Shown here piece after piece: positions 1-33,159 of a stretch of DNA of 33,159 nt. The position numbers and the translations under genes are program-made. The notes beneath the pieces were generated by a model. The model made no database searches. It had not been told where the DNA came from and saw only the letters and a list, made by a program, of their open reading frames with translations. This DNA is from Archaeoglobus sp. (GTDB taxonomy: Archaea; Halobacteriota; Archaeoglobi; Archaeoglobales; Archaeoglobaceae), in contig NZ_JACDNT010000002.1 in NCBI RefSeq assembly GCF_017656475.1, positions 1 through 33,159 on the forward strand, written 5' to 3'. Every line of letters starts with the position of its first letter. Positions within the stretch are counted from its first letter, which is position 1.

Positions 1-68
1 TGGGTTACTGCTGGAGGTGGTTCGATGGCAGGAAATAATTTTAGGAAACTACAAATTCTATCACAATA

Positions 69-84
69 CCAAAGGTATTTATAT
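69..84 (+). promoter_or_regulatory. Putative tbp promoter (BRE plus TATA box)
   Basis: A purine-rich stretch (CCAAAGG, 69-75) is followed by TATTTATAT (76-84), which fits an archaeal BRE/box A pair. A start of transcription about 25 bases further on would give a leader of roughly 10 bases before the tbp ATG at 115. That leader contains GGTGGTG, a partial SD sequence. This is inferred from sequence pattern only. Confidence 0.5.
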
Positions 85-114
85 GGTATTTAAGTCTTTT
101 AAAATGGTGGTGTT

Positions 115-666
115 ATGCAGGATTACAAGATAAAAATAGAGAATGTTGTGGCATCAACCCAGATTGGTGAAAATATAGATCTGAACAAGATTTCAAGGGA
201 AATTAAAGACTCTGAATACAAGCCCAAGCAGTTTCCGGGGCTGGTTTTGAGAACAAAAGAGCCAAAGGCTGCTGCTCTCGTTTTCAGAAGTGGGAAGGTA
301 GTGTGCACGGGTTCCAAGAGTGTGGAGGATGCGAGGAGAGCTGTGAAGCAAATCGTAAAGATGCTCAAGAAAATCGGCATTTCTGTGATTGACGAGCCTG
401 AGGTAAAGGTTCAGAACATTGTCGCCTCAGCAGACCTCGGAGTTGACCTCAACCTCAACGCAATTGCCATAGGTCTCGGGCTTGAGAACATAGAGTACGA
501 GCCTGAGCAGTTTCCGGGGCTGGTGTACAGGCTTGACAACCCCAGAGTTGTCGTGCTGATTTTTGGGTCTGGCAAAATGGTTGTCACGGGTGGAAAAAGC
601 CCGGATGATGCGAGAAGGGCTGTTGAGAGAATTTCAGAAGAGCTAAGAACCTTGGGACTGATGTAA
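115..666 (+). CDS. tbp: TATA-box-binding protein (TBP)
   Basis: General transcription factor that binds box A in promoters and recruits TFB and RNA polymerase. The 183-residue protein is two direct repeats of about 90 residues, the saddle fold. Repeat one begins with [11 protein letters not shown] and repeat two with [11 protein letters not shown]. Each carries the QFPGLV motif whose phenylalanine inserts into DNA, and a matching VFRSGK or IFGSGK strand. The length is normal for archaeal TBP, with no acidic tail. The ATG at 115 is preceded by GGTGGTG. The stop at 664-666 directly abuts the next ATG at 667, so the phosphatase is probably co-transcribed. The identification is secure. Confidence 0.97.
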
Positions 667-1455
667 ATGAGGCCTGACAAGAAGGGCTACATAATTGATA
701 TAGACGGAGTTATCGGCAAGAGTGTAAAGCCCATCCCAGAGGGCGTAGAAGGGGTAAAAAAACTCAAGGAGCTTGGCAAGAAAATAATATTCGTTTCAAA
801 CAACTCAACGAGGAGCAGGAGAATTCTGCTTGAGAGGCTAAAGAGCTTTGGCCTTGAGGTTAGCGAAAATGAAATTCTTGTAGCCACCTACGCAACTGCA
901 AGGTTTATTGCAAAAGAGAAGCCGAATGCCAAAGTTTTCACGACCGGCGAGGAAGGGCTGAAAGAGGAGTTGAAACTGGCAGAACTGGAAATTGCTGATT
1001 ACAATGAGGCAGAGTATTTGGTAGTTGGGTCAAACAGAAAGATAAACTTCGAACTAATGACTAAAGCTCTGAGAGCATGCTTGAAAGGTTTAAGGTATAT
1101 CGCAACCAATCCCGACAGAATTTTCCCAGCAGAAGACGGTCCCATTCCCGGAACAGGAATGATTATAGGAGCTCTTTACTGGATGACGGGGAGAGAGCCT
1201 GACGTTGTGGTCGGAAAACCCTCAGAAGTAATAATGCGCGAGGCACTTGAAATTCTTGGCCTTGAGGCTAAAGACGTTGCAGTTGTGGGAGATCAGATAG
1301 ATGTTGATGTTGCTGCTGGTAGGGCAATAGGCGCGGAAACTGTTTTGGTTCTTACGGGTGTCACCACCAAAGATAACTTGAACCAGATGATTGAAAGGCA
1401 CGGAATTAAACCTGACTACGTTTTCGATTCCCTTAAAGATATGGTGGAGGGTTGA
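667..1455 (+). CDS. HAD-superfamily phosphatase, NagD / p-nitrophenyl phosphatase-like
   Basis: A 262-residue HAD hydrolase of the NagD type (class IIA, large alpha/beta cap). Motif I is DIDGV at residues 11-15, with the nucleophile Asp11 and general acid Asp13. Motif II is VSNNSTR at about residues 43-49. VGKPSE gives the motif III lysine region, and GDQIDVDV supplies the metal-binding acidic residues of motif IV. The C-terminal ETVLVLTGVT run is typical of the family. The physiological substrate cannot be read from sequence; archaeal relatives are usually annotated as phosphoglycolate or p-nitrophenyl phosphatases. It starts immediately after the tbp stop, and GGAGGG near its end serves as SD for the next gene. 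Confidence 0.88.
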   Translation: MRPDKKGYIIDIDGVIGKSVKPIPEGVEGVKKLKELGKKIIFVSNNSTRSRRILLERLKSFGLEVSENEILVATYATARFIAKEKPNAKVFTTGEEGLKEELKLAELEIADYNEAEYLVVGSNRKINFELMTKALRACLKGLRYIATNPDRIFPAEDGPIPGTGMIIGALYWMTGREPDVVVGKPSEVIMREALEILGLEAKDVAVVGDQIDVDVAAGRAIGAETVLVLTGVTTKDNLNQMIERHGIKPDYVFDSLKDMVEG

Positions 1456-1456
1456 G

Positions 1457-2101
1457 ATGGACACCGCAAACGACTTCAGAATTTTGCTTGCTGAGAAGGG
1501 TATTGAAGAGTTGTTGAGGGTGTCGCAGTCATTGCAGATACCGGGAAGAAAGAAGTTTATCGAGGAGCTGAAATCCGTTTCTTCAGAAATTCAAAACGTG
1601 AAATACTGCTATCTGAGCGTTGATGAACTGCTGGAGTTTGACAGCTTCCTGAAAATCGTCGAGACTGCACGTAGCTTGAAAGACATGCTGTCAGATTCTA
1701 AGGACTACAACACAGCCTTAGCGGATTACTGGCTCGAATACATTGCCTACCTCCCTGAACTCATGAAGAGGGGCGAAATAGAAAGAGTTGGAGAGGCAAT
1801 AAGGTATTTTGCCGGTGAAATCATTTCGAGAAGTGAACTCGATGGTTTGTGGCTGTGCATTTTTGACTATAGCGACAGACTTGAGGTTGTTACCAACAGC
1901 GAGGAATACAAGCAGGGAAAGAAGGCAGTTGTTGCTTACCTCCCGCCAAGAAGGTTTGGTAAGGTTGTCAGCAGAGGCATGTTCGTTCTGCAGCACGACA
2001 GAATTGCAAAGAAAGGGGAGCTTGACCTAGTGGACATTAGGAGCATAAGAAAGTGGCTCGGAGAAGTGGAGTCGATTTTAATGGACTTAATAAAAAGGTA
2101 A
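1457..2101 (+). CDS. Uncharacterised protein with a possible tRNA-binding-like C-terminal segment
   Basis: A soluble 214-residue protein. I chose the ATG at 1457 because GGAGGG (1447-1452) lies just upstream; a longer in-frame reading from 1391 would run deep into the phosphatase gene. The N-terminal half (about residues 1-115) looks helical and charged. The segment DRLEVVTNSEEYKQG, then AVVAYLPPRRFG and VVSRGMFV, resembles the OB-fold tRNA-binding domain of MetRS or PheT C-termini (VTN...G..V.VA...P....G..S.GM). That match is by eye and distant. No catalytic motif is recognised. It ends convergently with cdhE across a 12-base gap. The position after tbp and the phosphatase suggests one operon. 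Confidence 0.7.
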   Translation: MDTANDFRILLAEKGIEELLRVSQSLQIPGRKKFIEELKSVSSEIQNVKYCYLSVDELLEFDSFLKIVETARSLKDMLSDSKDYNTALADYWLEYIAYLPELMKRGEIERVGEAIRYFAGEIISRSELDGLWLCIFDYSDRLEVVTNSEEYKQGKKAVVAYLPPRRFGKVVSRGMFVLQHDRIAKKGELDLVDIRSIRKWLGEVESILMDLIKR

Positions 2102-2113
2102 AATAAAAAATTA
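2101..2113 (-). terminator. Possible T-tract terminator after cdhE
   Basis: The short A/T-only gap between the convergent gene ends at 2101 and 2114 reads TAATTTTTTATTT on the minus strand. T-rich tracts without a hairpin act as archaeal terminators. No stem-loop is visible, so the call rests on position and composition. Confidence 0.35.
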
Positions 2114-3532
2114 TTATTCCTTTTCCTTAGGTGGCCAGTTCTTCTCAAGCCACCCCTTAATTCTTCCTGAGTCCATTGGGCCAACAAGAACTTTCCAGCC
2201 CGTCTCGTCCTCAATTGCACCCTGCAGTCTTGCAGCCAACCCTGGAATCACGAGATACTTGTGGTTAACCTTCTCCTCGATTTTCGTCTCCTCTATGAGC
2301 TCTTTAACCTTTGAAGCTGTGAACTGCCCGCCTGCAACGCTAACCTCAACACCCAGTCCCTCGGTGTTAAGCACGAGCAGCCATCCCTTGATTCCACCAC
2401 TGGTAAGGTCGCTCTCGACAGTGTAGTATGTCAGGGCGAAGTTGGTTGTGATGAACACAGGATCGTCTGGCCCTGGGTCGTTGATCGCTCTCAATCCCGG
2501 CTCTACCTGCACGGGCGTTCTTGGGTCGGTGTATATGTTGAACCTGAGCGTTATTGTTGGCATAACCACATGCTGGTCAAGGCTTCTGAAAATCATGACG
2601 TCTCCATATTTCACAATGAACATGCTCGCGATAACAGCCTCCCAGTACGACTTGGTTACTTCATCTCCCTCAATCAGCCATGCTGCAATGGGTGTGATCA
2701 TAATTGGATATGCAACATCCTTGTCCTGTCCTGCAATTGCTGTCCTGCGAAGCTGGATTACTCTCTCAAAGGTTCCCTTGAGTCCCTCTCCAAGAGGCTC
2801 GGTTACAGGGTCAAGAACAATGTCCTTTACACCAGCCTGCTTGAATGTGACCGCCATGCTCTTGAGAACGTCCAGGTCCTTGGCTCTCAGCGTTACAGGG
2901 ACTTTGTATTCGAGGGCCATCTTTAGGAATTCCTTCCAGTTCCCTTCAGTTGCTGCATACATCAAAGGCCTCTGATCAGCCACCTCTTCAAGAGCAGCTT
3001 CCATGCATTCCGGATCAAGGGCCACAAGAATCATTGGTTTGCCGTAGGATGCAACCTTCTTCACAACCTCTCTGTACCTCTTTGGATCTCCAGAAGTGCA
3101 TCTCACAGCAAAGCCATCGAGAGTCAGGAAATTTCCAACATAGAATTTCTTGTAGCTTACAACCCTATCACACCGCTCTTCCAAAGTTTTGTCATCCATC
3201 GTGTCCCAGACATCATAGAAGAAACCTGTTGGGTTAAAGAATGTGAGCTCATGTCTGTGCAGCACTTCTTCTCCACCAATCTTTACAGCATTTTCTCCTA
3301 CACCGATTACAACCTCAGCTATTTCCGGAGCGGTAAGCTCAAGAAGCTCTTCAAGCTTCTTCTTCGCCTTTGGATCCTTCTCAGCTTCCTCAACAAGTGG
3401 TTTGCAGTCGAGAGGCGTTACTGATCTGTCGATGATGTGGGCTGCAAAGCTCATGCAGGTATCGAATCCACACTCTCCGCAGTTTGTTCTTGGCAGATAG
3501 TTGTAAACCTCAAGCGGGCTCTTTACCTTCAT
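2114..3532 (-). CDS. cdhE: CODH/ACS gamma subunit CdhE (corrinoid iron-sulfur protein, large subunit)
   Basis: Large subunit of the corrinoid/Fe-S protein that carries the methyl group on cobalt between methyl-tetrahydromethanopterin and acetyl-CoA synthase. The N-terminus has the [4Fe-4S] cluster motif with Cys18, Cys21, Cys26 and Cys43 (NCGECGFDTC, then LDCKPL). The rest follows the CFeSP TIM-barrel plus C-terminal cobamide-binding domain layout. At 472 residues it is about the family length. It is last in the cdhC-cooC-cdhD-cdhE run. Its ATG is 3 bases past the cdhD stop, and a perfect GGAGGTG (3545-3539) inside the end of cdhD lies 6 bases before the start. Confidence 0.95.
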   Translation of the reverse strand: MKVKSPLEVYNYLPRTNCGECGFDTCMSFAAHIIDRSVTPLDCKPLVEEAEKDPKAKKKLEELLELTAPEIAEVVIGVGENAVKIGGEEVLHRHELTFFNPTGFFYDVWDTMDDKTLEERCDRVVSYKKFYVGNFLTLDGFAVRCTSGDPKRYREVVKKVASYGKPMILVALDPECMEAALEEVADQRPLMYAATEGNWKEFLKMALEYKVPVTLRAKDLDVLKSMAVTFKQAGVKDIVLDPVTEPLGEGLKGTFERVIQLRRTAIAGQDKDVAYPIMITPIAAWLIEGDEVTKSYWEAVIASMFIVKYGDVMIFRSLDQHVVMPTITLRFNIYTDPRTPVQVEPGLRAINDPGPDDPVFITTNFALTYYTVESDLTSGGIKGWLLVLNTEGLGVEVSVAGGQFTASKVKELIEETKIEEKVNHKYLVIPGLAARLQGAIEDETGWKVLVGPMDSGRIKGWLEKNWPPKEKE

Positions 3533-3535
3533 TCA

Positions 3536-4903
3536 TCACACCTCCATGAAGATCCATTCTCCTGGGTCAGCCACACTCTCCTTCACATTCCCGCCGAGGG
3601 TGTTGAAGACCTCCTTAAGCACAGCCACTGCAATGGGATGCATCATCATGAAGAGGTCAACTCCGGCAAGTGAGAGAGTTAGACCAGTTATAATCTCCCA
3701 TATCGGACCTCTCAGCTCTCTTGGTCCCCATGGTGTGTCTTCCTCAATCGGTGAGTCTACCATCCATGCTTCTCTCGCTCCCCAGGCGTTCGTGGTTCCG
3801 CTTGATATCGGGAAGTTAAGATCGGTGTCACCCTTCAAACCGCTGATCCTGATCCTCTCCATATTTGTGAAAGCGTAGTCAAGACCGTAACCAAGAGCCG
3901 CGGTGGTCGGGTCCATAACGATGCTGTTTCTTGGCACCTCAACTCTCTTCAGCAGGTACCTGTTTAGCGTCTTCTGGTTGTTTATGTCCATCTGAGTCCA
4001 GCTGAGCACTACATGCCCGTATTTCTTGGCGGCGTTGGCAATCCTCTCCCAGTCCATGTCGAGAGTTGCTGATGCAAGCATTATCCTTTCTCCCTCTGCA
4101 ACCTCTGCCGCCTTTTCGAGAACCTCTGGATCCTTCTCCTTGTTACCGCTTCCACCAACAATGATCGGGCATTTTACCGCCTGCAAAACATCCTCAAGAA
4201 CCTTCACAGCCTCGCTTGCTGGAGTATCATCCAGCAGAGGATCAGTGCTGATGAGATGGAGCGTTACGAGGTCAGCACCGAACTTCTTGACACACTTCTT
4301 AGCCCACTCTGCTGGATTGTCAAGCACATCTTCATAGTGGGTCCTAACGGCCTTCGCAAGCATCGGCCTTCTGTCAAAAACGTCGATTGCTATTGCGGGC
4401 AGGTGAGGCTGTGGAGCGTCAAAGGTGTAGAAGGCGAGACTTCTCTCACCACCAAGCGTGATCGTGTACTCTCTGCTCCCTCCATCCGCCTTAGTTGCAC
4501 CCAGCACAACCTCCTCAATCTTATTTGGATACTCCTCCTTGTACGGTTCAAACTTTGCCCTTACAAGCTCTGTCGGAAGCTTGATCTCCTCAACTTCCGG
4601 GGCAGCTTCTGGTGCTGCAGGAGCTGCAGGAGCAAGCTGGGGCTGTGCAGCAAATGGAGTAGGTATGCCAAGAGCCGCAGAGAGTCTTTGGAGGTATCCA
4701 AGCGCCATGTTTGCATGATACAGGAAATTTCCGAATTCTGAAAGCATTGAGTACAGAGGGGCTATCGCGGATAGGTCTATAGATGAGCCCTCAAGCTCTA
4801 TTTCGAGGTCTCCCTCAATCTTCACCCCTTCAATCTCCTCTACATTATATTTTTTCAGCAAATCCAAAAACTCCTCAAGCGTGAACTTTTTCAAATTAAT
4901 CAC
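3536..4903 (-). CDS. cdhD: CODH/ACS delta subunit CdhD (corrinoid iron-sulfur protein, small subunit)
   Basis: Small subunit of the corrinoid/Fe-S protein; it pairs with CdhE. Three parts are visible in 455 residues: an N-terminal domain of about 95 residues, an Ala/Pro-rich linker around residues 95-115 (APAAPAAPEAAPEV), and a TIM-barrel body with the family segments TLHLISTDPLLDD, CPIIVGGSGN and SNIVMDPTTAALGYG-like runs. The assigned start is a GTG at 4903 that overlaps the cooC stop (GTGA). This GTG lies inside the sequence GAGGTGAT, which itself looks like an SD for a TTG at 4894, so the true protein may be three residues shorter. Residues 32-45 resemble the CdhC C-terminal tail. Confidence 0.94.
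   Translation of the reverse strand: MINLKKFTLEEFLDLLKKYNVEEIEGVKIEGDLEIELEGSSIDLSAIAPLYSMLSEFGNFLYHANMALGYLQRLSAALGIPTPFAAQPQLAPAAPAAPEAAPEVEEIKLPTELVRAKFEPYKEEYPNKIEEVVLGATKADGGSREYTITLGGERSLAFYTFDAPQPHLPAIAIDVFDRRPMLAKAVRTHYEDVLDNPAEWAKKCVKKFGADLVTLHLISTDPLLDDTPASEAVKVLEDVLQAVKCPIIVGGSGNKEKDPEVLEKAAEVAEGERIMLASATLDMDWERIANAAKKYGHVVLSWTQMDINNQKTLNRYLLKRVEVPRNSIVMDPTTAALGYGLDYAFTNMERIRISGLKGDTDLNFPISSGTTNAWGAREAWMVDSPIEEDTPWGPRELRGPIWEIITGLTLSLAGVDLFMMMHPIAVAVLKEVFNTLGGNVKESVADPGEWIFMEV
3539..3545 (-). promoter_or_regulatory. Shine-Dalgarno site of cdhE
   Basis: GGAGGTG on the minus strand, 6 bases upstream of the cdhE ATG, embedded in the last codons of cdhD. It fixes the cdhE start and suggests translation coupled to cdhD. 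Confidence 0.8.
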
Positions 4904-5676
4904 CTCGCTTCTACTGACAAATTGAGCATTAAATTAGCTACTTCCCTCATTTTCTTATAAACTTCCGAATTCTTGTCAATTTCGCTCACTGGGTCTCCTC
5001 TCAGGTCGACTTCAGCCACACTGCTGTCGTATGGCAGCACGGCAAGTAGCTCCAAACCCTCCTCTTCTGCAAATTTTCTGATCGTCTTTTCTGCATCCTC
5101 TGATGCAATTCTGTTTGCAATCAGGAATATTTTCTTGAAATTCAGCTTGAGTTCTTCTGCAAGCCCCTTGATTCTCTTCGCTGTCGCAAGCCCCTTCCTT
5201 GACATGTCTGTGACTATGATAATGTAATCAGCTGTATCAATCGTTTTTCTGCTGAAATGCTCCAGTCCAGCTTCAGTGTCAATGATGATGTAGTCGTAGT
5301 GCCTCATCAGCCTTTTCAGCACTCCACGCAGCAGAGAATTGGCAAAGCAGTAACAGCCCTCTCCCTCAGGTCTTCCCATTACCAGAAGGTCGTAACGGGG
5401 GCATTCACAGATGGCTTCTGCGTAAATCTTCCCTTCTAACCACTGCTCTTTGTTCATAGTCCCCATTTCATCTCTGCTAACCTGAAAGAGTTCTCTGATC
5501 TCACCGAGAGTCTTTTTGAGCTGATCCTCCACACCGAGAGCCTCTGGCAGGTTGCTGTCAGGGTCTGCATCAACTGCGAGAACACTTGTTGTATGCTCTG
5601 AAATAAAATTAACGAGGAGGGCGGAAACCAGCGTTTTTCCGGTTCCACCCTTGCCTGCCACCGCTATTACTGTCAT
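4900..5676 (-). CDS. cooC: CooC-type nickel-insertion ATPase of CODH/ACS
   Basis: P-loop ATPase of the MinD/NifH-like class that helps insert nickel into CODH/ACS clusters. The 258-residue protein has the deviant Walker A GKGGTGKT at residues 8-15, the VDADPDSNLPEAL switch at about 35-47, and the CxC pair Cys108/Cys110 (GCYC) that binds metal at the dimer interface in CooC proteins. A second CEC pair lies at Cys90/Cys92. It sits between the catalytic subunit gene and cdhD, as expected of a maturation factor. Its ATG overlaps the stop of the upstream micro-ORF (ATGA), and its own stop overlaps the cdhD start (GTGA), so translation is probably coupled on both sides. Confidence 0.92.
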   Translation of the reverse strand: MTVIAVAGKGGTGKTLVSALLVNFISEHTTSVLAVDADPDSNLPEALGVEDQLKKTLGEIRELFQVSRDEMGTMNKEQWLEGKIYAEAICECPRYDLLVMGRPEGEGCYCFANSLLRGVLKRLMRHYDYIIIDTEAGLEHFSRKTIDTADYIIIVTDMSRKGLATAKRIKGLAEELKLNFKKIFLIANRIASEDAEKTIRKFAEEEGLELLAVLPYDSSVAEVDLRGDPVSEIDKNSEVYKKMREVANLMLNLSVEAR

Positions 5677-5759
5677 TCTTCTTCCTCTATTATAAGTTCC
5701 GGGATGTGAATCTGGGCTCCTTTGAGGATGAGCTTAACCTTCTTGCCTTCCTCCTCCAT
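5673..5759 (-). CDS. 28-residue micro-ORF between cdhC and cooC, related to the CdhC C-terminal tail
   Basis: The ORF starts with an ATG that shares its A with the cdhC stop (TAATG) and ends with a TGA inside the cooC start (ATGA). It therefore fills the whole gap between the two genes. The 28-residue product begins MEEEGKK, continues VKLILKGAQIHIPELII and ends in four glutamates. The CdhC tail reads VKLIIKDAKITIDKVIV at the same distance from its end; nine of 18 aligned residues are identical. A G-rich run (GGGTGGGAAG) precedes the start and could act as SD. It is below usual annotation cut-offs. Its function is unknown. The overlaps and the match to CdhC argue for a real peptide, perhaps docking within the complex. 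Confidence 0.7.
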   Translation of the reverse strand: MEEEGKKVKLILKGAQIHIPELIIEEEE

Positions 5760-7321
5760 TACTTCCCACCCTTCTTCTCCTTCTCGGCCTTCCTGACGAT
5801 GACCTTGTCGATCGTGATCTTCGCGTCCTTGATGATCAGCTTAACTCCTGCTGGAGCCGCGGAAGGAGCGGGCATCTGAAGGGCGGGCAGCTGGAATCCG
5901 GGCATCTGCATCGGCATTGGCTGCATAGCTGCTGGCTGGGCAGCAGATGCTGCAGGAGCCGCTTCAGCTGCAACTTCCTCAACAGCTTCTTCAGCCTCCT
6001 CTTCTTCCTCAACCCATCCGTTGGTAATCTTCTGGCCATCCACTGGCCTGACAACACCTTTCACCACTGGGTGATCCACCTTCTTCAGGAACTCTCTGAG
6101 CTCATCAAGGGTCTTTGCGTCCTCTTCAGTTGCAATCTTGTCCCTGATGTCGTCCGGGATGTACTTTGCCACTCTCTCTTTCAGTTCTTTCGGCATCCAG
6201 ACAGTTCTGTACCACCCACCGTCAGCCTGAATGAACTTCTTGCTTCTGAAGTAGGCGATACCAATGCCAAGGAATCCGACAACCTGCTTTCCACCGCCAG
6301 TCTGCCCTGCCATTGTTGAGAAAGTCAGACCATTGGGGGCGGGCTCAGCATAGCCTCTGTGCACCCAGCCGATACCATCAACTTCAGGCATGTAAAATCC
6401 GATGACCTCAAAACAGCCGCAGCTTGTGTGCGGATACTCAAAGAAGCTGTGCAGCTTTATTCTCTCATACTCTCCACCGCTCTCCTGCTTTGCAAACTCG
6501 TTAACACCACTGTACTCACCACCTATTGGGTCAAGTAGCTCACCCTTGGGCACTGCTCTGTTCGGCCCCTCGGGGTCAACCTTTGCAGCAGCTCTCCCAT
6601 CGAACCACGTTATTGCTCCACAGAGCGAGGGTCTATCTGGGGAGACGATACAGACGTTGGTAGGAGCGAAGCTCTGGCAGAGAGTGCATGAGTAGAACTC
6701 GTCAACATCCTCATCGCTCAAAGCCTCAACTCTTGCATCTCTCTCCTCGAATATGGGCATCGCAAGCTCGTTCAGCAGCTTCTCAACCAGATCCTTATCG
6801 GTGATGTAAACAGCCTCAATCTTCTCTATGAAGGGCAGTTCGTTCTTGTAGAGCATCATTGTCGCCTTGGCAATCTGGATGAGGCTCTTCAGCCCCTTCT
6901 TAATAGCATTCTTGCCGATTCTGATCCAGATATCATATCTCTGGTTGAGGTGCATGTAGCCTTCAAGGTAGTTCTGGAAGTCGTGGTTCCTCCTCTCAAT
7001 GACCGGTTCAAGGTCCGTCTCAACCATCTCACCGGCAATGTAGTAAATCATCGCATATGGATAGGTCGAGCCCTCCTCCATCTCATCAAGATCAGGGCCG
7101 ATGAGTGTGACCTTCATGTCCTCTACCTGGTCCATGGGTAGAGCCATTACGAGCTCGAATCCGGGCTGTGACGGGCCACCCAGTTCAACGTACATATCAC
7201 CTTTCCTGATTCTCTCTCCCTCGTACATTGGAGATATGTCAAACGGAAACTCTGCCTCCTCTCCAACGCTCTCCTTGACTTTAACACCTTCCGGAATCTC
7301 TATTCTCTTTCTTTCAACCAT
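5759..7321 (-). CDS. cdhC: CODH/ACS beta subunit CdhC (acetyl-CoA synthase)
   Basis: Forms or cleaves acetyl-CoA at the Ni-Ni-[4Fe-4S] A cluster from CO, a methyl group and CoA. All A-cluster cysteines are present: Cys212, 215, 224 and 234 (YSCTLCQSF, NVCIV, PSLCG) and the distal-nickel pair Cys301/Cys303 (SCGCF). These equal the Moorella ACS positions minus a constant 294. As in archaeal CdhC, the N-terminal CODH-binding domain of bacterial ACS is absent. After about residue 435 comes an acidic then Ala/Met/Pro-rich linker, then a compact beta-like tail (residues 492-520). The ATG is set by a full GGAGGTGA site. It is first in the cdh operon, preceded by a 264-base intergenic region. Confidence 0.97.
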   Translation of the reverse strand: MVERKRIEIPEGVKVKESVGEEAEFPFDISPMYEGERIRKGDMYVELGGPSQPGFELVMALPMDQVEDMKVTLIGPDLDEMEEGSTYPYAMIYYIAGEMVETDLEPVIERRNHDFQNYLEGYMHLNQRYDIWIRIGKNAIKKGLKSLIQIAKATMMLYKNELPFIEKIEAVYITDKDLVEKLLNELAMPIFEERDARVEALSDEDVDEFYSCTLCQSFAPTNVCIVSPDRPSLCGAITWFDGRAAAKVDPEGPNRAVPKGELLDPIGGEYSGVNEFAKQESGGEYERIKLHSFFEYPHTSCGCFEVIGFYMPEVDGIGWVHRGYAEPAPNGLTFSTMAGQTGGGKQVVGFLGIGIAYFRSKKFIQADGGWYRTVWMPKELKERVAKYIPDDIRDKIATEEDAKTLDELREFLKKVDHPVVKGVVRPVDGQKITNGWVEEEEEAEEAVEEVAAEAAPAASAAQPAAMQPMPMQMPGFQLPALQMPAPSAAPAGVKLIIKDAKITIDKVIVRKAEKEKKGGK

Positions 7322-7328
7322 ACCTTGC

Positions 7329-7336
7329 TCACCTCC
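7329..7336 (-). promoter_or_regulatory. Shine-Dalgarno site of cdhC
   Basis: GGAGGTGA on the minus strand, 7 bases before the cdhC ATG. It is the strongest ribosome-binding site in the window and shows that the cdh transcript has a real leader. Confidence 0.85.
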
Positions 7337-7394
7337 AAATCCATCTTAAATTTAGACTCTACAGACCATACACAGACAACCATTTTTGTTTATT

Positions 7395-7410
7395 TGTATT
7401 TATCGCTTTT
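7395..7410 (-). promoter_or_regulatory. Candidate promoter of the cdh operon
   Basis: On the minus strand AAAAGCGA (BRE-like) runs into TAAATACA (7402-7395). Transcription would then start near 7373 and leave a leader of about 50 bases ending in the SD. Other A/T-rich boxes occur in the same gap (TTTAAATT near 7490, TAAATTTAA near 7350), so the choice is not certain. Confidence 0.4.
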
Positions 7411-7443
7411 CGCCTTTCCGCCAAACTACACGATTCCTCACTG

Positions 7444-7462
7444 AGCCTGATTTTCTCAGGCT
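7444..7462. repeat. Perfect 7-bp inverted repeat upstream of the cdh promoter
   Basis: AGCCTGA (7444-7450) and TCAGGCT (7456-7462) are separated by 5 bases. The element lies between aglB and cdhC, about 45 bases upstream of the candidate TATA box. It could be an operator, or a hairpin at the aglB mRNA end. No U-run follows on the minus strand, which makes a simple intrinsic terminator less likely. Confidence 0.5.
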
Positions 7463-7585
7463 TCCTTTACGATTTTGGAGTCGTTAGAATTTAAATTAAT
7501 CGAAAAATATTCCTTGTAACAATTTTTTGAAAGATAATTACAACAAGTGTTAACAATAAAAAGCAAAGTTATACTATGTGTTATA

Positions 7586-10192
7586 CTACAAGTCGAGGTT
7601 AATCACATCTCCACTCTGAACCTGCTCTTCTTTTACTGTTAGCTCCTTAACAACACTCCCTGCTTTTATGTAGTAAGGTGTTATTGGCTTAACAGGATAT
7701 CTGGAGTCGTGTGAGTAGGGGAGTACAACGGAATATGTGTCGCCCTCAACCTTAACCGTCTGCCAGTACTCGAATGTTCTATTTTGATTCGTCTTGATTG
7801 TCGCGTTTACTGTAACTTCTGTTACATTGCCAGAAACTTTGCCGGTTACCACTGCTCCCTTAACTCTTTCGAATATCTTGACGTAGCCCGAAGGTGCAAT
7901 TTTCACAGGTATCCCTATCTTTCTCTCATGAAGCTGACTGTAGGCGTACTTGTAGAGAACCTCCTGTGTGCCCATTGTCGGAGAAACACCGTACCTCGCC
8001 CTCATTACCGACTCATAAAGTGCCGTCTGCAGAACCTGACTCTCATTGTTTAAATCGATCTGAGAGGCGTAGGACTTCCACTCCCCCGGATAGTCGCTCT
8101 CATAGATCATTCTGTAATGAGATAATCCACTACCATCAAATAGATGTAGTTTTGCCTCCATCGTGTTGTAGTAAAGCTCGCTGGGGATTCTGAGGGGGAT
8201 GATGACGGAGTTCATTGGCACGTCCCACTGAGAGCTTGCATAACCAAACTTGCCAGATGGTGAGTAGTACAGGAATCCAGCATAGTACTTCTCCGCAAGA
8301 GGCAAGTCTCCTTCAGCCCAGACAGCCATTGCGTAGAATTTTCCAGTCTCCATTTCGATATCACTAACTACATACTTCACATTGAGCTCATCAGCCACCC
8401 ACTCCGCATAGCTTTCGTTCTCAGCTGTAAAGAACGAAGATGCTCCGGGAACATTGTTGTACTTGTTACCTATACCATGCTGGAATGGATTTGCTATGGG
8501 CATGCGGTGGGCAATGCTCTCTATCCAGTGCCCGTAGTCCCACCAGCTTATAACGCCATAAGTCTCGAAAGGATAATTGAATGGCTCCTTGTTGCTCTGA
8601 GGTGTGGGATATAGCTGGAGGTAGTAATCGTCGTATTTTTCTCTATCCGGCGTGTTCTCTTTCATCCACAACATCGCATCATACCACTGCTTGTTCGGTC
8701 CACCCGCGTAAGAACTCTGGGCATCCGCCAGGATGTAGGTGGGGTAGATTGCAACTAGGGCGATCAGAACGGCTAACGCAACTCTAAGATAGCTGAACTT
8801 GCTCTTTGCTCCTAAAGCATTCTCCAATACTTTGTAGAGGTGGAGCTTATCGAACACGACTGAAATAACTAGAGCCGAATAGACACTGGCTACGGCTGCA
8901 AAGTAATAAGCAAATCTGTTCTGCCCCCATAGAGCTATGAACATCAACACAGCCCAAATCAGCACACTCAATTCTACAAAATTCCTTTTTCTTATAACTC
9001 TGTATGCGGAGAAAAAGATTCCGACCATTCCGAAAAAGAACAGGCTACCGAAGTGTAGAACGGCATTAGCCAGTGTGAACTCTCCATTGTGAGTGAAAAA
9101 GAAGGGGTAAACTTCCGCAATTGTTAATGCCCCTCCCTTGGGCTGAACGACGCCTATTATAGAGAGAATGTTTCTTGCAAAATCGGGCATTAAAAGGAAA
9201 AACACTCCGACGATTACAGCGGTGATAACAACTACCGCTACCGGCATCCCCTTCCTGCCCAAACCTAATCTCTCGAAGAATTTTGCTTCATTCAATCTTT
9301 CTATCTGGTAGAATGCAGCAGCAATCACTGCTGAGCCAGCTAGAACAAGAAACTGGAAGGGTGAGTAGTGAACCCTGCTGAATCCAGGATAATTGAAGGC
9401 AAATGGAATGTAAACCAACGTTGCAACAACAAAAGTTATCACAGCTACAAGTGAAAGATTTTTTCTGTCAGCGTTGATGAGTTCTCCCAGAACAAAGGCG
9501 AAGAATAGGAAAGACAGCAGAATTGGAGCTATAATGAATCCCGGCCCCCAGGCCAGAATGTAAAGGCCAGCACAGATGCCGGCAATTACTGGATACAGGA
9601 GATGCTTTGTGTTAAGGTTATCTTTAATATTTTTGTCCTTCCATCTGTTGTACGCAAGCATGAACGTTCCGAGAGTTGAAACCTGCCAGAAGGCTTCCCA
9701 GATGTGGTGGTCGTTAAAGCCAAGAATGCTTCTCTGCAGGAACTGTCCGGGAACAATGGCGATAAGAAAAGCTGCCAGTACAGCAGTTCTCCTATCGAAT
9801 ACTTCCCTCGTGAGCAGATAAACGGGCAGTATCGCCAGAATTCCACCTATCGCGGGGATGAAAGCAAGAACTGCCCTTAGGCTCTCGCCGCTTGTTGCGT
9901 TGAAAATTATACCGGCTATCGACCCAAGGTAAACAAGGAAAGGCCCGAAGTGTGTGTAGGAGCCGTAAGGATAGTGTGTGAAAGGATCAAACCAGATTCT
10001 GGACGGGAAGTTGTGTATTGTGTTCTCTATAAGCCTATAGTAGTACCACGGGTCGTTTCCACCAAGCCTTACAGTCCAATTAAACACACTATCCCAGGGA
10101 TTCAGAATCCTCAGCTTTAATGAAATCAAGGCGGTGATAACAAGGATTGACAGGTGCCAGTATTTCTTAACCAAATCACCAACATTCTGCAT
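7586..10192 (-). CDS. aglB: Oligosaccharyltransferase AglB (STT3 family), long form
   Basis: Membrane enzyme that transfers the lipid-linked oligosaccharide to Asn in N-glycosylation sequons on the outer face of the membrane. The 868 residues comprise a multi-helix membrane domain (about residues 12-490) and a C-terminal globular domain. Metal/catalytic residues are visible: Asp47 in GGNDPWYYY, Asp161/His163 in NDHHIWEA, and the WWDYG sequon-binding motif beginning at Trp550. A DK-type motif (DGSGLSHYRMIYESDY) follows. Residue numbers and length match my recollection of the A. fulgidus AglB-L used for crystallography. Start ATG at 10192 has no SD, but TTTAAATT is centred 25 bases upstream, so it is likely leaderless. 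It diverges from dphB across 40 bases. Confidence 0.97.
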   Translation of the reverse strand: MQNVGDLVKKYWHLSILVITALISLKLRILNPWDSVFNWTVRLGGNDPWYYYRLIENTIHNFPSRIWFDPFTHYPYGSYTHFGPFLVYLGSIAGIIFNATSGESLRAVLAFIPAIGGILAILPVYLLTREVFDRRTAVLAAFLIAIVPGQFLQRSILGFNDHHIWEAFWQVSTLGTFMLAYNRWKDKNIKDNLNTKHLLYPVIAGICAGLYILAWGPGFIIAPILLSFLFFAFVLGELINADRKNLSLVAVITFVVATLVYIPFAFNYPGFSRVHYSPFQFLVLAGSAVIAAAFYQIERLNEAKFFERLGLGRKGMPVAVVVITAVIVGVFFLLMPDFARNILSIIGVVQPKGGALTIAEVYPFFFTHNGEFTLANAVLHFGSLFFFGMVGIFFSAYRVIRKRNFVELSVLIWAVLMFIALWGQNRFAYYFAAVASVYSALVISVVFDKLHLYKVLENALGAKSKFSYLRVALAVLIALVAIYPTYILADAQSSYAGGPNKQWYDAMLWMKENTPDREKYDDYYLQLYPTPQSNKEPFNYPFETYGVISWWDYGHWIESIAHRMPIANPFQHGIGNKYNNVPGASSFFTAENESYAEWVADELNVKYVVSDIEMETGKFYAMAVWAEGDLPLAEKYYAGFLYYSPSGKFGYASSQWDVPMNSVIIPLRIPSELYYNTMEAKLHLFDGSGLSHYRMIYESDYPGEWKSYASQIDLNNESQVLQTALYESVMRARYGVSPTMGTQEVLYKYAYSQLHERKIGIPVKIAPSGYVKIFERVKGAVVTGKVSGNVTEVTVNATIKTNQNRTFEYWQTVKVEGDTYSVVLPYSHDSRYPVKPITPYYIKAGSVVKELTVKEEQVQSGDVINLDL

Positions 10193-10213
10193 GGCAGAAA
10201 AAGTAAAATGCTT

Positions 10214-10221
10214 AATTTAAA
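10214..10221 (-). promoter_or_regulatory. TATA box of aglB
   Basis: TTTAAATT on the minus strand, centred 25 bases before the aglB ATG, which predicts transcription beginning at or next to the start codon. It is too close to the divergent dphB ATG (10233) to serve that gene. Confidence 0.6.
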
Positions 10222-10232
10222 CTTTCTGATAG

Positions 10233-10988
10233 ATGCTGACCTTCGTAGGGCTTGGGCTGTGGGATGCAAAAGACATTTCCGTCAAAGGGTTTGAGGCAGT
10301 AAGAGAGGCTGATGAGGTTTACGTGGAGTTCTACACCTCAAAACTTGTAAGCAGTATTGATGAAATGGAGGAGTTCTTTGGAAGGAAGATCATTGAGCTT
10401 GAGAGAAGTGACCTTGAAGAGAACAGCCGTAGACTGATTGATAGGGCAAAGGACAGGAATGTTGCTCTGCTGGTGCCCGGAGATCCTATGGTTGCCACAA
10501 CACATTCAGCCCTGAGACTTGAGGCTAAAAGAAGGGGTGTGAGGACAAGGATAATTCACGGGGCAAGCATAGTCAGTGCAGTCTGCGGGCTGACAGGGCT
10601 TCACAACTACCGCTTTGGAAAGTCTGCCACTGTAAGCTGGCACAAATCCGAGACACCGGTAAAGGTCGTAAATGCAAACAGAAGCATCGATGCCCACACC
10701 TTGCTGTTTCTCGACCTCCATCCAGAGCCGATGACTATAAAGCAAGCCGTGGAGCAGCTAATTTCGATGGATGTTTCAATAAAAGACATTTACGCCGTAG
10801 GCATAGCGAGAGCGGGTAGTGATGATGCAGTCATAAAATGCGACAAACTCGAAGCTCTGAAAAACATCGATTTTGGCGAACCTCTCCACGTGATGGTTGT
10901 TCTTGCAGAAACACTGCACTTCATGGAGTTTGAGTGCCTGAGAGAGTTTGCAGACGCCCCTCCTGAGTTAGAAAGGCTGGTAGCATGA
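10233..10988 (+). CDS. dphB: Diphthine synthase (DphB/Dph5)
   Basis: SAM-dependent methyltransferase of the tetrapyrrole-methylase fold that trimethylates the modified histidine of elongation factor 2 during diphthamide synthesis. The 251-residue protein starts with the conserved MLTFVGLGLWD and DISVKGFEAVREAD. It contains VPGDPMVATTH (SAM-binding loop) and HGASIVSAVCGLTGLHNYRFGKSATV, hallmarks of archaeal Dph5. Length is standard. No SD is seen before the ATG and no convincing TATA box was found in the 40-base gap shared with aglB. Its stop overlaps the start of a 29-codon membrane micro-ORF. Confidence 0.95.
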   Translation: MLTFVGLGLWDAKDISVKGFEAVREADEVYVEFYTSKLVSSIDEMEEFFGRKIIELERSDLEENSRRLIDRAKDRNVALLVPGDPMVATTHSALRLEAKRRGVRTRIIHGASIVSAVCGLTGLHNYRFGKSATVSWHKSETPVKVVNANRSIDAHTLLFLDLHPEPMTIKQAVEQLISMDVSIKDIYAVGIARAGSDDAVIKCDKLEALKNIDFGEPLHVMVVLAETLHFMEFECLREFADAPPELERLVA

Positions 10989-11074
10989 TGCTTCCAGAAA
11001 GGGAGAAGTGGGGGTTGCTCTTGCTTCTTCTCGGCTTCTTACTCGCCGTTTACATTCACTGGAGGTATTCGTGA
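10985..11074 (+). CDS. 29-residue single-span membrane micro-ORF
   Basis: The ORF begins ATGATG. The first ATG (10985) overlaps the dphB stop as ATGA. Its TGA (11072-11074) shares its last base with the ATG of the OB-fold gene. The product is a charged head (MMLPEREKWG), a run of about 15 mainly Leu/Phe/Ala/Val residues (LLLLLLGFLLAVYI), and a short basic tail (HWRYS). This is one predicted transmembrane helix with no signal cleavage site. GGAGGT for the next gene lies inside its last codons. I know of no named family for it. Overlaps at both ends and the clear helix suggest a real gene, though compositional chance in a 90-base gap cannot be excluded. Confidence 0.6.
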   Translation: MMLPEREKWGLLLLLLGFLLAVYIHWRYS

Positions 11075-11718
11075 TGAAGATTCCGAGGAGCTTTGAGGAG
11101 ATTCTTGAGCATTTTGGCGGGCTGATTGACGAGGTGACTGCCAGACTACTCGAAAGTTATGCTGAAGGAAAGGCTGTAAAGGTGAGCGAGGCTCTGAGCA
11201 AAAGCGGCAGGGTCGTTGTTGAGGGTAAAGTTCTGAGAGTTTTTCCTGTGAGACATTTCGATAAAAACGGCAGAAAAGGGAAAGTTGGCAGTATAATCAT
11301 TGAAGACGACCAAAAGGTCAGAGTAAACTTCTGGAATGAAGCTGCTGAGATGATAGAGGCGGGAGATATTGTAGAGGGTGTGAGGGTAAAGCTGAGGGGC
11401 TACTCAAGAGGTGGAGAGATACACGTCAACAGTCTTTCTGAGGTGGAGATTTTTCTCGACTTTGTGAGTGTTTCAGAACTTGCTGAAAAAGAAGGAGAGA
11501 GAGTGAACATTAAGGGATTTGTTACAGGCCTTGGAGAACCGGAAAAGGCGAGAGAAATTTACATTTCGGATGAAACAGGCAGGGTGAGAGTTTTGCTGGA
11601 AAACGAGAGTTTTTACTTTGCGGTTGACATAGGAACCTACGTTGAGATTTACAACGCTCTCGTTAGAGACAGCACGGTTTATGTGGACAGAAATTCGAGG
11701 TTTATTGTTGGAGAATAG
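11074..11718 (+). CDS. OB-fold nucleic-acid-binding protein, RPA-like
   Basis: A 214-residue protein with two OB folds. OB1 spans about residues 47-127 (VEGKVLRVFPVRHF, KVGSIIIEDDQKVRVNFWN) and OB2 about 142-213 (VNIKGFVTGLGE, IYISDETGRVRVLL). The F-P-V-R-x-F and F-W-N pattern is that of archaeal RPA/single-strand-binding proteins. No zinc finger is present. It may be an RPA accessory subunit or a related ssDNA/RNA-binding protein. The start at 11074 is supported by GGAGGT (11061-11066); a longer GTG-initiated frame from 11008 would simply re-read the upstream micro-ORF. The 3' end overlaps the convergent DUF123 gene by 40 bases. Confidence 0.8.
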   Translation: MKIPRSFEEILEHFGGLIDEVTARLLESYAEGKAVKVSEALSKSGRVVVEGKVLRVFPVRHFDKNGRKGKVGSIIIEDDQKVRVNFWNEAAEMIEAGDIVEGVRVKLRGYSRGGEIHVNSLSEVEIFLDFVSVSELAEKEGERVNIKGFVTGLGEPEKAREIYISDETGRVRVLLENESFYFAVDIGTYVEIYNALVRDSTVYVDRNSRFIVGE

Positions 11719-12032
11719 AAGAGATGGGATTTACACTCACAGTCGGAGCATCCGAATCCGTTGATTCTTTCAAAGTTTTCGAATTTTTGGGCGAGAATGC
11801 ATTCAGACTCTCTAAGGAGGATTGCTCCTATAACCTCCATTCTCGTCGAGATGTAGTCAATGTGCCACCTTTTTCTCTTTTTTGGAGAGAAATGCCTCTT
11901 GATTCTGTGCACACCGCTTTTGGCACTTCCAACATAGTAGTAGTAACCTTTCCTGAAGGAGATGACACCTAATGCTCCAACCTTGGTTTTGAAGTCCTCT
12001 TGGCAGTAAAGCAGGAGAACGTAAGAGGTCAT
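11679..12032 (-). CDS. DUF123 / Uri-type GIY-YIG nuclease-like protein
   Basis: A 117-residue member of the DUF123 family (COG1833), which has a GIY-YIG-like endonuclease fold. The signature is GYYYYVGSAKSG followed by RIKRHF and KRWHIDY; the tail GFGCSDCECKSHLF carries three cysteines and is usual for the family. I chose the ATG at 12032 rather than the upstream in-frame ATG at 12071. Relatives begin just before the YVLLL strand, and a TATA element is centred 25 bases upstream of 12032, inside the longer reading. The substrate is unknown; a structure-specific nuclease is the usual guess. It runs antisense into the last 40 bases of the OB-fold gene. Confidence 0.82.
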   Translation of the reverse strand: MTSYVLLLYCQEDFKTKVGALGVISFRKGYYYYVGSAKSGVHRIKRHFSPKKRKRWHIDYISTRMEVIGAILLRESECILAQKFENFERINGFGCSDCECKSHLFYSPTINLEFLST

Positions 12033-12051
12033 GTCAGTAACTTGAGCCAAG

Positions 12052-12063
12052 ATTTTATATTTT
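12052..12063. promoter_or_regulatory. Near-symmetric two-way TATA element
   Basis: ATTTTATATTTT reads as a box A on both strands. Its centre (about 12057) lies 24 bases before the plus-strand ATG at 12081 and 25 bases before the minus-strand ATG at 12032. Neither gene has an SD, so one element may drive two divergent leaderless transcripts. Confidence 0.6.
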
Positions 12064-12080
12064 GGCGACATAGACAGTCC

Positions 12081-13023
12081 ATGAGATGGTCAGTCATATT
12101 AATTGCATCACTTTTAGCCCTCTGCACGTCTCTGCCAGCTGAGGAGCTTTCAAGGGAAGAGTACTGCAGTAAAGTCTGGAGGTATGACTACGAGTGCGCT
12201 TTGGACTACCTTTTGAGCGATGCGGAAGTCCAGAAGGTCGCCAACGTTGCAGAGAAGCTGAAAGGAGAGAACTGCAAGGATACCGCATGGAAAATCCTTG
12301 AGTGGGAAGATGAAAACCTAGAATATGATTTTGAAAAGGCAAACCTTCCGCCACCGCAAATCGTTGTGAAAGGAAGAGATGTGGAGGTTTACGATTCGGG
12401 GAGATACATCCAGACTCCATCCGAAACGATACTGAAAGGAAAGGGAATCTGCACGGATTACGCCTTTCTGACACTTGCCCTGCTTGAATACAACAGTTGT
12501 AAGGGCTATCTGGTTAACGTAACTTTTGAGAACGATGAGATAGGACATGTCGCTGCAGCAATCCTCGTTAACGGAACCTACTTCATTCTCGATCAGCACC
12601 TCCCCCCCTTTCGACCCGGAAGGTTACTTCATTAAGTGGCTGAATGACGGAAAGAGAATCAAAAAGGCTGAAATCATTATTGACGGCAACACCACACTCC
12701 TTGACCTGACTACTGGTTACTCAGCAAGCGAAAGAGATGCTGAGTCACTTGAATCCAGACTTTACTCCTACTTTGAGAGTATGGGTATGAGGAGAGACTC
12801 AAAGCTGAACGGAAAGGTTTTGCCACCCAACTATAGAGAGGGTTACATTCTCAAGTTGAACCTTGAAATGGCTGAATACTATCATCCCGAATTTGAAAAG
12901 CAATACGCTAAGCACATCTTCAAAGTCCTCAAGGAAAAAATCGAAGACAGATACAGAGCGTTTAACTTGGATGTGTCAATTAACAAAGGAGTTTTCGAAG
13001 TAACACTTTACCTTGCAAGATGA
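12081..13023 (+). pseudogene. Secreted transglutaminase-like protein gene, interrupted by a +1 frameshift
   Basis: The first frame (12081-12635) has a signal peptide (MRWSVILIASLLALC, cut near SLPAEE) and a transglutaminase-like triad: Cys124 in GICTDYAFL, His156 in GHVAAAI, Asp171 in ILDQHLP. The reading then runs out of frame. The second frame carries the expected continuation FDPEGYFIKWLNDG through to the TGA at 13021-13023. The switch is at seven consecutive C bases (12602-12608). With six Cs the protein would be a continuous 313-residue product reading QHLPPFDPEGYF. Because the downstream frame is fully open and coding-like, this may be a sequencing error, a recent mutation or slippage. 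It resembles the DUF553-type archaeal transglutaminase-like proteins. Confidence 0.75.
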
Positions 13024-13040
13024 AGTAGAGAGTAAGGGTT

Positions 13041-13047
13041 ATTTATA
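13041..13047 (+). promoter_or_regulatory. TATA box of nob1
   Basis: ATTTATA centred 24 bases before the GTG at 13068. There is no SD, so this too is probably a leaderless start. The box lies just past the end of the transglutaminase-like gene. Confidence 0.55.
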
Positions 13048-13067
13048 ATGGGCTTGAATGAAATAGT

Positions 13068-13547
13068 GTGGAAGTGCACGTCATTGACTCCAGTGCAATC
13101 TTCCAGAGGAAGGCAGTTTACAAAAACATGGTTACTGTGCCCGAGGTAGTGGCGGAAATCCTTGATGAGGCTTCAGCTCTCTATTTCAGCGTGAAAAGCC
13201 TGAGAGTTGAAGAGGCAAGCCCGAAAAGCGTTGAGAAGGTTAAAGAGGCTGCAAGAAGAACTGGGGACATACACAAGCTCTCCGATACGGACATAAAGGT
13301 TCTGGCAAAGGCTCTTGATGAAATTGAAAAGGGAAATGAGGTAGTTCTTGTGACCGATGACTATGCAATACAGAACGTTGCCATGAGCTTGGGGATGAGG
13401 TTTGATGGTATTCTGCACAGGGGGATATCAAAAGAGTTTAAATGGGTAAAGGTATGTAGGGGATGTGGTAGAAAGATTGAGTCTGAAGTATGCCCGGTTT
13501 GCGGGAGTGAAGCCATAATTAGGAGGGTTAAAAATGACAAAAATTGA
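13068..13547 (+). CDS. nob1: rRNA maturation endonuclease Nob1 (PIN domain plus zinc ribbon)
   Basis: Endonuclease that cuts the 3' end of pre-16S rRNA. The PIN domain covers about residues 1-120, with acidic catalytic residues Asp7 (VIDSSAIF), Glu27 (VPEVVAEI), an Asp in LSDTDIKVLAKAL and the VTDDYAIQN pair. A zinc ribbon follows (CRGCG ... CPVCGS). The whole is 159 residues, typical of archaeal Nob1. The start is a GTG at 13068, chosen because the conserved VIDSSA strand follows at once and a TATA box is 24 bases upstream. The end overlaps the PRT-type regulator by 14 bases; the 3' sequence GGAGGG supplies that gene's SD. Confidence 0.93.
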   Translation: MEVHVIDSSAIFQRKAVYKNMVTVPEVVAEILDEASALYFSVKSLRVEEASPKSVEKVKEAARRTGDIHKLSDTDIKVLAKALDEIEKGNEVVLVTDDYAIQNVAMSLGMRFDGILHRGISKEFKWVKVCRGCGRKIESEVCPVCGSEAIIRRVKNDKN

Positions 13548-14121
13548 AACTTTAGTTGAGAGGGCCAGAAGGCTTAAGGAGAAGGGTTTGACGACCGAGG
13601 AAATTGCAGACGAGCTGAACGTGTCGAGAGATACTGCTCTCTGGCTGATTACGAGAGTTGGTGAGACTCCACCTTCGGACATCTACGTTGAATGGAGGGA
13701 GCTAACGAAGCCTTCAAGGCTCAGGCTTGTTGCAATGGCAATGGTGGATATGATAGCGAATGAAGTGAGGGGAGATATTGATGTTGTGGTCGGCATTGCT
13801 ACAAGCGGAATCCCTCTTGCGGCACTGGTTGCGGAAGAACTGGGGTGTGAGTTCACAATCTACTATCCAAGAAAGTTCAAAACCGAGGAGGAGAAGCCGA
13901 AAGGCGGAATTCTCAGCGAAAACTTTGCCAGAGTCGCGGGGAAGAAGTGTGCAATTGTTGATGACATCACGTCAACCGGAAGGTCGATAAAGGAGGCTAT
14001 AGAGGTCATTGAGGCTAACGACGGAAAGGCTGTTTGTGTGGCTGTCATTGTAAACAAAAGAGGAGGAAACGAAATAGAGGGGATTCCCCTGCTAAGCATG
14101 CTGAAGATTCTGAGGATATAA
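13534..14121 (+). CDS. HTH plus phosphoribosyltransferase-domain regulator (GfcR/PyrE-like)
   Basis: A 195-residue two-domain protein. Residues 1-45 form a helix-turn-helix (LTTEEIADELNVSRDTALWL). The remainder is a type I PRTase fold with the PRPP-binding motif AIVDDITSTGRS at about residues 140-151 and the VVVGIATSGIPLAALVA loop. Haloarchaeal homologues (GfcR) regulate sugar catabolism, and others are annotated as orotate PRTase-like. The HTH favours a ligand-sensing transcription regulator here. GGAGGG precedes the ATG. It is followed by the glycosyltransferase gene with a TAATG overlap. Its target cannot be told from sequence. Confidence 0.85.
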   Translation: MTKIETLVERARRLKEKGLTTEEIADELNVSRDTALWLITRVGETPPSDIYVEWRELTKPSRLRLVAMAMVDMIANEVRGDIDVVVGIATSGIPLAALVAEELGCEFTIYYPRKFKTEEEKPKGGILSENFARVAGKKCAIVDDITSTGRSIKEAIEVIEANDGKAVCVAVIVNKRGGNEIEGIPLLSMLKILRI

Positions 14122-15038
14122 TGGATGTCACTGTCGTCATCCCAACACTGAACGAGGAGGAGGCCATCGGAGAGGTAGTTGAGGGGTTTGTTAAAAAGGG
14201 CTTCAAGGTACTTGTAATCGACGGAAACAGCAAGGACAGGACAAGGGAGATTGCAAGGGAGAAGGGGGCTGAGGTTGTTATCCAGAGCGGGAAGGGGAAA
14301 GGACAGGCTGTTGCGGAGGCGTTTGAAATCGTAGAGAGTGACATACTCGTACTTGTGGATGGTGATGGAACGTATCTTCCAGAGGAGGTAGACAAGCTCC
14401 TTGATCCCATTTTGAAGGGCAAAGCGGAGCATGTAGTAGGGAATAGGTTCGCGAACTTCGAAAAGGGAGCCTTCACAAAGCTCAACCTTATCGGTAACAA
14501 ACTGCTCAACATGTTCTTTCGGCTCGCCTATGGAGTGGAGCTCAGAGACATCCTTTCAGGTTACAGAGCTTTGAAAAGAGAAGTTTACAAATCCGTAGAA
14601 CTGACGAAGCCGGGTTTCGAGGTTGAGACTGAGCTTACAGTTGAGACTCTGGCAAAAGGATTCAGAATCGTCGAGGTGCCGATAACGTACAGGAAGAGGG
14701 GTGGTAAAACGAAGCTTAACCCGCTGAGGGACGGATTCAGGATAGGCAGAACGATTTATGAGCTAATGAGCCGGTACAGCCCGGCAAGATACCTCTACCT
14801 TTTCGGACTTGTTTTTATTATCGCGGGAATACTAGCGGGAGCGTTTGTCGTTTATGAATGGTTTCACAGGGTTACACACTACCTGCTCGCCATACTGACC
14901 ACTCTTTTCATAATTACAGGAGTTCAGCTTATAATGTTCGGCCTTATTGCAGACTTCATATTCAGAAGCAACGTGGAGTTCAGGAAGGAGCTTAGAAGGC
15001 TGAGAGAGGCGATAGAGAGTGAAGGTAAGAGAGATTGA
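14121..15038 (+). CDS. GT2 family glycosyltransferase, dolichol-phosphate sugar synthase-like, membrane anchored
   Basis: A 305-residue enzyme of the DPM1/DPG-synthase type, expected to move a sugar from a nucleotide donor to dolichyl phosphate on the cytoplasmic face. The GT-A domain starts with VTVVIPTLNEEEAIGEVV and VIDGNSKDRT; the metal-binding DGD is at residues 80-82. GNRFA and LSGYRALKREV are acceptor-loop motifs of this family. Two transmembrane helices follow (about residues 224-248 and 253-281) with a basic tail. The ATG at 14121 overlaps the previous stop (TAATG); a longer frame from 14034 was rejected for that reason. It may supply AglB with a lipid-linked sugar. Confidence 0.87.
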   Translation: MDVTVVIPTLNEEEAIGEVVEGFVKKGFKVLVIDGNSKDRTREIAREKGAEVVIQSGKGKGQAVAEAFEIVESDILVLVDGDGTYLPEEVDKLLDPILKGKAEHVVGNRFANFEKGAFTKLNLIGNKLLNMFFRLAYGVELRDILSGYRALKREVYKSVELTKPGFEVETELTVETLAKGFRIVEVPITYRKRGGKTKLNPLRDGFRIGRTIYELMSRYSPARYLYLFGLVFIIAGILAGAFVVYEWFHRVTHYLLAILTTLFIITGVQLIMFGLIADFIFRSNVEFRKELRRLREAIESEGKRD

Positions 15039-16020
15039 GGATTTGTTTTACCAGAACTTTCACGAGCTTGGAGAGAGAGCTGATTCGCTGAACGACAGGG
15101 TAATGTTCGTTGTTAACAGGCACATAAACTATACCGACGTTTGCGTTTCTAAATGCCCTCTGTGTGCCTTCAGCAACAGAGAGAGGTATTTGCTAACTCC
15201 CGACGAGATTCTGAGGAAAGTAAAAGAGGTTGAAGGGATTACGGAGGTTCACATTGTTGGAGGGCACAACCCCAACGTGGGTGTGGAGTACTTCGAGGAG
15301 GTTTTCAGCAGAATAAAGAGAGAGATGCCGGACGTCGTTATAAAGGCTTTGACGGCGACTGAAGTATATTATTACGCCAAAAAGGAGAAAATGGGCATAA
15401 GAGAGTTCCTGAGCAGGCTTAAGGATGCTGGCCTTCAGGCGATGCCCGGCGGTGGGGCTGAAATTCTTGTGGATGAGGTTAGGAAGAAAATAAGCCCGAA
15501 CAAGTGCTCAAGCGAAGAGTGGCTGAGGGTTATGAAGATTGCACACGAACTTGGAATCAGAAGCAATGCGACAATGCTTTTCGGCCATATCGAGAGTATA
15601 AGGCACAGAGCCATCCACCTTTACAAGTTAAGAAAACTTCAGGAAAAGACGGGGGGATTCGTATCATGTATTCCGCTTGTTTATCATCCGGAAAACACAC
15701 CCCTTGGGAAAGTCGTGAAGGAGAAGACGAATCCGGTTGATATTCTGAAAACGATATCTGTATCGAGGATCGTTCTTGACAATTTCAGGAGCGTTAGAGC
15801 TTACTGGGTTATGCTCGGAGAGAAGCTTACAGAGGTAGCTCTGAGGTTTGGAGCGAACGATATAGATGGAACGGTTGTGGAAGAGAGGGTAACGCATGCT
15901 GCTGGTGCTGAAACACCAAAGGGTTTGACGGTTGAGAGGTTGGTGGAGATTGGGAGAGGTGCGGGAAAGAGGGTGGGGCAGAGAGATACATTCTGCAACA
16001 TTTTGAAGTGGTATACATGA
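15019..16020 (+). CDS. mqnE: Aminofutalosine synthase MqnE (radical SAM)
   Basis: Radical SAM enzyme of the futalosine route to menaquinone; it joins the MqnA product 3-enolpyruvyl-benzoate to the adenosyl radical, giving aminofutalosine. The 333-residue protein carries the cluster motif CVSKCPLC (Cys42, Cys46, Cys49) after NYTDV. The MqnE/MqnC/CofH-type features PGGGAEILVDEVR, ATMLFGHIES and a C-terminal FGANDIDGT follow. The start is a GTG at 15019 inside the end of the glycosyltransferase gene (20-base overlap). Its neighbours mqnA and mqnC confirm the pathway. The assignment of E versus C between the two paralogues rests on resemblance and gene order, and an exchange is possible. Confidence 0.88.
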   Translation: MKVREIEDLFYQNFHELGERADSLNDRVMFVVNRHINYTDVCVSKCPLCAFSNRERYLLTPDEILRKVKEVEGITEVHIVGGHNPNVGVEYFEEVFSRIKREMPDVVIKALTATEVYYYAKKEKMGIREFLSRLKDAGLQAMPGGGAEILVDEVRKKISPNKCSSEEWLRVMKIAHELGIRSNATMLFGHIESIRHRAIHLYKLRKLQEKTGGFVSCIPLVYHPENTPLGKVVKEKTNPVDILKTISVSRIVLDNFRSVRAYWVMLGEKLTEVALRFGANDIDGTVVEERVTHAAGAETPKGLTVERLVEIGRGAGKRVGQRDTFCNILKWYT

Positions 16021-16757
16021 GGGTCGGAAAGTTTGGGTATCTGAACAACTTCCTTCCTTACTACTTTCTCAACGAGAGTGTCGAGATTGTTGAGGCGAAT
16101 CCGAGGAGAATGGCATCAATGCTGCTTGAAGGCAAAATTGATTATGCTCCCGTTCCCGGCTTCTTTTATCTGAAGAATAAAGAGCAGTTGAGACACTATG
16201 AATTCTGCGTCGCTTCCGAGGGTAAAGTTCTAAGTGTTGTGGTGGTTTCAAGAAAGAAGGAGCTTGACGATGATGCCATTGCCGTAACTCCCCACTCCCT
16301 GACTTCGGTTAATCTCCTCAGGATATTGCTGGCAGAGAAGGGAATGGAGAACAGGCTTGTTGAGGTGGAAACGTCCAAAGCTTCTAAGATGCTCGAAATC
16401 TGTCCACATGCTTTGGTAATAGGGGATGAGGCGATTAAGGCGAGAATGATTTACAGAGTTGTGATGGATCTGGGAGAGGAGTGGTATGAACTAACTTCAC
16501 TGCCGATGGTGTTCGGAATCTCCGCATCACTGAAAGAGGTTGATGCCACGGCAATAGACAGGAAAATTCTTGATGCAACAGACGAAGGCTTCAGGAGGGT
16601 TGGAGAGGTCGTGAGGGAGGCGGAGAAAACATTTAAGATGCCGAGAGAGTTTCTCGAGGAGTACTTCAGAACTTTGAAGTTCAGGCTGGGAGAGAAAGAG
16701 GAGAGGGGGCTTTATGAGTTCGAAAAGTACTGCAGAGATTACGGACTACTTGACTGA
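16017..16757 (+). CDS. mqnA: Chorismate dehydratase MqnA
   Basis: First enzyme of the futalosine pathway; it removes water from chorismate to give 3-[(1-carboxyvinyl)oxy]benzoate. The 246-residue protein has the periplasmic-binding-protein-like fold of MqnA/MqnD. Signature stretches are VGKFGYLNNFLPYY at the start, the PVPGFFYL region, TPHSLTSVNLLRILL and ALVIGDEAIKA. The ATG at 16017 overlaps the mqnE stop as ATGA, so I prefer it to the GTG at 16008. The 3' end overlaps mqnC by 44 bases. Menaquinone made by this set would serve the membrane electron chain used in sulfate reduction. Confidence 0.9.
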   Translation: MRVGKFGYLNNFLPYYFLNESVEIVEANPRRMASMLLEGKIDYAPVPGFFYLKNKEQLRHYEFCVASEGKVLSVVVVSRKKELDDDAIAVTPHSLTSVNLLRILLAEKGMENRLVEVETSKASKMLEICPHALVIGDEAIKARMIYRVVMDLGEEWYELTSLPMVFGISASLKEVDATAIDRKILDATDEGFRRVGEVVREAEKTFKMPREFLEEYFRTLKFRLGEKEERGLYEFEKYCRDYGLLD

Positions 16758-17781
16758 GAAGCTTGGAAGAAGGGAAGCACTTGAGCTTTTCAAACTGTCA
16801 ATTCACGAGGTAGGAAAAATTGCGGATGAGATAAGAAAGGCGAGGTGTGGAGACCTCGTTACCTTTGTCAACGACACCAACATCAACTACACAAACATCT
16901 GCACTTCAAAGTGCAAATTCTGTGCGTTTTATGCGAGAAGTGGCGGGTATGTTCTCTCCCATGAGGAGATTTTGAGAAAAATCGACTATGCTGCAAGAAT
17001 GGGAGCGACGCAGATCATGCTTCAGGGCGGGATGAATCCGGGGCTTGGGATTGAGTGGTTCGAGGAGCTTTTTGCCAAAATAAAGGCTAAATTTCCGAAC
17101 GTCCATGTCCACAGCCTTTCTCCTCCCGAAATCGTCTTTCTGTCAAAGCTGGAGAAATGCAGCATAAGAGAGGTTCTGGAAAGGCTAAAAAATGCCGGAC
17201 TCGATTCCTTGCCCGGCGGTGGGGCGGAGATTCTTGTGGACGAGGTTAGGAAGAGAATAAGCCCTAACAAGTGCTCAAGCGAGGAGTGGTTAAAGGTAAT
17301 GGAAGTTGCTCACAACCTTGGAATGCCCACCACAGCCACAATGATGTTTGGACATGTGGAGAGCGATGAGGATATAGTTGAACATCTGCTCAAGATAAGG
17401 AAATTGCAGGAAAAGACAAAAGGATTTACGGCCTTCATCCCGTGGACTTTCCAGCCCGGAAATACGGAGCTTTATGGAGAGATAAAGAGGCCAGTTTCTC
17501 CTCTCAGATACCTCCAGGTTGTTGCCGTATCAAGAATAGTTCTGAACAACTTCAGGAACATTCAGGACTCCTGGCTAACTCAGGGGTTTGAAATAGCAAC
17601 TCTCAGCCTTTTCTTTGGTGCGAACGACTTTGGAGGGACGATGCTTGAAGAGAACGTTGTCAGGGCAACGGGAAAGGATTTCAGGCCTGCAAAGGTTGAT
17701 GAAATAGTAAGGGCTGTTAAAGCCGTTGGTAGGCCGGTTGCGCTTCGCGATACGTATTACAGAATTCTGGAGCGGTTCTGA
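16714..17781 (+). CDS. mqnC: Cyclic dehypoxanthinyl futalosine synthase MqnC (radical SAM)
   Basis: Radical SAM enzyme that cyclises dehypoxanthine futalosine in menaquinone synthesis. The 355-residue protein has the cluster motif CTSKCKFCAF (Cys63, Cys67, Cys70) preceded by NDTNINYTNI. FYARSGGYVLSHEEIL, MLQGGMNPGLGIEWFE and IPWTFQPGNTEL are typical of MqnC. The ATG at 16714 lies inside mqnA behind GAGAGGGGG. It is a paralogue of the nearby mqnE, and an 88-base stretch in its middle is about 90% identical to mqnE at DNA level. The stop overlaps the DUF2284 ATG (TGATG). MqnB and MqnD are not in this window. Confidence 0.9.
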   Translation: MSSKSTAEITDYLTEKLGRREALELFKLSIHEVGKIADEIRKARCGDLVTFVNDTNINYTNICTSKCKFCAFYARSGGYVLSHEEILRKIDYAARMGATQIMLQGGMNPGLGIEWFEELFAKIKAKFPNVHVHSLSPPEIVFLSKLEKCSIREVLERLKNAGLDSLPGGGAEILVDEVRKRISPNKCSSEEWLKVMEVAHNLGMPTTATMMFGHVESDEDIVEHLLKIRKLQEKTKGFTAFIPWTFQPGNTELYGEIKRPVSPLRYLQVVAVSRIVLNNFRNIQDSWLTQGFEIATLSLFFGANDFGGTMLEENVVRATGKDFRPAKVDEIVRAVKAVGRPVALRDTYYRILERF

Positions 17782-18221
17782 TGTTTGAAGACCTGATTGA
17801 GAAGTATGGGCTGAAAGTCAATGTGGAGGTAATTGACCCAGCAAAGCTCAGGCTCGACTTGAGGGCAAGATGGAAGTGCATGTTCGGTTGCGAGAGCTTC
17901 GGAAAACCATCCTGCCCGCCGAACGTCCCAGATTTTGAAGAATGCATAAGGTTTGTGAAAGCCTACAAAAAGGCAATTCTCTTCAGGTTTAAAGTTAAGG
18001 GAGTGGAGGATATAAGAAAAGCTCAGGAGCTTATGCTTGAGGCCGAGTTAAGTCTTAAAAAGCCCTACGCCTTCGCAACATTTCCGGGGGGCTGTATGCT
18101 CTGCGAGGAGTGCAGAGGGAGATGTGAAAAAGCGAGACCTTCGATGTCAGCACTTTGCATCGATGCATCTCAGTTTGGGTTAAAGGATGATGAAATGGCT
18201 GCGGTGCTTTTTGTCGAATAG
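17781..18221 (+). CDS. DUF2284 cysteine-rich metal-binding protein
   Basis: A 146-residue protein with two cysteine clusters: KCMFGCESFGKPSCPPNVP near residues 32-50, and GGCMLCEECRGRCEKARPSM in the C-terminal part. This is the DUF2284 pattern, in which the cysteines probably hold one or more Fe-S clusters or zinc. No enzymatic role is established. The ATG overlaps the mqnC stop as TGATG, so it is likely translated with the menaquinone genes. That raises a link to electron delivery for the radical SAM enzymes MqnE and MqnC, which is only an inference from position. Confidence 0.85.
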   Translation: MFEDLIEKYGLKVNVEVIDPAKLRLDLRARWKCMFGCESFGKPSCPPNVPDFEECIRFVKAYKKAILFRFKVKGVEDIRKAQELMLEAELSLKKPYAFATFPGGCMLCEECRGRCEKARPSMSALCIDASQFGLKDDEMAAVLFVE

Positions 18222-18253
18222 TAAGAATTATTGATTGAACACTACTCTAAATC

Positions 18254-19237
18254 GTGGAGGCAAGGCTGTATAGAAAGCTTAATGGGAAGTGCGTCTGCCA
18301 GCTATGCTGGAGATTCTGTAAGATTGGAGAGGGGGAGAGTGGATTCTGCAATGTCAGAGTTGTGAAGGAAGGCAGACTTTACACGCTCAGCTACGGCAGG
18401 TTGAGTTACCTTGAAAGCAGGCCGATTGAGATAAAGCCATTCTTCCACTTCCTTCCCGGCAGCACCAGCATGACCTTTTCAGGCTATTCTTGCAACCTCG
18501 ACTGTCCGTGGTGCCAGAACTGGCAGATCTCCAAGTCTCCTCCTGTAGGTGGGAAAATCACTCCGCCTGAAAAGGTTATAGGGGAAGCGTTGAGGCACGG
18601 TGATGAGAGCACGTGTGCGAGCCTGAACGAGCCGACTTTGCTTTTTGAATACCTTCTTGACGTTTTTCCCCTTGCAGGAGAAAAGGGTTTGAGGAACACG
18701 ATGGTGTCAAACGGTTACATGAGCATAATGGCCTTAAGAGAGTTAAGAAAAGCTGGACTGGATGCTATAAACATAGACGTCAAGGGGGATGAGAAGGCCT
18801 ATGAGATGATTGGCGGGAAAGCAGAATACGTCTGGAGGGTGATAAAAGAAGCGGTAAGGCTTGGTTTGCACGTTGAGGTTGTATGCCTTCTTGTCACCGG
18901 TGTGAGCGACTCTGAAGACGTTATTAAGGAAAACGTCGAGAAATTGGCAGAAATAAACCCTGAAATTCCCATACACTTCACTCGCTACTTTCCCGCATAC
19001 TTGTTCACAGCACCTCCGACAGATGTGGAAAAGCTTGAGAGAGCTGTTGAAATTGCGAGGAGAGATTTAAGCTACGCTTACGTTGGCAACCTTCCTGGCC
19101 ACCGCTACGAGAACACGTACTGCCCTGACTGCGGGGAGTTGCTGATAAGGAGGTATCACGTGAGGGTTTTTGAAAACAGAGTTGCAGATGGCTGCTGTCC
19201 GAAATGTGGGAGAGAGATTTATGGAGTATGGAAATGA
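18254..19237 (+). CDS. PflA/AmrS-like radical SAM protein
   Basis: A 327-residue radical SAM protein of the kind found in AmmeMemoRadiSam systems and related pyruvate-formate-lyase activase-like proteins. Cys80, Cys84 and Cys87 (CNLDCPWCQNW) bind the cluster. An N-terminal Cys-rich region (GKCVCQLCWRFC, GFCNV) precedes it, and two CxxC pairs (YCPDCG, CCPKCG) form a C-terminal zinc ribbon. The IHFTRYFPAY and GHRYENTYCP segments are typical of the group. The start is a GTG at 18254 without SD; GAATTATT about 24 bases upstream could be a weak TATA box. AMMECR1 and Memo partners are not in this window, and the substrate is unknown. Confidence 0.85.
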   Translation: MEARLYRKLNGKCVCQLCWRFCKIGEGESGFCNVRVVKEGRLYTLSYGRLSYLESRPIEIKPFFHFLPGSTSMTFSGYSCNLDCPWCQNWQISKSPPVGGKITPPEKVIGEALRHGDESTCASLNEPTLLFEYLLDVFPLAGEKGLRNTMVSNGYMSIMALRELRKAGLDAINIDVKGDEKAYEMIGGKAEYVWRVIKEAVRLGLHVEVVCLLVTGVSDSEDVIKENVEKLAEINPEIPIHFTRYFPAYLFTAPPTDVEKLERAVEIARRDLSYAYVGNLPGHRYENTYCPDCGELLIRRYHVRVFENRVADGCCPKCGREIYGVWK

Positions 19238-19354
19238 GGGTGGGGTTAGATTTTCGTTCTTAAAGTGGTAGGAAGGACGTTCAGAAAAGGTATACGCGCA
19301 ATACATCCAATATGTGTATAAACGAGTTTAAGTGAAATTATCCTATGGAAAAAA
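19238..19354. other. Intergenic stretch without a recognised gene
   Basis: The 117 bases after the radical SAM gene hold only short interrupted frames and A/T-rich sequence. No hairpin, repeat or promoter stands out before the TATA box at 19355. The region from 19238 to 19773 otherwise contains the two broken short genes listed next. Confidence 0.4.
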
Positions 19355-19362
19355 TATTTAAA
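19355..19362 (+). promoter_or_regulatory. TATA box before a broken small membrane-protein gene
   Basis: TATTTAAA in an A-rich context, centred about 24 bases before the ATG at 19383. It has the same geometry as the leaderless promoters of intact genes here, which suggests the following small gene was, or is, expressed. Confidence 0.5.
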
Positions 19363-19382
19363 AAATTAAAATGATTAACATT

Positions 19383-19558
19383 ATGAACATCAAAAAGCAC
19401 AGACACGCACCCATAGGAGGACTTGCAGGGGGGACTGGGGAGGTCTGGCATCTCATTTCGGTTTGGGTGTTTTAGAAGCAGTATTGATTGGCGTTGCATC
19501 CTATATCGCCATAGAGGCAATAATACATACACTAGAAAAAATTGCGAGAAGTGGGTGA
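19383..19558 (+). pseudogene. Small membrane-protein gene with a one-base deletion
   Basis: The frame from ATG 19383 reads MNIKKHRHAPIGGLAGGTG, then EVWHLIS, and stops at 19473-19475 after 30 codons. In another frame the continuation GLGVLEAVLIGVASYIAIEA, IIHTLEKIARSG runs to a TGA at 19556-19558 and looks like a membrane helix with an amphipathic tail. Adding one base near 19459 (ATTTCGG) joins them into one protein of about 58 residues with a Gly-rich head and one hydrophobic span. The family is not recognised. It could be a decayed gene or a sequence error. Confidence 0.5.
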
Positions 19559-19570
19559 AAATTTGACTCG

Positions 19571-19745
19571 CTAACCCTCACTTAATCCACTATCGTAAAC
19601 TTCGCATACCCGCCTAACGTTATCTGGAATTTTAAGCAAAGCAAAAGAATCAGCTTGATCTTTTCCAATTACCACTCTTTTCCCTCTGTTACTGCAGAAG
19701 TATTGTCAGCAGTTTTTCCATATTTCCATAGATTATTAACTCCAT
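19571..19745 (-). pseudogene. Remnant of a small gene downstream of dld, two frameshifts
   Basis: On the minus strand, just after dld, three frames read in turn as one protein if a base is restored in each of two A-runs: MELIIYGK, then YGKTADNTSAVTEGK, then RVVIGKDQADSFALLKIP and DNVRRVCEVYDSGLSEG with a TAG at 19573-19571. The joined product is 58 residues. The last segment alone is an open frame of 44 codons (19705-19571). GGTG lies near the ATG. No family is recognised. Two separate indels favour true decay over a single read error, but the reconstruction is by eye. Confidence 0.4.
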
Positions 19746-19773
19746 CACACCAATTTGACTTGCCTTAGCATGT

Positions 19774-21105
19774 TTATATTTTTCCCACAACCTTACCGGG
19801 ATTCAGTATGTTGTTTGGATCAAAGAGGAGCTTTATCCTCCTCATAAGATCGAACTGCTCAGGGAAAAACTCCCGTAGCTCAGATGTTTTCACAGCTCCA
19901 ATGCCGTGTTCACCACTGATCACACCACCAAAGCTTACAGCGAGCTTCAACAATTCCTTCCTAAACTCAAAATAGCTCTTCTCCCATCCGTCGTAGATCA
20001 AAGGATGCTGGTGAATGTTCCCATCTCCGGCATGACCGTAAGTGATGATGTCTACTCCATATTTCTCGGCGAGTTCATTGCTCCTTCTCCAGTATTCCGC
20101 TATTTTGGCCGGAGGCAGGCAGGCATCGAGAATTTCAATGATGTCTTTTCTCAATCCCTCATAAATCAAACCTCTGACTCTCAGCAGCCTGTCCCGGTCT
20201 TTTTTCGTGGTGGCAGCATAAACATCAATCGCACCAAAATTTTGGGCAATTTTTGCAGCCTCATCTGCTTCATCAAAGCTCTCGAAAACCATCAGAAGAT
20301 GTGCCTCTCCATCTCTGCTAACCCACTTCTCACCACTCACCCTCTCTCCAATTTCAACAGCTCTTTTTTCCATAAATTCAAGGGCCAAGGGTAGCATTCT
20401 TGCGGAGATTTCAACAACGCAGTCCATCGCATTATCCATCGTTGGAAACGGCACAGCAAGAACGGTCATATCTCTTAGCTGAGGAAAGAGTCTGATTTTC
20501 GCCCTGGTAATAATGCCAAGCGTCCCCTCACTCCCAACAAGAAGATGAAGGATTGAGTAGCCTGAGGAGTTCTTTATGGTCTTCCCTCCAAGCTCTAAAA
20601 TTCTGCCGTCAGCCAGAACGACCTCAAGGCCGAGAACGTAGTTTCTCATCGTGCCATACTTTAAAGCCCTAACACCTCCCGCATTTGTTGCAATCATCCC
20701 ACCCACAGTAGCAGTTTCTGCTCCAGGGTGGAGTGGAAAGCTCAAATCGTTCTTGAAGGCAGCGTCATCAAGCTGCTTCAGTGTCACACCTGCACCACAT
20801 TCTGCCACCCTGTTCTCCCTGTCCACCTCAAGCCCAGTCATCCTCTCCGTTGAGAGTACAATCCCCTCTTCCGTTGGCACAGCACCTCCGCTCAGCCCTG
20901 TCCCACCTCCTCTTGTGAACACGGAAATTTTTCGCCTGTTTGCGAACTTAAGCACAGCTGAAACCTCATTGGCGTTCTCAGGTTTCACAACTACAAAGTT
21001 TTGAACTGGCTTAGGGGCGATTAGCGGTGGCGTTTCGTCGTAAGCGTAAGCATCAGATGGGGAAAAGACCTCAACTATTTCAGAAAGCTCTTCAACCCAG
21101 CCCAT
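19774..21105 (-). CDS. dld: D-lactate dehydrogenase, FAD-binding (GlcD/Dld type)
   Basis: Flavoprotein that oxidises D-lactate to pyruvate, feeding electrons to the respiratory chain when the cell grows on lactate. The 443-residue protein has a PCMH-type FAD domain with TRGGGTGLSGGAVP at about residues 64-77 and GSEGTLGIITRAKIRLFP. A C-terminal oxidase cap carries GHAGDGNIHQHP and the late motif GEHGIGAVKTSEL. Length is normal. It lies 15 bases after noxA-2 on the same strand, with no clear SD. A dld-noxA-2 pairing is, from memory, the described A. fulgidus arrangement, and its Dld was reported as a zinc flavoprotein. A glycolate oxidase subunit is the main alternative. Confidence 0.87.
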   Translation of the reverse strand: MGWVEELSEIVEVFSPSDAYAYDETPPLIAPKPVQNFVVVKPENANEVSAVLKFANRRKISVFTRGGGTGLSGGAVPTEEGIVLSTERMTGLEVDRENRVAECGAGVTLKQLDDAAFKNDLSFPLHPGAETATVGGMIATNAGGVRALKYGTMRNYVLGLEVVLADGRILELGGKTIKNSSGYSILHLLVGSEGTLGIITRAKIRLFPQLRDMTVLAVPFPTMDNAMDCVVEISARMLPLALEFMEKRAVEIGERVSGEKWVSRDGEAHLLMVFESFDEADEAAKIAQNFGAIDVYAATTKKDRDRLLRVRGLIYEGLRKDIIEILDACLPPAKIAEYWRRSNELAEKYGVDIITYGHAGDGNIHQHPLIYDGWEKSYFEFRKELLKLAVSFGGVISGEHGIGAVKTSELREFFPEQFDLMRRIKLLFDPNNILNPGKVVGKI

Positions 21106-21120
21106 GAAAAAGGATAAAGT

Positions 21121-22431
21121 TTAGAATTTAAGAATTCTCGCCGAAACAACAATCGGGTCCCAGATGGGTGTGAATGGGGGAGCGTATCCAAGATCTGCAA
21201 AGAAAACATCTTTCGTCGTGAACCCGGCCTGAATCATTGTGGCAAAGACATTAACCCTCATTGCAACGTCCGCTCCCAGCACCTGTGCCCCCAAAATTTT
21301 CTTTGTGTTCGCATCCGCCACAACCTTCAGGAAGGTATCCTTTGCCCCCGGATAGTAGTGAACTTTCGTTTTTGCTTTCACAACAGCCGTTTTAACCTCA
21401 TACCCTTCAGCCTTCGCAGCCTTCTCCGTCAAACCTGTAGCGCCAATTTCCAAGTCAAAGAACTTTGTAAGCTGCGTCCCTAACACGCCCGGAAACTCTA
21501 CGTTTCCTCCAGCAGCATTTACTCCCGCGACATAGCCCATTTTGTTGCCGGGAGGTGCTAATGCTATCCAGACTCTCTTTTTCGTCAACATGTGGGTCGT
21601 TTCCGCACAATCACCTGCTGCAAAGACGTTTTCCACGCTCGTCTGCATCCTACTGTCAGTCCAGATTGCTCCCGTCTCACCTATCTTACAGCCAAGCTGT
21701 TTTGCAATCTCGACGTTCGGCTTGACACCAACCGCTATTAGTACGAGGTCTGCCTTGTACTCTCCCTTGTCTGTGATAACTCTCTCAACCTTATCTTTTC
21801 CCTCTATCGCAACGGCCGTTTCATTCATCCGCAGGTTTATGCTTTCGGCCATCTTCTCCTTTATTATCTCCCCGACCTCTCTGTCAAGCCTTGGCAGAGG
21901 GTAGTCGTATATTCCTATCAGTGTGACATTTTTGCCCTGAGCAGCAAAAGCTTCGCTCATCTCAACACCAATGTAGCCAGCACCGATTATCACGACATCT
22001 TTCTTATCTTTGGCAGCCTTTTTTATCGCCTCCGCGTCTGGAGGTAAATGTGCAGTGAAGACGTTCTTGAGCTCCACTCCCTCGATCGGCGGAAGCTTCG
22101 GCGAGGCGCCGTTTGCTATTACCAACTTGTCCCACTCGTATTTTTTCTCCTGCCCGTTTTCCTCAACTCTCACAAATCCCTCTCCGGCCTCAACAACTTT
22201 TGCGTTGATGTGCAAATCGATGCCTCTCTTCTCCCTGAAAAACTCGGGTGGGTAGTACATCAAATGCGAAGTCTCGGTCAATCCTTCAACAACGTAGGGA
22301 ATTCCACAAGGAGCGTGGCTTACAAAGTTCGTCTTTTCAAAAACCGTAACCTCCCAATCAGGCTGCAAGGCTTTAACTCTCGAAGCTGCGCTCATCCCTG
22401 CCGCTCCACCGCCGATAACAACGACTTTCAT
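21121..22431 (-). CDS. noxA-2: NADH oxidase / CoA-disulfide reductase-family flavoprotein (NoxA-2)
   Basis: A 436-residue pyridine nucleotide-disulfide oxidoreductase. The N-terminal FAD motif is [15 protein letters not shown]. The single redox-active cysteine is Cys42 (HAPCGIPY), as in NADH oxidase, NADH peroxidase and CoA-disulfide reductase. The NAD(P)H-binding motif is [17 protein letters not shown], and FAAGDCAET is the second FAD contact. A dimerisation domain completes the chain. Its substrate (O2, CoA disulfide, polysulfide) cannot be decided here. It leads the dld unit. The ATG has no SD, but CATAAATT is centred 25 bases upstream with a GCGAAAAG BRE, so it is probably leaderless. Confidence 0.88.
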
Positions 22432-22452
22432 GCTTTATTATTGTTCAGAACC

Positions 22453-22470
22453 AATTTATGCTTTTCGCGG
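22453..22470 (-). promoter_or_regulatory. Promoter of noxA-2 and dld
   Basis: The minus strand reads CCGCGAAAAG followed by CATAAATT (22460-22453), a BRE plus TATA box. Its centre is 25 bases before the noxA-2 ATG, predicting a leaderless two-gene transcript. Confidence 0.55.
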
Positions 22471-22512
22471 TTTTGCTGGTTTAAAATAAAAGAGAATTTT
22501 ATTTTGGATGAA

Positions 22513-22634
22513 CTATAGAAGTCCATAACTCACTCTCTCCATTGGCAGGAGTTTTACCATCAAAACAAAGGTGACCAGAACTGCCCCCAAAAAGCCCCGA
22601 CGATTTTGAATACTGATTCCTGAGTGGTTTGCAT
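22513..22634 (-). pseudogene. Short membrane-protein gene with a one-base deletion
   Basis: From an ATG at 22634 the frame reads MQTTQESVFKIVGAF and then ends within 24 codons. Adding one T to the TTTTT run at about 22591-22595 restores the frame: LGAVLVTFVLMVKLLPM, then ERVSYGLL and a TAG at 22515-22513. The joined product is 40 residues with one strongly hydrophobic span and a short polar head and tail. It lies in the gap between the divergent noxA-2 and COG1099 genes. No family is recognised. It may be a decayed small gene or an error in a homopolymer. Confidence 0.45.
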
Positions 22635-22706
22635 GGCAATGGCCCAAAAATAGAGCTATCACACAATATTTTTCGTTGAGATTACTACAGGAAGTGAGAA
22701 GCGAAG

Positions 22707-22714
22707 TTTATAAT
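22707..22714 (+). promoter_or_regulatory. TATA box of the COG1099-endA operon
   Basis: TTTATAAT preceded by GCGAAG, centred about 25 bases before the ATG at 22736. No SD is present, so the transcript is probably leaderless. This also decides the start against a longer frame from 22676. Confidence 0.6.
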
Positions 22715-22735
22715 CAGCCCCACCTAAAAGCGAGT

Positions 22736-23560
22736 ATGATAATAACTGACGACCACATGCACCTCTACAACCACCTCAGGTTAAGGGCTCTGGAGCAGTT
22801 TAAGGATGCTGGAGGTACTCACGTCTTTCTTGTCAACCTGCTCTGCCACCACTACAGAATAAGGCCAAAAAGTGGTAATGACTTCAAAGAGGTGTTTGAG
22901 AGACATATCAACCTCGTCAGCAAGGCGAACAAAGTCGTTAAAGCTTATGCAGTTCTTGGAGTTCACCCTGCAGAGATCACGGTTATAGGGGACAAAATTG
23001 GCCATGAAAAGGCAGCTGAGATGATGAAGGAAGCTTTGGAGATTGCAGGAAAATACATCCAAGAGGGAAGTGCTGTGGCTCTCAAATCGGGGAGACCACA
23101 TTATCCAGTCAGCAAGCAGGTTTGGCAGTTGAGCAATGAAGTCTTAAAGCATGCTTTTGAAGTTGCAAAAGATGTCGGGTGTGCAGTCCAGCTTCATACG
23201 GAGAGCTACACGAGGGAGGGGATGGTGGAGATAGCAGAGATGGCAGATGAGGTTGGGCTTAAAAGAGAGAAGGTCGTGAAACACTTCTCCCCGCCGTTCA
23301 TCAAGGAGTTTGAGGAAATAGGGATTTTTCCGTCGGTTCTTGCCAGCGACAAAAACGTTCTGAAGGCTGCGGAACAGGGAGACCGTTTTACGGTTGAGAC
23401 GGATTACATTGATGACAGAAAAAGACCTGGAGCAGTTCTTGGACCGAAAACAGTTCCAAGAAAGGTTAAAGAGCTGGTGGAAATGGGATATGAAGATGTT
23501 GCCTACAGGATTTGCGTTGAGAATGTCGAAAAAGTTTATGGAATCGAGCTTGAGGATTAG
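22736..23560 (+). CDS. TatD-like metal-dependent hydrolase (COG1099)
   Basis: A 274-residue TIM-barrel hydrolase of the amidohydrolase/TatD class. Metal ligands appear in order along the barrel: His7 and His9 (DDHMHL), a Lys/Glu region near ALKSGRPHYPVS, HTES, KHFSPP, and the late ETDYIDD. The group is present in many archaea and its substrate is unknown; DNase activity is only a family-level guess. The start at 22736 follows from the TATA box 25 bases upstream; residues encoded between 22676 and 22736 do not look conserved. It is first in a four-gene run, and its stop is 12 bases before endA. Confidence 0.82.
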   Translation: MIITDDHMHLYNHLRLRALEQFKDAGGTHVFLVNLLCHHYRIRPKSGNDFKEVFERHINLVSKANKVVKAYAVLGVHPAEITVIGDKIGHEKAAEMMKEALEIAGKYIQEGSAVALKSGRPHYPVSKQVWQLSNEVLKHAFEVAKDVGCAVQLHTESYTREGMVEIAEMADEVGLKREKVVKHFSPPFIKEFEEIGIFPSVLASDKNVLKAAEQGDRFTVETDYIDDRKRPGAVLGPKTVPRKVKELVEMGYEDVAYRICVENVEKVYGIELED

Positions 23561-23572
23561 TCTGGAGGCAAC

Positions 23573-24490
23573 ATGCTGAGCGGAGATTTCGCTGTGGTGA
23601 GGGCGAAAAAGAATTTGGAGAGAAGGGGTTTTGGCGTCAAGAGAGGGGACAGAATCTACCTCCATCCTCTTGAAGTTGTTTACCTCCAGGTTAAGGGTAT
23701 TGAGAGATTTGGAGAGTTTGAAGAGGTTCTGAGGTGGGCTGAGAGCAGAATCGAGGATTTCTCAACATACTACTTCGTTTACGAGGACTTGAGAGATAGA
23801 GGCAACAGGGTGAAGATTCAGGGAGAACTGTTGCTGACAAAAAAGCCCTATTTACCCATTTCAGAAAGAAGGGTAATCAGAATGGGCGAGATTGCAGAGA
23901 AGGCAAGAAAGTTTGACGAGTTAAGGTTGGCTGTCGTTGATGAGGAGAGTGAGATAACCTACTTCAAGGTTTATGAGCCCGAAATGATGGGGGGGCAGAC
24001 GGAAGAGCTTCCTGAGATAAACGGAGTTTTATCGAATGAATTCGTAATTACTACACAGACAGAGATCTTCAGCAGATACTTCTACGGAAGTGAAAAAGGT
24101 GGATTCGTAACTTTATCACTGATAGAGAGCCTCTATCTCCTCGAAGCCGGAAAGCTCAAGCTGATGAACGCCGATAAAGCCAAACTGGTTAAGAGGGCAA
24201 GGGAAGTTGAGAGAAACTTTGACAGGAGGTACGAGGTTTACAGAAACCTCAAGGAGAGGGGTTTTGTGGTTAAAACCGGATTCAAGTTCGGCAGCGAGTT
24301 TAGAGTTTACAAAAAGGTCGAGAGTGTTGACGACCTGCCACACTCCGAGTACCTTATCGACATTGCTGACGAAAAGGAAATCAGGCTGATAGACCTGGCA
24401 AGGGCTGTAAGGCTCGCCCAGAGTGTGAAGAAGAAGATGGTTTTTGCCTTTGGTGAAAACTACCTGTGCTTTGAGAGGGTAAAGGTTTGA
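23573..24490 (+). CDS. endA: tRNA-splicing endonuclease EndA (fused two-repeat, homodimer type)
   Basis: Cuts the bulge-helix-bulge motif in pre-tRNA (and pre-rRNA) introns. The 305-residue chain is a tandem repeat: an N-terminal pseudo-catalytic half and a C-terminal catalytic half. The triad Tyr246 (EFRVY), His257 (LPHSEYL) and Lys287 (SVKKKMVF) is intact; His257 maps to codon 24341-24343. This alpha2 form is the one studied from A. fulgidus, which accepts canonical substrates as a dimer. GGAGG (23564-23568) is 4 bases before the ATG. The upstream COG1099 gene and downstream NTPase lie in the same run. No tRNA substrate gene is in the window. Confidence 0.96.
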
Positions 24491-24498
24491 GGTGGAAA

Positions 24499-25023
24499 AT
24501 GATAAGGGTCGTTGTGGGTTCAAAGAATCCAACGAAGATTGAAGGGACAAAGATGGCCTTCAAGCAGTACTTTGATGAGATTGAAGTTGTTGGTGTTGAA
24601 GTCAATACTGACGTCCCACCTCAGCCATTTAACAGCGAAACAATCAGAGGGGCAATTGAGAGGGCAAAGAAATCCTATTCTCCAAAATTCGACTTTTCCG
24701 TCGGAATAGAGGCGGGTCTTTTCAGATTTGATTACACCATTTCAGGCTACCTCGATTTTCAGGTTGCCGCGGTTTATGACGGCGAAAAGTGCACGATTGG
24801 TTTTGGACCGGGCTTTGAGTACCCAAAATCGGTGGTTAAGGAGGTAATGGAAGGAAAGGAAGTTGGTGAAGTTATGGAGAGGGTTTCGGGGATAAAAAAC
24901 CTTGGCAGGAAGTGGGGAGCGGTGCACTACCTGAGCAAGGGGGCAATATCGAGAACTGAGCTATCGAGAATTTCAGTCACAATGGCTTTGATTCCACTGC
25001 TGAACCGCGAAATGTACCTATGA
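24499..25023 (+). CDS. Inosine/xanthosine triphosphatase-like protein (YjjX / DUF84)
   Basis: A 174-residue member of the YjjX family, which hydrolyses non-canonical purine triphosphates (ITP, XTP) to protect nucleic acids. Characteristic segments are VVVGSKNPTKIEGTKMAF at the start, the ETIRGAIERAK helix, VGIEAGLF, and GAVHYLSKGAISRTEL near the end. The ATG at 24499 follows GAGGTGG; I prefer it to the in-frame TTG at 24487, which overlaps the endA stop. The 3' end overlaps the SPL-like gene start as ATGA. Confidence 0.88.
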   Translation: MIRVVVGSKNPTKIEGTKMAFKQYFDEIEVVGVEVNTDVPPQPFNSETIRGAIERAKKSYSPKFDFSVGIEAGLFRFDYTISGYLDFQVAAVYDGEKCTIGFGPGFEYPKSVVKEVMEGKEVGEVMERVSGIKNLGRKWGAVHYLSKGAISRTELSRISVTMALIPLLNREMYL

Positions 25024-25823
25024 GAGTTATAAGGCCCTTCGACCCCTGGAAATCCCCTCTTTGCACATGTCCAGAAAAGTACTCCTTTAACCCATATACG
25101 GGCTGCGCACACGGATGCATCTACTGCTATGCAACGTATATCCCAAACTTCTACAGACTCAGGGAGAAAAAGGGGTTATTCAGAAACCTTGAAAAAGACC
25201 TCAAAGATCTGCCCGCAAACGCCCTGATTTCAATGTCCAACAGCTCCGATCCCTACCCTCCCGCTGAAAGATATAGAGAGATAACAAGGAGGTGCATAGA
25301 AATTTTAAAAGAATACGACGTCAGGCTGATGGTGGTGACCAAAAGCGATATCGTCCTGAGAGACCTCAAAATTCTCAGCGAAATGAGGAGTGCGGTCAGC
25401 ATTACCATCACTGGCCTCGATGAACTTGAGCCGAATGCTCCTTCAACTGAAAGGCGAATAGAGGCTTTAAAGGCTGTAAAAGACTCTGGAATCCCGGCAA
25501 TACTTCGCTTAGATCCTGTAATCCCGGGAATTAACGACAGGAGGTTTGAGATAATTGAGAAGACTACGCCTGATCATGTCGTCACATCAACTCTAAAGCT
25601 CAAAGCAGATTCAATGGCAAGAATGGGGAAAAGGCTTCTCTGGCTGAAAAACGTTAGTTTCGAGGAAAAAGGTGTTTACAGGTACTTTCCGGAAAAAATG
25701 CGTAGAGAGGTTCTGTACAGAATAAAGAACTTCTGTGAAAATATTGGGATTAGCGTGGGGTTCTGCAGGGAAGGCTTCGAACCTCCATCCAGGTCATGCG
25801 ATGGCAGCCACCTTTTAGGCTAA
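25020..25823 (+). CDS. SPL-related radical SAM protein (COG1533)
   Basis: A 267-residue radical SAM protein resembling spore photoproduct lyase-family members, which occur widely in archaea outside spores. The cluster motif is CAHGCIYCYA with Cys29, Cys33 and Cys36, following YSFNPYTG. SMSNSSDPYPPAE and ITGLDELEPNAPS are family signatures. Two N-terminal cysteines (LCTCP) are also seen. The true substrate is unknown; a DNA- or tRNA-related reaction is only suggested by its neighbours endA and the NTP-sanitising enzyme. The ATG overlaps the upstream stop (ATGA). It closes the four-gene run, 55 bases before a new promoter. Confidence 0.85.
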   Translation: MRVIRPFDPWKSPLCTCPEKYSFNPYTGCAHGCIYCYATYIPNFYRLREKKGLFRNLEKDLKDLPANALISMSNSSDPYPPAERYREITRRCIEILKEYDVRLMVVTKSDIVLRDLKILSEMRSAVSITITGLDELEPNAPSTERRIEALKAVKDSGIPAILRLDPVIPGINDRRFEIIEKTTPDHVVTSTLKLKADSMARMGKRLLWLKNVSFEEKGVYRYFPEKMRREVLYRIKNFCENIGISVGFCREGFEPPSRSCDGSHLLG

Positions 25824-25834
25824 CTTTTGGAAAA

Positions 25835-25844
25835 TTTTTAAATA
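25835..25844 (+). promoter_or_regulatory. TATA box of the HTH regulator - M20 peptidase pair
   Basis: TTTTTAAATA preceded by a purine-rich TTGGAAAA. A start about 25 bases on would leave a 15-base leader that contains the full GGAGGTG at 25867-25873. Confidence 0.55.
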
Positions 25845-25866
25845 CAAGAGAGAAGAAGATAAAAGA

Positions 25867-25873
25867 GGAGGTG
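25867..25873 (+). promoter_or_regulatory. Shine-Dalgarno site fixing a TTG start
   Basis: GGAGGTG five bases before TTG 25879. No ATG or GTG in the same frame is better placed, so this site decides the unusual start codon of the HTH regulator. Confidence 0.7.
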
Positions 25874-25878
25874 TAAAA

Positions 25879-26343
25879 TTGAGCCTTACAAGGCTGTTTC
25901 TTCATGAAAGAACGGTAGAGATTATTCTTCGAATCCTCAAAGCTGAGGAGAACGGTGAAAAAATATACCCTCTTCAGATATCCAATGACATCGGTTCGCC
26001 TTACAGCTATGTCTCAAAGGTTCTGGGGGAGCTTGAAAGGTTCTCCCTCGTCGAAAGCAGATCCGAAGGCAGAATGAGGGTTTTATCTTTGACACCTTAC
26101 GGAAAGGTGGTTGCTTCAATGCTCAGAGACCTCCACAACGAGCTTGAAAAGGACTTCAACTCAAGAATGAAGCTCGACATTCTCAAAAAAGTTTACAGCA
26201 ACTCCAACGGAGACCTGAGAGTTTACCTTCCCGTGATGGCCGAGCTGGAAATGTTAACAAAATCCACGGAGGATGAGTTCGTCGTTGAAGAGGCCAAAAA
26301 ACTAATTTCTGAAATTAAAGAAAGAATAAAGGGGGAAACATGA
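25879..26343 (+). CDS. Winged-helix transcription regulator, MarR/ArsR-like
   Basis: A 154-residue protein. The winged helix covers about residues 8-85: a helix with HERTVEIILRILKAEENG, then LQISNDIGSPYSYVSKVLGEL as the recognition region and RMRVLSLTPYGKVV as the wing. The remainder is helical and charged, suited to dimerisation. No ligand-binding motif is clear. Initiation is at TTG 25879, set by the perfect SD. The stop overlaps the ATG of the M20 peptidase gene (ATGA), so it may control its own operon and thus amino-acid metabolism, but the sequence does not show its target. Confidence 0.8.
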   Translation: MSLTRLFLHERTVEIILRILKAEENGEKIYPLQISNDIGSPYSYVSKVLGELERFSLVESRSEGRMRVLSLTPYGKVVASMLRDLHNELEKDFNSRMKLDILKKVYSNSNGDLRVYLPVMAELEMLTKSTEDEFVVEEAKKLISEIKERIKGET

Positions 26344-27551
26344 AGGTGCTGGATGCAGTTGAGGGCTTCAGGGATGACATGGTAAAAACACTCTGTGATC
26401 TTATTGAAATAAAAGCGATAGCACCTGAATTCGGAGGAGACGGGGAGTACAAAAAGGCAGAGTATCTTATGAAACTCCTCGACGGTTTTGATGTGGTCGA
26501 GAGGTACGATGTTGAGGATGAGAGGGTTAGTGACGGTCTTAGGCCTAACATAGTGGCCAAAGTAAAAGGCGTTCTCGAAAAAACAATCTGGATTGTATCC
26601 CATCTCGATGTCGTTCCTGAGGGTGACGAGAGGCTCTGGGAAACACCACCTTTCAAGGGCGTTGTTAAGGAGGGAAAAATTTTTGGAAGGGGAGCTGAGG
26701 ATAACGGGCAGAGCATAGTCTCGTCACTTTATGCGGCAAAGGCTATTATTGAGAGTGGATTGACTCCGAAATACACTCTTGGCCTCGTTTTCGTTGCGGA
26801 TGAGGAGGCAGGGAGCAACTACGGGATAAAACACGTCCTGAAGCAGAAAATTTTTGATAAAGAAGACTTGTTCGTGATACCAGATATTGGAACTCCAAAG
26901 GGTGACATGATAGAGATAGCAGAAAAAAGCATATTATGGCTGAAATTCGTTGTGCATGGCCAGCAGAGTCACGCAAGCATGCCCTCAGGTTTGAACGCAA
27001 GCAGAAGGGCAATGGAATTCATACTGGATCTGGACAAAAAGCTCCATTCGAAGTTTAATGGTAAAAACGAGCTCTTTGTTCCACCCTATTCAACTTTCGA
27101 GCCTACAAAGAGGGAAAAGAATGTCGACAACATAAACACGATTCCTGGGTTAGACGTCAGCTACATGGACTGCAGAATAATTCCTGACTACCATGTAGAA
27201 GAAGTACTTGACTACATAGAGGACATAAGAAGCTTCCATCAGATGAAAGGCAACAGCAAGATAGAGATTGAAATTGTGCAGAAGGTCTCATCCCCACCCA
27301 CTCCTGAAAACGCTCAGATAATCGAAAAGTTGAGGAACACAATTGAAGAACTCAGAGGTTTCAGACCAGGAGTTTACGGAATTGGAGGGAATACGTGCGC
27401 ATCGTTTTTCAGGAAAAGCGGATTTACAGAAACTGCTGCGTGGTGTACAGCAGATGGTGTAGCCCATCAAGCCAACGAGTACTGCGTGATAGACAATATG
27501 GTTGAAGATGCAAAGGTTTTCTCCATTCTGCCTTTTGAACCTGGCTACTAA
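26340..27551 (+). CDS. M20-family metallopeptidase (ArgE/DapE-like)
   Basis: A 403-residue zinc peptidase/deacylase. Metal ligands and catalytic residues are visible: SHLDVVPEG (His and the catalytic Asp), GAEDNGQS (bridging Asp), VADEEAGSN (catalytic Glu and metal Glu) and the C-terminal VAHQANEY (His). The dimerisation/lid domain occupies about residues 190-310. Family members remove acyl groups from amino acids (acetylornithine, succinyl-diaminopimelate) or cut dipeptides. Specificity cannot be set by eye. The dapA and dapB genes lie 3.3 kb away on the opposite strand, which makes a lysine-pathway role possible but unproven. It ends convergently with the Toprim gene, overlapping 4 bases. 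Confidence 0.85.
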   Translation: MKVLDAVEGFRDDMVKTLCDLIEIKAIAPEFGGDGEYKKAEYLMKLLDGFDVVERYDVEDERVSDGLRPNIVAKVKGVLEKTIWIVSHLDVVPEGDERLWETPPFKGVVKEGKIFGRGAEDNGQSIVSSLYAAKAIIESGLTPKYTLGLVFVADEEAGSNYGIKHVLKQKIFDKEDLFVIPDIGTPKGDMIEIAEKSILWLKFVVHGQQSHASMPSGLNASRRAMEFILDLDKKLHSKFNGKNELFVPPYSTFEPTKREKNVDNINTIPGLDVSYMDCRIIPDYHVEEVLDYIEDIRSFHQMKGNSKIEIEIVQKVSSPPTPENAQIIEKLRNTIEELRGFRPGVYGIGGNTCASFFRKSGFTETAAWCTADGVAHQANEYCVIDNMVEDAKVFSILPFEPGY

Positions 27552-27922
27552 ACTCTAATCTCCTTTATCTTTTCGTAGAACGCAGAAATTTCTTCAACCT
27601 TAGTAATCTCCTTTCTAACGTTGCCGAAAATTTTTCTCTTGATTTCTACATCTGGCATCTTCCCGTAACTTCTCAAAGCCTCTACAAGTCCCTTCTCTAT
27701 CTCCATCCCTTTAGAGTCAAAGTCGGTCAGAATTATGACGTCACTGTCCTTCAAAGTGTCGGCAGTTGAAGCAAAGCCTGTAAAAACAAATATCTCACCG
27801 CTGACACCTATGGCTCTTAAAGATTTCACATCCTTTTTCCCCTCTACAACCACAACCCACCCGTTCTTCGATTTTTCCTTAAGCTCGTCAACAGCATCAA
27901 AAAAAGGCTTATATTCCTCCAT
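27548..27922 (-). CDS. Small Toprim-domain protein (UPF0292)
   Basis: A 124-residue protein that is essentially one Toprim domain. The conserved Glu27 sits in VVVVEGKKDV, and the acidic pair Asp67/Asp69 in ILTDFDSKG. Such small DnaG-like Toprim proteins (UPF0292) are common in archaea; relatives include RNase M5-type nucleases, and the role of this group is not known. GGAGGAATATAA at its start also contains the end of the upstream hydantoinase-like gene: the two overlap by 14 bases, so they are translated from one message. Confidence 0.85.
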   Translation of the reverse strand: MEEYKPFFDAVDELKEKSKNGWVVVVEGKKDVKSLRAIGVSGEIFVFTGFASTADTLKDSDVIILTDFDSKGMEIEKGLVEALRSYGKMPDVEIKRKIFGNVRKEITKVEEISAFYEKIKEIRV

Positions 27923-29393
27923 ACCTGATTCCCGGCTCTATCTGAACGATGACGTCGGCAATAACACCCCTCTTCATTCCTCCCCTAACAACTGTAAAAG
28001 AGTTGAAGTAAACGGTTTTAACTTTGCCGAGCTCCTCATCTCTCGCCCCGAACCTTTTTGCAACCTCAACAACCTTCTCCCTCGCAACATCCAGTAGCTG
28101 CTCGTCATCGGGCAAGCTGCCGGGCTTGAAGGGGCAGGGTTCTGTGTGACCGTTGTAAGCTGCAAATCCTTTCTCCGTGTCGATACGGACATATAGGGTC
28201 ATGCTCACCCTCGAAACTGCAACACCAACGGCATTTGCTGACTCGTAGTGGTCGGGAATTATGCAGTCAACTTTTGCAGCCTTTGCAACCTCCGAAATGA
28301 GATAAGGAGCCAAGTAGCCCGTACCTATTATCTTATCACACCCAATTTCCTTCACCGTTGTCGCTGCAAGCGAAACAAATTGATTCAAAACGCTCTCAAC
28401 ATCACACTCAAACTTCCTCGAGGCTCTATAATCTCCAATCTCGTATCCCGCACAGTTCAACGCGTCGGTGAGCGTGAACTTCTCTCCTCCAAACGCAAGA
28501 GATTTGGAGCTGATTGGAGTGAGCTTCCCGTTCTCAACTACTGAATCACCGCCAAAAGGAATGCTGACCGAATCAACACACCTTATCAAAGTCTTTCTGC
28601 CCGCAAGTTCTATCCCCTCAACTATTTTCGGCATCCCATCAACAACTTCTACGAAGTCTGTGGAGGTGCCACCTATGTCCACAACCAGAGCATTCTTCTC
28701 GCCGGTCAGATAAACTGCACCAAGAGCCACAGCGGCTGGAGAGGAGTTGTAAAGCTCCGAAGGATTGTTGAGAGCTATCGAGTAGGGTATAATCCCTCCA
28801 TCTCCTTTGAAGTAATAGAAATCACCTGCATACTTTTTTATTAGCTCAGTAAGCCTGAAAACCGTCTCCTTTATCTTTGCATTAACCACAGTAGTGTGAA
28901 TCCTGGCAGGGAAGTTCATACCCCCAGCGTAGTGACTCAGGGCAATTCTGTAATCATCCACATAGTTTCTAACAATCTCGGCTATTTTTTCCTCTAAACT
29001 GCCATTCCTAACTGAGAATTTTGATGAGATTGCCACATTATCGTATGAGTTTTCCCTAAAGGTTGCGGCTATTTCGTATTCATCAATGTCCTCAACAACA
29101 TCTCCCCTGTGGTTGACATAGCCCTTAACAACCTCACCATACTCAGAGTAATTCAATCCCGGCCCCGGTACAACTAAGCTGAGGGTGCGGTATTCGCTAA
29201 ATTTTGAAATGATAAGATTTAGGGGCCACGACGTACTTACGACGACCTTTTCCTCTATCAGGTTTGCCTCTTTTGAAATTTCCTTGAGAATTCCACCTAT
29301 TCCAGCTTCATTCGGAAGCTTGATAGTTTTGATCTCGTCAGAAACTATAGCGGCATCCGTATTGGTACCACCAACGTCTATTCCAATTATCAT
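27909..29393 (-). CDS. Hydantoinase/oxoprolinase-family protein (HyuA-like, ASKHA fold)
   Basis: A 494-residue protein of the hydantoinase A/oxoprolinase group. The N-terminal phosphate-binding loop is IGIDVGGTNTDAAIV, and a second ASKHA motif is ALVVDIGGTSTDFVEVV. GDGG and SSPAAVALGAVYL fit the family. It is shorter than full ATP-dependent oxoprolinases and has no HyuB partner next to it, so the reaction is uncertain; relatives also occur near methyltransferase and C1 genes. I prefer the ATG at 29393 over a GTG at 29402 because a TTTAAATC box is centred 24 bases upstream, predicting a leaderless message. It overlaps the Toprim gene downstream. Confidence 0.85.
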   Translation of the reverse strand: MIIGIDVGGTNTDAAIVSDEIKTIKLPNEAGIGGILKEISKEANLIEEKVVVSTSWPLNLIISKFSEYRTLSLVVPGPGLNYSEYGEVVKGYVNHRGDVVEDIDEYEIAATFRENSYDNVAISSKFSVRNGSLEEKIAEIVRNYVDDYRIALSHYAGGMNFPARIHTTVVNAKIKETVFRLTELIKKYAGDFYYFKGDGGIIPYSIALNNPSELYNSSPAAVALGAVYLTGEKNALVVDIGGTSTDFVEVVDGMPKIVEGIELAGRKTLIRCVDSVSIPFGGDSVVENGKLTPISSKSLAFGGEKFTLTDALNCAGYEIGDYRASRKFECDVESVLNQFVSLAATTVKEIGCDKIIGTGYLAPYLISEVAKAAKVDCIIPDHYESANAVGVAVSRVSMTLYVRIDTEKGFAAYNGHTEPCPFKPGSLPDDEQLLDVAREKVVEVAKRFGARDEELGKVKTVYFNSFTVVRGGMKRGVIADVIVQIEPGIRYGGI

Positions 29394-29412
29394 TACTCCC
29401 ACAAATTCGTGT

Positions 29413-29420
29413 GATTTAAA
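29413..29420 (-). promoter_or_regulatory. TATA box of the hydantoinase-like gene
   Basis: TTTAAATC on the minus strand, in the 32-base gap after the MFS transporter stop and centred about 24 bases before ATG 29393. The downstream pair can therefore be expressed independently of the transporter. Confidence 0.55.
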
Positions 29421-29425
29421 AAAGC

Positions 29426-30646
29426 TTATCGTTTTTCATGGACAAATAAAATCAGCACCGCAGAAGCCAAGGATGCTACAAGGCAGAATGAAAATGCCAA
29501 GGAGTACGCTTCAGGTGGATAGGACTTGCCAACCATTCCAACTGTGTCCATCAGATAGCCCATGAAAACCTGAAAAACGGCGCCACCAAAGAAGGGAAAA
29601 ACATTCACGATGCTCGTAGCCAGCCCGGTAACCTCCAGCGGGTAAGATTCTTTGATTAGCGCATACGCAACCGGTCCTGCAGCGCTGAAAAGTCCAATTA
29701 GAAATGATATCATGTAAAGCTGAGCAACTGAAAGGTTTGCAGTGAGGAAAACGAGTGGAGCCATTGTAAATGTAAACCCAAGCCCTGCAGCAACAAGGAA
29801 CCACTTTCTCGTCCTGATGACTTTGTCAGAGAGAAAACCTATCACCGGTGCTCCGAAAATTGTTCCAACGCCCACCATCATCAGCACTCCTCCAGCCTCT
29901 TCCCTCTGCATACCGTAAACATCCATTAGATACGGCCCTCCCCAGAGCCCCTGGTAGCCCATAACTATACCATATCTCAAAAATGCTGAAGTTGCAATCA
30001 ACCACACTACAGGGTTCTGAACAACCACGCGAAAATTGGTCGAAAACTTTTCACCCTTCATGTTTGTTTCCAAAACTCCTCCAGGCGAATCTCTTACGAA
30101 GATCCAGCAACTGAGAGCAAGGACAAGCGTAATTGCTCCGATCAGGAAAAAGGTACCCCTCCATCCGAACGCCGACACCATCGCTGCAAGAGGATATGCC
30201 GAGGCAAGAGCGCCCACGTTGCCCACGGCAAACAGCACGCCTGTCAGTGTGGCAAATTCATCGTCTTTAAACCACTGGGAAAGTATCTTTATCGTTGGTA
30301 TGTAAACTCCAGACACGCCCACACCTATCAGGAGTCTGCCCAAAATGGCAACCTCAAACGTTGGCGACAATGCAAACAGCAGTGTACCAAGGAAAGCGAT
30401 CAGTGTAAACACTGTCGTTATTAACCTTGGCCCTTTAGTGTCCGAGAGATATCCCACAGGAATCTGCATCACTCCGTAGGGGTAAAAGTAAGCAGACGAG
30501 AGAACGCCCACAGCAAGTGCAGTAACGGCAAATTCACCCATAAGTGTGGTTGCAAGTACAGCCGGGGAAGTTCGGTGGAAGTACACGAAGAAGTAAATCA
30601 AAGCCATCACACCGAATACTACCCAACGGTACCTGTAAGCCTTCAC
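29426..30646 (-). CDS. MFS transporter
   Basis: A 406-residue major facilitator superfamily protein with about 12 predicted membrane spans. The loop between spans 2 and 3 carries GYLSDTKGPRLITT, the family motif A (G-x-x-x-D-x-x-G-x-R-x). A second copy is GFLSDKVIRTRKWF between spans 8 and 9. The start region YFFVYFHRTSPAVLATTLMGEF resembles anion/organic-acid carriers of the sugar-phosphate and oxalate/formate branches. Substrate is not readable. Initiation is a GTG at 30646, with a TATA box centred about 24 bases upstream and no SD. The next gene in the same direction is the hydantoinase-like protein, which may act on the imported compound. Confidence 0.88.
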   Translation of the reverse strand: MKAYRYRWVVFGVMALIYFFVYFHRTSPAVLATTLMGEFAVTALAVGVLSSAYFYPYGVMQIPVGYLSDTKGPRLITTVFTLIAFLGTLLFALSPTFEVAILGRLLIGVGVSGVYIPTIKILSQWFKDDEFATLTGVLFAVGNVGALASAYPLAAMVSAFGWRGTFFLIGAITLVLALSCWIFVRDSPGGVLETNMKGEKFSTNFRVVVQNPVVWLIATSAFLRYGIVMGYQGLWGGPYLMDVYGMQREEAGGVLMMVGVGTIFGAPVIGFLSDKVIRTRKWFLVAAGLGFTFTMAPLVFLTANLSVAQLYMISFLIGLFSAAGPVAYALIKESYPLEVTGLATSIVNVFPFFGGAVFQVFMGYLMDTVGMVGKSYPPEAYSLAFSFCLVASLASAVLILFVHEKR

Positions 30647-30663
30647 TTAAGCTTGTGAACGCA

Positions 30664-30673
30664 AAAATATATG
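30664..30673 (-). promoter_or_regulatory. TATA box of the MFS transporter gene
   Basis: CATATATTTT on the minus strand, about 24 bases before the GTG at 30646. The rest of the 170-base gap up to 30816 is A/T-rich and shows no gene, repeat or hairpin that I can support. Confidence 0.5.
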
Positions 30674-30816
30674 AACTTTTTTCATATTATATTAAGTCTT
30701 CGTGTTACCCTTATACATCCACTTTAAATTCAAATTATCCGAAAATTGCAGAAGCCATCAACAGGTCTGAGAGTTTCGCTGCCAGTCGGTTAAAAAATGA
30801 GAGATTCTGAATAAAT

Positions 30817-31593
30817 CTACAATCCAAGAAAATCGTCCATGGTGTAAAGTCCCGGTTTATCAACGCTTGCAATCCACTTTGCTGCCTTAACAGCCCCCAT
30901 CGCAAAGCACTCCCTGCTCATAGCCCTGTGAGTGAGCTCAATCCTCTCCCCACTTCCGAGAAAGTAGACGGTATGCTCCCCAACGACGTCTCCACCCCTC
31001 ACTCCAAAAACTCCAATCTCGTTCTCTCTCGGCGAGATGCCTTCTCTGCAAGTCTTCAGCTCAGCCTCCAGCCCCTTCTTTCCCTTCACCTTCCTGATTA
31101 TTTCGGCAATTTTCAATGCAGTTCCGCTTGGAGAGTCCCTCTTGTGCCTATGGTGAATTTCGACAATCTCGGCATCCCATTCGTAGAGCATTGAAGCGGC
31201 ATACTCAACAATTTTCCAGAAGACGTTAACGCCAAGACTGAAATTTGGTGAGATGATCATAGGAACTTTCTCTGCCAGCTCAGCAAGCCTCTTCCTCTCT
31301 TCCTCGGTGAAGCCGGTTGTGCCCATGACGACCCTTACACCCTTCTCAGCAGCAATTTCCACGTTCTTTATCGCTGCCTCTGCAGTCGTGAAGTCTATCA
31401 GGACATCCGCATCAAGCTTTGAAATATCATCCTGAATTGGAACACCGATTTTTCCAACTCCTGCAAGTTCACCAGCATCCTTTCCAACTTCATTGATGTC
31501 AAAGGCCTGAACTACTTCTAACCCTTCCAGAACGGCGTTTTTAACAACAAGTCTGCCCATTCTGCCCGCTGCACCGGAAACAGCAACTCGCAT
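30817..31593 (-). CDS. dapB: 4-hydroxy-tetrahydrodipicolinate reductase DapB
   Basis: Reduces the DapA product to tetrahydrodipicolinate in lysine/diaminopimelate synthesis. The 258-residue protein has the dinucleotide-binding VSGAAGRMGRLV at residues 4-15, VVMGTTGFTEEE, the SPNFSLGVNVFW helix, and the catalytic/substrate-binding EIHHRHKRDSPSGTA. GVRGGDVVGEHTVYF is also conserved. Length is normal. The ATG at 31593 has no SD. A perfect TTTATATA is centred about 24 bases upstream, in the 35-base gap after dapA, so dapB has its own promoter although it follows dapA on the same strand. Confidence 0.95.
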   Translation of the reverse strand: MRVAVSGAAGRMGRLVVKNAVLEGLEVVQAFDINEVGKDAGELAGVGKIGVPIQDDISKLDADVLIDFTTAEAAIKNVEIAAEKGVRVVMGTTGFTEEERKRLAELAEKVPMIISPNFSLGVNVFWKIVEYAASMLYEWDAEIVEIHHRHKRDSPSGTALKIAEIIRKVKGKKGLEAELKTCREGISPRENEIGVFGVRGGDVVGEHTVYFLGSGERIELTHRAMSRECFAMGAVKAAKWIASVDKPGLYTMDDFLGL

Positions 31594-31612
31594 AAAGTAA
31601 ATTGAGAGAGAG

Positions 31613-31620
31613 TATATAAA
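31613..31620 (-). promoter_or_regulatory. TATA box of dapB
   Basis: TTTATATA on the minus strand, the closest match to box A in the window. It lies between the dapA stop and the dapB ATG and predicts a leaderless dapB transcript. Confidence 0.65.
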
Positions 31621-31628
31621 ATATGCAG

Positions 31629-32495
31629 CTAAATCAGCTCAAGATTCTTGAGAACCTGTCTGACCTTCTCCGTCTTATCCTCGGAAAGCTCAACTAAAGG
31701 CAGTCTTGGCTTCCCCGCTGCGAGACCCATGAGTTCGAGCGCCTTCTTCACAGGAATCGGATTTGTGTCGATGAAAAGCACGTCGAAAAGTGGAGTTAGC
31801 TTGTGGTGCATTTCCACCGCCTTCTTCATGTCTCCCTTCTTGAACGCTTCATACATTTCCTTCATCAGGTGTGGGGCAACATTTGCCGCAACGCTGATAA
31901 CTCCTGTCCCTCCGAGACAGAGAATCGGCAGCGTGAGGAAGTCGTCACCAGAAAGGAGAGCAAAGTCGTCAGGAGTTGTTCTTATGATTTCTGATATCTG
32001 CTTGAGGTTTCCGCTTGCCTCCTTTATCGCCACGATGTTGTCGATCTCTGCCAGCCTTCTAACAAGTTCTGGTGTTGTGTTTATGCCGGTTCTGCTCGGA
32101 ACATTGTAAACGATGATTGGGATTGAGACTTCAGACGCGACAGTCTTGTAGTGCTGGTAAAGCCCCTCCTGATTTGGTTTGTTGTAGTAAGGCGTTACGA
32201 GCATTGCTGCATCTGCCCCAGCCTTCTCAACCTCTTTTGCGAGGTACAATGCCTCTCTTGTCGAGTTGGAACCTGCACCGCCGATAACGGGAAGTTTTGA
32301 TGTCTCTGCAACATACCTCACAACCTCTATGTGCTCCTCGTAGCTCAGCGTTGCAGCTTCTCCAGTAGTCCCAGCCGGAACGAGTGCATTGACGTACTTT
32401 TCAAGGCAGTCCAGATTTCTCGCGATTCCCTCGTAGTCGACGCTGAAGTCCTCCTTGAAAGGCGTTACCATTGCGGGAATAACGCCTTCAAACAT
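31629..32495 (-). CDS. dapA: 4-hydroxy-tetrahydrodipicolinate synthase DapA
   Basis: Condenses pyruvate with aspartate semialdehyde, the committed step of diaminopimelate/lysine synthesis. The 288-residue TIM barrel has the Schiff-base Lys158 (VAIKEASGN), Tyr130 (VYNVPSRTG) and Thr44 ([10 protein letters not shown]), with YYNKPNQEG completing the active site. Length is standard. The ATG at 32495 overlaps the end of rps17e by 8 bases, so dapA probably shares the rps17e transcript. Archaea can also carry aldolases of this fold (KDG aldolase), but the adjacent dapB supports DapA. Confidence 0.94.
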
Positions 32496-32685
32496 TGACC
32501 AACCCTCTGTTTACCTTCCTCGTGATGTAGCCAGCAACTCTATTCCTTACGGTCTTGCTCTGAATGTTGGTAAGCTCCGCAACAAGCCTCTTGTTCTCGT
32601 CGAAGTTTCCTGTGAACACTTCCGGATACTTCTTCAACAATTCCCTCGCGATAACCTTGATATATGCAGGTTTAACCGTGCCCAT
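32488..32685 (-). CDS. rps17e: 30S ribosomal protein S17e
   Basis: Small-subunit ribosomal protein shared by archaea and eukaryotes. The 65-residue product starts [17 protein letters not shown], continues with [19 protein letters not shown] and ends in a basic helix ([14 protein letters not shown]). Length is normal for archaeal S17e. A longer in-frame ATG at 32706 would add seven residues that are not part of the family; the ATG at 32685 is preferred because the TATA box is centred 24 bases upstream of it. The last codons overlap dapA. Confidence 0.94.
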
Positions 32686-32704
32686 GGCCTGATGGCAACC
32701 CGGC

Positions 32705-32713
32705 AATATTTAA
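32705..32713 (-). promoter_or_regulatory. TATA box of rps17e-dapA
   Basis: TTAAATATT on the minus strand overlaps the TAA stop codon of the upstream surface-protein gene and is centred 24 bases before the rps17e ATG at 32685. Confidence 0.55.
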
Positions 32714-33159
32714 CGTTTGCCTCCCTTTGAAGATAGCCTCTTCCTCAAAACCTTTCCGGCTGTGTATGTAGCAAGAAATCCGGCAGTGAACATGAAAACC
32801 TTGGTGTAGTCAATTTCACCAACATTCATCGAGACAGGCTGAGTTGGATTGGATGACGGTGTTTCTGGAGTTTTTTCCGTCGTCGTTTCAGTGGTCTTGT
32901 TGGGCGTTAAAGTTAGAGTGGCTGAGACATTTTCCGAGGCAGAAATGTTGACGTTAATGGTGCCATCCTCTTCCTTTCCCTCTTTAACTACCACGTAAGC
33001 ATCGTTAGTGGTGATAGCGACGTAGTCTCCACTTCCATCATAAATTCCAGCATTCTTAATTTTCAACCAGCATTCTCCAAGTTGCTGAGCTCTAACCTTC
33101 ACTTCCGCAAGCAGGTTTGTGTTCGGTTTCTCCATACTGTAGGCGCTGATTTTGAGATA
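32710..33159 (-). CDS. C-terminal part of a membrane-anchored surface protein (5' end outside window)
   Basis: The reading frame is open to the window edge and the first in-frame ATG (33135) is probably internal, so the gene is cut. The visible 149 residues contain a beta-rich domain with one Cys (GECWLKIKNAGIYDGSGDYV, AYVVVKEG, NVNISASENVSATLTL). A Thr/Pro/Ser/Glu-rich stalk follows (TTETTTEKTPETPSSNPTQP). One C-terminal membrane span (VFMFTAGFLATYTAGKVL) and a basic tail (RKRLSSKGGKR) end it. That layout is usual for archaeal S-layer or other surface proteins with a glycosylated stalk. NVSA and NKT fit N-glycosylation sequons for an AglB-type enzyme. The family is not recognised. Confidence 0.7.
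   Translation of the reverse strand, partial: YLKISAYSMEKPNTNLLAEVKVRAQQLGECWLKIKNAGIYDGSGDYVAITTNDAYVVVKEGKEEDGTINVNISASENVSATLTLTPNKTTETTTEKTPETPSSNPTQPVSMNVGEIDYTKVFMFTAGFLATYTAGKVLRKRLSSKGGKR

Follow-up and report, generated by a model that had tools for sequence, protein, structure and literature searches.

A conserved, putative membrane microprotein encoded directly upstream of an RPA-like gene in the Archaeoglobaceae

Background

Three kinds of described system come closest to the locus considered here. The first is sP36 of Methanosarcina mazei, a protein of 61 aa that acts on AmtB1 (PMC10714827). The second is provided by archaeal RPA genes, which pair with partner genes, as in the case of the RPA41 homologue and the COG3390 RPA-associated protein (PMC2643942). 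The third comprises tightly coupled gene pairs and leader ORFs; for such overlapping junctions, experiments in Haloferax volcanii and E. coli have demonstrated termination-reinitiation (PMC6728339). The present locus, which lies in a 33,159-nucleotide stretch of contig NZ_JACDNT010000002.1 from Archaeoglobus sp. (hereafter the window), touches on all three: a micro-ORF for a peptide with one predicted transmembrane helix immediately precedes a gene for a protein with RPA-type OB folds. A search of the open-access literature recovered no paper that connects a small membrane protein with an ssDNA-binding protein in archaea, and a search with A. fulgidus locus numbers returned only unrelated papers.

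Results and discussion

A hydrophobic micro-ORF with overlapping junctions on both sides

In the window the ATG of the micro-ORF at 10985 overlaps the stop codon of dph5 (TGA, 10986-10988) in an ATGA junction, and its own stop (TGA, 11072-11074) shares a base with the start (ATG, 11074) of the OB-fold gene, here termed the RPA-like gene, in a TGATG junction (Table 1). The first-pass annotation, which had proposed a micro-ORF encoding a single membrane helix at this site, was exact with respect to its coordinates, its frame and both junctions. The encoded peptide, MMLPEREKWGLLLLLLGFLLAVYIHWRYS, contains a single strongly hydrophobic stretch; equal hydrophobicity is found in only two of the 95 ATG ORFs of 24-40 aa inside the window, and given these two matches hydrophobicity alone is weak evidence for a gene. 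Elsewhere in the window, at 19456 on the minus strand, there is another hydrophobic ATG ORF of 32 aa, MRCQTSPVPPASPPMGACLCFLMFIMLIILIF.

It had also been remarked that standard gene calling extends the OB-fold gene across the micro-ORF in a different frame. This is plausible, as the OB frame is open upstream to a GTG at 11008, but the extension is not conserved: genome G006 carries stops within it. An N-terminal extension from GTG 11008 was rejected on this ground, and the ATG at 11074 is most likely the start of the OB-fold gene.

Table 1. Features of the micro-ORF locus (positions in the window)
Feature	Position	Strand	Remarks
dph5/dphB (diphthine synthase)	10233..10988	+	Upstream neighbour; TIGR00522, E 4e-107
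Membrane micro-ORF	10985..11074	+	29 codons and TGA stop; one hydrophobic helix; homologues; in-frame purifying selection
GGAGGT, Shine-Dalgarno-like site of the RPA-like gene	11061..11066	+	Within the W-R-Y codons of the micro-ORF
RPA-like protein, tandem OB folds, 214 aa	11074..11718	+	ATG overlaps the micro-ORF stop; directly follows 19/19 micro-ORFs

Distribution and evolutionary conservation

A profile built from 15 of the micro-ORF peptides and searched against 393 genomes of the phylum (threshold E<=1e-3) matched 19 of them with one copy each, all in the Archaeoglobaceae, where 7 of the 13 genera are represented. Three of these matches (G046, G047 and G070) were blind, being absent from the seeds. 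No match was obtained outside the family among the 393 genomes, and none in the four genomes searched that belong to the same class but not to the family. In the genus of the window an alignable peptide is present in the gap of every genome in which the locus was found. The prospect, raised in the first-pass annotation, that the ORF or its hydrophobicity might be lost in orthologous gaps did not materialize, hydrophobicity being retained. The peptides range from 24 to 38 residues and share the consensus RERxGLLLLLLGxxxTLxLxW, with a Glu, a Gly and a Leu invariant in the 15 aligned sequences; the N-terminus and the helix constitute the conserved part, and the C-terminus is variable. The micro-ORF is accordingly short, conserved and predicted to encode one transmembrane helix, as expected of a small single-pass membrane protein. 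In the family libraries Pfam, NCBIfam and PHROGs the matches to the peptide are all weak, with E above 0.02, and stay below the cut-offs; PADLOC gives no match for the window peptide, and phage records contain none either, a 29-aa query being a weak probe of the latter.

The micro-ORF is absent from 6 of the 13 genera and from some genomes of a further genus (g10), and the RPA-like gene is still present there. Because several lineages without the micro-ORF keep the RPA-like gene, it is evidently an accessory, dispensable part of the locus. On a tree of the canonical RPA the presence of the micro-ORF is clustered, with members on both sides of the midpoint root, and requires 7 changes. This pattern is compatible with a gene that arose at or close to the base of the family and was then lost repeatedly, with transfer as a possible alternative. 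In G062 (L057 and L186) the stretch between dph5 and the RPA-like gene reads as an apparently degenerate, shortened remnant of the micro-ORF.

The nature of the substitutions is informative regarding the level at which the ORF is conserved. Pooled over six pairs of relatives sharing no genome, and with sites treated as independent, the micro-ORF frame shows a pS of 0.63 against a pN of 0.16 (Fisher p 6e-22), a difference part of which could be explained by selection for hydrophobicity alone. In the other two frames over the same stretch pN/pS is mostly about 1 or above, and the purifying signal persists upon removal of the start codon and the last six codons. Values of dN/dS, given only for pairs unsaturated at synonymous sites, are at most 0.23 where measurable; between G000 and G004 the micro-ORF stands at 0.12, dph5 at 0.06 and the RPA-like gene at 0.07. 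These comparisons indicate strong purifying selection at the protein level on the micro-ORF in its own frame. Together, the conserved copies in 19 genomes and the frame-specific synonymous bias bear out the original reading of a single-helix, putative membrane micro-ORF that ordinary gene calling can overlook, and conservation, as judged from sequence comparison, settles that it is a real gene. That it is instead a chance ORF without function can be practically discounted: short ORFs are indeed common, as the 95 of comparable length in the window attest, but this one is conserved in 7 genera at a constant position and under frame-specific purifying selection.

The constant neighbor is the RPA-like gene and not dph5

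The product of the gene at 11074 shows the OB-fold Pfam domain PF01336 above cut-off, with OB folds of the RPA type, and its PDB matches are archaeal replication factor A sequences. It is called RPA-like here because its best score with the NCBIfam equivalog models of replication factor A, 65.8 bits, falls short of the cut-off of 362. Its structure model is confident (mean pLDDT 90.9), and the best fold match of the model is human RPA70, with whole-chain TM-scores of only about 0.3-0.45. By sequence and model, the gene is predicted to encode a tandem-OB, ssDNA-binding RPA-like protein. It is a second, shorter paralogue beside the canonical RPA: G000 also carries the 312-aa canonical RPA found across the family, followed by a gene of 230 aa. 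In one genome from the genus of the window, two additional and more distant homologues of the canonical RPA lie on a single contig (G006:C13:10437-11162 and 34112-34948). A further ORF of 130 aa (11679-12071, minus strand) converges on the RPA-like gene in the window and by eye resembles GIY-YIG/DUF123-type nucleases; similar ORFs adjoin the RPA-like gene in L007 (G013) and L010 (G016).

All 19 micro-ORFs directly precede the RPA-like gene, irrespective of whether dph5 lies upstream, and this holds even for genomes with a shortened RPA-like protein. In five genomes of g10 (G065, G067, G068, G069 and G070) the N-terminal OB region of the RPA-like protein has been lost, leaving frames of about 122-141 aa, and the micro-ORF is kept. 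In three genera (g1, g7 and g10) the micro-ORF is flanked by dph5 on one side and the RPA-like gene on the other. In four others (g3, g5, g9 and g13; 7 genomes) dphB is elsewhere and the micro-ORF directly precedes the RPA-like gene; its near upstream region holds either different genes or none. Thus, of the two couplings initially pointed out, the one with the OB-fold gene holds throughout, but the one with dphB is not specific. A role of dphB as functional partner was rejected, as 7 micro-ORFs have no adjacent dphB and, conversely, many dphB genes are not followed by a micro-ORF; the link to it appears incidental.

In the 7 genomes without dph5 linkage a TATA-like element occurs 25-32 nt before the micro-ORF ATG, scoring 5-7 of 8 as against 3-5 in the dph5-linked group, and the micro-ORF is the first ORF after this element. 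This suggests a leaderless mRNA in these genomes; in G009 an SD-like GAGGGAG precedes the micro-ORF ATG instead.

The junction with the RPA-like gene and its bearing on function

With start codons picked by eye from homology, the start of the RPA-like gene falls between -5 and +14 nt relative to the first base of the micro-ORF stop in the 19 genomes. In 18 of them an SD-like motif (GGAGG, GGTGG or GGTGA) is present, with its first base 9-13 nt ahead of this start, and is mostly situated inside the last codons of the micro-ORF. Because the Shine-Dalgarno site of the next gene occupies these codons, the WR, WW and GG tails of the peptides appear to be in part a nucleotide constraint. The aromatic/basic tail noted earlier in the window peptide is accordingly present, but reflects in part the Shine-Dalgarno sequence of the following gene.

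These junctions raise the alternative that the micro-ORF is a cis-acting leader, whose translation delivers ribosomes to the RPA-like start and whose peptide is of minor importance or acts only as a nascent chain. The micro-ORF overlaps or abuts the RPA-like gene and carries its Shine-Dalgarno site, and in lineages without it (g2, g11, G014, G016 and G066) the preceding gene itself overlaps the RPA-like gene or ends almost directly before it, both of which would be expected of such a device. However, conservation at the amino-acid level resides in the N-terminus and the helix, and it is the C-terminus, the usual site of arrest-peptide action, that varies. Moreover, g6, g12 and some g4 genomes showed no coupled ORF ahead of the RPA-like gene, so that neither the peptide nor upstream coupling is universal for this gene. 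Predictions of an RNA structure hiding the Shine-Dalgarno site of the RPA-like gene varied, the predicted unpaired probability of the site at 37 C ranging from 0.19 to 0.66 across genomes in no consistent pattern. A purely cis-acting role is on balance a somewhat unlikely account, though still the main rival; a leader function and a peptide acting in trans are not mutually exclusive and might both hold.

The preferred reading, to which we assign a probability of roughly 0.6, is that the micro-ORF encodes a membrane microprotein that is made together with the RPA-like protein, inserted probably N-in/C-out and active in trans. Each step of this account, from translation onward, is inferred from the sequences. 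The micro-ORF would be translated into a single-pass membrane microprotein alongside the RPA-like protein, with ribosomes finishing the former restarting on the overlapping or adjacent start of the latter by stop-start coupling, a step that the Shine-Dalgarno site within the last micro-ORF codons may assist. The peptide would then insert into the cytoplasmic membrane, probably in the N-in/C-out orientation, which is suggested by charge only, and its function in trans would rest on the conserved N-terminus and the helix, including the invariant Glu and Gly. Action in trans is the best supported option because conservation is concentrated in these parts and not in the C-terminus, where arrest peptides usually act. 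Most likely the peptide would bind or regulate a membrane protein, and the RPA-like, putatively ssDNA-binding protein would take part in the same process; candidates are DNA uptake, the repair of DNA and a response to DNA stress. Direct binding to a soluble RPA-like protein is not obvious, since the membrane helix takes up nearly the whole peptide. A more specific version, in which the microprotein is the dedicated membrane-side partner of this second archaeal RPA-like protein and links ssDNA binding to the envelope, is doubtful, and the papers searched yielded no partner of this kind; if true, it might pertain, for example, to repair associated with the envelope, to DNA uptake or to a DNA-stress response at the membrane.

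By analogy with bacterial type I toxins induced by DNA damage, the micro-ORF could encode a hydrophobic toxin-like or membrane-depolarising peptide. Its size and hydrophobicity fit, as does the ssDNA-binding nature of the neighboring protein, but the single copy, the constant operon position and the shared vertical distribution over genera are unlike typical type I toxins and make this very unlikely. More improbable still is a programmed frameshift that fuses the helix to the RPA-like protein to give a membrane-anchored RPA: the two frames do overlap or closely abut, but a conserved fusion was rejected, as their relative register is 1 or 2 and varies even within a genus, and stop-to-start distances vary as well.

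Conclusions

The micro-ORF adds a conserved, putative microprotein family, unmatched in the libraries tested, to a group that includes the hyperthermophile model Archaeoglobus fulgidus. It ties a predicted membrane helix to the gene of a predicted DNA-binding protein through a linkage that outlasts changes in the upstream operon, and this constant adjacency hints that DNA handling and the cell membrane are connected in a way not yet studied. Should the peptide act with the RPA-like protein, it would represent an unreported membrane connection for archaeal ssDNA handling. The locus also offers a clear case of a peptide tail shaped in part by the Shine-Dalgarno site of the following gene.

In relation to the systems described at the outset, the peptide resembles sP36 in being a very short archaeal protein with the membrane as its actual or predicted site of action; however, sP36 is longer, its target is known, and it shuttles between cytoplasm and membrane, whereas the micro-ORF peptide is predicted to be a permanent helix and is tied to an RPA-like gene. 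As in the RPA operons (PMC2643942), the gene concerned encodes an RPA-like protein with tandem OB folds, but here it is a second, shorter paralogue, and the candidate partner is a membrane peptide rather than an OB-fold protein. Coupled overlapping pairs and leader ORFs (PMC6728339) have in common with this locus the ATGA and TGATG junctions and an upstream ORF that carries an SD-like site close to its 3' end; the difference is that the upstream ORF is in this case a conserved, putative membrane peptide of 24-38 codons.
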